64,000 nt of DNA from Marinobacter persicus (GTDB taxonomy: Bacteria > Pseudomonadota > Gammaproteobacteria > Pseudomonadales > Oleiphilaceae). Position numbers and translations under genes: made by a program. Location of the stretch: the NCBI RefSeq assembly GCF_002934325.1, contig NZ_PTIV01000015.1, positions 1-64,000 of the forward strand. The letters run 5' to 3'. The notes under the pieces are model-generated. The model saw only the letters and a program-made list of their open reading frames with translations. It searched no databases and was not told where the DNA came from. Below are positions 1 through 64,000 of this stretch, one piece after another (position 1 is the stretch's first letter; every line of letters starts with the position of its first letter).

Positions 1-996
1 TGCCTGGGCACCATGACCTTCGGCGGCGATGAGGACATCTGGGGGCTGATCGGCCAGTTGCAGCAGGAACAGGCCGACGAACTGGTGAAGATCGCTCTGG
101 AGGCGGGAATCAACTTTATCGATACCGCCAACATCTATGGTTTCGGCGCCAGTGAGCGCATTGTTGGCCAGTCCCTGAAGAACCTGGGCGTTCGCCGGGA
201 AGATGTCGTGCTGGCCACCAAGGTGCTCGGCCCGATGGGCGAGGGCCCCAATGCCCGTGGTGCTTCCCGCGGCCACATCATGAGCGAATGTAAGGCGAGC
301 CTGGGGCGCCTGCAAACGGATTATATCGACCTGTACCAGATCCACGGGTTTGACCCGGCTACGCCGATCGAGGAAACCCTGGAGGCACTGAACACCCTGG
401 TGCAACAAGGCCATGTGCGTTATGTGGGTCTGTCCAACTGGGCCGCCTGGCAGGTGATGAAAGCCATCGGCATCAGCCAGGCCCGCAACCTGTGCCCGAT
501 CATATCCCTGCAGGCCCACTATACCCTCGTGGGTCGCGACCTGGAGCGGGATATTATTCCGATGCTGGAATCTGAAAACGTCGGGCTGATGGTGTGGAGC
601 CCCCTGGCAGGCGGTTATCTGTCCGGTAAATATGAGGGGCCGGACGTGTCCGAGGAAAACCGGCGTGCCAAGTTTGACTTTCCGCCCGTCGACCGTGAGC
701 GGGGCAGCAAAGTCATCAAGGTGATGCGGGAGATTGCCGACGGAAAGCAGATGGACGGCGAGCCGGTTACCGTGGCACAGATCGCCCTGGCGTGGCTGTT
801 GCACCAAAACGTCGTGAGCAGCATTATCGTTGGCGCCAAGCGGCCGGAGCAGCTGAAAGCCAATATCCAGGCAGCGCAGATCCGGTTGTCTGGCGAAGAA
901 CTTAATGCGCTCGACGAGGTGAGCCGTATACCGGAGGAGTACCCAGGCTGGATGATGAAAATGATGGCCGGGTACCGAGACTCTACCGAGTCCTGA
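1..996 (+). CDS. Aldo/keto reductase (5' partial)
   Basis: NAD(P)H-dependent oxidoreductase of the aldo/keto reductase TIM-barrel family, substrate unknown. The reading frame is open from base 1, and the first residues (CLGTMTFGG) are the usual end of the first beta strand, so about 15-20 N-terminal residues lie outside the window and the ATG at 13 is probably internal. The catalytic Asp and Tyr are in FIDTANIYG, the Lys in LATKV and the His in YQIHG. The C-terminal cofactor-binding motif is also present (SIIVGAKRPEQL). Followed by a hairpin and a porin-like gene on the same strand. Confidence 0.9.
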   Translation, partial: CLGTMTFGGDEDIWGLIGQLQQEQADELVKIALEAGINFIDTANIYGFGASERIVGQSLKNLGVRREDVVLATKVLGPMGEGPNARGASRGHIMSECKASLGRLQTDYIDLYQIHGFDPATPIEETLEALNTLVQQGHVRYVGLSNWAAWQVMKAIGISQARNLCPIISLQAHYTLVGRDLERDIIPMLESENVGLMVWSPLAGGYLSGKYEGPDVSEENRRAKFDFPPVDRERGSKVIKVMREIADGKQMDGEPVTVAQIALAWLLHQNVVSSIIVGAKRPEQLKANIQAAQIRLSGEELNALDEVSRIPEEYPGWMMKMMAGYRDSTES

Positions 997-1025
997 TTCC
1001 GAAACCAACCCAATCGTCACAGCGT

Positions 1026-1046
1026 GCTGCGCCCCGGCGGCGCAGC
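1026..1046 (+). terminator. GC-rich hairpin between reductase and mipA-like gene
   Basis: A perfect 8-bp stem (GCTGCGCC / GGCGCAGC) with a 5-base loop lies 29 bases after the reductase stop. No T-run follows, so it could be a weak terminator or an mRNA-stabilising hairpin. Confidence 0.3.
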
Positions 1047-1073
1047 GAAGCTATTCAACTGGAGAATCCGTTT

Positions 1074-1841
1074 ATGTTGTCGAAACCAGAACGTCGGTGG
1101 CTACTGGCCGCTTCCACGACTCTGTTGGTCGTTTCAACCCCGAGCCTGGCAAACACGCAGTGGGATGCCAGCCTGGGAGCCGGTGTGCTCTATGCTCCGG
1201 ACTACCTTGGCAGCGACGATTATGAAACCAGGGTCTGGCCGACGATCAATGTGAGCTATGGTGACCGTTTCTACTTTAACATTCGCGATGGTCTTGGCTG
1301 GAACCTGATTCGCCACGGCAACTGGAAGCTGTCGCCCTTTATTGGATACACTCCGGGGCGCGATAATGATGAGGATCTCGAACGCCTGGACAAGATTGAT
1401 GGCGGCGCGATCGCCGGCTTGCGCGTTGCTTACACTCACGACGCATGGTCGTACAGCGCAGCTGTCCAGTCTCCCTTCACCGGCGATGTCGATGGCTATC
1501 AGGTGGTGCTTAAGGCGCGATGGCGGAACCAGCTCAGCGATCAATGGTCTGCCTCCCTGGGTCCAAACCTGACCTATAGCAGTGATGACTGGACGGACGA
1601 TATGTTTGGTATTTCCGATACGGAAAGTGCCCGCTCCGGCTTGGCCTCCTATAGCCCTGATGGCTATGCCCGGTATGGCCTGACAGGCAGTTTAACCTAT
1701 TCGTTGTCTGCGCAATGGTCGGTCACCGCGACCGCTGGGGTGTCACAATTAACCGGCGATGCAGAGGATAGCCCGATTGTCAGTGATATCGGGGAGGCTA
1801 CCCAAGCCTACACCGGTGTTTTTATGAGTTACCGATTCTGA
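1074..1841 (+). CDS. MipA/OmpV family outer-membrane protein
   Basis: 255 residues with a signal peptide (Arg-rich start, hydrophobic core to about residue 25, cleavage near LAN) and then alternating beta-strand sequence ending in an aromatic YRF terminus, as expected of an outer-membrane barrel. The opening segment (LGAGVLYAPDYLGSDDYE) is typical of the MipA/OmpV family, members of which scaffold peptidoglycan enzymes or act as antigenic porin-like proteins. The role here is not resolved. The ATG has a GGAGA Shine-Dalgarno sequence at 1061-1065. Confidence 0.85.
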   Translation: MLSKPERRWLLAASTTLLVVSTPSLANTQWDASLGAGVLYAPDYLGSDDYETRVWPTINVSYGDRFYFNIRDGLGWNLIRHGNWKLSPFIGYTPGRDNDEDLERLDKIDGGAIAGLRVAYTHDAWSYSAAVQSPFTGDVDGYQVVLKARWRNQLSDQWSASLGPNLTYSSDDWTDDMFGISDTESARSGLASYSPDGYARYGLTGSLTYSLSAQWSVTATAGVSQLTGDAEDSPIVSDIGEATQAYTGVFMSYRF

Positions 1842-2014
1842 CTGTCTCCGGGTCCTTATCCTGCCCTGTCATGGTCGCCACCAGATCAAGGTCGCGCCTG
1901 GCCAGTGCTGTGTTGCAGGGGGCGGCTGAACCCGATTGCGTGAGCAGCAAGATAAAGGGTGTCAAGCGCACAGCACATGCAGGTGTCCCGATCGGCAAAA
2001 TCCAGGTGTGGTTA

Positions 2015-2917
2015 TCAGTTCCCGCGCCATCCAGACAAAGCAAGCTGCAGGATGGCATCGCGAACGGTGTTGTTCTGCTCCATGGGCAGAAAATGGGTTG
2101 TACCTGCAACCACCCTCACGTCAGCCGAAGGCAGCAGGGTCTGCAGGCGTTTTTGCGCCGCCGGCGAGAAGGTTGACCCGTGTTCCGCAGCCAACGCGAT
2201 AACCGGGCACCGCAACTGACGAATACCCGGCCACGGGTTGTGTTCGGTATGGGCAAACGTCGTACTTTCCCACTCTGGGCTACACGCCAATTGAACTTGG
2301 TCACCCTGCGGCACGAAGGCGTGCTGGACGTAGGCTTCCAGCCATGCTTCGGGCCAGGTTTTGAAACCACCGCGGCCACGATAGTTGTCCAGCGCAGCAG
2401 CGTGCGAGTCGAATACCCTGCGCCGACGTGCCGCTCCGGCGGCCAGTGACAACCGATGTGACTGACGCAGCAGCTTGGCCCCCCACAACTTAAGGCCCTG
2501 CACCGGATCCATGATCACCGGTTCCGCCAGAATCAGACCCAGCACTTTGTCAGGCCGCCGGGCAGCGGCCATGATGCTGGTGGTGGCACCGATGGAATGG
2601 CCGGCAAGCCAGACCGGCTCGTCCTGGCTATCCAGCAGAGCCGTCATATCGCGATAGTAGGTTTCCCAGCCCCGGAATGTCGAAACGTTCGCCGCACCGG
2701 CGCTGGCCCCATGCCCCCGCATGTCCCAGGCCAGGACATTGACGTCCGTGGCAAGCTCGTCAAGGAGAGGGCGATACAGGCGGCCATGGAAACCCGTGGC
2801 ATGTGCCCAGTGCAGCGTGGGGCGCGCTTTGGATTGCGGCCAGCGCCACAGTGCGATATCGGCGCCATCCGTCGCCCGGAATTCGTCGCGTTCAGGTGTG
2901 TTGTGCTTAATGCCCAT
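2015..2917 (-). CDS. Alpha/beta hydrolase
   Basis: Soluble alpha/beta-hydrolase of 300 residues from the ATG at 2917; a longer open frame to 2992 exists, but MGIKHNTPERDEF is the natural start. The nucleophile elbow is GHSIGA, the oxyanion region is HATGFHGRLY, and the C-terminal catalytic His is in TTHFLPME. The start overlaps the stop of the upstream thioesterase by 11 bp, so the two are translationally coupled. Substrate unknown; the neighbours suggest acyl-thioester or ester hydrolysis. Confidence 0.85.
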   Translation of the reverse strand: MGIKHNTPERDEFRATDGADIALWRWPQSKARPTLHWAHATGFHGRLYRPLLDELATDVNVLAWDMRGHGASAGAANVSTFRGWETYYRDMTALLDSQDEPVWLAGHSIGATTSIMAAARRPDKVLGLILAEPVIMDPVQGLKLWGAKLLRQSHRLSLAAGAARRRRVFDSHAAALDNYRGRGGFKTWPEAWLEAYVQHAFVPQGDQVQLACSPEWESTTFAHTEHNPWPGIRQLRCPVIALAAEHGSTFSPAAQKRLQTLLPSADVRVVAGTTHFLPMEQNNTVRDAILQLALSGWRGN

Positions 2918-3398
2918 GTCGGTCTTCTTGTTGGGCCGCCATTGTCGGGAGCAATAACTGAACCTGACCAGTGGCGATCGGTTTGTTCTCATCGCCTTGC
3001 CAGCAGGTCACCTGGACCAGGCTGGTCCGCCTGCCTTGCCGGACAATGTCGGCCCTGGCGAACGTCGATCGGGCTTTAGCGGAGCGGAGGTAATTGATGT
3101 GGCTGTCGAGAATGCGCGGGCAACGTGTCTCCGTATCCTGGCTTTGCGCAGCCACCCGCGCGGTGAGTTCGATCAGGGCCCCAAGCACACCGCCATGGAG
3201 GGCAGGTAGCATGAAGTTGCCAATCAGTGCTTCACGACACGGCAAATGAACCAATACACCTGCATCACCGCGCTGAACCTCAAGCCCGAGGTGCCGTGCG
3301 TAGGGAATACGCTCCAGCAGAGCCTGCCAGTCAGGACATTCTTTCCCACTTTCCCCAGCGCCTGAGATGGGTTGTGCCGAATCGCCAGTCGTGCTCAT
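2907..3398 (-). CDS. PaaI-type hotdog thioesterase (second gene of operon)
   Basis: 163 residues with a hotdog-fold acyl-CoA thioesterase pattern. The active-site region LHGGVLGALIELTARVAA corresponds to the HGG motif of the PaaI/YbgC group, followed by the long central helix and the strand ILDSHINYLRSA. It sits between a second PaaI-like gene (ATGA-type 4-bp overlap at 3395-3398) and the hydrolase. Likely removes CoA from an acyl or aryl intermediate; substrate not predictable. Confidence 0.85.
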   Translation of the reverse strand: MSTTGDSAQPISGAGESGKECPDWQALLERIPYARHLGLEVQRGDAGVLVHLPCREALIGNFMLPALHGGVLGALIELTARVAAQSQDTETRCPRILDSHINYLRSAKARSTFARADIVRQGRRTSLVQVTCWQGDENKPIATGQVQLLLPTMAAQQEDRHGH

Positions 3399-3880
3399 GC
3401 GCTCTCCTTTCCCCGTCCACCGGCATGGAATTGCTGGCCCTGGGTGTTACGCATGAAAGTGGCGTTTGCTGTCGCCAGCAACTCACGATTGCCCTCGCTA
3501 AGGATGTCACAATGAATAAACGCGACCTCGTCCGTTAAATGTCGACAGGTAGCCACCGCTAACAGGGCCTGGTCGCCGCTGGCAGGGCGCAGATAATCCA
3601 TGCGCAGATCCAGCGTGGCAATGGGCATCAACTCAAGGGCCCCCGCGAATACCGCCAGGCCTCCGGCGGAGTCTGCCAGCGAGTAAAGTACGCTGGTGCA
3701 GATTTCTTTCGTATCCTCCTGGGAGAACATCCATGACTGTGGCGTCAGACGCATACAGACCTGGCCCTGGTCTACCGAGACAACCTGCATACCCAGCTCC
3801 CTGCCGTGGGGAACCTGCTCGGTGAACTGCCACGCCGTCGCCACAGCGTTACTGTGCTGAGCTCTGTTCGGCTTGGTCAT
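3395..3880 (-). CDS. PaaI-type hotdog thioesterase (first gene of operon)
   Basis: Hotdog-fold protein of about 161 residues when started at the ATG at 3880. A GTG at 3937 would add 19 residues, and no start has a convincing Shine-Dalgarno sequence. The central helix segment CTSVLYSLADSAGGLAVFAGA and strand TLDLRMDYLRPA fit PaaI/YigI-type thioesterases. First gene of a three-gene operon divergent from a TetR regulator; the shared intergenic region carries a perfect palindrome (3993-4016), so the regulator probably controls it. Confidence 0.8.
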   Translation of the reverse strand: MTKPNRAQHSNAVATAWQFTEQVPHGRELGMQVVSVDQGQVCMRLTPQSWMFSQEDTKEICTSVLYSLADSAGGLAVFAGALELMPIATLDLRMDYLRPASGDQALLAVATCRHLTDEVAFIHCDILSEGNRELLATANATFMRNTQGQQFHAGGRGKESA

Positions 3881-3992
3881 CAGATCTGCCCAGCCTGGCA
3901 TGCCTTTCGTACCGGGGCGGAGGTGATGGGAAACCACTGATTTTCATCGATCATTGCCATGTCATTGTCTTCCGAATAGTATTGTTGCTGGA

Positions 3993-4016
3993 TTTTGGTT
4001 GGGTAACCAACCAAAA
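3993..4016. promoter_or_regulatory. Perfect palindrome, probable TetR-family operator
   Basis: Arms TTTTGGTTGG (3993-4002) and CCAACCAAAA (4007-4016) are exact reverse complements around a GTAA spacer. The site lies in the divergent region between the thioesterase operon and the TetR gene, where autoregulating TetR proteins usually bind. Function inferred from symmetry and position. Confidence 0.65.
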
Positions 4017-4140
4017 GTCAAGGCTATGTTTGCGGACCAATGGCACGCCGCCTGGGTCATGGCGTACGATCAGTGCAGCAAGTCTGGTGGCGACCGCTCT
4101 GATGAATAATAAATGGGCTTGCTGAGGAGATACTTAAGCG

Positions 4141-4755
4141 ATGGTTAACAGACAGATTACTTCCGCAGGCAAACCGGGCGACCAGGGCGACGTTTTGTCT
4201 AATGCAGCCCGGCTTTTTCGGGAGAAAGGGTTTGAAAGGACGTCGCTCAAAGAGATTGCCGAGGCCTGCAATATGCTGCCTGGAAGTCTGTATTATCGTT
4301 ACAACAGCAAGGAAGCGCTGCTTGTCGAGCTGATGCGTCGGGGAGTCGACCTGGTGACCGCAGAGGTCGAGTCGGCTTACGCCAGCTCGGACGACCCGGT
4401 TGAGCGTTTGCGTCTTTGTATCAACGCACATCTGCGAGCCCTGTTGTTAGATTCGGATGCGGTTTACGTGCTGTTGTTTGAATGGCGGGCGCTGGGCCCG
4501 GAGGCTCGCGAGGAAATCATCGAACTGCGTGACCAGTACGAGTCCCTGTGGGCCGGTATCCTCGAAACAATGATTGCGCAGGGCGTGGTCCGGAAGAATG
4601 TTGACGGCCGTTTGCTTCGCTTGATCGGCCTTGGGGCGCTCAACTGGGTTGCAACCTGGTTCGACCCGAACGGGGCACAGTCACTCGACGCCATTGGTGA
4701 TTTGATCTGGCAGATCGCTATGGACGGTGTGATCAATAAAGGTGTCCAGGCATAA
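4141..4755 (+). CDS. TetR/AcrR family transcriptional regulator
   Basis: 204 residues. The N-terminal helix-turn-helix (about residues 15-62) has the family pattern: AARLFREKGFERTSLKEIAE, then a recognition helix ending in GSLYYRYNSKEALL. The C-terminal all-helical domain is the ligand-binding and dimer part. It is divergent from the thioesterase/hydrolase operon across a perfect palindrome, so it likely represses that operon and itself, with release by an acyl-CoA or aromatic ligand (inference). Convergent with ectC copy 1. Confidence 0.85.
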   Translation: MVNRQITSAGKPGDQGDVLSNAARLFREKGFERTSLKEIAEACNMLPGSLYYRYNSKEALLVELMRRGVDLVTAEVESAYASSDDPVERLRLCINAHLRALLLDSDAVYVLLFEWRALGPEAREEIIELRDQYESLWAGILETMIAQGVVRKNVDGRLLRLIGLGALNWVATWFDPNGAQSLDAIGDLIWQIAMDGVINKGVQA

Positions 4756-4799
4756 TCGGGATTCTCCGGCATGGACGTACCAGCCAAAGCAACAGCGCT

Positions 4800-4823
4800 A
4801 CCGCCAGCAGTCGCGCTGGCGGT
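4800..4823. terminator. Stem-loop between convergent tetR and ectC copy 1
   Basis: Arms ACCGCCAGC and GCTGGCGGT pair perfectly around a 6-base loop, 45 bases after the regulator stop and 40 bases beyond the ectC stop on the other strand. There is no T-run, so termination is only suggested by position. Confidence 0.35.
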
Positions 4824-4862
4824 GTGCCAGCGGTCAGATCAGCCGCCGTCTATCAGGGCGGA

Positions 4863-5258
4863 TCAGTTATCGCTGCTGTCCGGCAGGTAGGCGCCGTCCT
4901 CGTCATGAACTTCCTGGCCGGTCACCGGCGGGTTGAAGGCGCAGATCAGGCGCATGTCCTCGGTGCCACCGTACAGGGTGTGCTTGTCGTGGTTGTCCAG
5001 GGCGTAGAGGGTACCGTCGGTAATCTCGTGAACTTCACCCGTGGCGAGGTCCTTGATGCGCCCGTTACCGGCAACGCAGTAAACGGCTTCCAGGTGGTGC
5101 TTGTACCAGAAAGTGTGCTCGGAGCCTGCCTTGATGATGGTTTCGTGGAAGGAAAATCCCATTCCGTCCTTCTTGAGCAGCAGGCGGCGGCTGGTCCACT
5201 GCTTGTCGCTGACTTCACGCTCGGTACCAATGATGTCCTGAACTTTAACGATTTTCAT
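4863..5258 (-). CDS. ectC: L-ectoine synthase, copy 1
   Basis: EctC closes the ring of N-gamma-acetyl-diaminobutyrate to make the compatible solute ectoine. The 131 residues have the usual cupin fold and family length. Recognisable segments include [16 protein letters not shown] at the start, the metal/substrate cupin region ([30 protein letters not shown]) and YALDNHDKH near the C-terminus. It stands alone rather than in ectABC; ectA and ectB are not in the window. It differs from copy 2 at residues 30 (Lys here, Glu there), 68 (Ile/Leu) and 77 (His/Tyr). Confidence 0.93.
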
Positions 5259-5306
5259 GGGCGTATCTCATGGTTGGTTGGTCAGAATCGGGTGAAACAC
5301 CTTTAC

Positions 5307-5337
5307 AGTATAAACATTAGGCATCTATATAGTTCAA
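5307..5337 (-). promoter_or_regulatory. Putative promoter of ectC copy 1
   Basis: On the minus strand TTGAAC (5332-5337) and TATACT (5307-5312) are separated by 19 bases, about 50 bases upstream of the ATG. The spacing is long for sigma-70, which is common among osmoregulated promoters. The element is kept in copy 2 with TTGACC as -35. Confidence 0.5.
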
Positions 5338-5402
5338 GCGGCCCTTTCCTCCCGCCACTGGTTATACCACCCCTCCGGGGCGCTTTGGATCGGGCCCTGC
5401 AG

Positions 5403-5858
5403 CTGCTCCGTGGCGCTCGATGGCGCACCTTGCGATGGCGGAAAAGATTCTTCACGACATGGAACGGATGTTCCACCTTGGCACGAATCTGGGCTTTGAC
5501 TTGCTCGCGGCGGGCGACCAGTGTTTTGCGCGGGGCTTCTGGCATCTTCAACAGCTTGCCGCGCTTTTCGGCTACATACCAGGTGACTTCTGAGTCCTGA
5601 AACTCGGGGCGCTTGGCCATGCCGGTATAGCCTGCGTCCGCGTAAGCCTCAATTTCATCACCGTGCAACAGGTGTTCGAACTCGGTGATATCCGCGACAT
5701 TGGCGGTCGTGCCCGTCAGGCCAGTGCATCCGCAGCATGCGCTTGAGGGGAATCGGGGGCACCACCTGTTCCATCTCGGTCAGAAATGGCTCGCCTCGGG
5801 TTGTCTTTTTCTTGGCGGCAAACCCAACCTGGGCGAAACTCGTCTGCTTCATGGTCAT
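5403..5858 (-). pseudogene. IS5-family transposase, internally deleted
   Basis: The N-terminus (MKQTSFAQVGFAAKKKTT, from 5852) matches IS5-type DDE transposases. It runs through EMEQVVP and a PIPLKRMLRMHW segment, then jumps with a frame change to the C-terminal part: LTGTTANVADITEFEH, HGDEIEAYADAGYTG, and VEHPFHVVKNLFRHRKVR carrying the final catalytic Glu. Most of the catalytic core, including the first Asp, is missing, and the last residues run into unrelated sequence. About 330 residues would be normal; about 150 remain. Non-functional remnant beside ectC copy 1. Confidence 0.8.
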
Positions 5859-5957
5859 TTCTGGTCGATGCGGCTATGATTCGCTTTTACCAAAGCATGG
5901 TTTCAAGCGGAATTGATCAGTGTATCCTTAGACATCTCGCTCGGTTGCGAGAACCCG

Positions 5958-6288
5958 ATGAAAGAGTGGCGCATAAGGCACGGCGGGAGGATCCGGTTCT
6001 CTCTGCTGTGCTGCTTGTTTGGCTTGTTGACGGGGTGCACCACCCTGCCGGCTCTGGACGGCCGTAGCGTTTCCAGCGCGCTGGGCGATGAGGAGGCCAG
6101 GGCCACCCCGCTTGGCCGGGCGATTGCGCCGCGGGTGGAAGAGCATCCCGGCAAGAGCGGTATCTATCCGCTACAGAATCCGCTCGATGCCTTTGCCGCC
6201 CGGGCACTGCTGGCGCAGGTTGCCGAGCGCACCCTCGATGTCCAGTATTATATCTGGCAGGGCGACACCACCGGCACTCTGTTACTAG
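5958..6288 (+). pseudogene. Phospholipase D-family lipoprotein, truncated by a MITE
   Basis: From the ATG at 5958 a lipoprotein signal (hydrophobic stretch ending in the lipobox LTGC) is followed by the opening of the periplasmic/outer-membrane PLD family: GIYPLQNPLDAFAARALLA and TLDVQYYIWQGDTTG. The frame is cut at TLLLV by the inverted-repeat element at 6285-6553 and stops within it at 6320. Both HKD catalytic motifs would lie downstream and are absent. About 110 of an expected roughly 500 residues remain. Confidence 0.75.
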
Positions 6289-6553
6289 TGTCCCGTCTGG
6301 TTAATTCGCTGACCTACTGAGCCACTGAGAGCGTTGAGAGCAAGGCGTGCTAATGAAGGTATGGTGGTTCCATATCGAATTAGCGCAACGCAGCTATCAA
6401 CGCTCTCAGTGGCTCCCGAAGGGCGTAGCTCTGGGATTCCTGGCCGGTGTTGCCAGCGCTTGATGTGGAACCACCACACCTGCACACTGGCGCCTTGGCC
6501 AGAAATCCCAGAGCTACGCAGTAGATCAGCGAATTAACCAGACGGGACACTAG
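6285..6553. mobile_element. MITE-like element with IS5-type ends
   Basis: Terminal inverted repeats of about 31 bp begin TGTCCCGTCTGGTTAATTCG at 6289 and end as its reverse complement at 6549, with a single mismatch. Both ends are flanked by CTAG (6285-6288, 6550-6553), the target duplication typical of IS5-group elements. The 261-bp body encodes no transposase. It contains further nested inverted repeats: a perfect 19-bp pair beginning GAGCCACTGAGAGCG, a GGTGGTTCCA / TGGAACCACC pair, and a pair around GTAGCTCTGGGATT. It splits a phospholipase D gene on the left from an efflux-adaptor fragment on the right. Confidence 0.75.
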
Positions 6554-7007
6554 CGTCCGCACGGCGGAAGTGGCACCTGGTTCGCTTCAGACTTGGCTCT
6601 TCGCGGAGGGCACCGCCCGTGCGATAGAGCGGGAGTTTCTGAGTTTCGAAAGTGCCGGTCGCATTGCCTATGTCGACGCTGAGCTCAAGGAAGGGGATTC
6701 CATCCGCCAGGGGCAGACGATTGCGTATCAGCAGCAGGATCGCCCTCAGGCAGAGTTGGCAAGCGCCCGCGCCGGTGTCGTTGAAGCCCAGTGTGGGGCG
6801 ACGCGTCTGCGCCCCATCCTCACCACATCGATCACCACCGTGGCGGGTCTGTTGCCGCTCGCCATTGGCAGCCCCATGTATGCGCCGCTGTGCTACGCCA
6901 TCATTTTCGGCCTGGTCGCCTCGACGCTCCTCTCTCTCATGATCGTGCCGTGCCTGTATCTCCTGCTTACCCGGGAAAGTCAGCGCAGCGCCAGTGTTCT
7001 GGATTGA
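6554..7007 (+). pseudogene. In-frame fusion of efflux adaptor start and RND pump end
   Basis: The open frame enters from the MITE (VRTAEVAPGSLQTWLFAEGTARA). It continues as the N-terminal part of an HlyD/MFP periplasmic adaptor with the lipoyl-like region AGRIAYVDAELKEGDSIRQGQTIAY. At about residue 75 it switches to the C-terminal end of an RND transporter (TRLRPILTTSITTVAGLLPLAIG, then the last membrane helix and LYLLLTR). In intact operons these parts lie roughly 4 kb apart, so a deletion fused them in frame. A functional product is unlikely. Confidence 0.75.
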
Positions 7008-7060
7008 GGTCGTATGAATGGCTCATAATCCCTGTCCAGCGCCCTAAACAGGAGACACTG

Positions 7061-7966
7061 ATGTCATCACTTGAGACCCAATTCCTTCCCCTGACCGAAC
7101 ATCACGACCGCTATGACGCCATCGACCCGCGCACGGCGCTGAAAGACAGCGCCACGGGCAAGGTCGTCTTCATCACCGGCGCATCACGGGGAATCGGCCG
7201 CGCCACCGCTGTCGCCTTCGCCGAGGCAGGTGCCAAGGCGGTTTACATCACGGCACGATCAGAAGAGCAGCTTAAAGAGGCAGGCGAGCTGATCCAAAAG
7301 GCCAACCCGAACACGCAATGCGCATGGTCGGCCTGCGACGTCACCAGCGCAGCCCAGGTCGAAGCCGCCGTTGCCGACTGCGTGGCAAGATTCGGGGGCA
7401 TCGACGTGGCCGATGCGAATGCCGGCTATCTCGACCACTGGGCCAAAATCGGCGAATCCGATCCACAAAGCTGGTGGCACAACTGGGAAGTGAACGTGAA
7501 GGGGGCCTATCACGTGATCCGCTTCTGCATGCCGCATCTCATCGAGTCGGCGAAAAGGCGGGCCACCGACGGATCAAGCGGCGGTCATCTGATCCTGCTG
7601 TCGTCGGTGGGTGCGCAGATGCTGACCCCGACGGCATCCGATTACCAGACCTCCAAGCACGCGATCAATCGCTTGTGCGAGTTCGTCAACGTGGACCATG
7701 GCGAAGACGGCATCAAGTGTTTTGCCATCCATCCGGGCGGTGTGGCCACCGCGCTGGGGCAGAACATGCCCGAGCAAATGCACGCCTATCTGACCGACAG
7801 CCCCGACCTGGCAGCCGGCTTTATCGTCTGGCTGGCCTCGGGCAAGGCGGACTGGGCCAAAGGCCGCTATCTCAGCGCGAACTGGGATGTTGAGGAGCTG
7901 AGCTCGCGCCGGGACGAGATCCTCAGGGATGATCTGTTGGTGAACCGCCTGCGGACCAAGGCGTGA
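7061..7966 (+). CDS. Short-chain dehydrogenase/reductase (SDR)
   Basis: Soluble NAD(P)-dependent oxidoreductase of 301 residues. The Rossmann motif TGASRGIG lies at about residues 37-44, followed by CDVT, NAG, and the catalytic Ser-Tyr-Lys set: Ser in LLSSVG and Tyr/Lys in DYQTSK. The ATG at 7061 has an AGGAG site at 7050-7054; a longer in-frame opening to 6791 overlaps the efflux pseudogene and is not used. A roughly 30-residue leader precedes the fold. Physiological substrate unknown; convergent with a zinc alcohol dehydrogenase. Confidence 0.88.
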   Translation: MSSLETQFLPLTEHHDRYDAIDPRTALKDSATGKVVFITGASRGIGRATAVAFAEAGAKAVYITARSEEQLKEAGELIQKANPNTQCAWSACDVTSAAQVEAAVADCVARFGGIDVADANAGYLDHWAKIGESDPQSWWHNWEVNVKGAYHVIRFCMPHLIESAKRRATDGSSGGHLILLSSVGAQMLTPTASDYQTSKHAINRLCEFVNVDHGEDGIKCFAIHPGGVATALGQNMPEQMHAYLTDSPDLAAGFIVWLASGKADWAKGRYLSANWDVEELSSRRDEILRDDLLVNRLRTKA

Positions 7967-8017
7967 GAGGATGGGGGAGCCAGCTCCCCCTCCTGCTCTG
8001 CCCGATGCTTTAAGCCG

Positions 8018-9049
8018 TCATTCGGCGGTCAGTAGCATCTTGATCGCCTTTTCCTTCGCCGCCTGGCCGAAGATGTCGTAGGCTTTTTCGATCTCGTCAA
8101 GCCTGAGTTGGTGAGTCACCAGCTCCTTCGGCTTCACATCACCACTCTCGACCACTTTCATCAGCACAGGGATGGTGTTGGTGCTCACCAGGCCGGTACG
8201 CACCGTGATGTTCTTGATCCACAGGTCCTGAAGCCGGAATTCAACGCTCTTGCCGTGTACACCGATGTTCGCGATGTTGCCTCCGGCGCGGATAATGCTC
8301 TGGCAGATATCGAAGGTCTCGGGGATGCCGACCGCCTCCATGGCCACGTCTACACCCTCGCCATTGGTCAGTTCTTTGATGGTTTCGATCGGGTCTCTGG
8401 CGATGGTGTCTGTGGCACCCAGCATCCTGGCCATTGCCAGGCGGTTCTCATCGGGATCGATCATGATGATCCGTGCAGGGGAGTAGAAGCGGGAGGTCAT
8501 CACTGCGGCAAGCCCGATAGGGCCCGCGCCGACGATGGCCACCGTGTCTCCGAGTTTTACTTCACCATTCAGGGTGCCGATCTCATGCCCTGTGGGCAGA
8601 ATATCACTGAGCATCACCGCTGCAGCGGGATCCATTCCGGATGGTAGTGTATACAGACTGTTGTCTGCATGGGGGATGCGTACATACTCGGCCTGGGTGC
8701 CATCGATTAAATGACCAAGGATCCAGCCGCCGTCCCGGCAATGGGCGTAGATGCCGCGCTTGCAGTAGTCGCAACGACCGCAAGAGGTGACGCAGGAGAT
8801 CAGCACCTTGTCGCCAACCCTGATGTTGCTCACGCCGTCACCAACTTCTTCGACCACTCCGACACCTTCGTGGCCGAGAGTACGGCCTTCTGTGACGGCT
8901 GGTACATCACCTTTCAGAATGTGAAGGTCGGTACCACAGATGGTGGTATGAGTGATGCGAACTACCGCGTCTGTGGGCTTCTCAATGGCAGGCTGTGGCT
9001 TGTCTTCCCAGCTGCGCTTTCCCGGTCCGTGAAAAACCAGTGCTTTCAT
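8018..9049 (-). CDS. Zinc-dependent alcohol dehydrogenase family protein
   Basis: 343-residue medium-chain dehydrogenase. Catalytic zinc ligands are in CGTDLH and GHEG, and the structural zinc loop has four cysteines (CGRCDYCKRGIYAHC). The Rossmann motif is AIVGAGPIGLAA with an Asp-ending beta strand (IIMIDPDENR), suggesting NAD preference. It resembles the group oxidising small alcohols or glutathione adducts; the exact substrate is not clear. AAGGAG precedes the ATG. It belongs to the intact genes inside the ectC-flanked interval. Confidence 0.9.
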   Translation of the reverse strand: MKALVFHGPGKRSWEDKPQPAIEKPTDAVVRITHTTICGTDLHILKGDVPAVTEGRTLGHEGVGVVEEVGDGVSNIRVGDKVLISCVTSCGRCDYCKRGIYAHCRDGGWILGHLIDGTQAEYVRIPHADNSLYTLPSGMDPAAAVMLSDILPTGHEIGTLNGEVKLGDTVAIVGAGPIGLAAVMTSRFYSPARIIMIDPDENRLAMARMLGATDTIARDPIETIKELTNGEGVDVAMEAVGIPETFDICQSIIRAGGNIANIGVHGKSVEFRLQDLWIKNITVRTGLVSTNTIPVLMKVVESGDVKPKELVTHQLRLDEIEKAYDIFGQAAKEKAIKMLLTAE

Positions 9050-9365
9050 GATGCTTTCTCCTTAAAAGTGCAAGGCCACCGATACCATGTATGGCAACTT
9101 TAGCCTTGCACGGACTGCGCTGAGCGTTACTGACTCATATCAATACAGGCGGTTATTGTCAAATCCGCTGTATGGCCATCTGGCGGCTGTTGCCACACCT
9201 CTTGTTCTTATGGGGTTCTCGCTTTACGGCTACCACCACTACACGGCGGTTCAGCTTGAAAGCACTCTGTTTATTACCGCCTGCAAAGGAGGCTGCCGAT
9301 GCTTCCGGGGAGGGGCTGCCAACCACACTGGACATGCCCGAGATGGATCTGCAGGACATCAGCGG
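9050..9365. other. 316-bp stretch without a recognisable gene
   Basis: Lies between the alcohol dehydrogenase start and the decayed dehydrogenase gene. Short open frames on both strands have no family resemblance that I can see. It probably includes the dehydrogenase promoter and sequence left by the deletion that removed the 5' end of the neighbouring pseudogene. Confidence 0.5.
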
Positions 9366-11035
9366 CCGGGGCTGCCGCATCGGCTGAAGGCGATGCGGCG
9401 GCTTTTGCCCTCAATGCATTTGTCCGGGTGGCACCTGACAATACCGTGACAGTCATGATCAAGCACATTGAGTTCGGCCAGGGTCCGGCCACCGGCCTTT
9501 CCACTCTGGTGGCTGAAGAGCTGGACGCTGACTGGGGGCAGATGCGGGCAGAGCTTGCTCCGGCGGATACCGAGAAATACGTCAATCACCTGTTTGGCCT
9601 TCAGGGCACCGGCGGCTCCACCGCCATGGCCAACTCCTACGAACAGATGCGCAAAGCCGGCGCCGCAGCGCGCGCCATGCTGGTTCAGGCCGCCGCCAAT
9701 CGCTGGCGTGTGAATGCTGACGAAATTACTGTCAGCAAGGGCACCGTCAGCCACGCCGCCAGCGGAAAAAGCCTCAGCTTCGGCGACCTGGCCGGCGAAG
9801 CCGCCAAACTGGAAGCTCCGGCCGACCCCAAGCTGAAAAGCCCGGACCAGTTCAACCTGATCGGCACCTAGGTCCGCAAGCTGGACACCCTGGACAAGAC
9901 CAACGGCACGCAGATTTTCACCCTGGATCTGTATCCTGAGAACATGGTCATCGCCACCATCCTGCACCCGCCGCGGTTCGGTGCCACCGTTGCCTCGGTG
10001 GATGACAGTAAGGCACGCAAGATCAAAGGCGTCATTGACGTCAAGACTGTGCCGGCGGGTGTCGCCATCTACGCCAACAACACCTACGCGGCCCTTAAGG
10101 GCCGCAAGGCCCTGGAAGTGACCTGGAATGCCAGCAAGGCCGAAATCCGCTCCACCCGGCAGATGGAGCAGGATTACAGTAAGGCCGCACAAAAACCCGG
10201 TCTCAATGCCAGGAACGACGGCGATGTAGAGAAAGCCCTGGCGAAAGCAGATACGGTGATTGAGGCAGAGTATTTTTTTCCGTTCCTTGCCCATGCTCCC
10301 ATGGAAACCCTGGATGCCGTCATGCAGTTCAAGGATGGCAATATCATCGGCTGGCATTGCCAACCTGCGGGTTGGCCAGCACCTTATGGAAAACGGTGTC
10401 AGTGCGCTCTGGTGGCGCTCGGTAGAGCACACCCACAACGCTTACGCCAACGAAACCTTTCTCGATGAGCTTCTGGAAAAAGCCGGCAAGGACCCCGTCG
10501 AGGGGCGCCTTGCGCTGCTTGGCGACAAGCATCCGCGTCACCGCGGCGTCCTTGAAAAAGTCGCGAAAATGGCTGATTCCGCCGGACCAGTTTCTTCCGG
10601 GCGCCAGCGCGGCGTTGCCCTGCACAAGAGCTTCGGCTCCTTTGTCGCCCAGATCGCAGAAGTCTCCGATAACGGTAACGGCGAACCCAGGGTTCACAAG
10701 GTGTGGTGCGCCGTGGACTGTGGCGTTGCGGTCAACCCGGATGTGATCGCCGCGCAGATGGAAGGGGGATTGGCTTTGGTATAGGCGCGGTGCTTTACGA
10801 TGCCATCACCCTGAGCGAAGGCGGCTACGTGGAACAGTCCAACTTTGACCGCTACCGATCCCTGCGCATCAACGAAATGCCGGACGTCGAGGTGTCGGTC
10901 ATCCAGTCCACGGAAGCGCCCACCGGCGTTGGTGAGCCGGGCACGCCGCCCTCCGGGCCGGCAATTGCAAACGCCTGGCGACGCCTGACCGGCAGGAGCG
11001 TTTATCGTCTGCCTCTTGTCCCCATCAACGTCTGA
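9366..11035 (+). pseudogene. Molybdopterin dehydrogenase large subunit (isoquinoline 1-oxidoreductase beta type), decayed
   Basis: Segments recognisable as the large subunit of an IorB/aldehyde-dehydrogenase molybdenum hydroxylase appear in order: [82 protein letters not shown], and [14 protein letters not shown]. Damage visible in sequence: missing 5' end, an in-frame TAG at 9869-9871, a frame change near 10345 where about 250 residues of the molybdopterin region are missing, and an apparent one-base loss near 10770 (GGGGGATTGG). About 555 codons remain of an expected 730 or more. Not functional. Confidence 0.85.
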
Positions 11036-11047
11036 GGAGCTGACACC

Positions 11048-11206
11048 ATGCAACACGCAGTATATTCACTGGCAGGTGCCGGCCTTGTTGCGGCCATGGC
11101 ATTTTTGACCCTGGGCGCGGCCAACGCCGCGAACGAGAACGGCATCAGTAACGAAACCCTCAGCTCGCCGGAGGCGTTCCAGTCCATCAGTCACCTTTAC
11201 GGGTAG
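11048..11206 (+). pseudogene. Signal-peptide fragment, probable truncated c-type cytochrome
   Basis: A 52-codon frame starts 12 bases after the dehydrogenase pseudogene with a GAGGAG site. It has a signal peptide (hydrophobic core about residues 7-27, ANAAN cleavage region) and then ETLSSPEAFQSIS. Molybdenum hydroxylases of this type are often followed by a cytochrome c electron acceptor, and this N-terminus fits such a protein cut before its CxxCH motif. Family assignment is inference. Confidence 0.5.
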
Positions 11207-11316
11207 CGAAGGCTCCATACCCGGCCACGCAGTCTGGCGACTCGCTCCGCCCGAGCAGGCCTGGATCGAGACCGGGGCGGAGTGCCCGGAAGTCTGATCG
11301 GCAGGCCTCTGAAAAG

Positions 11317-11490
11317 TCAGTGGCACGCCGACGGTCGTAGCCGATAGCCCACGCCGGTCGCTGTCTCGACCAGCGTGGACTGGCTTCCCAGTTTGCGCGC
11401 CTCCACATCCAGCAAGGCAGGAGCTCGCTTAACCCCGAGTTCCGCCTCAGCAAGATCCGCCTCGAGACCACAAAACAAGAGATCGAGTCC
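11317..11490 (-). pseudogene. Fragment of an OmpR-type response-regulator DNA-binding domain
   Basis: On the minus strand the frame ending at 11317 reads ARKLGSQSTLVETATGVGYR near its C-terminus, which matches the final strand-turn of OmpR/PhoB winged helices (RKLG...ETVxGVGYRL). The rest of the domain and the receiver are missing. Only the last 30 or so residues are convincing; the upstream limit is approximate. Confidence 0.4.
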
Positions 11491-11520
11491 GCGCATCGTC
11501 CGCTTCCCCGAGCCACGTCG

Positions 11521-12253
11521 TCAGGCGATGGCCCAGCCGGCGTCATCCATTGCCGCCCTGGCGGCCTCGGCTCCCGATAGCTCTTCCCTCCATCGGGAGG
11601 CGTCGAGGCGTCGTCCCGTCACCCCGTCCGACGCGTCCGAGGCAAGCCAGAGAAGCGGCGGGACAATGACCGCGGGATCGAGCAAGCCGGTTCGCGCCTC
11701 TTGCGGGAGACCGTCCGGGATCATGCCTGTCGCCGTCGCGCCGCCGCATGGTGGCGTGATTCATCGTGATATTGACGATGCGTCCGCGACCGGCGTTGTT
11801 CACAAGCATGTCGAGCCGCCCGAAGCGGTCACGCGCCATGGCGCCCACCGTTTCCTCGATCGGCGTGTTCGGGTCCACCCGGTGCTGGTAATAGAGGTCG
11901 ATATGGTCCACCCCGAGCCGCTTCAGCGATGCATCGCAAGCCTGGCGCACATATTCCGCGTCGCCGCGAATGCCGAGAAATTCGCCGTTCTTGCCGCGGA
12001 CGTTCCCGAACTTGGTCGCCAGCACGACCTTGTCGCGGCGGTCGGCGATTGCCTTGCCGACCAGAACTTCGTTGGTGAATGGGCCATACATGTCGGCGGT
12101 ATCGAGGAATGTGACGCCAAGATCAAGCGCGCGGTGGATGGTCGCGACCGCCTCGGCCTCGTCGCGACCGCTATAGAATTCCGACATTCCCATGCAGCCT
12201 AGGCCGAGGGCAGAAACCTCGAGCCCCTGCGAACCGAGCTTGCGCGTCTGCAT
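11521..12253 (-). pseudogene. Aldo/keto reductase N-terminus fused to SDR fragments
   Basis: The first 140 or so codons from the ATG at 12253 are a clear aldo/keto reductase: [49 protein letters not shown]. The frame then continues as a short-chain dehydrogenase ([13 protein letters not shown], then [12 protein letters not shown]) lacking the intervening strands. After a frame change it ends in an SDR C-terminus near 11521-11724 ([27 protein letters not shown]). At least three deletions are required. The chimera has neither a full barrel nor an SDR active site. Confidence 0.75.
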
Positions 12254-12456
12254 CTGTGTCTCCTTTTCCTTTGTGTGTTGCGTACAATGACAACCTGGCC
12301 AGAGACGTTCCTGTGGCGGGGTACGGTTATCAGCCAGCGATTTTCGCCAGTCATGATGTCATTCTAACCCCCGTGGCGGCCTCGCTTTCAAGGGCTTTCT
12401 CCTCGGCCTAGCCGGCGAAGACCTTGATGAAGACCCTGCGACATATTCCTTGACAA

Positions 12457-12891
12457 CTACCGGTCCGCGACGGCCACCAGCAGGCTGCATGGCGCGTGGG
12501 CGAGCAGCGAAGCGCCGACGGAGCCGTGCCACCACCGGGCCAGCGCGCTCTGTTCACGGTGACCGACCACGACCAGATCCGCGCCGACCTCGTGCGCCAT
12601 TCGGCCGATCTCCTCGGCGGGGTTGCCCGCGGCGAGGCGCGTGTCGACGGAAAGTCCCGCCCGCCGCAGCGCTTCCGCGCCCTCCGTCAGCATGCGGCGC
12701 ACTTCCTGATATTCTCGCTCCGGCAGGTCTGAGGGGGCCGCCGCTTCAGCGAGCGCGACACCCAGTTCATGGGCGACGACGGCGAGGAGATAGACACGAG
12801 CCTGGCAAAGCGAAGCCAGCTCGGCCCCCTGATCCAGCGCCTCACGGCCTTGCCGGCTGCCGTCATAGGCTAGGAGGATCGTCCTGTACAT
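12457..12891 (-). CDS. Universal stress protein (UspA family)
   Basis: 144 residues from the ATG at 12891, which is preceded by AAAGGAG. A single Usp domain: first strand TILLAYDGSRQGREAL, then AAGNPAEEIGRMA, and the nucleotide-binding GHREQ...GSVGASLLAHAPCSLLVA pattern of the ATP-binding subgroup. Cytoplasmic stress protein with unspecified client. Divergent from the marR-type regulator. GC-rich and seemingly intact. Confidence 0.9.
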   Translation of the reverse strand: MYRTILLAYDGSRQGREALDQGAELASLCQARVYLLAVVAHELGVALAEAAAPSDLPEREYQEVRRMLTEGAEALRRAGLSVDTRLAAGNPAEEIGRMAHEVGADLVVVGHREQSALARWWHGSVGASLLAHAPCSLLVAVADR

Positions 12892-12981
12892 CGTGATGCT
12901 CCTTTCTGTGATCGGGATGGAACGCCTTTCCCGGCCCTCTGCTCTAGACAGTGCTGCCTTCGGGGCTACATCCCTCGCCAT

Positions 12982-13010
12982 TTGATACTTAGCTATCTAT
13001 TGATTATAGT
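12982..13010 (+). promoter_or_regulatory. Sigma-70-type promoter of the marR-emrAB-like operon
   Basis: TTGATA (12982-12987) and TATAGT (13005-13010) are spaced by 17 bases. Inverted TAGCT / AGCTA half sites (12990-12994 and 13012-13016) flank the -10 box and could be the operator bound by the MarR protein encoded next. Confidence 0.6.
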
Positions 13011-13038
13011 ACAGCTACAAAATGATGCAGGCAATGCG

Positions 13039-13509
13039 ATGACCAAACCTCTCGACGATCAGGAACAGTTCGGACTTCGCCTCGGGCTGGTTGCCCGACT
13101 GTGGCGCGCCGAAATCGACCGGCGGCTGGCCACCTTTGGCCTCACCGAGTCCCGCTGGTTGACCCTGTTACATCTCTCTCGCCTGCCCCAGGCGGCAACC
13201 CAGCGTGAATTGGCCGAGGCGGTCGGAGTGCGGGGGCCGACCCTGGTACGCGCGCTGGACCGGCTGGAAGCGGAGGGGCTGATCGAACGCCGCACGGAAG
13301 CCGCCGACCGGCGCACCAAATCGGTTCACCTGCGTGCGGAGGCTGCCCCTGTTCTGGAACGGATCGAAGCTACCACAGCGGCGGTGCGGGCGGAAATCTT
13401 ATCCGACCTGTCCCATGCCGAGGTGGCGACCTGTCTGAAGGTCTTCGAGAAGATCGCCGACAAGCTGGGCGGCACCCCAAGGGCGATGCAGCCTGTGGAC
13501 AAAAACTGA
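13039..13509 (+). CDS. MarR family transcriptional regulator
   Basis: 156 residues from the ATG at 13039. The winged helix is recognisable: ESRWLTLLHLSRLPQAATQREL, the recognition helix VRGPTLVRALDRLEAEGLI, and the wing RRTEAADRRTKSVHL. As in the emrRAB arrangement, it precedes an HlyD adaptor and a DHA2 pump on the same strand, so it likely represses this efflux operon and is released by a toxic ligand. Confidence 0.9.
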   Translation: MTKPLDDQEQFGLRLGLVARLWRAEIDRRLATFGLTESRWLTLLHLSRLPQAATQRELAEAVGVRGPTLVRALDRLEAEGLIERRTEAADRRTKSVHLRAEAAPVLERIEATTAAVRAEILSDLSHAEVATCLKVFEKIADKLGGTPRAMQPVDKN

Positions 13510-13522
13510 TGAGAGCTAGAGC

Positions 13523-14713
13523 GTGAACCAGCATATGACCCACCGGGAACACCAGGACGACGATCAGGAAACCGATCTACGCACCGCCCCCGACAAGAAG
13601 AGGGAGGCTGAGTCAACGGTGGCTTTACCTCCTGCCCGCCCTCGGCCATGGCGATGGTATGGCGCGATCCTGGCGACGCTGATCGTTCTCGGAGGTGGCG
13701 GCTGGTGGCTGTATCAGCAGCTCACCCATGTCGTTGTGACGGATGCCCGTGTCGCCGCCGACATTGTTGCCATGAGCAGCCGGGTTCCCGGTTGGGTGAC
13801 GGTACTTGAAGTGACCGATGGCGATGCCGCGCAGAGAGGCAGGGTTTTGATCCAGATCGACGACCGGGAAAGCCGTCTCCGTGTCGAGGCGCTTGACGCG
13901 CAACTCGCCGGGATTGCCCGCCGCCGCGAGGAGATCGAAGCGCGCATCGCACTCACCGACCGTCAGACACAGAGCCGCATTACCGCCAAACAGGCAGCGG
14001 TGAGGGCGGCAGAGGCCAGGTTGGCAGCAGCGGCAGCGCAACTCGATCTTGCCAGACAGGAGAATGACCGGGCGGAGAAGCTGGCGCCGAGCGGTGCCAT
14101 CAACCGTGCGCGCCTGGACCAGACGCGGGCGGCGCTGGAGACGGCAAAGCAGCAGACATTGAGCGCCCAGGCGGACCTGGAAAATGCCCGCGCCGCCCTG
14201 GCCGAGGCTGAAGCCGCGCGCGGGGAACTCACGGTGCTGCGCACCCAGCTCGCCGAACTCGGCCCGGAGGAGCAGCGGCTACGTGCACAAAAAGCCCAGG
14301 CCGAACTCGACCTGGAAGATCGCACCATCGTCATGCCATTCGACGGCGTGGTGGACCGGGTATTTGTGGACAAGGGCGAATATGTCACCCCCGGCCAACG
14401 CCTGCTGATGGTGCATGATCCCGAGCGGGTGCGTGTCGAAGCGAACGTCAAGGAGACCGACATCCGCTTCTTCCGGCCGGGAAAGAGCGTGATGATCACT
14501 GTCGATGCCCTGCCGGGGCGGCGCTTTGAGGGCAGGGTCACGCGCGTCGGGCAGTCCGCCACCAGCGAGTTCGCCCTGCTGCCCAACCCCAACCCGAGCG
14601 GCAATTTCACCAAGATCACCCAGCGCCTGCCAGTGCGCATCGCGGTGCAGCAGGACGGCGGCGAACTCAAGCCGGGTATGATGGTGGAGCTGGAGGCGAA
14701 AGTCAGTGACTAG
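13523..14713 (+). CDS. HlyD/EmrA-family membrane fusion protein
   Basis: 396 residues from a GTG at 13523 (an ATG at 13535 is an alternative). One membrane anchor at about residues 46-64 (LATLIVLGGGGWWLY), a biotinyl-lipoyl half motif (VLEVTDGDAAQRGRVLIQID), a long alpha-helical hairpin rich in Ala, Glu and Arg (about residues 120-260), the second lipoyl half, and a beta-barrel region (VRVEANVKETDIRFF). The periplasmic adaptor would link the MFS pump encoded next to an outer-membrane channel. It overlaps the pump gene by 8 bp. Confidence 0.9.
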   Translation: MNQHMTHREHQDDDQETDLRTAPDKKREAESTVALPPARPRPWRWYGAILATLIVLGGGGWWLYQQLTHVVVTDARVAADIVAMSSRVPGWVTVLEVTDGDAAQRGRVLIQIDDRESRLRVEALDAQLAGIARRREEIEARIALTDRQTQSRITAKQAAVRAAEARLAAAAAQLDLARQENDRAEKLAPSGAINRARLDQTRAALETAKQQTLSAQADLENARAALAEAEAARGELTVLRTQLAELGPEEQRLRAQKAQAELDLEDRTIVMPFDGVVDRVFVDKGEYVTPGQRLLMVHDPERVRVEANVKETDIRFFRPGKSVMITVDALPGRRFEGRVTRVGQSATSEFALLPNPNPSGNFTKITQRLPVRIAVQQDGGELKPGMMVELEAKVSD

Positions 14714-16337
14714 CGCGCCCCGGCCGGACAGTATCGAGGGGCTATTCGCCCGTTTCGGCCCGTCCTATCGCTGGCTGGTCACAGCGACGGTCATGATGGG
14801 CACGATCGCCACTATCCTGACCGCGACCATCGTCAATGTAGCCCTGCCGGATATCATGGGCGCTTTCGGCATGGGCCAGGACAAGGCGCAACTTCTCTCC
14901 ACCGGCTTCCTCGCCGCGATGACCGGGACCATGCTGCTCAATGCCTGGATGGTCGATACCCTCGGCCAGCGCGCGACCTTTATGTTGGCGATAACCATCT
15001 TTATCGCCGCCTCCATCATGGGTGGGCTCGCCCCCACCGAAGGGGTGCTGATTCTAGCCCGTGTTTTACAAGGCGGCGCGGCCGGCATCCTCCAGCCGCT
15101 CGCCATGCAGACGATCTTCCAGGTCTTTCCGCCGGAGAAACGCGGGTCGGCCATGGGAATTTACGGCATCGGCGTGGTGCTGGCCCCGGCGCTTGGCCCG
15201 ACGCTTGGCGGCATCATGGTCGACAGCTTCAGCTGGCGCTATGTCTTCTTCATGGCCGTGCCCTTCTGCTTCATCGGCCTGTTTATGGCCGCGATCTTGA
15301 TGCCGGGGCGCGCAACCTCCGGTCCGCCGCGCAAATTCGACTGGATCGGCTTTGGACTGATGACGGTGTTTCTCGTGACCCTGCTCAACGGGTTGTCGAA
15401 CGGGCAGCGTGACGGCTGGATCTCCGACCCCATCCTGCGCGACTTCGCCATCGCCCTGGTCGCGGGCATCGGCTTCATCGTCTGGGAGCTGCGCACGTCC
15501 GCACCCATGCTCAATCTCAAGCTCTTCACGAACCGGGTCTATGCGGGCGCCTCCGTCGTGGCCTTCATTTTCGGAGCAGGCATCTTCGGTTCGACCTTCT
15601 TGATTCCGCTGTTCGTCCAGACGATTCAGGGCTACACGCCGACGCGCTCGGGCCTACTGCTGATGCCAGCGGGTCTGATTCTGGCCCTGGTCTTCCCCAT
15701 TGCCGGGCGGCTGACCGACAAGACGCCGGCCTATGCCACGGTCATGGTCGGGCTCGCGGTTTTCGCGGTGTCATCGTTTCTGATGACCGGCGTGGATACC
15801 AATACCTCGTTCTGGCTGTTCGCCTGGTGGATCATGCTGGGGCGTATCGGCCTTGGTTTCATTATGCCGAGCCTGAACGCCGGCGCCCTCAAGGCGCTAC
15901 CCATGACGCTACTCGGTCAGGGCTCCGGCGCAATCAACTTCGTGCGCCAACTCGGCGGGGCGTTTGGTGTCAACCTGCTCTCCATCGCTCTGGAGCGGCG
16001 ATCTCAGCTCTACGTAGACAGCTTCACGGCGGCACAGCATGCAGGCAACAGTGCAACGACCGCTATGCTGCACGAAGTAACCGGCTTGTTTGCACAGGCT
16101 GGCGTGCCGGAGGCGATACGCCAGGCCGGGGCGATGAACTATCTTGGCCGCGTGATCTACAGCCAGGGCAACATGCTGGGGTACCGGGACAGCTTCTTTA
16201 TCGTCGGCGCGATCTTCCTGGCCGCCCTTGTTCCGGCGCTGATGATGCGCCGGAGGTCCACGCCTCCGGCGCTGCCGGCCAGCGAGGCCATGCGTCACCC
16301 GCCATCGTCGCAGGACGCGCTCCAGCAGAGTCGGTGA
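14706..16337 (+). CDS. DHA2-family MFS multidrug exporter (EmrB/QacA type)
   Basis: 543 residues with 14 predicted membrane helices, the hallmark of the DHA2 proton-antiport drug exporters. Motif C of antiporters is seen as GIGVVLAPALGPTLGG, and motif A-like sequence follows helix 2 (NAWMVDTLGQRATF). It starts with a GTG inside the adaptor gene. Together with the adaptor it should form a tripartite pump; substrates cannot be told from sequence. The gene ends right where the group II intron remnant begins. Confidence 0.92.
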   Translation: MTSAPRPDSIEGLFARFGPSYRWLVTATVMMGTIATILTATIVNVALPDIMGAFGMGQDKAQLLSTGFLAAMTGTMLLNAWMVDTLGQRATFMLAITIFIAASIMGGLAPTEGVLILARVLQGGAAGILQPLAMQTIFQVFPPEKRGSAMGIYGIGVVLAPALGPTLGGIMVDSFSWRYVFFMAVPFCFIGLFMAAILMPGRATSGPPRKFDWIGFGLMTVFLVTLLNGLSNGQRDGWISDPILRDFAIALVAGIGFIVWELRTSAPMLNLKLFTNRVYAGASVVAFIFGAGIFGSTFLIPLFVQTIQGYTPTRSGLLLMPAGLILALVFPIAGRLTDKTPAYATVMVGLAVFAVSSFLMTGVDTNTSFWLFAWWIMLGRIGLGFIMPSLNAGALKALPMTLLGQGSGAINFVRQLGGAFGVNLLSIALERRSQLYVDSFTAAQHAGNSATTAMLHEVTGLFAQAGVPEAIRQAGAMNYLGRVIYSQGNMLGYRDSFFIVGAIFLAALVPALMMRRRSTPPALPASEAMRHPPSSQDALQQSR

Positions 16338-16442
16338 CGCACGTGTCTAGACATGATGTTTTGGGTCTGTGCACTGTGCGGGCATCCGGTGACGGAGGAA
16401 ACAGGTTGGCACGACCATCACGTCATTCGGCGTGTGGACGGC

Positions 16443-16470
16443 GGACCAGATACCTTGGACCAGATACCTT
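16443..16470 (+). repeat. 14-bp tandem duplication breaking the HNH frame
   Basis: GGACCAGATACCTT occurs twice head to tail. Removing one copy restores the frame GGPDTLQNRVLLHPICH of the intron maturase HNH domain, so this duplication is a recent inactivating change in the remnant. Confidence 0.8.
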
Positions 16471-16618
16471 ACAGAATCGGGTACTCCTGCACCCCATTTG
16501 CCATGTCCAGGTTCACAGCCGGGGCTGTGTAAAGGTGACTCTGAAGTGGAGCGGCATTAGAATGCGTTCCATTAAAGAAAGTACGCCGGTCAGATGAACC
16601 TCTGACTTTAATAGGCTT

Positions 16619-16653
16619 GAGCCGTATGCCGGTAAACTCGCACGTACGGTTCT
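16619..16653 (+). ncRNA. Group II intron domain V
   Basis: A 35-base hairpin starting GAGCCGTATGCCGG and closing with CGTACGGTTCT has the conserved AGC catalytic triad at 16620-16622 and the paired GAGCCGTA / TACGGTTC stem of bacterial group II introns. It is followed immediately by a domain VI-type hairpin. Confidence 0.85.
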
Positions 16654-16692
16654 GAGGGGGGATGGGCCAATAATAGCTCATCCCTACCCGAC

Positions 16693-16959
16693 ATTCTGTT
16701 GCCGGGTTATCCCGCTGCCATCAAGGCTGCCAGGGAAGCCGGGTCCCGGAGAAAATCCCGGTTCCGGGTCGGGCAATACAAAGTAAGCCGGTGGCAGACA
16801 CGGCTTCCGGGTACAGCGGTCATGCTCTGGCTGGTTGACTGCCCGCCATTATTCGAGCGGCCGGGCAACCCCTACCAGAACGAAGAGGGAAAAGACTGGT
16901 GGGAAAATGCACACCGGTTTGAGCTGTTAGGCAGAGTCGGCGCGATGATGGCCGCCGCC
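16693..16959 (+). pseudogene. glgA: Glycogen synthase (glgA) internal fragment
   Basis: Right after the intron end the frame reads ILLPGYPAAIKAAREAG and continues to LVDCPPLFERPGNPYQ, DWWENAHRFELLGRVGAMMA. This matches about residues 50-150 of bacterial ADP-glucose glycogen synthases (the first Rossmann half before the conserved YDRPG region). The 5' part is cut by the intron, and the 3' part ends where the ectC direct repeat begins. It implies the intron was once inserted in a glgA gene. Confidence 0.65.
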
Positions 16960-16972
16960 CTATCAGGACGGA

Positions 16973-17368
16973 TCAGTTATCGCTGCTGTCCGGCAGGTAG
17001 GCCCCGTCCTCGTCATGGACTTCCTGGCCGGTCACCGGCGGGTTGAAGGCGCAGATCAGACGCATGTCTTCGGTGCCACCGTACAGGGTGTGCTTGTCGT
17101 GGTTGTCCAGGGCGTAGAGGGTACCGTCGGTAATCTCGTAAACTTCACCCGTGGCGAGGTCCTTGAGGCGCCCGTTACCGGCAACGCAGTAAACGGCTTC
17201 CAGGTGGTGCTTGTACCAGAAAGTGTGCTCGGAGCCTGCCTTGATGATGGTTTCGTGGAAGGAAAATCCCATTCCGTCCTCCTTGAGCAGCAGACGGCGG
17301 CTGGTCCACTGCTTGTCGCTGACTTCGCGCTCGGTACCAATGATGTCCTGAACTTTAACGATTTTCAT
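16973..17368 (-). CDS. ectC: L-ectoine synthase, copy 2
   Basis: 131-residue cupin identical to copy 1 except Glu30, Leu68 and Tyr77. All conserved EctC segments are intact, including the [19 protein letters not shown] metal/substrate region, so both copies appear functional. Its promoter region is duplicated as well (17413-17443). Having two ectC genes without ectA or ectB nearby suggests a duplication that raises synthase dosage or an island insertion that duplicated its target; both are inference. Confidence 0.93.
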
Positions 17369-17412
17369 GGGCGTATCTCATGGTTGGTCAGAATCGGGTG
17401 AAACACCTTTAC

Positions 17413-17443
17413 AGTATAAACATTAGGCATCTATATAGGTCAA
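17413..17443 (-). promoter_or_regulatory. Putative promoter of ectC copy 2
   Basis: TTGACC (minus strand, 17438-17443) and TATACT (17413-17418) with a 19-base spacer, equivalent to the copy 1 promoter but with a better -35 box. Confidence 0.5.
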
Positions 17444-17747
17444 GCGGCCCTTTTCTCCCGCTACTGGTTATACCCCTCCAGGGCGCTTTGGATCGGGTCC
17501 TTCAGCTCCAGCAGATCCCCTCTGGTGAAGGTTGTGGTCGTGAGGGCAACTCAGGGCGGACAACACAGACCTGACCATCGAAATGGCACCGAATGAACGT
17601 CACCTGAGGTATATGGCGCCTTACACGCAAAACTGATTCATCCGTTTTAGGGGCAGCCTACGGGCTGGCCCTGTTTACCTTTGAAGGCGAAACCACCTCA
17701 ACCGGCGTGTACCCGGCGCAACTCCACGTTGCCATGCGTCAGGTCCG

Positions 17748-18869
17748 TCAGGCCATGGTGCTGAGTGTTCGCCGGAAGCGGGTCAGGGCCAAGCCAAAAA
17801 GGGTACTCCCGATAACGGCGATGGCCAGAAATTGCGGCCACACGGTGGCGAGGCCCGCGCCACGGTAGAGAATAGCCTGGGCCAGCATTACAAAGTGGGT
17901 GTTGGGCGCCGCGAGCATGATGTACTGGACGGCCTCCGGCATGCTCTCGCGCGGCGTCGAGCCCCCGGAGAGCATCTGCAGCGGCAGCAGCACCAGCATC
18001 AGCAGCAAGGCGAACTGCGGCATGGACCGGGCGACGGTGCCGAGGAAGATGCCCATTGAGGTGGTCGCGAACAGATGCAGCGCAGTCCCGACCAGGAACA
18101 ACGCGAGCGAGCCTTCGATCGGCACGGACAACCAACCCTGCACCACCGCAGTCAGTGCGAAGGCGGTGGCGGCAAGGACGACCAGCGCCATCGCCCATAC
18201 CTTGCTGCTCATGATCTCGAAAGGCGTGACCGGCATGACCAGCAGATGCTCGACGGTGCCGTGCTCGCGCTCGCGTATCAGTGCCGCGCCGGTGAGGACG
18301 ATGGAGAGCATGGTCACGTTATTGATGACCTGCATGATCGCGCCGAACCATGACTTGTTGAGCTGGGGATTGAAGCGCACCCGCAGTGCCAGATCGACCG
18401 GCAACTCCGGAACTTCACGATAACGCTGCACAAAGGTGCGTACCTCATCGCTCACAATGGCCTGGATATAGCCGCTGCCGGTAAACGCCTGGCTCATGCG
18501 AGTGGCATCGACGTTGAGCTGGACCGTGGGCCGCTGCCCTGCCAGCAGGTCACGCTGGAAGTTGGGCGGGATGTCGAGGGCGAAGGTGTCGAGGCCGGCA
18601 TCCATGCGGGCGTCCATCTCGGCCTGGTCGATCACCTCGGGGAGAACAAAGTACGGCGGATAAAAGGCGCTGACGATACGCCAGGACAGTGGCGAGCGAT
18701 CCTCGTTCACCACCGCGATCGGCGCCTTGTTGAGGGTCTCCGGCATAGCCGTGGCCGCCGTGTAGACGGAAACGGTGAAGGCGTAGACGATCAGCACCAG
18801 CATGATCGGGTCGCGGACCAGGCTGCGCAGCTCCTTGACACCGAGATGGCAAATATTGGCAAGGCGCAT
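17748..18869 (-). CDS. yhhJ: ABC-2 type transporter permease (YhhJ-like)
   Basis: 373 residues. An N-terminal helix (about 23-40) is followed by a large periplasmic domain (about 45-175) and five C-terminal helices, the layout of ABC-2 drug/lipid exporter permeases. The sequence REREHGTVEHLLVMPVTP after the second helix is the family signature. It follows the ATP-binding/permease gene by 3 bases and completes a yhiI-rbbA-yhhJ-type operon in order adaptor, ATPase, permease. Confidence 0.85.
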   Translation of the reverse strand: MRLANICHLGVKELRSLVRDPIMLVLIVYAFTVSVYTAATAMPETLNKAPIAVVNEDRSPLSWRIVSAFYPPYFVLPEVIDQAEMDARMDAGLDTFALDIPPNFQRDLLAGQRPTVQLNVDATRMSQAFTGSGYIQAIVSDEVRTFVQRYREVPELPVDLALRVRFNPQLNKSWFGAIMQVINNVTMLSIVLTGAALIREREHGTVEHLLVMPVTPFEIMSSKVWAMALVVLAATAFALTAVVQGWLSVPIEGSLALFLVGTALHLFATTSMGIFLGTVARSMPQFALLLMLVLLPLQMLSGGSTPRESMPEAVQYIMLAAPNTHFVMLAQAILYRGAGLATVWPQFLAIAVIGSTLFGLALTRFRRTLSTMA

Positions 18870-18872
18870 GGA

Positions 18873-21650
18873 CTATCGCTCCTGTTTTTTGAGCAGCGCG
18901 GCGGACAGCCCGATCAGGACCGGTAAGGCCAGCGCCAGCGGGAGAAAGGCGGCATGAAGGTCAGAGAAGTTGAGGGCCTTCGAGAAGGTGCCGCGCGCGA
19001 TCGTCAGGAAATGCGTGGTCGGGTAGATCTCGCCGATCAGCCGGCCCACCCCTTCCAGGGACGAGACCGGGTCGATCATGCCGGAGAAATTCGCCGCCGG
19101 CAGGATGGTGAGCACCGCCGTGCCGAAGATCGCCGCAATCTGGCTGCGCATGAAGGTGGAGATCAGCAGCCCCACGGCCGTGGCGGCACCAACATAGAGC
19201 AGCGCACCCGCCGCCAGCGTCAGGAAGCTGCCCTTCAGCGGCACGCCGAAGACGGTCACCGCCAGCAGCGTGAGCAGCAGAAAGCTCAGGAAGGACAGGA
19301 CCACGTAAGGGAACTGCTTGCCGATCAGAAATTCGAGCCGCGTGGTCGGCGTGACGTAGAAGTTGGTGATCGAGCCGAGTTCCTTCTCGCGCACCACGCT
19401 GAGCGCCGCAAGCATGGCCGGGATCAGCATGAGCAGCAGCGGGATCACCGCCGGTACCATCGCCACCAGGCTCTTGACGTCCGGGTTATAGCGGAACCGG
19501 GTCTCGATATTGACGAGCCCCGCCACAGCCTCGCCGTAGCCGGCCTCGCGCGCCCTGGTCGCCAGCCAGTGGGCGTGAATTCCCTGCACATAGCCGCGGA
19601 CGGTCTCGCCCCGTGTCGGCATGGCGCCGTCGATCCAGGCGCCGATCTCGACCCGCCGGCCCCGGGCGATGTCGCGCGCGAAGCCCGGCGGGATCTCGAT
19701 CGCCAGACTGATGTCGCCTTCGCGCATTCGCCGGTCAAGATCGGCATAATCGGTGATCGGCGGCCGCTCGACGAAGTACCGGGAGCCGCTGAGGTTGAGC
19801 GTATAGTCGCGGCTGACGGTGGTCTGGTCGCGATCCAGCACCGCAAAGGTGAGATCCTCAACATCGAGGCTGATCCCATAGCCCATCACGAACATGAGGA
19901 TGACGCTGCCGAGCAGCGCCAGCGTTAGCCGGATGGGATCGCGGCGCAGCTCCAACCCTTCACGCCGGGCGTGGCTGATCATGCGCCGGGGATCGAACAT
20001 GCGCCGCCAGCCCTGAGGTTCGCGATGACCTCCCGACGCGTTAACCGTATCGAGCGACGCTGTTTGCTCCTCTCCCGCTTCGCCCTCCCCCGACGCCTCC
20101 TCCAGATGCGCGACGAATGCCTCTTCCAGGGTCTCTGCGCCCCGCTGCTGTACGATATTCGCCGGCGTATCGGTAACCAGCACCCGGCCCGCATGCATCA
20201 GCGAGATGCGGTCGCAGCGCTCAGCCTCGTTCATGAAGTGGGTGGAGATGAAGATGGTCACCCCGTCACGGCGCGACAGCTCGACCAGCCTGCGCCAGAA
20301 AGCGTCGCGCGCCACCGGGTCGACACCTGAGGTAGGCTCGTCGAGGATCAGCATCTCGGGCTTGTGGATCATGGCCACCGCCAGCGACAGGCGCTGGCGA
20401 ATGCCCAGTGGCAGCTTGTCCGGCAGGGTGTCGATCACCGTGGCCAGATCGAATCGCTCGACCATCTCGTCCGCCCGCCCTGGAATCTCGGCGGCGGGCA
20501 CGTGGAACAGCCGGGCGTGCAGCTCCAGGTTCTGACGCACCGTCAGCTCGGTATACAGCGAGAAGGACTGCGACATGTAGCCGACGCGGCGACGGGTCGC
20601 GAGGTCGTGCGGGTCCACCTCGTGTCCGAACAGCCAGGCCCGGCCTTCACTCGGCGGCAGAAGGCCGGTCAGCATCTTCATGGTCGTGGTCTTGCCGCAG
20701 CCGTTGGAGCCGAGAAAACCGAAGATCTCACCCCGTGGGACACGCAGGTTCACATGATCGACCGCAGTGAACTCGCCGAAGCGCATGGTCAGATCCCGGA
20801 CCTCGATCGCGGTATCGCCATCGTCTTCCGGCCGCGGCGGAATCTCAACGGCCCGATAATCCCGGCGCTTGTCTTCCGGCAGCAGCCGGATGAAGGCTGC
20901 CTCCAGCGACTCCGCTCCCGTGCTGTGCAGCAGGCCTTCGGGCGTGTCGCTGGCCAGCACCCGCCCATCGTCCATCGCCGCGAGCCAGTCGAAACGTGCC
21001 GCCTCCTCCATATAGGCGGTGGCCACCAGCACACTCATGCCGGGCCGGGAACGACGGATGCCGGCGATCAACTCCCAGAACTGGCGTCGTGAGAGGGGGT
21101 CGACACCGGTGGTCGGCTCGTCGAGGATGAGCAGGTCCGGGTCGTGGATCAGCGCGCAGCAGAGGCCGAGCTTCTGCTTCATCCCGCCGGATAGCTTGCC
21201 CGCCGCCCGATCGAGAAACGGCCTGAGCCCTGTGGCCCCGGTCAGCGCATCAATGCGGCGCGCCCGTTCGCCGCCGTCATGCCCAAACAGGCGCCCGAAG
21301 AAGTCGAGGTTCTCGGACACCGTGAGTGTCGGATAGAGGTTCCGCCCCAGGCCCTGCGGCATGTAGGCGATGCGCGGGCCGACTCCGCGGCGATGGTGCG
21401 CATCAGCCATGTCGCCGCCGAGCACCGCGACCTGTCCCGTCTGGACCGCGCGGGCGCCGGCGACCAGCGCCAGCAGGCTCGACTTGCCGACCCCGTCCGG
21501 GCCGATCAGCCCGGCCATGCAGCCCGCCGGGATATCGATGGTAACCTCGTCGAGCGCACGCACCTTGCCGTAGCGCAGGGACACATCCCGCAGGCGGGCA
21601 ACCGGCGCGCCCCCGCCATCCTCGATCTGTGCATGCACATCACGGCTCAC
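18873..21650 (-). CDS. rbbA: RbbA-type ABC transporter: two ATPase domains fused to a permease
   Basis: 925 residues. The first ATPase domain has Walker A GPDGVGKS (about 50-57), signature LSGGMKQ (153-159) and Walker B LLILDEP. The second has Walker [10 protein letters not shown] (314-322), a degenerate signature LPLGIRQ and [12 protein letters not shown]. From about residue 550 an ABC-2 permease follows with one helix, a periplasmic domain and [15 protein letters not shown] before the last helices. E. coli RbbA was described as ribosome-associated, but the operon points to export of a hydrophobic substrate. Starts with GTG overlapping the adaptor stop by 4 bp. Confidence 0.9.
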
Positions 21651-22717
21651 TGCGGCAGTCTCGTCTGCAGTTCAGGCGGCCAATCCACCCGCGGGTCGAG
21701 CTGCACATAGGCCATGCCCGGCAGGCCGGTCTTGACCTGGAGGAGGTGCTCCCTGAGCAGGTCCGGGGCGATCCGCGCCTTGATGCGGAACATCAGCTTC
21801 TGGCGCTCTTCTTGCGTCTCCACCGTCTTGGGTGTGAACTGCGCGACGTCCGCGACGAAGGAGATTTCGGTCGGGATCACGTATTGCGGGGCGGCGTCGA
21901 GCACGAGCCGCGCCTCGGCCCCGAGTGCGATCCGCCCGGCCTGTTCCGTCGGCAGGAAGAATGTCATGTACACATCGGTGAGATCGACCATGTTCAGTAC
22001 CACGCCGCCCGGGGAGAGGACTTCGCCAGGCTGGGCGACGCGGTACTGGACACGCCCGTCACGCGGCGATTTCAGTACGCTGTCGTCGATATCCGCCTGA
22101 ATGCGCTGGAGGGTGGCCCGCGCCGCCTCTACCGAGGCCTCCGCAGCAATGACATCCGACCTGGCCCGCCCTATGGCGGCTTGCGCGGCCGCCGCCTGCG
22201 CCTCCGCGGCACCGACCGCAGCCTTCGCCGCCGCGGCCGCGGCACGGTCGTCATCGAGCTGCGCCTCGGAGGCGGCATTTTTTGAGGCGAGCTCCCGGGT
22301 GCGGGCAAGCCGTTTTTGCGCGGCGTCGAGCTCGGCCTTCCTCTGGGCTATAAACGCCTCGGCGGCCTGCTTCTCGGCCTCGCGCTGGGTCACCAGGCTT
22401 TGCGCGGTCTCGATGCCGATGAGCGCCCGTTGCAACTGCGCCTCGGCCTCCCGGAGCTGCGCCTCCAGGACGGCCGTGTCCATTTTCGCCAAGACCTGGC
22501 CGGCGCGGACGAAGTCGCCCTCGTTGACCAGGATCTCCCGAATACGGCCTGCGGTCCTGGCCGCGATATCGATCTCGACCGCCTCGATCCGGCCGTTTCC
22601 GGCGGCGAATCCGTCGGGCAAGTCCTGCGGTTGAAAATGCCACCAAGCCCAAACGCCCAGCGCAATGACAATCGCAGCGGCGACGCCTCGAATACCTGCT
22701 TTCATGAATTTTTTCAC
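21647..22717 (-). CDS. yhiI: HlyD-family adaptor of the RbbA exporter (YhiI-like)
   Basis: 356 residues from GTG at 22717 (ATG at 22705 also possible). N-terminal anchor helix (about 8-27), lipoyl half ([24 protein letters not shown]), a long Ala/Glu/Gln-rich coiled-coil hairpin (about 75-200), then [19 protein letters not shown] and the beta-barrel domain. Periplasmic adaptor for the downstream ABC exporter. First gene of the operon, preceded by about 500 bp without genes. Confidence 0.88.
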
Positions 22718-23847
<1,130 letters not shown>

Positions 23848-23932
23848 TGGCGTTTTTTTCTGTATACAAAATGAGCCGTGGGCAGTACACTACGCGGTCT
23901 TTCACCAGTATTTGTTATTTTCGGGGAACATA

Positions 23933-24145
23933 ATGGCACGAGTTACCGTTGAAGATTGTCTGGAAAACGTAGATAACCGCTTCCAGCTGGTCATGCTGGC
24001 AACCAAGCGCGCGCGCCAGATCGCCACCAAGGGTGCTGACCCTATGGTGCCGGAAGAGAATGATAAGCCAACGGTTATCGCGTTGCGTGAAATTGCAGAA
24101 GGCAAGGTCACCCGTGATCTGCTCAAGGAGCAGGAAGAAGACTGA
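23933..24145 (+). CDS. rpoZ: DNA-directed RNA polymerase omega subunit
   Basis: 70 residues starting [20 protein letters not shown], the standard omega N-terminus, with the conserved RARQI segment. Stabilises beta-prime in RNA polymerase and takes part in ppGpp binding. An open frame begins 7 codons earlier, but the ATG at 23933 is the conserved start. It lies between gmk and spoT and is followed by a terminator. Confidence 0.97.
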
Positions 24146-24255
24146 GTCTTTGCCTGCTGGCCTGGCCTAAAGCGGGTGCAGGCACGTCGAAGGCATTGAA
24201 ATCTGCCTCCGCAGTTTATAGTGTACTCTATAGCAACCTGCTGGAAGGACACGGA

Positions 24256-24286
24256 AAGCCCGGATGCATGCATTCGGGCTTTTTTC
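24256..24286 (+). terminator. Rho-independent terminator after rpoZ
   Basis: Stem AAGCCCG (24256-24262) with CGGGCTT (24275-24281) and a run of T. It implies that spoT is expressed from its own promoter or by read-through, and that SpoT starts after this hairpin. Confidence 0.8.
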
Positions 24287-24318
24287 GTTCCAGCGTTCAG
24301 AGATTTGGTGGAGGCGCG

Positions 24319-26463
24319 GTGTCGAGAGAGGCGACGGTAGAAGACCTGACCTCAGTGTTGGGTTCTTATCTGGATAACAACCGTATCAATCAGGTACGGA
24401 GGGCGTACTATTACGCCGAGCAAGCCCACGAAGGCCAAATGCGCAAGAGTGGGGACCGCTATATTACCCACCCGCTGGCCGTTGCCGGAATCCTCGCCAA
24501 CCTGAAGCTGGACCATCAGAGCCTGATGGCCGCGATGCTCCACGACGTGATTGAAGACACCGGCATCCCCAAGGATGCCCTGGCCGAGCAGTTTGGTGAC
24601 GACGTGGCCGAACTGGTGGACGGTGTCTCCAAGCTTACCCAGATTGAATTCCGCACCCGCGCCGAAGCCCAGGCCGAGAACTTCCAGAAAATGACCCTGG
24701 CCATGGCCCGGGATATCCGCGTGATTCTGGTCAAGCTGGCGGACCGACTACACAACATGCGCACTCTGGGCCCTATGCCCTACGAAAAGCGCTTGCGCAT
24801 TGCCACCGAAACCCTCGATATCTACGCCCCCATCGCCAACCGGTTGGGTATGCATGCGGTCTGTACCGAGCTTGAGGACCTGGGCTTTTCCGCGCTCTAT
24901 CCGATGCGCTCGAAGTACATAGCCAAGGCCGTGGATAAGTTGCGGGGCAGTCACCGGGAAATCATCGATGACATCCGTGGCAAGCTGGAGGAAAAGCTCG
25001 AGGAGCGGGGGCTGCCCGGCAAGATCATGGGGCGGGAGAAGCACCTGAATTCCATCTACAACAAGATGAAGTTCAAGCACAAATCCTTCCATGAGATCAT
25101 GGATGTTTACGCCTTCCGCATCATTACCGAGACCGAAGACGACTGTTATCGCATTCTCGGCGCCGTCCACAGTCTCTACAAACCTCTGCCGGGGCGCTTC
25201 AAAGATTACATTGCCATGCCCAAGGCCAACGGCTACCAGTCGTTGCACACCACGCTGTTTGGCATGCACGTGAATATTGAAATCCAGATCCGTACCGAGG
25301 AGATGGAGCACATCGCCAATAATGGTATTGCGGCTCACTGGATGTACAAGAATGAGGATTCCGGGGTCACCACGGTTAACCAGAAACGAGTGGACCGCTG
25401 GGTGAAGGGCTTGATGGAAATTCAGGAACGGGCTGATGACTCCATGGAGTTCATCGAGCATGTGAAAGTGGATCTGTTCCCGGACGAAATCTACGTGTTC
25501 ACACCCAAGGGCCGGATCATGGAATTGCCCAGTGGTGCCACGCCGGTGGACTTTGCCTACGCCATTCACACGGATATTGGCAACGCGGCGGTCGCCTGTC
25601 GGATCAACCGGAACCTGGCCTCCCTCAGTCAGCCGTTACAGAGTGGCCAGACGGTGGAGGTCATTACCGCGCCAGGCGCCCGGCCCAACCCTGCCTGGTT
25701 GAGTTTTGTGGTCACCGGCAAGGCACGCAGCAGTATTCGCCATGCCCTGAAAACCCGTCAGCGGGCCGAATCCCTGGAACTGGGGCGGACGCTGCTCAAA
25801 CGTTCCCTGAAAGGCTTTGGGGCCAGGCTGAGTGATATCAGTGATGCCCAGAAACAGGTGGTGGTTAACCACAACCAGGTGAACAATTTCGATGACCTGG
25901 TCAGCGACATTGGCCTGGGCAACCGCATGGCCTATCTGGTGGCCCGGCAACTGGTGTCTGGCACCGAAGGCATGGACCAGTCGCCGGCCAACCTGGAAAA
26001 CACCGGCGAGGGCAAATCCGGTGCGGTCACCATTCGGGGAACCGAAGGTCTGCTGGTGAAATTTGCCTCCTGCTGCAAACCGATTCCGGGCGACCCGATT
26101 GTGGGTGTGATGGATTCCGGCAATGGTATGGTGATTCACTCAGATACCTGCTCCAAGCTGCCCGAAGACTCCGAAGGGCGGGCACGGCTGACCCACCTGA
26201 AATGGGCCAAGGACATCACTGATGAGTTCTCCGTGGAGCTGCGCGTAGAGCTGGAACGCCAGCGCGGCGTGATTGCCGAAGTGGCCAACGCCGTGGCCAT
26301 GGCCGATGGCAATATTGAACGGATTGGCGTCGAGGAGCAGAACGCCAAGTTCGGTATCGTGAACCTGGTGGTGCATGTAAACGGCCGTCGCCATCTGGCG
26401 CGGGTGATGCGCCGGGTTCGCAACATTCGTGCGGTTACCCATATTGGTCGGGTGCGCCACTGA
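24319..26463 (+). CDS. spoT: Bifunctional (p)ppGpp synthetase/hydrolase SpoT
   Basis: Makes and degrades the stringent-response alarmone. 714 residues from the GTG at 24319, which has GGAGG at 24310-24314; a longer frame to 24196 would start before the terminator. HD hydrolase domain with HDVIEDTG (about residues 72-79) and the RLHNMRT helix, synthetase domain (DVYAFRII, GRFKDYIAMPKANGYQSLHTT), TGS domain (EIYVFTPKGRIMELPSGATP), a Cys-containing region (FASCCKPIPGD) and a C-terminal ACT domain. Gene order as in Pseudomonas. Confidence 0.96.
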   Translation: MSREATVEDLTSVLGSYLDNNRINQVRRAYYYAEQAHEGQMRKSGDRYITHPLAVAGILANLKLDHQSLMAAMLHDVIEDTGIPKDALAEQFGDDVAELVDGVSKLTQIEFRTRAEAQAENFQKMTLAMARDIRVILVKLADRLHNMRTLGPMPYEKRLRIATETLDIYAPIANRLGMHAVCTELEDLGFSALYPMRSKYIAKAVDKLRGSHREIIDDIRGKLEEKLEERGLPGKIMGREKHLNSIYNKMKFKHKSFHEIMDVYAFRIITETEDDCYRILGAVHSLYKPLPGRFKDYIAMPKANGYQSLHTTLFGMHVNIEIQIRTEEMEHIANNGIAAHWMYKNEDSGVTTVNQKRVDRWVKGLMEIQERADDSMEFIEHVKVDLFPDEIYVFTPKGRIMELPSGATPVDFAYAIHTDIGNAAVACRINRNLASLSQPLQSGQTVEVITAPGARPNPAWLSFVVTGKARSSIRHALKTRQRAESLELGRTLLKRSLKGFGARLSDISDAQKQVVVNHNQVNNFDDLVSDIGLGNRMAYLVARQLVSGTEGMDQSPANLENTGEGKSGAVTIRGTEGLLVKFASCCKPIPGDPIVGVMDSGNGMVIHSDTCSKLPEDSEGRARLTHLKWAKDITDEFSVELRVELERQRGVIAEVANAVAMADGNIERIGVEEQNAKFGIVNLVVHVNGRRHLARVMRRVRNIRAVTHIGRVRH

Positions 26464-26534
26464 TTCGCGGCAGTTGACAGTAGCGCCACCTAAGGGCGAG
26501 CATTGCCGTTTTGATAGAGAGGAAATTGAAGGTC

Positions 26535-26921
26535 ATGACCAACAAATCTGTTATCCAGACCGAAAACGCGCCGCAGGCGATTGGCACCTACTCCCAGGCG
26601 GTCAAGGCCGGAGACACCGTGTACCTGTCTGGCCAGATTCCGCTGGACCCGGAAACCATGGAAGTGGTGCCCGGTGATTTTGCCGCCAAGACCCGCCAGG
26701 TATTCGAAAACCTGAAAGCGGTGTGTGAGGCCGCCGGCGGTGAACTCAAGGACATCGTCAAGCTGAACATCTACATGACCGACCTGGCCAACTTCGGCAC
26801 GGTCAACGAGATCATGGCCACCTACTTCCAGGAACCGTACCCGGCTCGTGCCGCCGTGGGTGTGGCGGCACTGCCCAAGGACGTGCCGGTGGAAATGGAA
26901 GCGGTGATGGTGCTCAGCTAA
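26535..26921 (+). CDS. ridA: RidA family enamine/imine deaminase
   Basis: 128 residues. Hydrolyses reactive 2-aminoacrylate-type enamines. Conserved pieces: [29 protein letters not shown], and the catalytic Arg region [26 protein letters not shown] at 26535 rather than the upstream in-frame codon at 26511, with GAAGG just before. Downstream of spoT as in many gammaproteobacteria; its 3' end overlaps the convergent epimerase gene by 8 bp. Confidence 0.95.
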
Positions 26922-27783
26922 GCTTGCTGATCATCTCCAGGTACCCTGCCTTGTAGTCGGGGTACCGGAATTCAAAGCCGCTATTAAGCAGGCGCTGATT
27001 GTTGCAGCGCTTGCTGCCGGCTCTCCCTCCTTTTCGCGCGCCTTCCACCGGTGCCTTGCACGGCACCTGCTGCCGAACCCAGTCCACCACGTCATCCAGT
27101 CGCACCGGCTCGCAATCACTGGCTATGTAGAGATTCTCAATAGCATGACCGGCCAGGGCCTGTTGGGCCAGCCAGGCGACAGCGTGAGCGGCGTCGTGTT
27201 CGTGAATCCGGTTGCTGTAGGGGGCTGGAGGCTGCGGGTTCATCCGGCCTTCAAGCACTTCTTCCAGAAAGCGCTGACGGGTGGGGCCATAGATGCCGCT
27301 GAAACGAACGACGGTGGCCGGGTGGCCGCTGTTAAGGGCGGTCTGCTCGCCCTGCAGGATCTGCTGGCCACTGAAACGGTCCGGCTCCGCGGGGCTGGTT
27401 TCGTCCACCCAGCTGTCGTCGTCCTGGGCGTAGACACTGGTGCTGCTGACAAAAAACAGCCGCGTCAGTGGTTTGTTGCCAATCGCCTTCAGCAGATTCT
27501 GCAAACCGGTGACGTATGCCTGGTGATAGCCCTGCTCGTCATATCTGGAGGGCGTGAGACAGTAGATCACCACATCCAGCGATTCCGGCAGCTTGTCCTT
27601 AAGGGTTTCGGGCTGGGTCAGGTCCGCTCCGATGCCGGTCACGCCAGTTGGCACCCTGTCGGGGTTTCGCCGCAAGCCGTAGACCTTGGCGTTGTCGGTC
27701 AGGGCAGAGGCGATGGCCCCGCCCAGCTTGCCGCAGCCGGCCACCAGTATTTGTGCGGGCTGGTTCAGATCTGTCCTTGTCAT
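26914..27783 (-). CDS. NAD-dependent epimerase/dehydratase family protein (YeeZ-like)
   Basis: 289 residues from the ATG at 27783; a TTG at 27795 is an alternative with AAGGAT before it. Rossmann motif [13 protein letters not shown] near the N-terminus, FVSSTSVYA with the SDR Ser, and a YGP..R region, but the canonical YxxxK is not obvious ([10 protein letters not shown] instead). It resembles YeeZ-type atypical extended SDRs of unknown substrate. Divergent from oxyR. Confidence 0.8.
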
Positions 27784-27859
27784 AGACAATTTCAATCCTT
27801 ATGCTTTGGCTGATAAAGTGTTTGAAAACATTGTCCGTTTCAGTTGACCGGAGCTTTCC

Positions 27860-28819
27860 ATGACTCTCACCGAGTTACGATACGTTGTTACTCTTGCCCG
27901 GGAAAGGCATTTTGGTCGCGCCGCAGAGCGCTGTCATGTCAGCCAGCCGACCTTGAGTGTGGCGGTTAAGAAGCTTGAAGACGAGCTGGGCATTCCCCTC
28001 TTTGAGCGCAGCAAAAGCAGCATCCGCGTCACCGAAACCGGCCAGCGCATTATTGAACAGGCCCAACGGGTTCTGGATCAGGTGGGTGTCATCCGGGATA
28101 TGGCCCAGGACGGCAAAAACCAGCTGAATTCGCCGCTGAAGGTCGGTGCTATCTACACCATTGGCCCCTACCTGTTCCCGCACCTGTTGCCGGAATTGCG
28201 GCGTGCGGCACCGGAAATGCCGCTGTATATCGAAGAGAACTACACCGCCAACCTGCGCCAGAAACTTCGTCACTCGGAACTGGACGCCATTATTGTGGCC
28301 CTGCCCTTTGATGAGCCGGAGGTGGTGACCTTGCCGCTCTATGACGAGCCTTTTGTGGTGCTGCTGCCGGCCGACCATCCCCTGACCAAAAAAGATCAGG
28401 TGACGCCCGAGGAAATGGCCAAGGAACAGCTGTTGTTGTTGGGTCCGGGCCACTGCTTCCGGGATCAGGTGCTGGAAAGCTGTCCGCCATTGGTCGAGGC
28501 CATTACCAAGCGGGCCGATGCTGGCCGACCGGAGCTGGTAACCGAAGGTAGCTCCCTGGAAACCATCCGGCACATGGTGGCCTCGGGATTGGGTATTACG
28601 GTATTGCCGTTGTCCGCCGCCACCGCCATGAAATACCAGGAAGACATCCTGGCGGTCAGGCCGTTTGCTGCGCCGGTTCCCTTCCGAACCGTGGCCCTGG
28701 CCTGGCGCGTGACCTTCCCGCGGCCCAAGGCCATCGATGTGCTGTCGCTGGCGGCCAGTCAGTGCCGGGTGATCGAGAAAGCCAGGGACGATACCCCAGC
28801 GGCGGCCGAAAGCGCCTGA
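27860..28819 (+). CDS. oxyR: Hydrogen peroxide-sensing LysR regulator OxyR
   Basis: 319 residues. LysR helix-turn-helix at the N-terminus (ERHFGRAAERCHVSQPTLSV) and effector domain. Redox cysteines fall at residues 199 and 208 (GHCFRDQVLESCPP), the same numbering and spacing as E. coli OxyR. Peroxide forms the disulfide that activates antioxidant genes. Directly upstream of recG, as in Pseudomonas. No catalase gene is in the window. Confidence 0.96.
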   Translation: MTLTELRYVVTLARERHFGRAAERCHVSQPTLSVAVKKLEDELGIPLFERSKSSIRVTETGQRIIEQAQRVLDQVGVIRDMAQDGKNQLNSPLKVGAIYTIGPYLFPHLLPELRRAAPEMPLYIEENYTANLRQKLRHSELDAIIVALPFDEPEVVTLPLYDEPFVVLLPADHPLTKKDQVTPEEMAKEQLLLLGPGHCFRDQVLESCPPLVEAITKRADAGRPELVTEGSSLETIRHMVASGLGITVLPLSAATAMKYQEDILAVRPFAAPVPFRTVALAWRVTFPRPKAIDVLSLAASQCRVIEKARDDTPAAAESA

Positions 28820-28826
28820 ACGCCCC

Positions 28827-30902
28827 ATGACGTCGCTGGAGGACATCTGTGTAACCCAGCTCAAGGGCGTAGGTAGCGCCCTGGCCGGCAAGCTGGAAAA
28901 GCTGGGCATTCGCTCGGTGCAGGACCTGCTGTTCCACCTGCCGTACCGTTACGAGGACCGCACCCGCGTGGTGCCCATTGGCAGCCTGCGAATCGGCGAC
29001 GTGGCGGTGGTCGAAGGCGAGGTAATGAAAACCGACCTGGTGATGGGCCGGCGCCGAAGTCTGCAGGTTACCCTCAGGGACGACAGCGGTTTTCTGGTGC
29101 TCCGGTTCTTTCACTTCAACGCCAGCCAGAAAAATCAGTTAAGCGAAGGCGCCCGGGTACGCTGCTTCGGCGAGGTTCGTCCGGGCCGGGCGGGGTTTGA
29201 GTTCTATCACCCGGAATATCAGGTAAACCCGCCGCCCATGCCTCCGGCCAACCAGGCCACGCTCACACCGGTCTATCCCCTGACCGAAGGCATCCAGCAA
29301 CCCCGGGTTCGCAGCCTTTGCCAGCAGGCCCTGAGCTATCTGAACCGCTTTCCCATCAAGGATTGGCTGCCGCCCGAGCTACTGGCGGATTATCAGTTGC
29401 CGTCGATTACCGAGGCGGTTCGCCTGGTGCATTCACCCCAGGCGGGAGCTCCAGTCCATCTGTTGATGGAAGGACGTCATCCGGCGCAGCAACGGCTGGT
29501 GATGGAAGAACTGCTGGCCCATCAACTCAGCCTGCTGCAGGTGCGAGAACAGATACAGGCCCGGGAAGCCCTTCCACTACTGCCGACCGGAGATCTCGCC
29601 GATCGTTTCCTGGATCAGCTGCCATTCCAGCTGACCGGCGCCCAGCGCCATGTGATGAGCGATATCCGCCAGGATCTTAGCCAGCCTTTGCCCATGCTGC
29701 GTCTGGTGCAGGGCGACGTGGGGTCTGGTAAAACCGTGGTGGCCGCGTTGGCGGCTTTGCAGGCCATTGGCGCGGGAGCCCAGGTGGCATTGATGGCGCC
29801 CACCGAAATCCTGGCCGAACAGCATTACCAGAACTTCCGGGGTTGGCTGGAGCCGCTGGGCATCCGGCTGGCGTGGGTATCGGGTAAAGTGAAGGGAAAG
29901 GCTCGCAAAGAGGCCCTTGCTGAAGTGGCCAGTGGTGAGGCCCAGGTAGTGATTGGCACCCACGCCCTGTTCCAGGATGATGTCGAATTCCAGCGCCTGG
30001 CTTTGGTGATTGTTGATGAACAACACCGCTTTGGGGTTCACCAGCGCCTGGCGTTGCGGGAGAAAGGCGTGGGTGGCTCACTGGCGCCCCACCAGCTGAT
30101 CATGACTGCGACGCCGATCCCCCGGACCCTGGCCATGAGCGCCTACGCCGATCTGGACACCTCAGTGATTGATGAGTTGCCTCCCGGACGAAAACCGATC
30201 GAAACTGTGGTGGTGTCTGACAGCCGCCGGGATAAAATCGTTGATCGCGTGCGTCAGGCTTGCCGGGAGGGGCGCCAGGCCTATTGGGTCTGTACCCTGA
30301 TCGAAGAATCCGAGGCACTGCAATGCCAGGCTGCGGAGGTGACGGCGGCGGAACTGGCCGACCGGTTGCCGGATCTGAAAGTCGGCCTCGTGCATGGCAG
30401 GCTGAAAGCCGCTGAGAAGGCCGAGGTGATGGAGTCCTTCAAGAACGGCGAGCTGGACCTGCTGATTGCCACGACGGTGATCGAGGTGGGTGTGGATGTG
30501 CCCAATGCCTCATTGATTATTATCGAAAACCCGGAGCGCCTGGGTCTGGCCCAGTTGCACCAGCTACGTGGTCGGGTTGGCCGGGGAGAACAAGCCAGTT
30601 ATTGCGTACTGCTGTACCATCCGCCACTATCAAGTAATGGCAAGGCCAGACTGCAGGCCTTGCGGGACAGCCAGGATGGCTTTTTCATCGCGGAGAAGGA
30701 TCTGGAGATTCGTGGCCCGGGGGAGGTATTGGGAACCCGGCAAACCGGAATGATGCAGTTCCGGCTGGCGGATTTTGAGAGAGACAAAGGCTGGATTGAG
30801 CCGGTCAGGGAAATGGCGCCAGGCTTGATGGCTCAGTCGCGAACGGTGGAAGCATTGATTCGCCGTTGGCTGGGAGAGAATATTCGGTATGGAGACGTAT
30901 AA
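28827..30902 (+). CDS. recG: ATP-dependent DNA helicase RecG
   Basis: 691 residues, normal length. N-terminal wedge/OB domain (LLFHLPYRYEDRT, GRRRSLQVTLRDDSG) recognises branched DNA. The SF2 motor follows with Walker A GDVGSGKTV (about 293-301), motif II DEQHRFG, TATPIPRTLAM, TTVIEVGVDVPNA and QLRGRVGRG. Acts in fork reversal and Holliday-junction processing. Starts 7 bases after oxyR, so probably co-transcribed. Confidence 0.97.
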   Translation: MTSLEDICVTQLKGVGSALAGKLEKLGIRSVQDLLFHLPYRYEDRTRVVPIGSLRIGDVAVVEGEVMKTDLVMGRRRSLQVTLRDDSGFLVLRFFHFNASQKNQLSEGARVRCFGEVRPGRAGFEFYHPEYQVNPPPMPPANQATLTPVYPLTEGIQQPRVRSLCQQALSYLNRFPIKDWLPPELLADYQLPSITEAVRLVHSPQAGAPVHLLMEGRHPAQQRLVMEELLAHQLSLLQVREQIQAREALPLLPTGDLADRFLDQLPFQLTGAQRHVMSDIRQDLSQPLPMLRLVQGDVGSGKTVVAALAALQAIGAGAQVALMAPTEILAEQHYQNFRGWLEPLGIRLAWVSGKVKGKARKEALAEVASGEAQVVIGTHALFQDDVEFQRLALVIVDEQHRFGVHQRLALREKGVGGSLAPHQLIMTATPIPRTLAMSAYADLDTSVIDELPPGRKPIETVVVSDSRRDKIVDRVRQACREGRQAYWVCTLIEESEALQCQAAEVTAAELADRLPDLKVGLVHGRLKAAEKAEVMESFKNGELDLLIATTVIEVGVDVPNASLIIIENPERLGLAQLHQLRGRVGRGEQASYCVLLYHPPLSSNGKARLQALRDSQDGFFIAEKDLEIRGPGEVLGTRQTGMMQFRLADFERDKGWIEPVREMAPGLMAQSRTVEALIRRWLGENIRYGDV

Positions 30903-30938
30903 TTCTGTCGCGTAAGCGCAAAACCTTGAGGTAATCCT

Positions 30939-32309
30939 ATGCAGCTGCCGGTTGTCATACAGGAATCCCTGGCAGACAAGGCTAAGGCCGTATCCCTGCG
31001 GAGCATTAGCCAGATTGACCCAAAGCATGCATTGCGGATGGTGCTGTTAAGCGATGGTGAAGGCAAGCTACAAGCCATTTGCCGGCGAGATGACCTGCTG
31101 GATCTGGAAGCCCTGAATAAACAGCTGGGGCGAAATTTACGCATGATGCCCATCGGCGACCAGGTACGCACACGCCAGCGGGTGGGGCTGACCGATTTGC
31201 CGGCCATGCCGTCCCTGACAGGATGGCCTTCGGTGATCGACACCCGGTTGGATGAGCTGGATTACGTGGCCCTGGAGCTGGCGGACCAGCAGTTGGCGGC
31301 CGTGATGCCAACGGCGGACTTTGCCGAGCTGACAGGCAAAGCGATCCGGAAAAGCTTTGCGGTGGATACAGGCTCCATCTCGGTAAACCTGAGCAATCCC
31401 CAGGCCGACCGGGAACAGCTGCATTCCGCGATTAATCGTTTCACTGGCCTGCGTATCCAGCAGCGCCTGGAAGATACCCTGGAATTGCCACCCCTGCCGG
31501 AAACGGCGCAGCGCATCATTCATTTGCGTGTGAACCCCAACGCGGTGATGGGCGATCTGGTGGACATTGTTGAAAGCGACCCCAGTCTGGCCGCCCAGGT
31601 GGTCAGTTGGGCTTCATCCTCGTTCTACGCCGCCGCCGGGCAGGTCCGGTCGGTTTACGATGCGGTGTCACGGGTGCTGGGTTTTGACCTGGTCATGAAC
31701 CTCGCCATGGGGCTCGCACTGGGTCGCGCGTTACGCCAGCCTTCGGACCACCCGGATGGTTATGTGGACTACTGGCAGCAGGCTATCTGGCAGGCCCAAT
31801 CCGCCGGTATCCTGGCCGGCATGATGAAAGGGCCCCGTCGCCCGGTATTTGGTCTGGCCTATCTCGCCGGGCTGCTGCACAACTTCGGGCACCTGGTGTT
31901 GGCCCAGGTTTTCCCTCCTCATTTCCGGTTGGTGTGCCGGTCGTTGGAAGTGAACCCAAACATCGATTCCAGCGTGATTGAGCACAAACTTCTGGGCATC
32001 ACCCGGGAGCAGATCGCGGCCCAGCTAATGGAGAACTGGGGCATGCCGGAGGAGGTCAACACCGCCATCCGCTATCAAAAAAATCCGGCCTTCGACGGCG
32101 AGCACTATGCCTATGCCCGTACCCTGTGGCTCGGGCGCCAGTTGCTGACAGAGAAAGGCATTGCCCTGGGGGCGGGTGAGCCCATTCCGGACGCGGTGTT
32201 CGAAGAGCTGGGCCTGAACCGGGGGAAAGTTGACGAGCGTTTCGAAGACCTGGTTCAAAGCAAGGACAGTGTGATGGCGATAGCGGGCATGATGAATCAG
32301 GGGACATAA
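30939..32309 (+). CDS. HDOD domain protein with YbaK-like N-terminus
   Basis: 456 residues. The first 150 or so resemble the YbaK/aminoacyl-tRNA deacylase fold (VVIQESLADKAKAV, SDGEGKLQAICRRDDLLDLEALNKQLGR). From about residue 180 an HDOD domain follows (LPPLPETAQRIIHLR, VDIVESDPSLAAQVVSWASSSF, LAYLAGLLHNFGHLVL), a catalytically dead HD relative found in signalling proteins. It follows recG, as in Pseudomonas genomes. Function unknown; likely a signalling scaffold. Confidence 0.85.
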   Translation: MQLPVVIQESLADKAKAVSLRSISQIDPKHALRMVLLSDGEGKLQAICRRDDLLDLEALNKQLGRNLRMMPIGDQVRTRQRVGLTDLPAMPSLTGWPSVIDTRLDELDYVALELADQQLAAVMPTADFAELTGKAIRKSFAVDTGSISVNLSNPQADREQLHSAINRFTGLRIQQRLEDTLELPPLPETAQRIIHLRVNPNAVMGDLVDIVESDPSLAAQVVSWASSSFYAAAGQVRSVYDAVSRVLGFDLVMNLAMGLALGRALRQPSDHPDGYVDYWQQAIWQAQSAGILAGMMKGPRRPVFGLAYLAGLLHNFGHLVLAQVFPPHFRLVCRSLEVNPNIDSSVIEHKLLGITREQIAAQLMENWGMPEEVNTAIRYQKNPAFDGEHYAYARTLWLGRQLLTEKGIALGAGEPIPDAVFEELGLNRGKVDERFEDLVQSKDSVMAIAGMMNQGT

Positions 32310-32332
32310 AAAAACCGGCCCTGAGGCCGGTT
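32308..32332 (-). terminator. Terminator between HDOD gene and DUF2489 gene
   Basis: Stem AACCGGCC / GGCCGGTT (32313-32320, 32325-32332) with a CTGA loop. Its A-run lies on the left, which reads as a T-run on the minus strand, so it mainly stops transcripts of the convergent DUF2489 gene. Confidence 0.75.
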
Positions 32333-32462
32333 AGGTCCACCCGCGTATCGCAGTGTCATCAAAAACTCGTCAGGAGAAAACAACTCAGGAGCTGGTTGTA
32401 AAGATACTAGACAGCTCCTGATTGAAATATAGCCAACATTTGGCAAAAAGAAAGTCGCGACG

Positions 32463-32921
32463 TCAATCAAATCGATAATGCCGAAGAGTTGTGGCTGCCT
32501 CCCGGATTTCTTCAGCGAATTCCTGCTCCACCTCATACCGCTCCTGGTCAAGCTGGGTAAGGGTTTCGGAGTCCGTTTTCTTCCTGGCCCGGTGCGTGGG
32601 CATGTGGCTGATTTTGTCATGGACCTGCTGGAATACCCGGAACGGCGGCTTCTCCAGCAACTCCGGCGCCACGTGTTCCAGTAGCCCTTTCAATCGCAGG
32701 CAGGCCTCGGAGTATTCAACCTGGTCGGCTTCCACCGCCATGGCGATCACCCGGATGCTTTCCACCATCTCGTCCCGGCGCCGGGCCTGGAACTCCTGGG
32801 TTTTCTTCTCTCGCAGCCGCTGCTCCGACAGCAGGCGTGATTGCCGCCAGATATAGACCAGAAGCACGCCAATAACCACCAGTGCGATGGCGATAAACAC
32901 CAGTTGAAGGCCTCTGGGCAT
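32463..32921 (-). CDS. DUF2489 domain-containing membrane protein
   Basis: 152 residues. One N-terminal membrane helix (about 7-25) and a charged, coiled-coil-like remainder beginning RLREKKTQEFQARRRDEMVESIRVIAMA, the recognisable DUF2489 pattern. Cytoplasmic-facing C-terminus likely. No function is known for the family that I can name. Confidence 0.8.
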   Translation of the reverse strand: MPRGLQLVFIAIALVVIGVLLVYIWRQSRLLSEQRLREKKTQEFQARRRDEMVESIRVIAMAVEADQVEYSEACLRLKGLLEHVAPELLEKPPFRVFQQVHDKISHMPTHRARKKTDSETLTQLDQERYEVEQEFAEEIREAATTLRHYRFD

Positions 32922-33044
32922 GATTGCTGTCTCCGTTGTGTCAGTCTGGGCGGGTTGGCCAAAAAGCTATGGCGAACTTTGACATCTGCGGTTGGGGCTT
33001 TCAACAGAGAATCTTGGCGGGGAGTATAGCTGGGCTAGTTAGAT

Positions 33045-33070
33045 ACCGCCCCGGCGTGTACCGGGGCGGT
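33045..33070 (-). terminator. Strong hairpin after the PEP-CTERM gene
   Basis: Perfect 10-bp arms ACCGCCCCGG and CCGGGGCGGT with a 6-base loop, 14 bases past the stop of the PEP-CTERM gene. The T-run on the minus strand is poor. Confidence 0.55.
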
Positions 33071-33083
33071 GTGTTGCCAGTGC

Positions 33084-33704
33084 TCAGGCTGCAACCATGG
33101 CGGCGCGACGGCGGCGAGCCAGGCCCAGGCCGAGCATGCCCAGACCGAGCAGGGCGATGGAGCCAGGCTCCGGAACGTAAGTCGGAGGCTCACTGTCGTA
33201 GAAAGCGATGTGTGAGAGTTCCTTCTCACCCGGGGTAAACCAGGTGCCTTCGGTCACTACCTCGGCCAGGTTCAGGCAGGCCAGGGTATAGGTGTTACCT
33301 GAGCAGGTATCGGCATTGGCGTCGTCGATGTACCAGAACAGGTTGAACCCGTTACCTGCCTTGGCGGCCCAGTAACGGACACCCGGGTCGTCTTCACCCA
33401 TGATGTAGCTCCAGCTGCCGACTGCATCACCGTCGATGGTGATTTCACTGCCATCGAAACTGGTATAGTCGCTGTTAAATTCATCGACATCCCCGTTCGG
33501 GTTGTACTTGGCAATGAGTGGTGAAATCTGGATGGGCTCTCCAGATTCGTCGTTTACAAAAACTTGGCATACCTCGCCGCCTGTGCCACCGAAGTAGCCA
33601 GCACAGTCGTTGCCTTCAAAGGAATGCCAGATCAATCCCGCAGAGGCGGGGAGTGCGAACAGGCCGGTAACCAGCGCTGCTGCGATGTAGATAAAGCGTT
33701 TCAT
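33084..33704 (-). CDS. PEP-CTERM sorting domain protein
   Basis: 206 residues from the ATG at 33704, which has GGAGG upstream. Signal peptide (MKRFIYIAAALVTGLFALPASA), a beta-rich Asp/Gly/Ser-containing middle with four Cys, and a classic C-terminal tripartite sorting tag: VPEPGS, a Gly/Leu membrane helix, and ARRRRA. Exosortase would cleave at PEP and pass the protein to the surface or exopolysaccharide. No exosortase is in the window. Its upstream region carries a sigma-54 promoter. Confidence 0.92.
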   Translation of the reverse strand: MKRFIYIAAALVTGLFALPASAGLIWHSFEGNDCAGYFGGTGGEVCQVFVNDESGEPIQISPLIAKYNPNGDVDEFNSDYTSFDGSEITIDGDAVGSWSYIMGEDDPGVRYWAAKAGNGFNLFWYIDDANADTCSGNTYTLACLNLAEVVTEGTWFTPGEKELSHIAFYDSEPPTYVPEPGSIALLGLGMLGLGLARRRRAAMVAA

Positions 33705-33798
33705 GATAAATACCTCCAGATTGTCCTTTTCCGGTGAACCGGCTCCACTGCAGCTCGGTGCCTGATGGTCCTTTTGCGACAGTGTCTGTTTTGGAGGC

Positions 33799-33814
33799 TG
33801 CATAAAATCTGCCA
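33799..33814 (-). promoter_or_regulatory. Sigma-54 promoter of the PEP-CTERM gene
   Basis: The minus strand reads TGGCAGATTTTATGCA, with GG and GC separated by exactly 10 bases as required for -24/-12 promoters and close agreement with TGGCAC-N5-TTGCA. It lies about 95 bp upstream of the ATG. Just upstream is an inverted repeat GCCACTT / AAGTGGC (33811-33827) that may bind an activator; it partly overlaps the -24 box. Confidence 0.7.
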
Positions 33815-34051
33815 CTTTTTAAGTGGCTGATAAATGGAGCGTTATTTTGGGGCGGGTTTCGAGCTTGTAAAAAAGCTGGACGCTTGAACCTCCCGGGGCG
33901 GCCCTGGCCTTGACACGGAGAGGTAGCCCCCTAATATAGCGCGGGTCGTCGGTCGGTTATTTCACGGGCTGCAGCGGTGAACGTCTGCATTTCTTCCACA
34001 GGATGCTACCGCGAATCACGTTTTATTTTTTATCAGTAACAAGGTGCATCC
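33815..34051. other. Divergent intergenic region upstream of the PEP-CTERM gene
   Basis: Noncoding region between the sigma-54 promoter and the DUF4442-like gene. It would contain the binding sites for a sigma-54 activator on the left and the promoter of the rightward gene; I could not define either beyond the palindrome at 33811-33827. Confidence 0.4.
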
Positions 34052-34552
34052 ATGGCTGTGGCGTTACCGCCTGAGCTGGAAATCAAGCTCAACAAACTCA
34101 GCATCAAGAAGCCGTTCATCAATCGGTTACTCGCTGTCATTTTTATGCCCTTCATCGCCCGCAGTGGCCTGAAGGTGAACTACGACCCAAAGAATTTTTA
34201 CGCCTACCTTCCCAAGAAACGCTTCAATTCCAACTGGTATGGCACCCAGGCAGGTGCGGCCATTCTGGGTAACAGCGAGCTGGCGGCTGGTTGCTATCTG
34301 TTCCTGCGAACCGAAGGCGAGTACCGCATGGTGTGCACCCGCCTGGATTATCGCTTCCTGCTGCCAAGTACCGACCCGGTGATCTACAAAGTAGAGCTTG
34401 ATGAAAACGAGCTGGAAGAGAAAATCGCGGCTGGCGGCAAATTCATGATGGATTTGACCATCAAACTGTATCGGGCCAAATCCAAGTCCACCACCGGCAA
34501 GCGCATCGGCTCGGGCCATATCAGTTTCAAAGTATGGCCGGTGGGAGGCTGA
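34052..34552 (+). CDS. Hotdog-fold DUF4442-like protein
   Basis: 166 residues. N-terminal amphipathic start, then RSGLKVNYDPKNFYAYLPKKRFNSNWYGTQAGAAILGNSELAAG, resembling the substrate-cavity helix of DUF4442/YiiD-type hotdog proteins that act on acyl chains. No catalytic residue can be assigned. AAGGTG precedes the ATG. Followed 2 bases later by a polytopic membrane protein, so a two-gene operon is likely. Confidence 0.6.
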   Translation: MAVALPPELEIKLNKLSIKKPFINRLLAVIFMPFIARSGLKVNYDPKNFYAYLPKKRFNSNWYGTQAGAAILGNSELAAGCYLFLRTEGEYRMVCTRLDYRFLLPSTDPVIYKVELDENELEEKIAAGGKFMMDLTIKLYRAKSKSTTGKRIGSGHISFKVWPVGG

Positions 34553-34554
34553 CC

Positions 34555-35652
34555 GTGCCGGCCTCACTGCAGCAGGCGTTTTACCTCGCTTCTTCCTGGC
34601 TCTGGTGCATCGGCGCCTTCCTGCCCGTGCTCCTGCTGCGTGACTACGGATGGATCACCCTGACGGCCTTTACCCTCGCCAACGTAATCGGCGCCGCCGC
34701 CTTCGGATGGGTGATGACCCGCAACCGCCAGCCAACGTTCCTGGCCAGACACCGGCGGATGCTGCAGGTGTTTTCCCACGTCACGATCGCCTTTCAGCTG
34801 TTTTTCGTGGTCTGGCTCAGCGCGCTGGTGGGCTGGTGGCTGCTGCCGGTCATGCTAATGCTCGTGGGCCTGTTCTACCGAGCGGACAGCGTGATTGGTT
34901 GGGTAGCGGTTGGCCTGTTTATCCTGTCCATGGCCTTCTTTGGCGGCTACCTGATCGCCGAGCCCCCAATGGCAACGATCACCGCCCAACCGGGCTGGTG
35001 GCACACGCTCCTGCCCCTGGTGCTGGGCTTCGGCCTGTCACCCTACCTGGACCTGACCTTCCACCGCGCCTTGGAACGTAGCCCCAACCCCCGGTTGAGC
35101 TTCACCCTGGGCTTTGGCGTGTTCTTCCTCACGTTGCTGGTATTCGTGTTCGTCTATAGCGGCGGTCTCCAGGCTATGGCAGCCGGTAAGGGCTCACTGG
35201 ATGTATCACTGCTCTGGCCCGTGATTGCCTTCATCGTAATGCAAACCGCCTTCACCGTCGCCGTTCACCTGAAAGAAGCCCAGCGCCATCAGCCCAAACC
35301 CTGGCGTTCCCGCCTGGTGGCCTATGGCGCCTACCTGGTCGGCCTCTCTGTGCTCCTGGGGCTCGGCACAACGGCCAGGGTGCCCTGGCTGGACCTGCCC
35401 ATGACCGAACTGCTCTACAAGGGCTTCCTGCTCTTCTATGGGCTCGTGTTCCCGCTCTACCTGCTGCTGGGCAAGCGCCCGGCTTACTTCTGGGGTGCGC
35501 TGCTTGTGGCAGTGGTGCCTTACAGTGTGGGTTTTTTGGTTGGTGGGGATGCCCTGGTGGCGCTGAGTGTCAGTATGGTGTTTGTGGCTGGTTTTGTGGT
35601 GGTGCGGTTTGTTCGAGGTGGTGATCGGATTACAGCTCAATCGACGAAGTGA
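34555..35652 (+). CDS. Polytopic membrane protein of unknown function
   Basis: 365 residues from a GTG at 34555, chosen because GGGAGG at 34541-34546 sits 8 bases before it; an ATG at 34534 would overlap the preceding gene. About ten hydrophobic helices, nearly all of the protein is in the membrane. The loop PYLDLTFHRALERSPNP after the fifth helix is the most polar part. I do not recognise a family. It ends 42 bases before the left boundary of the tRNA island. Confidence 0.7.
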   Translation: MPASLQQAFYLASSWLWCIGAFLPVLLLRDYGWITLTAFTLANVIGAAAFGWVMTRNRQPTFLARHRRMLQVFSHVTIAFQLFFVVWLSALVGWWLLPVMLMLVGLFYRADSVIGWVAVGLFILSMAFFGGYLIAEPPMATITAQPGWWHTLLPLVLGFGLSPYLDLTFHRALERSPNPRLSFTLGFGVFFLTLLVFVFVYSGGLQAMAAGKGSLDVSLLWPVIAFIVMQTAFTVAVHLKEAQRHQPKPWRSRLVAYGAYLVGLSVLLGLGTTARVPWLDLPMTELLYKGFLLFYGLVFPLYLLLGKRPAYFWGALLVAVVPYSVGFLVGGDALVALSVSMVFVAGFVVVRFVRGGDRITAQSTK

Positions 35653-35694
35653 CCGAAGGCTGGATCGAGGTAGGGATGTGCTCGCTAACAGGAA

Positions 35695-35739
35695 TGGTGG
35701 GCCCAGCTGGACTCGAACCAGCGACCAAAGGATTATGAG
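35695..35739. repeat. Left att repeat: 45-bp copy of the tRNA 3' end
   Basis: Identical to 39953-39997, the 3' end of the CAT-anticodon tRNA gene from the CCA through the anticodon stem. Same orientation. Past base 35739 the two sequences diverge completely. This is the expected att duplication left by a tRNA-targeting site-specific recombinase. Confidence 0.85.
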
Positions 35740-35950
35740 AGCCTTGCGGCGGGTTATCGTAAAACCACACAGGTTCACAACGTCCCATAAAACAATTGCT
35801 TGGGAATTCTTAGGTGCACAGTAAACCACAGATAACCGCGCGCCTGTTGACGCGTTGTTGACACCTTTGGGCAGGCGCCTGATTGCGAAGTGGCTTCCCC
35901 GAGAAATTTAACGGTAGAAACTCTTGATAATTGCAGCCTAAAAGTCCTAA

Positions 35951-35987
35951 ATACTTGTCACCGGGTGGCGGCCCGGTGACAAAGTAT
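35951..35987 (-). terminator. Large hairpin near the island left end
   Basis: Arms TTGTCACCGGG and CCCGGTGACAA pair perfectly over 11 bp with a 6-base loop, and the stem extends with one bulge to ATACTT / AAGTAT. It lies 16 bases past the stop of the small basic gene on the minus strand and is probably its terminator. A recombination or transfer site is an alternative. Confidence 0.5.
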
Positions 35988-36002
35988 CCTTAATTGGTTG
36001 CT

Positions 36003-36116
36003 TTAATCTGGGGTTGAACGGTAGTGCTCTCGGACTTTCGTCCTTTTACCGTTCTTCCCTTTTCTTTCATGTGATGGCACATGTACCTTCTTTTTGCCTT
36101 TCTTTGTCATCGCCAT
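36003..36116 (-). CDS. Small basic protein (37 residues)
   Basis: Reads MAMTKKGKKKVHVPSHERKG and ends REHYRSTPD; about one third Lys or Arg. GGAGAAA precedes the ATG. The VHVPSH...R core resembles short basic proteins (KVHVRSHTRR type) found in mobile regions. It starts 12 bases after the Cas2-like gene on the same strand, so both are probably one transcript. It may bind nucleic acid or its partner; inference only. Confidence 0.6.
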   Translation of the reverse strand: MAMTKKGKKKVHVPSHERKGKNGKRTKVREHYRSTPD

Positions 36117-36128
36117 GTTAGCTTTCTC

Positions 36129-36410
36129 CTAATAGACGTAGACGTTTAAGTTTTCATGAATCCACTGCCAGGCCTTTTTTGGTAGCCATCCTGCGTACTC
36201 ATCTGTCGCTCCGATTACGAGCAGGTTGTCGTTTTTGTCTATCTTTGGGAGTAGCCTTTGAGTTACTTCCTTAGCCGATAGCGTCGTTGATACTAGCCAT
36301 GTAGAGTCCAGGTAATGCCACCAATTACCGCATGACTTAATTGCCGAGTGCAGGGGCTCGTAGTTTTGCCCTGGTGAGTTCAGGTCGTATGTCACAATGT
36401 ATGCAGACAT
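36129..36410 (-). CDS. SinR-type protein with Cas2/VapD-like fold
   Basis: 93 residues. Opens with a beta strand ending in Asp (YIVTYDLN), the position of the metal-binding Asp in Cas2 and VapD RNases. A helix (NYEPLHSAIKSCGN), the strand pair around STWLVSTTLSAKEV, and NDNLLVIGATDEYAGWLPKKAWQWI follow. This order fits the small ferredoxin-like fold annotated as SinR family in other genomes. No cas genes or repeats are nearby, so it is not an adaptation protein. A ribonuclease toxin role is possible. GAGGAAAA precedes the ATG. Confidence 0.65.
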   Translation of the reverse strand: MSAYIVTYDLNSPGQNYEPLHSAIKSCGNWWHYLDSTWLVSTTLSAKEVTQRLLPKIDKNDNLLVIGATDEYAGWLPKKAWQWIHENLNVYVY

Positions 36411-36499
36411 GTCTTTTCCTCTTCATCGTTTTCGGTTTACGTCTTGGTATCACATATTGTGGTGACGCTCTGAGAGGATAACAGGATATTGTGTTCTGT

Positions 36500-36620
36500 G
36501 AATAAGAGAGGAACTATTGCCCAGGTGTTCCGGGCAAGGAAAATCAATGGAAAAAGACTTGAATTGTCGGTGAGCCCTGTAAAACGGGTAGTCGCTGGAA
36601 ACCGGGGCGACCGTTTTTTC
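36500..36620 (+). ncRNA. Possible structured small RNA
   Basis: A hairpin TTGCCC / GGGCAA (36517-36522, 36532-36537) is followed 47 bases later by a GC stem GTCGC / GCGAC (36591-36595, 36607-36611), extended by CGG / CCG and followed by six T (36614-36619), which is terminator-like. No convincing protein is encoded. It lies between divergent genes of the island. Confidence 0.3.
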
Positions 36621-36725
36621 TCTCGTGCATACCAAAATTTAGGTGTGCTTCTGGGTTTTGTGTTGAGACACTAATGATGCGGGCTGTCTATTAAGCTTTC
36701 TAATACTGATTCAAGGGAATGAAGA

Positions 36726-37136
36726 ATGTCTTGGTTGAAAATGTATTCGGCAGTCCTAGCCGCTATCCTTACCGCCTGGGTAATCATCTCGTTGGTTACC
36801 CTGGCTATCTGGTCGGCTTACCTTGATCACCAAATGGCGTCATTAAAAAGCCACTTCGAGCAATTCCGGGAAGAGATGTCTTCTGTTACCGGCGGTGACG
36901 GTTCACCCCAGTTTGGTGTTGTAGAGAGAACGCCGACCCCGGCAACAGAGCCTGATCAGCCGCCGGAAACAGAACGCTCAAAGCCAACGACTTCAGCCAG
37001 CGCAGTACAAACCAATAAAAAGATGTGTGAGTTCTGGCGGGCTGAGTACCAGAAGGATGCCACTTGGCAAAATGAAGGCTTTATGGAAATGGCGTGTATT
37101 CGGTACCGCAAGAGCTTGAGGGAGCTGCGTCAGTAG
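36726..37136 (+). CDS. Single-helix membrane protein of unknown function
   Basis: 136 residues. One membrane helix at about 8-32, a heptad-like stretch (DHQMASLKSHFEQFREEMSS), a Pro/Thr-rich linker (about 68-92) and a C-terminal Trp/Tyr/Cys-containing segment (KKMCEFWRAEYQKDATWQN). AAGGGAATG-type leader before the ATG. No family recognised; a membrane-tethered accessory protein of the island. Confidence 0.6.
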   Translation: MSWLKMYSAVLAAILTAWVIISLVTLAIWSAYLDHQMASLKSHFEQFREEMSSVTGGDGSPQFGVVERTPTPATEPDQPPETERSKPTTSASAVQTNKKMCEFWRAEYQKDATWQNEGFMEMACIRYRKSLRELRQ

Positions 37137-37436
37137 AGGAGATTATGCCGGTATGGCGGGTTTGTGCGAAATCTCGCACGTATACTGGCGAGATCGCCCC
37201 TCAAAATCCTGACTGAGCCCGGATGAATCGAGTCCACTGACCAGAACGACCGGGGGGGGCAGTGCCGACAGGATGTGTTGGCGAGCGCGACACCTGCGCA
37301 CTGGTGTGATTACAGGGAGAGGTCTGCAATGTTCCGCTTTCTCCTGCATGGCGTTATTCCATCCCTCTCCTGGTGCTGAGTCGGCGCTTTAGCGTAGTAT
37401 TGTCGGCTCAATGGATTTGAGTTAGGAGCTGCATTT
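37137..37436. other. 300-bp noncoding stretch upstream of the GHKL operon
   Basis: Contains a small hairpin TGCGAAATCTCGCA (37167-37180), a run of eight G near 37251, and an AGGAG at 37423-37427 that serves the TTG start at 37437. It should hold the operon promoter, but I see no clear consensus boxes. No gene supported. Confidence 0.4.
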
Positions 37437-38477
37437 TTGAAGAAGCAAGGCTTTGATGACCGTATAAGGCAACAGCGGATCGCTCGCGACCGCTACAAGC
37501 GAAGATTTCGGAAACTGCCTTCGTCAAAGCGTACCGGAGGTCTGTTGCCATCTTGGCGTATCGGTAATTCTGAGGTGATAGCCGCTCCTTCAAAATTAGA
37601 GCTAAACTCAGAGTACGTTCGTAGCGTATGTTTAGACTTTGTTTCAAAAGTTGAAGATTCCCTGAGTAATAACCGTGTTTATATTGACTTCTCCAGGTTA
37701 GAGGAAATAAGTGCTCCCGTTATTGTTTACCTTTACGCAAGATTCGAAGGGTTGAAAGAAAAATATGGTGGGGATTATTTGAGGTTGCATAAACTACCTC
37801 GACATAAATCAGCTAGAAACCATCTTTGTTGGTCTGGTCTCGAGTCATTGCTTAGAGGGAATGAGTTAGTTGTCGATTTTAATAGTAAAGACGTGATTCC
37901 GGTTTTCTCGGGCTTTGATACACGTCACGATGATATTGTTACATATGTAAATGCAAAAGTTTACGATGGTGAAATGCCTGCTACAGACCAGTGGGTTATG
38001 GGTGATGCACTATCTGAGGCATTTAATAATGTATTTCAGCATGCTTATCCTAATTATGCTGAGGATAAGAGGAAATGGTGGGCCATTTGCAATGTTATCG
38101 ATAATCAACTCTTTCTTTCTATTTATGATGATGGCATCGGTATCCCTAATTCAATATTAAGACCTAATTCATGGATAAGGAAGATTTACAGCCTTGAGCA
38201 CTTGATGGCAATTAAGAAGCATTCCCGTAAGATTAAGCTGGCAATGCAGTCTGGTGAGAATAGAAGGGACGAAGAGAAGCATGGTCAGGGTAGTGAAAGT
38301 TTTCGTCAGTTAATTAAAGAAAATCCAGAGGGAGAGCTTTGGGTTTTGAGTGGGAAAGGAATGTATATTAACTTCCAAGACCAGGGTAAGGATGTTGAAG
38401 ATATAGCGGAATTTAAGAGGCCGTTATCAGGAACTCTGGTTCAATGGAATATTAAGGTAGGACGAAGTCATGCCTAA
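37437..38477 (+). CDS. GHKL ATPase with STAS-like N-terminal region
   Basis: 346 residues from a TTG at 37437 with AGGAG 9 bases before. The basic start is followed by a STAS-like strand-helix unit (about 79-130: NRVYIDFSRLEEISAPVIVY). A GHKL nucleotide-binding domain follows with N box EAFNNVFQHAY (194-204), G1 box DDGIGIP (231-237) and a G2-like HGQGSESF (282-289). No phospho-acceptor His helix or receiver is present, so it is more like an anti-sigma-type kinase or a conformational ATPase than a two-component sensor. AT-rich; overlaps the next gene by 8 bp. Confidence 0.75.
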   Translation: MKKQGFDDRIRQQRIARDRYKRRFRKLPSSKRTGGLLPSWRIGNSEVIAAPSKLELNSEYVRSVCLDFVSKVEDSLSNNRVYIDFSRLEEISAPVIVYLYARFEGLKEKYGGDYLRLHKLPRHKSARNHLCWSGLESLLRGNELVVDFNSKDVIPVFSGFDTRHDDIVTYVNAKVYDGEMPATDQWVMGDALSEAFNNVFQHAYPNYAEDKRKWWAICNVIDNQLFLSIYDDGIGIPNSILRPNSWIRKIYSLEHLMAIKKHSRKIKLAMQSGENRRDEEKHGQGSESFRQLIKENPEGELWVLSGKGMYINFQDQGKDVEDIAEFKRPLSGTLVQWNIKVGRSHA

Positions 38478-38805
38478 AGACTTTTTGATAGTTGTTGTTC
38501 GCGATTTTAGTACGCGACCTTATGGGCGCTACTATAAGGATGGTGATAGGAGTGGGGCCAAGTTTCGCGATGAATTTTTGTTGCCTGCATTGCAGAACAA
38601 TGATCACGTTACTGTTGATTTAACAGGTTACAATCTATATGGAAGGTCGTTTATTGACGAGGCTTTCGGCGGACTGATACGGGAGGGTGGGTATTCATTA
38701 TCCGATTTACAAGATAAGTTAACTATTCGTCACGATGATGTGCCCCCAGTTGTTGCCTTGGCATGGTCAAGGATAGCCCATGCGTCAAAGTCAAAAAAAC
38801 GGTAA
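38470..38805 (+). CDS. STAS-like DUF4325 protein
   Basis: 111 residues. VRDFSTRPYGRYYKDGDRSG, FRDEFLLPALQNNDHVTVDL and YNLYGRSFIDEAFGGLIREG give the DUF4325 pattern: a STAS-related alpha/beta fold with the SF.DEAFGGL helix. The ATG is inside the GHKL gene (8-bp overlap), implying matched synthesis. By analogy with SpoIIAA/SpoIIAB-type pairs, it may be the ATPase partner or substrate. That pairing is inference from fold and coupling. Confidence 0.75.
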   Translation: MPKDFLIVVVRDFSTRPYGRYYKDGDRSGAKFRDEFLLPALQNNDHVTVDLTGYNLYGRSFIDEAFGGLIREGGYSLSDLQDKLTIRHDDVPPVVALAWSRIAHASKSKKR

Positions 38806-39367
38806 GGGTAGAAAGGTGAGTAAAGAAGTTTTTTACTTTATCAGTTGGGTGTTGGTCGCCTTTGGTTGGATGATATCGTTTTACTTGGCATATACAGCAT
38901 TCAAAAGAGGGGAGGTTAGAAAGGCCGTCGATGCAATTGTCGAGAATATTGAGAAGTGCGCTAAGCTTTCATCTGATGCTTGGAAGGGAGAGGGTAAATC
39001 GGAAGTAATGTTTGAGCAGGAAATTAGCTCATTCGTTTCAAGGGTCAACATCTATAACAGGATAATAGAGAAAAAGTGTGGGGTTTTGTTTGTTGAGGAT
39101 CGTCACTTCATTGACTTGTATGATCTGAGTTCCGGGTTTTCAGAAGATGAAAAAGATATTGATGTAGCGTCTAAGATTCATGAGTCTGATATTTTTTGTG
39201 GTGAGTTGATTTATGAGGTTGAACATAAGTATTATGAGTACTCCATGTCTAGGCGTTGGGCGGTGGCGTTAAGGAATTTTCCAGAAAAATATCCTGACTA
39301 TTTTGGCGCTATAATTGTTTTTACTGCTTTAGGTTTCTTGTATTTGATGGTCCATAAGTTCGTGTGA
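38780..39367 (+). CDS. Two-helix membrane protein, third gene of the GHKL operon
   Basis: 195 residues. Membrane helices at about 17-38 (FYFISWVLVAFGWMISFYLAY) and about 174-192 (FGAIIVFTALGFLYLMV) flank a roughly 130-residue charged domain with several Cys. AAGGAT lies 6 bases before the ATG at 38780, giving a 26-bp overlap with the DUF4325 gene; a GTG at 38816 is the alternative. No known family. Position suggests the membrane effector or anchor of the module. Confidence 0.65.
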   Translation: MRQSQKNGKGRKVSKEVFYFISWVLVAFGWMISFYLAYTAFKRGEVRKAVDAIVENIEKCAKLSSDAWKGEGKSEVMFEQEISSFVSRVNIYNRIIEKKCGVLFVEDRHFIDLYDLSSGFSEDEKDIDVASKIHESDIFCGELIYEVEHKYYEYSMSRRWAVALRNFPEKYPDYFGAIIVFTALGFLYLMVHKFV

Positions 39368-39952
39368 ATTTTGATTGTTGATAGTTCTCCCTGTTAATTC
39401 TGTAATTCCCTTTTTCGGTCCCCCTTGCCGAGCCTGGACGATCCTAGCCGCCAGGCAGAAATCTATCCGATTTTCAGGCTGCTCTCTGAACGAGCTTTTC
39501 CATATCCAGGCTAGTTTGCCCAGCCTCCGGGATCGTCTTTCCAGTCATGATCTGAGGGAAGACCTGGTTTAGAGCTTCCAGGTAGCACTCGTTCACCTTC
39601 TGTTTTCTTCCCCGAATATAGTCCCACTGTACCGGTTAATCTCGGTCAGCCCCTCATCTTCTTTGGCACCAGCTCTAATGCGACGAAGATTTCCATTGTC
39701 GGCTCTCTGATCACAAGCACTTTAAAATAGTGAAATATAATCACTCTTCCGGAGCAAGCAATGGGCATCTTGAGTAATTTCGTGGTTTGGGGTGCGGAAT
39801 AGTGGACGGGCAGAGGCATATCATCGCTGATGACAGCGCCGTTCATAATCCAGGAGTGAAATGTTTGGCTAAATGGCCTCATGGAAAGGCAGGTAAAGGG
39901 CCTTTGAGAATTAAAGGCGTTGGGAAGGAAAGCGAAGGTATAAGTCTGTAAG
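39368..39952. other. 585-bp right end of the island, no intact gene
   Basis: Contains only fragments. A minus-strand frame 39474-39635 lacks a start codon and ends GKTIPEAGQTSLDMEKLVQR, which looks like the tail of a lost gene of unknown family. A minus-strand frame at 39646-39882 is unconvincing. A TATAAT-like box sits near 39735. No integrase motif (R..HxxR..Y) seen on either strand. Confidence 0.45.
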
Positions 39953-40029
39953 TGGTGGGCCCAGCTGGACTCGAACCAGCGACCAAAGGATTATGAGTCC
40001 TCTGCTCTAACCAACTGAGCTATAGGCCC
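39953..40029 (-). tRNA. tRNA with CAT anticodon (tRNA-Ile2 or elongator tRNA-Met)
   Basis: 77 bases with encoded CCA. Minus strand begins GGGCCTATAGCTCAGTTGG. The anticodon loop is CTCATAA, the T loop GGTTCGAGTCC, and the acceptor pairs GGGCC with GGCCC. The body matches bacterial ileX-type tRNAs whose CAT anticodon is changed to lysidine-AT by TilS, but the sequence alone does not exclude elongator Met. Its 3' half is the attachment site of the adjacent island. Confidence 0.92.
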
Positions 40030-40060
40030 TTTTTCTTTCAAATTGCCCGGGAGGGCAGAA

Positions 40061-40096
40061 GCGGGCGCCATTATACCCATGAGTGGGGGCGCCCGC
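40061..40096 (-). terminator. Hairpin downstream of rpoD
   Basis: GCGGGCGCC (40061-40069) pairs with GGCGCCCGC (40088-40096), 16 bases after the rpoD stop on the minus strand. A second small hairpin follows. T-run weak. Confidence 0.4.
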
Positions 40097-40111
40097 TACT
40101 GTGTTGGCAGC

Positions 40112-41950
<1,839 letters not shown>

Positions 41951-42087
41951 AGACACCCTGTGAACTCGCTTTTAAAAAGGAAAAAGTTAAACAGCCATTA
42001 TAGCTGTCACGTAGTTTTGCTGCCACCAAGTGTTTAGATGGTGATCAGTTGCTATAGTTTCAAGTTATAGCTGCTCCGATGCGGCTT

Positions 42088-43812
42088 TTACTGACCGCCG
42101 CTGAGCGTTCTCAGCTCTTCCCGTTCCTCGGGGCTGAGCTTGGCCAGGTTCCGGAGCAGGGTTGCCAGTCGTTGCTGGCGCGCGGCTTCTTCGTTCGGGG
42201 TCAGCAGTTCTCTGGCAGCGGCCAGTGTGCTCTCCCGAGCCGGGATGTGCTCCAGTCCGTCGAACAGGTTGTAGAACCGGTCGCGGGCCTGTTTGTCCAG
42301 TGCCAGACCCGCCACCAAAGCCTTGCGGGTCTGTATGTTCTTGTCCTGTAGCCATCGGGCCAGTTGGCCGGCCTGGGGCAGTTGTCGGGTCCCTTCGGCC
42401 AGGGCGCCGACTTCGCGGGCCAGCTCGGGCGCTTCCAGCAGCGCCAGGCACAAGGTGTTGTCCTTGCTGAGCTTGACCTCCACCCGCTCCTCGGTCGGGC
42501 GTTCGGCCCGTTCGCCCCGCCAGCCCCGGTATTTCTTGCCGGAGCCGCGATTCTGCCACTGGCCCCCGTTGCCGCACAGCCGTAGCATTTCCTGCCACAT
42601 GGCGTTGCGCAACGTGGTGCGCGGCATCTTGTTCAATAGCGGTTCTGCCCGGGCCCTGAGCTCGCTCCGGCCTTCCGGCAGTTGCAGGTCGAGCCCTTCG
42701 CTTTGCCGGTCGAACAGGTAGCGCGACAGCGGCGTGGCACCAGCCACGCGTTTTTCAAACGCCTCCCGGCCTTCTTTTCGCACCAGTGTGTCTGGATCTT
42801 CGCCATCCGGTAGCATCAGGAACTGGAGGTGCAGGCCGTCGGCCATGAGTTCCAGTGCATTTTCCATGGCCTTGTCGGCCGCCCTATAACCTGCCTGGTC
42901 ACCATCGAAACAGAAAACGATGTGGCGCACGTGCCGGAGCAGGGCTTTAAGGCTGTCCTGGTTGGTGGCGGTGCCCAGTGTCGCCACTGCGTAGTGAATG
43001 CCGTGCTGTGCCAGGGCAATCACGTCCATATAACCTTCGACCACCAGCAGCCGGTCCAACTGGCGAATGGCCTGCCGGGCCTCGTGCAGGCCGTAGATCT
43101 CCCGGCTCTTGTGAAAGACATCGGACTCCGGGGAGTTGATGTACTTTGCCTTGTCATCGCCCAGGGTGCGGCCGCCAAAAGCGACGGTTTTGCCCCGGCC
43201 GTTCCGGATCGGAAACATGACCCGGTTGCGGAATAAATCCCGCGGGCGGCCGTATTTGTTGGAAACGGTGCCGGTTTCGATCAGCGGTGCTTTCAGGTCT
43301 TTCGGGGCGGCGTCGAACAGTGCCGTACCGGTACCCGGGGCGAAGCCCAGCTGGTATTGCTGGATAATGGCGTCGTCCAGCCCGCGTTGTTTCAGGTAAT
43401 CCCGGGCATAGGTGCCTTGTTGGCTGGCCAGGGCTGAATGGTAATAGCGGCTGGCGAAATCCAGCGCGTCGGTCAGCGTTCTGGCCTGCTGGATGTCTTC
43501 CTGGGCGGCGCGATCGTAAGGCACTTCCAGCCCGGCCAGCTTGGCCAGTTCTTCCACGGCTTCGGTAAACCCCAGGCCTTCGAATTCACGGACAAAGCTG
43601 ATGGCGTCGCCGCTGGCCCCGCAGCCAAAGCAATGATAGAAACCTTTGTCGGGACGAACATTGAACGACGGTGTTTTTTCGTCGTGAAACGGACAGCAGG
43701 CCTTGTAGTTGGCGCCGGCTTTTTTCAGGGTGATGCGGGATCCGATCAAGGCTGCCAGATCGGTGCGATCAAGCAGGTCTTCCACGAATCGTTGAGGGAT
43801 CATTCCGCTCAT
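42088..43812 (-). CDS. dnaG: DNA primase
   Basis: Makes RNA primers at the replication fork. 574 residues. N-terminal CHC2 zinc finger (CCPFHDEKTPSF, HCFGCGASGDAISF at about 38-70), TOPRIM core (LLVVEGYMDVIAL with the catalytic Glu, FCFDGDQAGYRAA with DxD), and a C-terminal DnaB-binding helical domain (about 430-574). MSGMIPQRF aligns with the E. coli start, favouring the ATG at 43812 over 43803. Confidence 0.97.
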   Translation of the reverse strand: MSGMIPQRFVEDLLDRTDLAALIGSRITLKKAGANYKACCPFHDEKTPSFNVRPDKGFYHCFGCGASGDAISFVREFEGLGFTEAVEELAKLAGLEVPYDRAAQEDIQQARTLTDALDFASRYYHSALASQQGTYARDYLKQRGLDDAIIQQYQLGFAPGTGTALFDAAPKDLKAPLIETGTVSNKYGRPRDLFRNRVMFPIRNGRGKTVAFGGRTLGDDKAKYINSPESDVFHKSREIYGLHEARQAIRQLDRLLVVEGYMDVIALAQHGIHYAVATLGTATNQDSLKALLRHVRHIVFCFDGDQAGYRAADKAMENALELMADGLHLQFLMLPDGEDPDTLVRKEGREAFEKRVAGATPLSRYLFDRQSEGLDLQLPEGRSELRARAEPLLNKMPRTTLRNAMWQEMLRLCGNGGQWQNRGSGKKYRGWRGERAERPTEERVEVKLSKDNTLCLALLEAPELAREVGALAEGTRQLPQAGQLARWLQDKNIQTRKALVAGLALDKQARDRFYNLFDGLEHIPARESTLAAARELLTPNEEAARQQRLATLLRNLAKLSPEEREELRTLSGGQ

Positions 43813-43862
43813 CTTGGCTCCACATCGCCCAGGTGCCCTGGAAGTCGGCTTTCGCCATAGCC

Positions 43863-43898
43863 AAAAATGCCGCCGAAGCCAGGCCCCGGCGGCATTTT
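43863..43898 (-). terminator. Terminator between rpsU and dnaG
   Basis: AATGCCGCCG (43866-43875) pairs with CGGCGGCATT (43887-43896). The minus strand continues with five T, so it terminates rpsU transcripts and partly uncouples dnaG, as in the classic rpsU-dnaG-rpoD operon. Confidence 0.8.
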
Positions 43899-43963
43899 CA
43901 GTATACCGATAGAGGTGCTGGCCTCTGCCGGTAATCAGTTACTGCGCTAACGCTCGCCTGAAC

Positions 43964-44179
43964 TCAGTACAGACGCTCGAATTTGCGCTGCTCCCGCTGA
44001 AGCTTCTTGAGATGACGCTTAACGGCGGCAGCTGCTTTACGCTTGCGAACAGCGGTCGGCTTTTCGTAGTGTTCACGACGACGTACTTCAGACAGTACAC
44101 CGGCCTTTTCGCAGGAACGCTTGAAGCGACGCAGTGCTACGTCAAACGGTTCATTCTCTTTCACTTTAACAGCTGGCAT
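43964..44179 (-). CDS. rpsU: 30S ribosomal protein S21
   Basis: 71 residues, highly basic: [21 protein letters not shown] and [19 protein letters not shown] are standard S21 sequence. AGGTGA precedes the ATG. First gene of the macromolecular synthesis cluster, divergent from tsaD. Confidence 0.98.
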
Positions 44180-44412
44180 TCGAAAATCACCTACCTGATA
44201 GATTCGGTTTCAATTTGTTCCACCCGGAATGATTCGGGCGGCTCGATTCCTGGTCAGATTGGCTAAAACTCGACCAGCGAATGATTAAGGTCGGCAATGA
44301 TAGCGGTTGGGCAGGTTCAGGTCAATCATTGTTCAGCGAAACTGACGGAGCCTTTCGGGTTTCTGCTAAAATGCCGACTTTCCATTTCTCAGCCCTCGGA
44401 CAAGCCCTGACT

Positions 44413-45468
44413 ATGCTGATTCTCGGTATTGAAACCTCCTGCGATGAAACCGGTGTGGCCCTGTTGGATGATGAACAGGGGCTGCTGGCTCACGCTCTCT
44501 ACAGCCAGGTTGATCTGCACGCGGATTATGGCGGCGTGGTGCCGGAACTGGCTTCCCGGGATCACGTGCGCAAGCTGTTGCCGTTGTGTGACCAGGTGCT
44601 GGCCGAGGCCGGGAAAACACGGCAGGACCTTGAAGGTATCGCCTATACCGCCGGCCCCGGCCTGGTGGGCGCCCTGATGGTGGGTGGTTCGGTGGCCCAT
44701 GCCCTGGGGTTTGCGTTGGGCATTCCCGTGCTGGGAGTTCATCACATGGAGGGGCATCTGCTGGCGCCCATGTTGGAGGACAACCCGCCGGCGTTCCCGT
44801 TTGTGGCCTTGCTGGTCTCCGGCGGGCACACCCAACTGGTGCGGGTTGATGGCATTGGTGAATACGAAATGCTGGGTGAATCGGTGGACGATGCCGCCGG
44901 TGAAGCCTTCGACAAGACTGCAAAAATGCTGGGGCTGGATTATCCCGGTGGCCCCCGAGTAGCGGCATTGGCGGAAAAAGGTCGGGAAGGGAAGTACCGG
45001 TTCCCCCGCCCGATGACCGATCGGCCCGGCCTGGATTTTAGTTTCAGTGGCTTGAAGACCTTTACCCTGAATACCGTCAATGCCGCAAAAGACGAGGGGC
45101 GATTCGATGAGCAGGTTCAGGCCGACATCGCCCTGGCGTTTGAGTCTGCGGTGGTGGACACGCTGACCATCAAGTGCCGCCGGGCGCTGGAGCAGACCGG
45201 TTGCAAGCGTTTGGTGATTGCCGGTGGTGTGAGTGCCAACAAGCGTCTGCGCGCGGGGTTGGAGAAGATGGCGGAGAAACAGAATGCCTCGGTGTTTTAC
45301 GCCCGCCCGGAATTCTGCACGGATAACGGGGCGATGATTGCCTACGCCGGGGCTCAGCGCCTGAGGGGCGGGCAGCGCGATGGTGAGCGCATTGTGTCGG
45401 TGCCCCGGTGGCCGATGAATACGCTGCCGCCAGTTCATCAGCCCCGAGCCAACGGCCTGGTGGACTAA
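44413..45468 (+). CDS. tsaD: tRNA N6-threonylcarbamoyladenosine synthase TsaD
   Basis: Transfers threonylcarbamoyl to A37 of ANN-decoding tRNAs, with TsaB and TsaE. 351 residues from the ATG at 44413 ([17 protein letters not shown]). Metal ligands in HHMEGHL, nucleotide loops [10 protein letters not shown] and GVSANKRLR, and the terminal Asp in [13 protein letters not shown]. An open frame extends to 44281 but lacks family similarity there. Convergent with plsY (4-bp overlap). Confidence 0.97.
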
Positions 45469-46058
45469 AGCCCCGTCTCACGCCCCTGGGCCAGGCGAAT
45501 CAGGTTGTTGCGGTGGCGCACCACGATCAACAGTGCCAGTAAGCCGAACAACGGCAGGGTCTCCGGTTCCAGCAGGGCGCTGATCACCGGGCCACTGACG
45601 ATGGCAATGATCGAGGCCACGGCGGAAATGCGCCAGCGCCACATGATCACCAGCCACAGCGCGGCCATGATCAACGTGGTTAACGGGGCGAGCGCCAGGC
45701 CGGCCCCCAGGGCGGTGGCCACGCCCTTGCCACCCTTGAAGCGGAAGAAAGCCGGGATCATGTGCCCGGTGACTGCGCACAAAGCGACCATGGCCTGCAC
45801 CAGGATCGAAAAATCGGCCAGGTGCGCCAGCCAGACCGGCACCCACCCCTTCAGTGCATCCAGCCCCAGTGTGATGGCGGCGGGCTCCCAGCCGCCCACC
45901 CGGTAGACGTTGGTGGCGCCTGGGTTACCCGAGCCCAGTGCCCTGGGGTCCGGCAGTTTCAAGTACCGGCAGACCACCACCGCAAACAGCACCGAGCCGA
46001 CCAGGTAGGCGGCGATGCAGAGCATGACAATCAGGATCGGGTTGCTGTGTACATCCAT
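45465..46058 (-). CDS. plsY: Acyl-phosphate:glycerol-3-phosphate acyltransferase PlsY
   Basis: 197 residues from the ATG at 46058. Integral membrane enzyme of phospholipid synthesis that uses acyl-phosphate made by PlsX. Conserved active-site loops: [12 protein letters not shown] (about 43-54), [14 protein letters not shown] (about 105-118) and RHRNNLIRL near the C-terminus; five or more membrane helices. Gene order tsaD-plsY-folB is typical of this group. Confidence 0.96.
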
Positions 46059-46198
46059 GGTCTGTTTGGGGTGGCGCAGACGCCAGCGGGTATTCTGTGA
46101 GAAAATCGTGAGCATTAATTGCCACAGGAAGGCCATACACTAGCCGGTACCTGTGCACTATTCAATCAGCCTTGAGTGTGAGACAACGGGAGCCCGGT

Positions 46199-46558
46199 TT
46201 GGCAGACAGCGTATTTATTGACGGCCTGGCGGTCGAAACGGTGATTGGCGTTTATGACTGGGAACGGGAAATTACCCAGCGGTTGCTGGTGGACCTGGAG
46301 ATGGCCTGGGATAACCGGGTGCCAGCCGCCAGTGACGATGTGGCCGATGCCCTGGATTACGCGGCGGTCAGTGAACGGGTGACTCAGCGCTTGCAGGCCT
46401 TGAAGCCGGAACTACTGGAAACAGCGGCGGAAGTACTGGCGCAGATGCTGATGGAGGAGTTTGGTGTGCGCTGGTTGCGCCTGACGCTGAATAAGCCCGG
46501 CGCGGTGCCGTCGGCACGGAATGTCGGTATCCGCATTGAGCGGGGCGAGCGTCCGTGA
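46199..46558 (+). CDS. folB: Dihydroneopterin aldolase
   Basis: 119 residues. Converts dihydroneopterin to 6-hydroxymethyl-dihydropterin in folate synthesis. FIDGLAVETVIGVYDWEREI and LDYAAVSERV are family signatures, with the catalytic Lys in LTLNKPGA. Start taken as TTG at 46199 because GGGAG precedes it at 46188-46192; TTG at 46172 or GTG at 46178 would add residues unlike the family. Overlaps folK by 4 bp. Confidence 0.94.
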   Translation: MADSVFIDGLAVETVIGVYDWEREITQRLLVDLEMAWDNRVPAASDDVADALDYAAVSERVTQRLQALKPELLETAAEVLAQMLMEEFGVRWLRLTLNKPGAVPSARNVGIRIERGERP

Positions 46559-47079
46559 GCCGGGTGTACATCAGCATTGGCAGTAACATTGAGCGCTACC
46601 GACATGTGACGGCAGCGCTGGATGCATTGGCGGACTGGTTTGGGGAACTGCTGATATCACCGGTCTACGAGACCGAACCGGTGGGGTTTAACGGTTCCAA
46701 TTTCCTGAATCTGGTGGTTGGTATTGATACCGACTGGTCCGTGGGGGAGTTGAGCCGTCGGTTCAAACAGCTCGAGCGGGACAACGGCCGGCAGGTGAAC
46801 GCGCGCAAATTCAGCCCCCGCACGCTGGATCTGGATATCCTGACCTATGACGATGCCGCCGGTACCGTTGATGGCGTGTCGCTGCCCCGGGCCGAAATTC
46901 TCAAGAACGCTTTCGTGCTCCAGCCCCTGGCCGATATTGCCCCGGAGGAGCGGCACCCGGTATGCGGGCAGTCCTATCGCCAGTTGTGGCAGGCGTACGA
47001 CCAGGAACAAAGCCTTTGGCCGGTTGCCTTCAATTGGCAGGGACAGCTCATCTCACGGCCGGTTGGCTGCACGGAATAG
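46555..47079 (+). CDS. folK: HPPK-type pyrophosphokinase, copy 1 (with folB)
   Basis: 174 residues from GTG at 46555. Pyrophosphorylates 6-hydroxymethyl-dihydropterin. Motifs: YISIGSNIERYRH, PVYETEPVGF, and FSPRTLDLDILTYDD with the metal-binding Asp pair. Translationally coupled to folB. Differs substantially from the second folK at 50499-50996, so these are two paralogues, not a recent duplicate. Its 3' end overlaps convergent pgi by 27 bp. Confidence 0.93.
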   Translation: MSRVYISIGSNIERYRHVTAALDALADWFGELLISPVYETEPVGFNGSNFLNLVVGIDTDWSVGELSRRFKQLERDNGRQVNARKFSPRTLDLDILTYDDAAGTVDGVSLPRAEILKNAFVLQPLADIAPEERHPVCGQSYRQLWQAYDQEQSLWPVAFNWQGQLISRPVGCTE

Positions 47080-48714
47080 GTTGATCAGGTTATCGGTGGC
47101 GCTGTCGCTATCCGCCGAGGCCTGCGCACCGTCCGTCAGGCGGGGCAGAATCTCGTTACCAATCTGCTTGCCCAGCTCCACACCCCACTGATCAAAGCAG
47201 TCGATGTCCCAGATCACGCTCTGGACGAACGTGCGATGTTCGTAGAGGGCAATCAACGCGCCCAGCGTCTTGGGTGTAACCTTATCCATTAACAGGATGT
47301 TGCTTGGCTGGTTGCCGGGGATGACCTTATGGGGCGCCAGCGTTTCTGCCGCCGCCTCTTCCATGCCGCTGTCCAGTAACTCCTGTTTGGCTTCCGCCCG
47401 GGTCTTGCCCGCCATCATGGCGCGGGCCTGGCTCAGGCAGTTGGCAAACAGGTTGGCGTGGTGTTCGTTCACCGGGTTGTGGGACTGCAGCGGGATGATG
47501 AAATCCGCCGGTACCAGTCGGGTGCCCTGGTGAATCAGCTGGTGGTAGGCATGTTGTCCATTGGCGCCAACGCCACCCCAGAGGATCGGCCCGGTGGCGT
47601 AATCCACCGGCTGGCCCTGCTGGGTGACCCGCTTGCCATTACTTTCCATGTCCAGTTGCTGCAGGTGGTCGGGCAGGAACTGCAGGTACTCATCGTAGGG
47701 CAGCACGGCGTGGGTTTCGGCGCCCCAGAAGTTGTTGTACCAGACGCTGAGCAGGGCCATGAGTACCGGAAGGTTTTGCGCTGTGGGCGCCTCGGCAAAG
47801 TGTCGGTCCATGTCGTGGGCACCTTCCAGCAAGGCATGGAAGTGCTCCATCCCGAGCGTCAGCGCGATGGGCAGGCCGATGGCGGACCATAGCGAATAGC
47901 GGCCCCCCACCCAGTCCCACATGGGGAAGATGTTGTGTTCATCGATGCCAAAGTGTTTGGCGTCTTTGATGTTGGTGGTGACCGCGAGGAAGTGCCGGGC
48001 AATAGCTGCGACGTCGCCACCGTGAGTAAGGAACCACTCCCGTGCCACCAGGCTGTTGCTCAGGGTTTCCTGGGTGCGGAAGGATTTGGATTGCACCAGA
48101 AAAAGCGTGGTTTCCGGGTTCAGTTTCTTCAGGGTTTCCTGGATGTCGGTGCCGTCGATGTTGGCCACAAAGTGGCAGTTCATGCCTTCGCGGGCATAGG
48201 GCGCCAAGGCTTCGACCACCAGTTTGGGGCCCAGGAAAGAACCGCCAATGCCAATGCTGACAACGTCGGTAAAGGGCTTGTCGCTGTAGCCGGTTCGCTC
48301 ACCCTGGTGTACGGCTTTAACCAGCGTTTCCATGCGTTCCAGGGTGGCCTGGATTTCCGGCACCACATTCTGGCCGTTCACCCGTACCTCGGAGCCTGCA
48401 GGCTGGCGCAGGGCGGTATGCAGGGCCGGGCGGTTTTCGGTGGGATTGACGATGTCACCACGAAGCAGGGCTGCGCGACGCTCCGGCAGGCCGCAGGCGC
48501 CGGCCAGGGCGTCCAGTGCCTGGAGTACCTCATCGGTCAGGCGGTTGCGGGAGAAGTCCAGCGTCAGGCCTGCGGCGGATGCCAGGTAGCGCTGCGCACG
48601 CCGAGGGTCGCGGTCGAACAGGTCGCGCAGGTTTGTTTGCGCCAATTGGTCCCTGAGTGCGGTCAGCGCCCGCCACTCTGGCCGCTGGGTCAGCCCCTGA
48701 AGTGTGTGCGGCAT
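47053..48714 (-). CDS. pgi: Glucose-6-phosphate isomerase
   Basis: 553 residues, normal length. Interconverts glucose-6-P and fructose-6-P. Phosphate loop SIGIGGSFLGPK, FLVQSKSFRTQET, WVGGRYSLWSAIGLP (PGI signature 1 region) and GVELGKQIGNEI with the catalytic Lys near the C-terminus. Located beside panC, as in Pseudomonas. Confidence 0.97.
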   Translation of the reverse strand: MPHTLQGLTQRPEWRALTALRDQLAQTNLRDLFDRDPRRAQRYLASAAGLTLDFSRNRLTDEVLQALDALAGACGLPERRAALLRGDIVNPTENRPALHTALRQPAGSEVRVNGQNVVPEIQATLERMETLVKAVHQGERTGYSDKPFTDVVSIGIGGSFLGPKLVVEALAPYAREGMNCHFVANIDGTDIQETLKKLNPETTLFLVQSKSFRTQETLSNSLVAREWFLTHGGDVAAIARHFLAVTTNIKDAKHFGIDEHNIFPMWDWVGGRYSLWSAIGLPIALTLGMEHFHALLEGAHDMDRHFAEAPTAQNLPVLMALLSVWYNNFWGAETHAVLPYDEYLQFLPDHLQQLDMESNGKRVTQQGQPVDYATGPILWGGVGANGQHAYHQLIHQGTRLVPADFIIPLQSHNPVNEHHANLFANCLSQARAMMAGKTRAEAKQELLDSGMEEAAAETLAPHKVIPGNQPSNILLMDKVTPKTLGALIALYEHRTFVQSVIWDIDCFDQWGVELGKQIGNEILPRLTDGAQASADSDSATDNLINLFRAANRP

Positions 48715-48736
48715 CAGCGTGTCCTTTTTATGATTG

Positions 48737-49585
48737 TCAGCGGCTGAGGGAAAGGTTGTCGATCAGCCGGGTGGTGCCCAGGAAAGCGGCAACCAGCAGC
48801 GTCAGTTCCCGGTCTTCGTCGGTAGCCGGCTTGAGAGTCTGGCTGCTGACAATGTTGAAGTAGTCAGGGCGCAAACCCGCTTCCGCCAGCACGTTCTGTG
48901 CTTCCTGCTCCAGTGCCTGAAAATCGGACCGGCCCTGTTGCAGTTGTTCCGCCACCCGGTTCAGTGTCTGGAAGACGATGGGGGCGGTCGCCCGCTCTTC
49001 TTCCGACAGGTAACCGTTGCGAGAGCTCTTGGCCAGGCCGTCTTCTTCACGCACGGTAGGCGCACCCACCACATTGACGGGGATCATCAGGTCGCGGACC
49101 ATTTTCTTGATCACCGCCAGTTGCTGGAAGTCCTTCTCGCCAAACACGGCCACATCGGGCTGGACCATGTTGAAGAGCATGGCCACCACCGTTGCCACCC
49201 CTTCAAAATGCCCGGGGCGGCTGGCACCGCAATGCCCTTCACTCACTTCCGGCACCAGTACTTTGGTCTGGCGGGCCATACCTTCAGGATAGACCTCGTC
49301 CACAGACGGCGCGAATACCAGGGTGTTGCCGGCTTCGGCCAGCTTGTCCTGATCTTCCTGGAGGGTCCGGGGGTACTTGTCCAGGTCTTCGTTGGCGCCG
49401 AACTGCATGGGGTTCACGAAGATGCTGGTGACCACAATATCCGCCGCCTCGCTGGCTTTGCGCACCAGCGAAATGTGGCCTTCGTGCAGGTTACCCATGG
49501 TAGGCACCAGGCCAATGGTTTTGCCCTGCTGGCGATAATTACGCAGGATCGAACGCAGTTCTTTCAGGGAATGTACGGTTCTCAT
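48737..49585 (-). CDS. panC: Pantothenate synthetase
   Basis: 282 residues. Joins pantoate and beta-alanine using [21 protein letters not shown] carries the HIGH-like motif, [16 protein letters not shown] the KxD motif, and [12 protein letters not shown] the KMSKS-equivalent loop. Overlaps panB by 4 bp in a panB-panC operon. Confidence 0.97.
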
Positions 49586-50376
49586 GCCTTGAACGTATGC
49601 TCCTCAGCGGGGAATGAGCGCGCTTTCACGGCTTGGGCATAGGCGGCGATGGCCTCCGGAATGGAAGCGGTCTCCGCCAGGAAATTCTTCACAAAACGTG
49701 GCTTACGGCCCGGGGTCAGACCCAGCATGTCGTAAACCACCAGGACCTGGCCATCGGTGTCGGAGCCGGCGCCAATGCCAATCACCGGGGCTTTTACAGC
49801 CTGGGTGATGCGGGCGGCCAGGGGCGCCGGCACGCACTCGAGCAGGATAACGTCGGCCCCGGCGGCTTCGAGCTCGCAGGCGTGTTCGATCATCGCCTCG
49901 GCGGCTTTTTCATCCCGGCCCTGGACCTTGTAGCCGCCAAACTTGTTCACGAACTGGGGCGTCAGGCCCAGGTGGGCGCATACTGGCACGCCGCGTTCGC
50001 TCAGGGCTTCGATGGTGTCCCGCATCCAGTCGGTGCCTTCGAGCTTGACCATGTGAGCGCCGGCACGCATCAGTTCGGCGGCGTTGTCCAGCGCGTCGGC
50101 CACCGTGCCGTACGACATGAACGGCATGTCGGCCATGATCAGCGAGCCCTTGTTACCCTGGGCCACACAGCGGGTGTGGTAGACCATGTCGTCCATGGTG
50201 ACCGGGATGGTGCTGTCCTGGCCCTGTAGAACCATGCCCAGTGAGTCACCAATCAGGATTACATCGACGCCCGCTTCACTGACTACCTGGGCGAACGTGG
50301 AGTCGTAGGAGGTGAGGGCGGAAAAGGCTTCGCCCTTCTGTTTGTATTCCCGCAGGGTATTGATGGTAACTGCCAT
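49582..50376 (-). CDS. panB: 3-methyl-2-oxobutanoate hydroxymethyltransferase
   Basis: 264 residues. First committed step of pantothenate synthesis. [31 protein letters not shown] holds the first metal Asp, followed by MPFMSYG, VKLEG, GLTPQ and ECVP with the catalytic Glu. TIM barrel of normal length. Upstream of panC. Confidence 0.97.
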
Positions 50377-50498
50377 AAGATCCTTGCCTTTTGGGTGGAT
50401 GGGCCGTCAGCAGCCGGGGTTGCCGGCGTTTTAAAGTTCTCTAGATTAATACCCGGTCTGGGCGGAAACAAGAGCATGGCTGTGGCACGACGGCCTGT

Positions 50499-50996
50499 TC
50501 AGTTACGCGCCAGGGGCGGTAGTTTGCGCAAGCCGTTGTCCGGACACTGCAGGCGCAATTCTCGGATGGCCTGCCCGCATGGCAGGGTAATATCCGGGGC
50601 CAGGTCCAGCAGCGGCTGCAGGGCAAAATCCCGGTTGGCCAGCTCAGCATGGGGTACGGTCAGGCGTTCATCCTGGATGCAGTCATTGCCGAACACCAGG
50701 ATGTCCAGATCCAGGGTGCGCGGTCCCCAATGCTGGAGGCGTTCCCGGCCATGGGCCTGTTCGATGTGTTGCAGGTGGTCCAGCAACTGGTGGGCCGTCA
50801 ATGTGGTGACAAGGTGGACGGCGCCGTTGATAAAGTCCGGCTGGTCCTGCGGGCCCACGGGCCGGCTGGCGTAGAACGGCGACTGCGCCACCAGGGTGGT
50901 TTGAGGCAGCATGGCCAGCTCGCTGATGGCCCGGGCGAGTTGTTCGGCTGGGTCCGCCAGATTACTGCCCAGGCCAATGTAGGCGTCAGTGCTCAT
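50499..50996 (-). CDS. folK: HPPK-type pyrophosphokinase, copy 2 (with pcnB)
   Basis: 165 residues. YIGLGSNLADPAEQL, FYASRPVGPQDQPDFINGAV and WGPRTLDLDILVFGND keep all catalytic motifs. This is the canonical FolK position in the pcnB-folK-panB-panC run; it overlaps pcnB by 4 bp. The genome therefore encodes two HPPK-like proteins (see 46555-47079). Confidence 0.96.
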   Translation of the reverse strand: MSTDAYIGLGSNLADPAEQLARAISELAMLPQTTLVAQSPFYASRPVGPQDQPDFINGAVHLVTTLTAHQLLDHLQHIEQAHGRERLQHWGPRTLDLDILVFGNDCIQDERLTVPHAELANRDFALQPLLDLAPDITLPCGQAIRELRLQCPDNGLRKLPPLARN

Positions 50997-52360
50997 TGCT
51001 GCGGCCGTTTATGGGATGGCTTGCGTTTCTTGCGTTTCTTGCGCGGGGCACTGGTGCCCAGCTGGGCGATCATTTTGGACTGCCCGGATTCGTCGGCATT
51101 CTGGAAGTCTGTCCACCACTGGCCGAGGCCGGGTTCAATTTCACCAGCTGATTCGCGTACCAGCAGGAAATCGTAGGCGGCGCGGAAACGTGGGTGGGTG
51201 AGGGTACCGAACGCGCGCTTGCCCTGACGCCGTGGCAGTCGCATCTGGAGCTCCCAGATTTCCTTCATGGGTCCGGAGAAGCGCTTGGGAATGGCGGTGG
51301 AGTGCACCTGCTCGCCAATCACGCGGGCGATAGCGCCATGTAGTGCCGGTTGTACCGGGTCGCCGTGATCCTGTCGCCGGCGCCATTCCGCCTGGAGGGC
51401 AGGCCATAGCATGGCGGCGAACATGAAGTAGGGGGTAACGGATTTGCCGCGGGCAATGCGGGCATCGGTATTGCGAAGGGCCTGGCGGATCAATTCATCC
51501 GATTCGCCGGCATCAATGGCCGCAGCGGTTTCCGGGAACAGTGGCGCCAGCAGATTGTATTCCCGTAGCAGGTCATAAGTAACCTCCCCATGCCCGGCAG
51601 AGAGGAGTTTCAGCACCTCATCAAACAGTCGGGCCGGGGGGATGTTTGTCAGCAGCGGCGCCATCTCCCGGATCGGTGCCCGGGTTTCCGGTTCGATTTC
51701 AAAGCCCAGTTTGCCGGCGAATCGAATCGCCCTGAGCATGCGCACCGGGTCTTCCCGATAACGGGTTTCCGGGTCGCCAATCAGACGAATCAAGCCGTTT
51801 TTAAGGTCCTGCACGCCGTTGGCGTAATCGATAACGGTGAAGTCTCGAATGCAGTAGTACAGCGCATTGATGGTGAAATCACGACGCAGCGCATCCTCTT
51901 CCTGGGAGCCGTAGACGTTATCGCGCAGTAACTGGCCGTGTTCCGAAGTTTTGTGCTCATGGTCGCCGACTTCGTCCTCCACGTCCTTGGCATTGCCCCG
52001 GAAGGTGGTTACTTCAATCACCTCCCGACCAAAAATGACATGCACAATTCGGAACCGGCGGCCAATCAGGCGGGAGTTGCGGAACAGGTCGTGCACTTCT
52101 TCGGGGGTGGCGTTGGTGGCAATGTCAAAGTCCTTGGGCTTGCCGCCCAGAAGGATGTCCCGCACGCCGCCACCGACCAGGTAGGCTTCATACCCGGCTT
52201 TATTGAGGCGATGCAGCACTTTTTTGGCCGGCTCGCTGATCATCGAGCGAGAGACATTGTGCTGATCTCGCGGGATCTCCTGCCGCTGGTATTGTCTGGC
52301 TTTCTTCTTACCGTTACCGGGCATGAATGAGCGGATTCTTTCTACAAGTCGATTTGGCAT
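50993..52360 (-). CDS. pcnB: Poly(A) polymerase I
   Basis: 455 residues. Adds poly(A) tails that promote RNA decay. Class II nucleotidyltransferase head: VGGGVRDILLGGKPKDFDIATNATPEEV with the catalytic DxD (about 78-80), GRRFRIVHVIFG, RDFTINALYY, and RYREDPVRMLRAIRFAGKLGF. The Lys/Arg-rich C-terminus (RKKRKKRKPSHKRP) and an N-terminal basic extension are typical. Located downstream of the CrcZ-like RNA, as in Pseudomonas. Confidence 0.96.
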   Translation of the reverse strand: MPNRLVERIRSFMPGNGKKKARQYQRQEIPRDQHNVSRSMISEPAKKVLHRLNKAGYEAYLVGGGVRDILLGGKPKDFDIATNATPEEVHDLFRNSRLIGRRFRIVHVIFGREVIEVTTFRGNAKDVEDEVGDHEHKTSEHGQLLRDNVYGSQEEDALRRDFTINALYYCIRDFTVIDYANGVQDLKNGLIRLIGDPETRYREDPVRMLRAIRFAGKLGFEIEPETRAPIREMAPLLTNIPPARLFDEVLKLLSAGHGEVTYDLLREYNLLAPLFPETAAAIDAGESDELIRQALRNTDARIARGKSVTPYFMFAAMLWPALQAEWRRRQDHGDPVQPALHGAIARVIGEQVHSTAIPKRFSGPMKEIWELQMRLPRRQGKRAFGTLTHPRFRAAYDFLLVRESAGEIEPGLGQWWTDFQNADESGQSKMIAQLGTSAPRKKRKKRKPSHKRPQQ

Positions 52361-52483
52361 GGAAGTCCGTGATTGCTCTGAGCAAAACGGGAAGTTTACC
52401 GGTTTGGACAGGATTTGCCCATGTCTGGAAGGTTTCGGTCACGGAATCGGGCGCCATGGGCGGGAAAATGGAAGGGCCAATAA

Positions 52484-52859
52484 TTAAAAGGCGGGTCCGC
52501 TTTCGCGAACCCGCCCTGAAATGGTTGCCGATCTGCATTGTTCTTGTTTTTGCCGGGCTTTTTGTTGTTGTTCCCGTTATTTGCCCTTTTCGGGCATTAA
52601 GCAGTGCAAACGGAAAGCTTTGAATACGCAGAGTGGTCAGTAGCAGGGTGCAAGCTGAGGATTAATGTAGCGCTGCCTTCAGGCATTTATTTTTCTCTAC
52701 ACTGTCCACTTGCAACCGCCGTGGGATCACTAAAAAGCATAGTACCCAAAACGCTCAGTTCGCTTACGCCCTATTTTTGTTTTTGTTACCGGGCGCTCGG
52801 TGCAGCTTTTTGTTTTTATTGTGTCGCTGCGTTGTCACTTTTGTTTTTGTTGTTGTGCG
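52484..52859 (-). ncRNA. crcZ: CrcZ-like small RNA, Hfq/Crc sponge
   Basis: Lies between cbrB and pcnB, the position of crcZ in Pseudomonas. Five A-rich motifs on the minus strand fit the AANAANAA target of Hfq/Crc: at 52541-52552, 52559-52572, 52772-52787, 52807-52821 and 52839-52857 (for example AACAACAACAAAAA). It starts about 12 bases after a sigma-54 box and ends in a terminator (52486-52515), giving about 375 nt; Pseudomonas CrcZ is near 400 nt. By analogy it titrates Hfq/Crc from catabolic mRNAs when CbrAB is active. Exact ends are estimated. Confidence 0.8.
52486..52515 (-). terminator. Terminator of the CrcZ-like RNA
   Basis: Stem GGCGGGTCCGC / GCGAACCCGCC (52490-52500, 52505-52515), one mismatch, TTTC loop; the minus strand continues TTTTAATTATT. 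Confidence 0.8.
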
Positions 52860-52869
52860 CTTAATCGTC

Positions 52870-52885
52870 TGCAGAGCGTGTGCCA
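52870..52885 (-). promoter_or_regulatory. Sigma-54 promoter of the CrcZ-like RNA
   Basis: Minus strand TGGCACACGCTCTGCA: a complete -24 TGGCAC and a -12 CTGCA, with GG and GC exactly 10 bases apart. Predicted start at about 52859. Confidence 0.8.
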
Positions 52886-52936
52886 GTTTTTGTAAATCGT
52901 TAAAAATCAGTGAGTTAATATTTTTGTGGAGGTAAG

Positions 52937-53020
52937 TGTTACCCCGTATACGAGGGGATGTGTTACTGGCGGGCCGGTGTTACCGGAGGAGTTGTTACCG
53001 TGAGGAACAGGCAGGTAACA
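52937..53020. promoter_or_regulatory. Repeated TGTTAC/GTAACA sites, probable CbrB enhancer
   Basis: TGTTAC occurs at 52937, 52961, 52978 and 52993, and its inverse GTAACA at 53015-53020. All lie 50-150 bp upstream of the sigma-54 box, the right range for a bacterial enhancer-binding protein. Pseudomonas CbrB sites are described as TGTTAC-type inverted repeats, so CbrB binding is a strong inference. Confidence 0.65.
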
Positions 53021-53039
53021 GTGGGCGGGAGCCGTCTGG

Positions 53040-54452
53040 TCAGCTCCCGCTATTGCCTGATGTTTTTTTTCGAGGAATACCGAGCCGCTGCCGGCGTTCC
53101 CAGAGCGATTTCCGGCTGATGCCCAGTTTGTGGGCCAATTCGGTTTCGCTCATCCGGTCCTGGTTCTCCAGGACGTAGTGCTGGAAATAATCTTCCAGTG
53201 ACAGGTCGTTTGCCGGTTCCGGGGTGGCTGGCGACGTGGCTTCGTTGCCACCTTCGACGAGAGTTTCCGGAATAAACTCGTCGTCCGGTTCGCTGTCCAG
53301 ATCCAGGACGGCCGGGGTGATGACATCGCTGTCTGCCAGGATGGAGGCCCGTTCAATGGCATTTTCCAGCTCCCGCACGTTGCCTGGCCAGGGGTAACGT
53401 TCCAGCAGTTGCATGGCTTCCGGGCTGAGGTTGAGTGTGGGCCGCTCCAGTTTGTCGGCCTGTTGTTGCAGGAAGCGCTGTGCCAGGCCAAGGATGTCGG
53501 CCCGCCGCTCACGCAGTGGCGGGATGCGAATCTGCATCACATTCAGTCGGTAATAGAGGTCTTCCCGGAACTCGCCGGTGCGGGTCATGGCCTTCAGGTT
53601 GCGGTGGGTGGCCGCAATCATGCGCACATTCACCTTCCGGCTCTGGGTGGAGCCGACCCGGCGAATCTCGCTTTCCTGCAATACCCGCAGCAGGCGCGCC
53701 TGGGCTTCGGCAGGGAGCTCACCGATCTCGTCCAGGAACAGGCTGCCGCCATCGGCGGCTTCAATCAGCCCGGTGCGGGCCGATACGGCACCGGTGAACG
53801 AGCCTTTCTCATGGCCGAACAGTTCCGACTCGATCAGGCTCTCCGGAATGGCCGCGCAGTTCACCGAGATTAACGGTTTGTTTGCCCTGGGGCTGAGCAG
53901 GTGCAGGGCGCGTGCGGCCAGTTCTTTCCCGGTTCCGGATTCGCCCTGAATGAGTACCGTGGATTCGGTCGGTGCCACCTTGCGAATCAGGGTGAAGACT
54001 TTCTGCATGGCTTCGCATTGGCCATACATGATGCCCGACGGGTCGTTCTGCTGGCTGTTCGCCGCGCCGGTATTGCTGGTTTCGGTTGCGGCCGGAGTGT
54101 CTCCGGTCTTGCGCGCGAGGATGCTTTCCACCGCCGCCAGCATTTCGTCGTGGTCAAACGGCTTGGCGATGTAATCCACCGCACCCATCTTCATGGAATC
54201 GACCGCCGAGCGCAGGCTGGCGTAACTTGTCATGATCAGTACGGGGGTGTTGGGAGCCCGGTTGATCATTTCCGTACCGGCGGCGCCCGGTAGTCGCAGG
54301 TCGGTGATGATCAGGTCAAAGTTTTCCGGTTCCTGCTCTTCCGCAGCTTCCACTGAGACGGCGTCAGCGACCTCATAACCGGCATGTTGCAGCAGTTTGC
54401 GCACGGCTGAGCGAATGATGTCTTCGTCTTCAACAATCAGAATGCGGGGCAT
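53040..54452 (-). CDS. cbrB: Sigma-54-dependent response regulator CbrB
   Basis: 470 residues in three parts. Receiver (acceptor Asp51, Lys97), AAA+ domain with Walker A GESGTGKE (170-177), sigma-54 loop written GSFTGA (217-222, Ser for the usual Ala) and Walker B SLFLDEIG, then a Fis-type helix-turn-helix (ETELAHKLGISRKSLWERRQRLGI). NtrC family. Paired with CbrA directly upstream and followed by its likely main target, the CrcZ-like RNA. Controls carbon/nitrogen balance in Pseudomonas. Confidence 0.95.
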   Translation of the reverse strand: MPRILIVEDEDIIRSAVRKLLQHAGYEVADAVSVEAAEEQEPENFDLIITDLRLPGAAGTEMINRAPNTPVLIMTSYASLRSAVDSMKMGAVDYIAKPFDHDEMLAAVESILARKTGDTPAATETSNTGAANSQQNDPSGIMYGQCEAMQKVFTLIRKVAPTESTVLIQGESGTGKELAARALHLLSPRANKPLISVNCAAIPESLIESELFGHEKGSFTGAVSARTGLIEAADGGSLFLDEIGELPAEAQARLLRVLQESEIRRVGSTQSRKVNVRMIAATHRNLKAMTRTGEFREDLYYRLNVMQIRIPPLRERRADILGLAQRFLQQQADKLERPTLNLSPEAMQLLERYPWPGNVRELENAIERASILADSDVITPAVLDLDSEPDDEFIPETLVEGGNEATSPATPEPANDLSLEDYFQHYVLENQDRMSETELAHKLGISRKSLWERRQRLGIPRKKTSGNSGS

Positions 54453-54459
54453 AGGGCGT

Positions 54460-57408
54460 TCAGGACCTTTCGTTCGGGCTGCTGTTACCGGTATCGGCTT
54501 CAGGTTCGCAGGCTGGCAGGCGGAGCCTTACGCAGGTGCCCCGCCCGGTAACGGTGTCGGCGGGGCTTTCAACCTGAATGTGGCCGTAGTGCTCTTCAAC
54601 AATACTGTAGACCAATGACAGACCAAGCCCCGTTCCCTTGTTGGGTGGCTTGGTGGTGTAGAACGGCTCAAACACATGCTCAAGCTGCTCGGCCGGGATG
54701 CCTGAGCCGTCATCAATGACTTCGATAATAGCGGAGTAGCCGTCGCTGTTTCCACTGATCCGCACGTTGCTGCCTTCCGGTGACGCATCCCGGGAATTGG
54801 CCAGCAGGTTCACGAATACCTGAACCAGGCGCTGCTCGTCGCCCATGATGTAAAGGTCCTCCGGGCATTCGTTCAGGAAGTGGATGCCCATGCCCTTGTC
54901 GCTCAACGACAGCAGGTTGATGGATTCAGCGACGCACCGGTGCAGGCTCACCGGTTCATAGCGGTTGGCCTGGGCATGGTTGCCGGTGCGGGCAAAGTTC
55001 ATCAGCGATTGCAGGATGTTGGACACCCGCCGGGTCTGCTGCTGGATATGGTCGGCCGTTTCCAGGATGGCAGGGTCGGTGGTCTCGAATTTCAGGTTTT
55101 GTGCCAGCGATGAGATGCCGGTCACCGGGTTGCCAATCTCATGGGCCACACCGGCCGCCAGCCGGCCGACGGAGGCCAGTCGCTCACTGTGGATCAGCTC
55201 GTCCTCCAGCAGGCGGGTTTCGGTCTGGTCCTCCACCAGAATAATGGAGCCGCCTTCCGGGTGGTCCGGGCCGCTGAGTGCTGCCTTGTGCAGGTTCAAC
55301 CAGTGGGGTTTGCCCCGCAGGTCCAGCCGGTGTTTATGCCGGTGCAGGTCATCGCCGCTGTTGAAGTCTTCCAGCAGCAGGTACCAGTGTTCCGGCAGGG
55401 CCTGCAGGCGGGCACCCACGACTTCATCAGCAGGAATGCCGGTGAGCTCCTCCATGGTGTGATTCCACATCAGGATTTCACCGTCATCGCCCACCGAACA
55501 GGCAGGAATGGGCAGATTCTGCAGGGTTTGGCGGTAATGTCGGCGCAGGTTGTCCAGTTCCCCGGCAAGGCCGGTGAGCTTGTTCTGGTAGTCCCCCAGG
55601 GCCCGTTCCACATAGCGGATATCCTGACCGGTGTGCTCGGAGGTTACCGGCTTGAAGCCCAGGTGGCGCTTGACGATATCCCGGGCAATGGACGGCCCCA
55701 GCAGGCCGGACAGGTTGACCTCAATCTGGTCTCGAAGCCGGCGTAATTGGTAGGGGCGGAACTCGACGGGAGGCAGTCGAAGTTGCGACAAGGCGCGCTC
55801 TACTTCCCGGCGGGCAACGTGATTGCCAAGCGGGTCGGTCAGCTGTTGGATGAATTCATTGGAGGAGGTGGCCTCCAGTTCCCTTCGTTGAGGTCGTGAC
55901 AGCGCGCCGATGGAGCAGGATTGGGCGGCGCTGGCCTCTTCGGGTGAGGTTTTGCTGAACAGGGAAACCAGGATGAATACGCTGGCGTTGATGGCCAGGC
56001 TGAAGAACGTGGACAGGTGCCAGTCATCCTCGGATGGGCTGACCGGTAATTGCATGGCCTGGAGCAGGTCGGCGGTGTAGGAGAAGGGCAGAACCATGGT
56101 GACAACCCAGATCGCCAGACCGGTCAGCAATCCGGCAATCAAGCCACGGCGGTTGCCCTGACGCCAGTAAATCACGCCCAGGGCGCCAGGCAGCAATTGC
56201 AGGGTGCCGGTGAGCGAGATGGCGGCGAGGATCTGCAAATCCAGGTACCGGCCCACCAGTTCATGGAACAGCAGGGCCAGGAACAGGATGATCGCAATCA
56301 GCAGGCGCTTGAGCCACTGCAGCCAACGGTAGATGTCCGCCTGGTCGCGGGGCGTCTTCAGGGGCAGTACCACATGGTTCAGCATCATGCCAGACAGGGC
56401 GAGGGTGCTGACGATCATCAGTCCGCTGCCGGCAGACAGGCCGGCGATATACAGGAACAGCGACAACTGCGGAAGCGATAGCGCCTGGCCGATGCCGATG
56501 GCAAACAAGGCCGGTGAGGTATCAACGGCCAGCGCCTGGCCACCCCATGCCACCAGGGGCACGGGCAGGCCGATGAGAAGCAGATAAAGAGGGAAACCCC
56601 AGCTGGCTTTCGTCAGTGCTCCCGGCGAGGGGTTCTCGGCAAAGATCATGTGGTACATGTGGGGCAGCACGAGCGCCGAGGCAAAGGACATGACGGCCAG
56701 TGCCCGCCAGCTGCCGTTGCTGCCCGGGTCGATGGAGGGCTCAAAGGTGAACCAGCTCTGCAGGCCGCCAAACCCGCCAAGAACCGAAAATACAATAACC
56801 ACACCCAGCACCAGCATGGCGATGATCTTGACGACGGAGTCAAAAGCAATGGCCAGCACCAGGCCCTCGTGGCTGCCAGCATTCTGGCGTTGCCGGGCAC
56901 CGAACAGGATCGTGAACATGACCACCGTCAGGCTGAACATGAAGGCGATCAGCTTCGGGGAAGTTTCCGGCGCCAGCAGGCTGGCGGACAGGGTTACAGC
57001 CTGGATCTGCATGCTCAGCAAGGCCAGGATCGTCGCCCCGGAGCACAAGGTCACCAGGGTGCCGGCCCATTGGCTGCGGTAGCGGTATGCAAACAGGTCG
57101 GCCAGGGAGGTCAACTGGTGGGCCCGGCTGATCCGTAGAATCGGGTTCAGCAGCACCGGCGCCAACAGGAAGGCGATACTGATGCCCAGATAATAGGCGA
57201 CGAAATCGTATCCGGACTCCATTGCCATGCCCACGGCACCGTAGATGGCCCAGATGCCGGTGAACACCCCGAGGCTCAGGGTGTAGACCAGGGGATGTCG
57301 GACCCAGGCCCGTAACCGGGCGGTCTGTTCGGTGGTCCAGGCGATACCGAACAGTAGTGCCAGGTAAGCAAAACTGGCCAGCAAGAGGCCGGTGGCGTTA
57401 AGTGTCAT
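54460..57408 (-). CDS. cbrA: Transporter-like sensor histidine kinase CbrA
   Basis: 982 residues. The first 490 or so form 12-13 membrane helices of the sodium:solute symporter (SSS) family (GAVGMAMESGYDFVAYYLGI near helix 2). A linker with the STAC-like region follows, then a PAS domain (about 625-740: IPACSVGDDGEILMWNHTMEELTG), HisKA with the phospho-His in GVAHEIGNPV, and HATPase (LLANSRDASPEG, DDGSGIP, GTGLGLSLVYSIV). Pseudomonas CbrA responds to carbon/nitrogen status and may transport histidine. Start overlaps gluQ stop by 11 bp; cbrB follows after 7 bases. Confidence 0.95.
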   Translation of the reverse strand: MTLNATGLLLASFAYLALLFGIAWTTEQTARLRAWVRHPLVYTLSLGVFTGIWAIYGAVGMAMESGYDFVAYYLGISIAFLLAPVLLNPILRISRAHQLTSLADLFAYRYRSQWAGTLVTLCSGATILALLSMQIQAVTLSASLLAPETSPKLIAFMFSLTVVMFTILFGARQRQNAGSHEGLVLAIAFDSVVKIIAMLVLGVVIVFSVLGGFGGLQSWFTFEPSIDPGSNGSWRALAVMSFASALVLPHMYHMIFAENPSPGALTKASWGFPLYLLLIGLPVPLVAWGGQALAVDTSPALFAIGIGQALSLPQLSLFLYIAGLSAGSGLMIVSTLALSGMMLNHVVLPLKTPRDQADIYRWLQWLKRLLIAIILFLALLFHELVGRYLDLQILAAISLTGTLQLLPGALGVIYWRQGNRRGLIAGLLTGLAIWVVTMVLPFSYTADLLQAMQLPVSPSEDDWHLSTFFSLAINASVFILVSLFSKTSPEEASAAQSCSIGALSRPQRRELEATSSNEFIQQLTDPLGNHVARREVERALSQLRLPPVEFRPYQLRRLRDQIEVNLSGLLGPSIARDIVKRHLGFKPVTSEHTGQDIRYVERALGDYQNKLTGLAGELDNLRRHYRQTLQNLPIPACSVGDDGEILMWNHTMEELTGIPADEVVGARLQALPEHWYLLLEDFNSGDDLHRHKHRLDLRGKPHWLNLHKAALSGPDHPEGGSIILVEDQTETRLLEDELIHSERLASVGRLAAGVAHEIGNPVTGISSLAQNLKFETTDPAILETADHIQQQTRRVSNILQSLMNFARTGNHAQANRYEPVSLHRCVAESINLLSLSDKGMGIHFLNECPEDLYIMGDEQRLVQVFVNLLANSRDASPEGSNVRISGNSDGYSAIIEVIDDGSGIPAEQLEHVFEPFYTTKPPNKGTGLGLSLVYSIVEEHYGHIQVESPADTVTGRGTCVRLRLPACEPEADTGNSSPNERS

Positions 57409-58288
57409 AAGGGGGATGCCCGGAAGTCAGGGGAATGTGGTCCCGTCGCCAATGAGCCCGGCCCCAGGCCAGAACGTCTTCGACGGTGCCCTCGACCAGC
57501 GCCGCTGGCGGCTGCTGGCCAAGAGCAGTGAGTGCGCCTACCAGGTTGCCGACCGGCCGGCTGTCGTTCAGCGCTGGAGCGTGGGTCTGTTTGCTGAGTT
57601 TCTGGCCCTCGGCATTCACAATCACCGGAATGTGGAGCCAGTGCGGCGGCTGGGCGCCAAAGGCCCGGTAGATCTGCAGCTGTTGGGCCGTTAGCGGCAA
57701 CAGGTCCGAGCCCCGGACCACATGGGTGATGCCCTGGTCAATATCATCGACGACCACCGCCAGCTGGTAAGCGTAAAAACCTTCCTTACGTTGCAGCACC
57801 GGATCGTCCAGTTCTGCCCGCACTGCCTGTTGTTGTGGGCCGAGCAGTTGGTCCGGCCAGTGGCAGTCCTGGTCCTCCAGGGCAAATCGCACCGCGCAAG
57901 GGGCGGTGGCAGGCGCTGATGTGCCGTTCCTGCAATGGGCCGGATGGTAACCGCCGTTGGCTTTCAACTGTTTGCGGGAGCATTGGCATCGGTACGCCTT
58001 GCCCTGTGCGAGCAACTGCTCGATGGCTGCCTGGTACGCGTCATGGCGGTGCGACTGGTAACAAATGGGCTCGTCAGAGTGCAGGCCGTGGCAGGCCAGG
58101 GAATGCAGGATCTCGCCGGTGGCTTCCGGGGGCTCCCGCAGGGGGTCAAGGTCTTCGATGCGAACCAGCCAGTCGCCGCCGGCCCTACGGGCCTCCAGCC
58201 AGCTGGCCAGGGCGGTCACCAGGGAGCCGAAATGCAACGGTCCTGTGGGAGAAGGGGCGAAACGCCCGCGGTACCGTGGTTGCTCCAT
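57398..58288 (-). CDS. gluQ: Glutamyl-Q tRNA(Asp) synthetase
   Basis: 296 residues. Truncated glutamyl-tRNA synthetase homologue lacking the anticodon domain; attaches Glu to queuosine-34 of tRNA-Asp. GRFAPSPTGPLHFGSLV is the HIGH-type region, a zinc site uses CQCSRK...HPAHC, and KLSKQTHA replaces KMSKS. Located between dksA and cbrA, as in Pseudomonas. Confidence 0.96.
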   Translation of the reverse strand: MEQPRYRGRFAPSPTGPLHFGSLVTALASWLEARRAGGDWLVRIEDLDPLREPPEATGEILHSLACHGLHSDEPICYQSHRHDAYQAAIEQLLAQGKAYRCQCSRKQLKANGGYHPAHCRNGTSAPATAPCAVRFALEDQDCHWPDQLLGPQQQAVRAELDDPVLQRKEGFYAYQLAVVVDDIDQGITHVVRGSDLLPLTAQQLQIYRAFGAQPPHWLHIPVIVNAEGQKLSKQTHAPALNDSRPVGNLVGALTALGQQPPAALVEGTVEDVLAWGRAHWRRDHIPLTSGHPPYDT

Positions 58289-58299
58289 AGAAACTCAGT

Positions 58300-58325
58300 A
58301 AGCCGGCCGGTGGGGTGGCCGGCTT
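58300..58325 (-). terminator. Hairpin after dksA
   Basis: Perfect 9-bp arms AAGCCGGCC / GGCCGGCTT with an 8-base loop in the dksA-gluQ gap; T-run weak, so partial read-through into gluQ-cbrAB is likely. Confidence 0.5.
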
Positions 58326-58353
58326 TCGGTGTGCCGGGATCAGAGTGCCGGGA

Positions 58354-58794
58354 TCAGATGCCGGTCTGGCGCTCGCGGATCTCCGCCAGGGTTTTGCAAT
58401 CGATGCATAGGGTGGCCGTGGGGCGGGCCTCAAGACGACGGATGCCGATTTCCACGCCACACTGGTCGCAGAAGCCGTAGTCGTCCTTGTCGATGCGGTC
58501 GATGGTCTTGTCGATTTTCTTGATCAGTTTACGCTCACGGTCACGGGTCCGCAGTTCCAGGCTGAACTCTTCTTCCTGGGTTGCGCGATCACTGGGATCG
58601 GCGTAGTTTGCCGCATCTTCCTGCATGTGGTGCATGGTGCGGTCAACTTCTTCCATGAGTTCCTGCTTCCACTTCATCAGCAGGTCCTTGAAGTGCTGGA
58701 GCATCTCCGCACTCATGTATTCTTCACCCGCCTTCATTTCATAGGGGGTGAAATCAGTAAAACGTTCGCGTGGATGTTCTGCGGTATTTGCCAT
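58354..58794 (-). CDS. dksA: RNA polymerase-binding transcription factor DksA
   Basis: 146 residues. Works with ppGpp from SpoT on RNA polymerase. Coiled coil (about 35-105) with the tip acidic motif DPSDRAT (Asp66 and Asp69), then a four-Cys zinc finger (Cys109, 112, 130, 133: CDQCGVEIG, CIDCKTLAE). Length and motifs canonical. Confidence 0.97.
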   Translation of the reverse strand: MANTAEHPRERFTDFTPYEMKAGEEYMSAEMLQHFKDLLMKWKQELMEEVDRTMHHMQEDAANYADPSDRATQEEEFSLELRTRDRERKLIKKIDKTIDRIDKDDYGFCDQCGVEIGIRRLEARPTATLCIDCKTLAEIRERQTGI

Positions 58795-58969
58795 ATAACC
58801 GGCCTCTTGTTTTGTACTTCACAAGAACGCTTTGCTTCCGCCGCGCCAGTTTTGTCAGTGCGCGGTTAACCCTGAATAAAGCATTCATCCTGAAACGGGA
58901 ATTGGCGGAAAATAGCAGATAAGTTGCGAGGGTGCCAGCTTTGTGGCACTGACTTTTAGTGGAGAGGGT

Positions 58970-59725
58970 ATGAAGTTTCCGGAACCATTGCTGGAGGGGC
59001 GGCTGACTCGTCGCTACAAACGTTTTCTGGCGGACGTACGCTTGATGGACCAGGAGGAGGTGACGGCCCACTGCCCGAACACCGGCTCTATGCTGGGCTG
59101 CCAGCCGGAGAACGCTCGGGTCTGGCTGAGCCGGAGTGATAACCCCAAGCGCAAGCTGAAATACACCTGGGAATTGGTAGAAACCGCTCCGGGCCAGCTT
59201 GCCTGTGTGAATACGGCCCGCCCCAATGCCCAGGCCCGGGCAGCGATTGAAGCGGGCGTGGTGTCTGAACTGACCGGTTATTCGCAATGCCGTGGTGAGG
59301 TGCGCTACGGCGAGGAAAAAAGTCGCATCGACTTGCTGCTGTCCGGCCATGAGTCCCGGCCCAATGCTTGGGTCGAGGTGAAAAATGTGACGCTTTCAGA
59401 AAACGGCCAGGGCTTCTTCCCCGATGCCGTCACCCAGCGGGGCCAAAAACACCTGCGGGAACTGATGGCGCAAGTGGCCAGGGGCGACCGGGCTGTGTTG
59501 TTTTTTGTGGTGAATCACACTGGTATCCGGGAAGTGCGGCCAGCGGACCATATTGATGCCCGTTATGGGCAATTGTTGCGGGAGGCCAGTGCCGCTGGTG
59601 TGGAAGTGCTGGCTTACCGGGCGGCTCTGGCCGCTGAAGACGGCAACCCTTCAGGACGGCTGGATTTGTTCGAGGCCGTCCCGGTTTGCCTGGAGTGTGC
59701 CTGGAGCCCTGATGGTAAGGAGTAA
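58970..59725 (+). CDS. sfsA: Sugar fermentation stimulation protein homologue SfsA
   Basis: 251 residues from the ATG at 58970, preceded by GGAGAGGG; a GTG-type extension to 58943 is unlikely. [49 protein letters not shown] and [14 protein letters not shown] identify SfsA, whose C-terminal half has the restriction-endonuclease-like (D...ExK) fold. Divergent from dksA, next to it as in many gammaproteobacteria. Molecular function unsettled. Confidence 0.94.
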
Positions 59726-59776
59726 TGCCACCCGGCCTGTGGTCAGGCAGGATGGCATCGGTCGTGGTCTGGCCCG

Positions 59777-60157
59777 TTATTTCGGCAGAATGGTGTAGCG
59801 CATCCGGGTGCCGTGATTCAGGGACATGACGATTTCGTCCGCTTCCAGGCGGTGCGGAAAATAGCAGCCAGAGATTTTGGCACTGGCAATGCTGACCCCT
59901 TCCATGCGGGAGCGGGAAAAATCGATGCCGCGCAGATCGGCGCCCCGGAAATAGGCGTGGCGGAAGTCCAGCCCCGTGGCATCCAGCCCCCTCAGGTCGA
60001 GCCCGCGGAAATCGCCGTGGGCAAAGCTGGGCAGTTCGCTGAGCCCGGCTTTCTGCTGGTTGAAGGTTTTTACGTCTTCGCTTCTCAGCACTTCGTAAAG
60101 TGGGTGATCGATTTTGTGCAGTTCGTGCTCTTGAAACTCTTCCATTGTCTGCTCCAT
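59777..60157 (-). CDS. Pentapeptide repeat protein
   Basis: 126 residues. The middle (about 48-95) has eight or more A(D/N)LxX-type repeats: GDFRG LDLRG LDATG LDFRH AYFRG ADLRG IDFSR, which fold as a right-handed beta helix. The N-terminal 45 residues (HELHKIDHPLYEVLRSEDVKTFN) and the C-terminus (EIVMSLNHGTRMRYTILPK) are not repeats. Role unknown; some relatives protect gyrase, but nothing here indicates that. Confidence 0.85.
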   Translation of the reverse strand: MEQTMEEFQEHELHKIDHPLYEVLRSEDVKTFNQQKAGLSELPSFAHGDFRGLDLRGLDATGLDFRHAYFRGADLRGIDFSRSRMEGVSIASAKISGCYFPHRLEADEIVMSLNHGTRMRYTILPK

Positions 60158-60196
60158 GCAGGGCCGTCACATCCCCGAGTTTAGTTGTTTTATGGG

Positions 60197-61765
60197 TTAC
60201 AAGCCCAGATGCCGCCGGATTCGGTCTGCCACCGCTTCGGCAACGTGCTCCTGGTCTGTGTGCAGGTGAATGGTATGGCTTCGTTCCTCCGCTGATAGCG
60301 GCTCAAACCAGCTCTGCTGGGCGTCCAGAAGCTCTTCGGTGGCTTCCGATGCATCCCCTTTGCGCTCGCGGACCCACTGGCGACGGAGTGCTTCGGGCGC
60401 CTCGCAATGCACTAGCAGGAAGGGAACGCCCTGATCTTCCGCAATACCTGAGAACAGGGCCCGTTCTTCGTGTTTCAGGCAGGCCGCATCAATGATCACC
60501 GAAAGGCCATTGGTCAGCAGTTGTGAGGCGTGGTCTGCCAGCGACTGGTAGGTTTTCTCGGTCGCTTCTTTGCTGTACAGCTCGGTGCCTAGCCCCGATT
60601 TGCTGTCTTCGAGTGGTGCCAGGCCGTGCAGGCGCTTGCGTTCAACGTCCGAGCGCAAGCGAATGAGGTCCAGTTTCTGGGCCATGGCGGCGCTCACGCA
60701 GGTTTTGCCACTGGCCGACAGGCCGGTGGTGGCCAGCAGGTAGCGGTTGGGGATGGCCTCGCAGTCGTCCGCCAGCTGGGCGTAGTTGCGATAGCTTTCC
60801 ATGAGCCTGGCTTTTTCATCCTCGCCCAGCCCCGGGTTGCCCATGGTGAAGAGGGCAATCTTGCCGCGCACCAGGGCACGGTAGGCCTTGTACAGCGGCA
60901 GCAGTGACAGGCCTTCGAAATCACCGCGATATTCCAGGTAGGTGTTGAGCACCAGGTTGGCCAGTTCCGGTTCCTTACGGGATTCCAGGTCCATCAGCAG
61001 GAAGGCCAGGTCATTGATGACGTCGATCCAGCGAAATGGTTCGTTGAATTCGATGCAGTCGAACACCGTGACCTGGTCTTCAAAGACGGTGATGTTGGCC
61101 AGGTGCAGGTCGCCGTGGCACTCGCGCACCAGGCCGTTGGCTCGGCGGCTGGCAATCAGGTCGCGTTGGCGCTCGAACGTGGTGCGGGTCCATTCTTCCA
61201 GGTTGTCCAGCTGCTTGAGCAGCGCGGGGTCGTCCAGCAACGGCCGGATCTGGTCGAAATTCTCCTGCATGGCCGCGTAGACCGACTCCGGCGTGCCCAG
61301 GGGCTTATCGTCCGGGATCGATGGCAGGCTGTCATGGAACTGGGCCACCTGGCGCGCCAGGCTTGTCAGTAGCTCCGGTGGCAGGTCACCGCGTTCCTGG
61401 CGCTTGTCGAACAGCTCATCCTGATTGAACTGGCGCATGCGAATCGCGTATTCAAACGCTTCGCCAGAGCCGCCCAGGCAGGGTTTTTCCGGCGTGCCGG
61501 TAATCGGCAGCACTTCCAGGTACAGGTTCGGCGCCAGGCGGCGGTTCAGGCGCAGTTCTTCTTCGCAGAAATGCTTACGGCGCTCCAGGGTGGAGAAATC
61601 CAGGAAACCGAAATCCATGGGCTTCTTGATCTTGTAGGCGTAGTCGCCGGTCAGGATAACCTGCGAAATATGGGTCTCGATGACCCGGAATTCATTCACC
61701 GGGTGGTTGTACAGTGCAGGGTCCTGCAGGGCCTGAATCAGTGTGTTTTCCGCGTTGGCGCTCAC
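60197..61765 (-). CDS. Fused aminoglycoside phosphotransferase-like and P-loop kinase protein
   Basis: 522 residues. The N-terminal half is an APH/choline-kinase-like fold (GDYAYKIKKPMDFGFLDF, catalytic ECHGDLHLANI at about 211-221, then VFDCIEFNEPFRWIDVINDLAFL). The C-terminal half is a zeta-toxin/kinase-type P loop (TTGLSASGKTCVSAAMA) with HCEAPEALRRQW. This two-domain type is widespread in environmental proteobacteria. Substrate unknown; not evidence of antibiotic resistance. Confidence 0.85.
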   Translation of the reverse strand: MSANAENTLIQALQDPALYNHPVNEFRVIETHISQVILTGDYAYKIKKPMDFGFLDFSTLERRKHFCEEELRLNRRLAPNLYLEVLPITGTPEKPCLGGSGEAFEYAIRMRQFNQDELFDKRQERGDLPPELLTSLARQVAQFHDSLPSIPDDKPLGTPESVYAAMQENFDQIRPLLDDPALLKQLDNLEEWTRTTFERQRDLIASRRANGLVRECHGDLHLANITVFEDQVTVFDCIEFNEPFRWIDVINDLAFLLMDLESRKEPELANLVLNTYLEYRGDFEGLSLLPLYKAYRALVRGKIALFTMGNPGLGEDEKARLMESYRNYAQLADDCEAIPNRYLLATTGLSASGKTCVSAAMAQKLDLIRLRSDVERKRLHGLAPLEDSKSGLGTELYSKEATEKTYQSLADHASQLLTNGLSVIIDAACLKHEERALFSGIAEDQGVPFLLVHCEAPEALRRQWVRERKGDASEATEELLDAQQSWFEPLSAEERSHTIHLHTDQEHVAEAVADRIRRHLGL

Positions 61766-61873
61766 TCGTGTGCTCCTGGTTCACTGAACCTGTTGATTTT
61801 TATCGGCCTACTATAACGGGGTGATTACAGAAATAACACACAACAGACCTGCCGTTGCGGCTGCCCGGTTCGA

Positions 61874-61879
61874 TATAAT
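61874..61879 (+). promoter_or_regulatory. Candidate -10 box just before mrcB
   Basis: TATAAT ends 6 bases before the ATG at 61886, which would place the transcript start on or next to the start codon. No matching -35 at standard spacing. Confidence 0.35.
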
Positions 61880-61885
61880 CGCGCC

Positions 61886-64000
61886 ATGACTCGATCTCGC
61901 TCCTCTCGCAAGAAAACCATGGGCCGCAGTCTGCTGCGAATTCTGTTCCGCGTTGGCCTTCTGGCGACGTTCCTTCTGGCCGGCTGGGTGGTCTATCTGG
62001 ACGCCCAGGTCACCGACCGTTTTGAGGGACGCCGTTTTGAAGTGCCGTCCCGAGTGTACGCCCGCCCGCTGGAGCTCTATGACGGCGCCAGTGTCAGTGC
62101 CGCAGGTTTAACCCGTGAGCTGGAACTGGCGGGTTACCGGCGCGGCAGTGGTAACCGGCCCGGCTACTACCAGCGCAATGGCCAGCGCTTTGTGATTCAT
62201 ACCCGAGGCTTTCTGTTTCCCGATGGCGAGGAGCCGGCCCGGCAGTTGTCTCTCCGGGTGTCCGGTGATCAGGTCAGCGGGTTTTCGGTGGTAAGCGGGC
62301 CGTCTTCAGCAATCGTTCGCCTGGAACCAGCCCGGATCGGCGGCATTTACCCGGCGCACCGGGAAGATCGGGTGCTGGTCCAGTTGTCGGATGTTCCCCA
62401 GCCGTTGATTGATGGCTTGCTGGCGGTAGAAGACCAGAACTTTCATGAACACATCGGCATCGCGCCACTATCGATAGCCCGTGCCTTTGTCGCCAATATC
62501 AAGGCCGGGCGGATTGTCCAGGGCGGCAGCACGCTGACCCAGCAGCTGGTGAAGAATTTTTTCCTGACCCGGGATCAAACGCTGGTGCGCAAGGCCAACG
62601 AGGCACTGATGTCGCTGCTGCTGGAATTCCATTACAGCAAGGACGACATTCTGGAGACCTATTTGAACGAGGTGTACCTGGGGCAGGCAGGCAACCGGAG
62701 CATCAACGGCTTTGGCCTGGCCAGCCAGTTCTATTTTGGCGAGCGGCTGAAGAACCTGGACCTGCACCAGATGGCCTTGCTGGTGGGCATGGTGAAAGGC
62801 CCCAGTTATTACAACCCGCGCCGGCATCCGGAGCGGGCAATGGCCCGCCGCAATCTGGTGCTGAAAGAGATGGCCGAAGCCGGACTGCTGGATGCCCGTC
62901 AGGCCGATCAGGCGCAAAACCGGGCGCTGGATATCAGTGCCCAGCCCTCCTATAACGACAACCTGTACCCGGCCTATATTGATCTGGTGCGCCGGCATCT
63001 GGCGCGGGATTATCGGGACGAGGATCTGCGTAGCGAAGGCCTGAGAATCTTCACCACCCTGGACCCGGCCATCCAGCAGGCCTCGGAAACCGCTGTTCGT
63101 GACACCCTGCCCAAACTGGTGGGCAGCGAGCACCTGGAAGGGGCGCTGGTGGTGACTGGCAAGGACAGTGGCGAAGTGTTGGCCCTGGTGGGGGGCAGGG
63201 ATCCCCGGTTTGCCGGGTTCAATCGAGCGCTGGATGCCCGTCGTCCCATCGGCTCGCTGGTCAAACCTTTTGTGTACCTGACCGCCCTGAAACAACCGGA
63301 GCGCTACACGCTGATCACACCACTTCAGGATAAAGGTTTCGTGTTGGAGTTTGACGATGGTCGTCGCTGGCAGCCCAGCAATTACGATGAAGAGGAGCGT
63401 GGTGAGGTACCCCTGCATCGGGCACTGTCGCATTCGTTGAACCTGCCAACGGTGCGGGTGGGCCTGGACGTGGGCATTCCGGCGGTGCAGGATACCCTGC
63501 GGGCCTTCGGCGCGCCGACGCCCATTCCCGATTACCCGTCAGTTTTGCTGGGCAGCTTGTCCCTGACGCCGGTCGAGGTCGCCCAGATATACCAGGGCCT
63601 GGCCACCTCCGGTTTCAATACGCCGCTTCGGAGTATTCGCGAGGTGACCGATGCCAATAATCAGCCACTGTCCCGGTACAGCCTGAAGGTGGAGCAAGTG
63701 GCCGACAATGGCGCGGTGCACCTGGTGCAATACGCCATGCAGGAAGCCATGCGCGAGGGTACTGGCCGTTCAGCCTATAACTGGCTGCCGGAGCAATTGA
63801 GCCTGGCCGGTAAAACGGGCACCACGGATGATGGTCGTGATGCCTGGTTTGCCGGTTTCAGTGGCGATCTGCTGGCGGTGGCCTGGGTTGGCCGGGACGA
63901 TAACCGGGGCACGGCCCTGACAGGTGCCTCCGGGGCGTTGCCGGTGTGGTCCGAAATGATGGCCCGGGTCCCGCAATATGGCTTTTCGCCGGTGGTGCCC
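61886..64000 (+). CDS. mrcB: Penicillin-binding protein 1B (3' partial)
   Basis: Bifunctional peptidoglycan glycosyltransferase/transpeptidase, 705 codons visible before the window edge. Start MTRSRSSRKKT followed by one membrane helix (about 20-38). UB2H-type region, GT51 domain with the catalytic Glu in VEDQNFHEHIGI and GGSTLTQQLVKNFFL, then the transpeptidase with SLVK (in GSLVKPFVYL), SLN (in SHSLNLP) and KTGTTDD. The start agrees with Pseudomonas PBP1B. No Shine-Dalgarno sequence is visible before the ATG. Confidence 0.95.
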   Translation, partial: MTRSRSSRKKTMGRSLLRILFRVGLLATFLLAGWVVYLDAQVTDRFEGRRFEVPSRVYARPLELYDGASVSAAGLTRELELAGYRRGSGNRPGYYQRNGQRFVIHTRGFLFPDGEEPARQLSLRVSGDQVSGFSVVSGPSSAIVRLEPARIGGIYPAHREDRVLVQLSDVPQPLIDGLLAVEDQNFHEHIGIAPLSIARAFVANIKAGRIVQGGSTLTQQLVKNFFLTRDQTLVRKANEALMSLLLEFHYSKDDILETYLNEVYLGQAGNRSINGFGLASQFYFGERLKNLDLHQMALLVGMVKGPSYYNPRRHPERAMARRNLVLKEMAEAGLLDARQADQAQNRALDISAQPSYNDNLYPAYIDLVRRHLARDYRDEDLRSEGLRIFTTLDPAIQQASETAVRDTLPKLVGSEHLEGALVVTGKDSGEVLALVGGRDPRFAGFNRALDARRPIGSLVKPFVYLTALKQPERYTLITPLQDKGFVLEFDDGRRWQPSNYDEEERGEVPLHRALSHSLNLPTVRVGLDVGIPAVQDTLRAFGAPTPIPDYPSVLLGSLSLTPVEVAQIYQGLATSGFNTPLRSIREVTDANNQPLSRYSLKVEQVADNGAVHLVQYAMQEAMREGTGRSAYNWLPEQLSLAGKTGTTDDGRDAWFAGFSGDLLAVAWVGRDDNRGTALTGASGALPVWSEMMARVPQYGFSPVVP

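Follow-up and report, generated by a model that had tools for sequence, protein, structure and literature searches.

A predicted CrcZ homologue in the cbrB-pcnB gap of a Marinobacter-like genome, with similar loci across the Pseudomonadales

In Pseudomonas aeruginosa, CbrA/B and RpoN govern production of the RNA CrcZ, whose A-R-N triplets are believed to let it sequester Hfq/Crc (PMC6422490). Promoters targeted by CbrB in P. putida combine a forward CbrB subsite and two reverse ones with an IHF site and a GG-N10-GC box (PMC6296734), and in Azotobacter vinelandii CrcZ and CrcY modulate Crc-Hfq catabolite repression (PMC6292655). The CbrAB system has been stated to be exclusive to the Pseudomonadaceae, with representatives in Pseudomonas and Azotobacter (review PMC8871633; research paper PMC6296734). 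CbrA, CbrB and Marinobacter are named together in a metatranscriptome paper (PMC5073097), and CbrA and CbrB are named with Halomonas in the literature, among the matches listed. A literature search that left out most subscription journals returned no paper naming both CrcZ and Marinobacter. Judged by title and the start of the abstract, the papers returned for Crc/Hfq catabolite repression in Marinobacter, and for CrcZ with Halomonas, dealt only with other subjects. Among the matches listed, none was on the subject for Marinobacter with catabolite repression (by title) or for tandem CrcZ/CrcY copies (by title and start of abstract), and nothing was said there of CrcZ or CbrAB outside the known families. 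Marinobacter is a genus known for hydrocarbon degradation, and NCBI taxonomy places it in the Marinobacteraceae within the Pseudomonadales.

The window, by which we mean the whole stretch of 64,000 nucleotides that was analysed, carries cbrA, cbrB, an intergenic gap and pcnB in that order on the minus strand. An earlier note on this DNA had described a gap of about 680 bp holding the parts of a crcZ locus. The gap measures 679 bp, and the sites, box, A-rich clusters and terminator could all be located in it, as listed below. Identities are measured against the window over a conservation set of 46 distinct family-level gaps whose CbrB is at least 72% identical to the window's.

54460-57408, minus strand: cbrA, SLC5-type transporter domain fused to a histidine kinase, 982 aa
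53040-54452, minus strand: cbrB, NtrC-type response regulator, sigma-54 promoter activator
53015-53020, minus strand: CbrB-type subsite, forward (minus-strand TGTTAC; plus strand GTAACA), identity 1.00 in the 46 gaps
52993-52998, minus strand: CbrB-type subsite, reverse R1 (GTAACA), identity 0.97 in the 46 gaps
52978-52983, minus strand: additional GTAACA, poorly conserved, identity 0.39 in the 46 gaps
52961-52966, minus strand: CbrB-type subsite, reverse R2 (GTAACA), identity 1.00 in the 46 gaps
52937-52942, minus strand: CbrB-type subsite, reverse R3 (GTAACA), identity 0.68 in the 46 gaps
52905-52917, minus strand: IHF-like site, one mismatch
52870-52885, minus strand: sigma-54 -24/-12 promoter TGGCACACGCTCTGCA, 10 of 12 consensus positions, identity 0.83 in the 46 gaps
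52484-52861, minus strand: crcZ-like RNA, predicted length about 375 nt, with the start deduced from the box and the end from the terminator
52841-52855, minus strand: A-rich cluster A1 (CAACAACAAAAACAA), identity 0.96
52807-52822, minus strand: A-rich cluster A2, in the loop of hairpin 52802-52830, identity 0.85
52774-52790, minus strand: A-rich cluster A3, in the loop of hairpin 52766-52796, identity 0.90
52606-52763, minus strand: central domain, closed by a long-range stem pairing 52742-52763 with 52606-52627
52686-52697, minus strand: A-rich cluster A4, weak, identity 0.65
52558-52574, minus strand: A-rich cluster A5, identity 0.61, not above the rest of the RNA
52537-52552, minus strand: A-rich cluster A6, identity 0.84
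52488-52517, minus strand: intrinsic terminator hairpin, 13 pairs, 9 of them G-C
50993-52360, minus strand: pcnB, poly(A) polymerase, downstream neighbour (TIGR01942, 543 bits)

Read on the plus strand, the four TGTTAC and one GTAACA upstream of the promoter are present just as had been described, and a fifth plus-strand TGTTAC (52784-52789) falls within the RNA. The -24/-12 box deserves the label near-consensus that it had been given, and the terminator proposed for the gap was found where the list places it. A-rich motifs on the transcribed strand had been counted as five; their presence stands and the count does not, since AANAANAA occurs downstream of the box in six clusters, of which one consists of a single match and the other five of several overlapping ones. 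The arrangement of subsites, IHF-like site and box corresponds to the promoter layout described for CbrB targets in P. putida. No sigma-70-like promoter was found in 52300-53100. Set against 5000 dinucleotide shuffles of the gap, the six TGTTAC/GTAACA sites (shuffle mean 0.31) were equalled in none, the six A-clusters (shuffle mean 1.37) in four, and the sigma-54 box in 64. A joint criterion combining promoter, sites and A-clusters is passed by the window's gap and by one of the 5000 shuffles, which argues for homology with the Pseudomonas locus, as does the cbrA-cbrB-RNA-pcnB order, common to Pseudomonas loci.

A covariance search bears directly on the proposal that this is a CrcZ-like RNA, and agrees with it. 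The Rfam model RF01675 (CrcZ) matches 52456-52853 on the minus strand over model positions 1-398, its full length, with 61.7 bits and E 2.4e-15. The only remaining match in the genome has E 9.3, so that the model reveals no second copy of the CrcY or CrcX kind; both results favour homology. The score lies below the gathering cut-off of 95 bits, and a scan at the gathering threshold therefore misses the window's CrcZ: at such thresholds Rfam reports nothing at the cbrB-pcnB gap, and the whole window yields a tRNA and a group II intron only, the latter at 16617-16692 on the plus strand with 58.3 bits. Several of the model's pairs, those of the hairpin round the third A-motif among them, are broken in the window's aligned sequence, which forms a hairpin of its own near the model's A3-equivalent hairpin. 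Across the family, RF01675 matches 32 of 41 genomes at E 0.01 (29 of the 34 of good quality), leaving nine without a match at that threshold, five of them of good quality; none of the 41 reaches the gathering cut-off. Mangrovitalea (L109) has no Rfam match at 0.01, yet its gap carries the full architecture, and the Rfam-based count is therefore a lower bound. A-rich stretches also produce weak CrcZ matches, which appeared in 9 of 14 control genomes at E 10 and in one of 14 at E 0.01. On this comparison, the window RNA is best described as a CrcZ homologue and not as a member of RF01675 as curated.

Conservation within the family is concentrated in the CbrB sites, the A-motifs and the central stem, a distribution that again argues for homology. 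A bases in the motifs (A4 excluded) reach a conservation of 0.91 and the RNA's remaining A bases 0.56. Identity across the 46 gaps is 0.67 in the remainder of the RNA and, in the flanks, 0.25 and 0.49. The pattern named beforehand as refuting, in which the flanks are conserved and the A-motifs are not, is thus reversed. When the motif mask was shifted circularly, 18 of 352 positions, counting the true one, did equally well; this test is the weaker because other parts of the RNA, such as the central stem, are conserved as well.

A consensus fold was obtained from 25 aligned family RNAs picked for spread, and comprises the A2 hairpin, the A3 hairpin, the long-range stem and the terminator. These four helices are paired in 98.2% of cells, against 27.5-46.5% for slid controls, a figure that benefits from the fold having been built on that very alignment. 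Both-side changes are seen at nine pairs, against 3.0 in shuffles and with none of 500 shuffles reaching that number, and pairing and changes together support the homologue reading. Covariation is strong in the A3 hairpin (98.0% paired; both-side changes at four of six pairs, in 2 to 11 sequences) and thin in the A2 hairpin (98.4% paired; three of five pairs, in one sequence each). The terminator has both-side changes at two of eight pairs among the 25 aligned RNAs. The long-range stem, 19 pairs of which 99.6% of cells are paired, has 12 invariant pairs and none changed on both sides, and the window RNA itself folds with a z of -5.2. A small protein encoded within the RNA was considered and rejected: frames of at least 25 aa occur in 49 of 50 family-level RNAs, the window's single one having 29 aa, and frame, start and length differ among 14 printed loci and the window. 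The conserved central block is explained, without such a protein, by the long-range stem.

The genome encodes CbrA, CbrB, Crc, Hfq and RpoN; the presence of crc and hfq elsewhere in the genome had been proposed as a check, and both were found, RpoN (504.7 bits) too. Residues 4-590 of CbrA match PDB 10ed_A, a 'histidine kinase' (E 4e-171) that we take to be a recent Pseudomonas CbrA structure, and HisKA/HATPase domains are recognised as well. CbrA is about 50-52% identical to the CbrA of the Pseudomonas loci compared, and among the records compared its N-terminal 580 aa are closest to Marinobacter persicus (85%). CbrB is about 61-65% identical to the CbrB of the Pseudomonadaceae loci compared, and in a tree of 31 rows against nine of the genome's own paralogues it falls in a clade with Pseudomonas CbrB (100/99), the nine enhancer-binding paralogues lying outside on long branches. 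Hfq is identical to that of P. aeruginosa at 64 of its first 70 residues, and Crc (268 aa) has P. aeruginosa Crc as its best PDB match (E 3e-68); these resemblances speak for the homologue reading, as does the occurrence in family genomes of CrcZ matches and of Crc, the latter at a threshold of E 1e-60 in 39 of 41 genomes, all 34 good-quality ones included. The crc gene lies near pyrE-like and rph-like frames, names that we read from the sequence. Crc also passes the exonuclease III model TIGR00633 (167.6 against 99.05 bits), but has GANL in place of GDMN and VQD in place of LQE, GDMN and LQE being active-site motifs of exonuclease III. Among Crc dimer residues named for the P. aeruginosa Hfq/Crc/RNA structure, K135, R140 and E193 are kept, and E142, R230 and R233 are changed to Q, K and Q, respectively (PMC6422490; numbering is that of the structure chain minus 3).

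Candidate targets were sought genome-wide with the strict motif AAYAAYAAYAA, which has 14 matches at 12 places, one of them the crcZ-like RNA itself, too few for statistics. One match, AACAACAACAA (L217:1501-1533), begins 30 nt before the start codon of a catechol 2,3-dioxygenase (TIGR03211, 419 bits), a kind of gene that is under Crc control in Pseudomonas. We regard this leader as a candidate Hfq/Crc target, and its motif as a further point in favour of a CrcZ homologue. A 332-aa frame that looks to us like rpoS is preceded by two strict motifs, at distances of about 51 and 121 nt (L218/L219), another motif precedes a frame that we would assign to a CRP/Vfr relative, and several occur elsewhere.

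We consider it very probable that the gap encodes a CrcZ homologue that is driven by CbrB and RpoN and titrates Hfq/Crc when preferred carbon runs out. The analysis shows homology, synteny, conserved sites, paired and in part covarying hairpins, a terminator and the presence of the five partner genes; transcription, the binding of CbrB and IHF, the titration of Hfq/Crc and the physiological role are what we infer from the sequence. When preferred carbon is exhausted, CbrA would activate CbrB, which, on its TGTTAC/GTAACA sites and with the DNA bent by IHF, would cause sigma-54 RNA polymerase to fire from 52870-52885, yielding a minus-strand RNA of about 375 nt. The A-rich clusters, two of them presented in hairpin loops, would bind, together with Crc, to the distal face of each of several Hfq hexamers. 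Hfq/Crc would in this way be drawn off the A-rich ribosome-binding regions of catabolic mRNAs, and those mRNAs would be translated.

Similar loci occur in many families of the Pseudomonadales, contrary to the published exclusivity to Pseudomonas and Azotobacter. A first set of 80 loci was found through CbrA. In 73 of them cbrB and pcnB are both visible; 72 pass the joint criterion and one does not, L152 from Parendozoicomonas, where cbrAB is present and the cbrB-pcnB gap contains no crcZ-like RNA. Elsewhere in the L152 genome, a different contig gives two weak CrcZ matches separated by about 4 kb (G390:C18:42795-43041 and 46684-46951). Together with 30 loci found through CrcZ, some of which repeat the former, and the window, these 73 make up 104 cbrB-pcnB gaps, of which 103 pass, against none of 2080 shuffles. 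CbrA matches occur in 325 of the 390 genomes of the order, most with a second, probably paralogous match. From such matches we drew a second set of 40 cbrAB loci from 21 families, 39 of them assessable; 29 pass, in 16 families, against none of 975 shuffles (seven of nine where the genome also has a CrcZ match, 22 of 30 among the others). The failures are all three loci of f43, all three of f8 (pcnB not beside cbrB), one each in f35 and f2 (the latter at a contig end), and one of two loci in each of f7 and f21. Counting the second set's 16 families with f1, f2, f13, f20 and f34 from the first, the architecture is present in 21 of the order's families examined, and the earlier note's 'outside the genus Pseudomonas' was right and understated. 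Weak CrcZ matches in f21, f23, f30, f38, f40 and f44 share, among the matches listed, the strand of CbrA and lie 4.5-4.8 kb away from its start. Outside the order, four of 369 class-level genomes have marginal CrcZ matches (E 4.5e-6 to 7.7e-4); all are short, 35-94 bp, and were set aside as A-rich chance.

Several lineages depart from the common plan. In f38, six of seven loci carry, between cbrB and pcnB, tandem arrays of two to four crcZ-like units, and every unit comes with a sigma-54-like box, CbrB-type sites and A-clusters of its own. L198 (1-4601) has four, the last two being 97% identical and other pairs 51-59%; L189 has three, while L188, L191, L197 and L065 have two each. The seventh locus, L190, shows one. 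Three f8 loci (L061, L062, L069) have a crcZ-like unit upstream of pcnB, with cbrA and cbrB absent from the stretch examined; a fourth, L060, is cut by the contig end. The f43 loci (L170, L171, L196) keep the cbrB-pcnB order and some A-clusters, with no sigma-54 box and few or no CbrB-type sites. The CbrAB-CrcZ-Hfq/Crc switch is probably an old trait of the Pseudomonadales and not an invention of the Pseudomonadaceae, with f38, f8 and f43 altering it later; in f8 the RNA would have stayed with pcnB and cbrAB would lie elsewhere.

Counted against a CrcZ homologue of the proposed function are the low Rfam score and broken pairs, the unremarkable conservation of A5, the 18 shifts of the motif mask, the Crc dimer differences, the nine unmatched family genomes and the L152 gap. 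The RNA might be derived from CrcZ and transcribed while having another main job, such as a general Hfq sponge in sRNA traffic or base-pairing with targets, Crc-dependent repression being secondary in Marinobacter. The strong conservation of the central domain outside the A-motifs, through its long-range stem, would suit such a role, as would the altered Crc dimer positions and the two strict motifs upstream of the presumed rpoS, from which targets may exceed catabolism. We nonetheless think it unlikely, given that A1-A3 and A6 rank with the most strongly conserved stretches of the RNA and that Crc is so widespread in the family.

Two further readings dispense with a CrcZ homologue altogether. 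That the region is a long 5' leader of pcnB, with no separate RNA, draws on the position of pcnB downstream on the same strand and on the failure to find a sigma-70-like promoter in the interval searched, but a conserved terminator separates the RNA from pcnB and the stretch beyond it is poorly conserved (0.49), and we judge this very improbable; the three f8 units upstream of pcnB without cbrAB fit a leader and a separate RNA equally. Chance A-rich intergenic sequence with coincidental motifs could account for weak CrcZ matches of the kind seen in the controls. It is already contradicted by the conservation, covariation and shuffle results, from the single passing shuffle of the window to the absence of any among those of the other loci, and also by the end-to-end model match and the paired, covarying helices, so that we give it almost no credence. 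The CrcZ homologue remains the reading that we prefer. A gap of the kind that annotation normally leaves blank would then carry a relative of the RNA that switches off carbon catabolite repression in Pseudomonas and, if the locus works as predicted, Hfq/Crc catabolite repression would order substrate use in Marinobacter and many related families. The comparative set of more than 100 loci, with its conserved and variable parts, allows the importance of individual A-motifs, hairpins and CbrB-site spacings to be tested directly, and the tandem copies would offer a natural test of sponge dosage.

Set beside the CrcZ of Pseudomonas (with CrcY and CrcX), the window's locus has the same location between cbrB and pcnB, sigma-54 box, CbrB-type subsites, length and terminator. 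Its A-clusters lie at +31, +65, +98, +191, +313 and +334 from the box, similar to the typical Pseudomonas offsets of +29, +57, +87, about +172, +309 and +333. The CbrB sites are spaced differently: Marinobacter has the forward site at about -133 and reverse sites at -112, -80 and often -57, whereas most Pseudomonas loci have exact sites at about -124 and -104. Some Pseudomonas add CrcY and CrcX (PMC8871633), while the window genome has one detectable crcZ copy. Azotobacter vinelandii, by contrast with the Marinobacter-like window genome, belongs to the Pseudomonadaceae, and the two are likened here by the role of the RNA and not by sequence.
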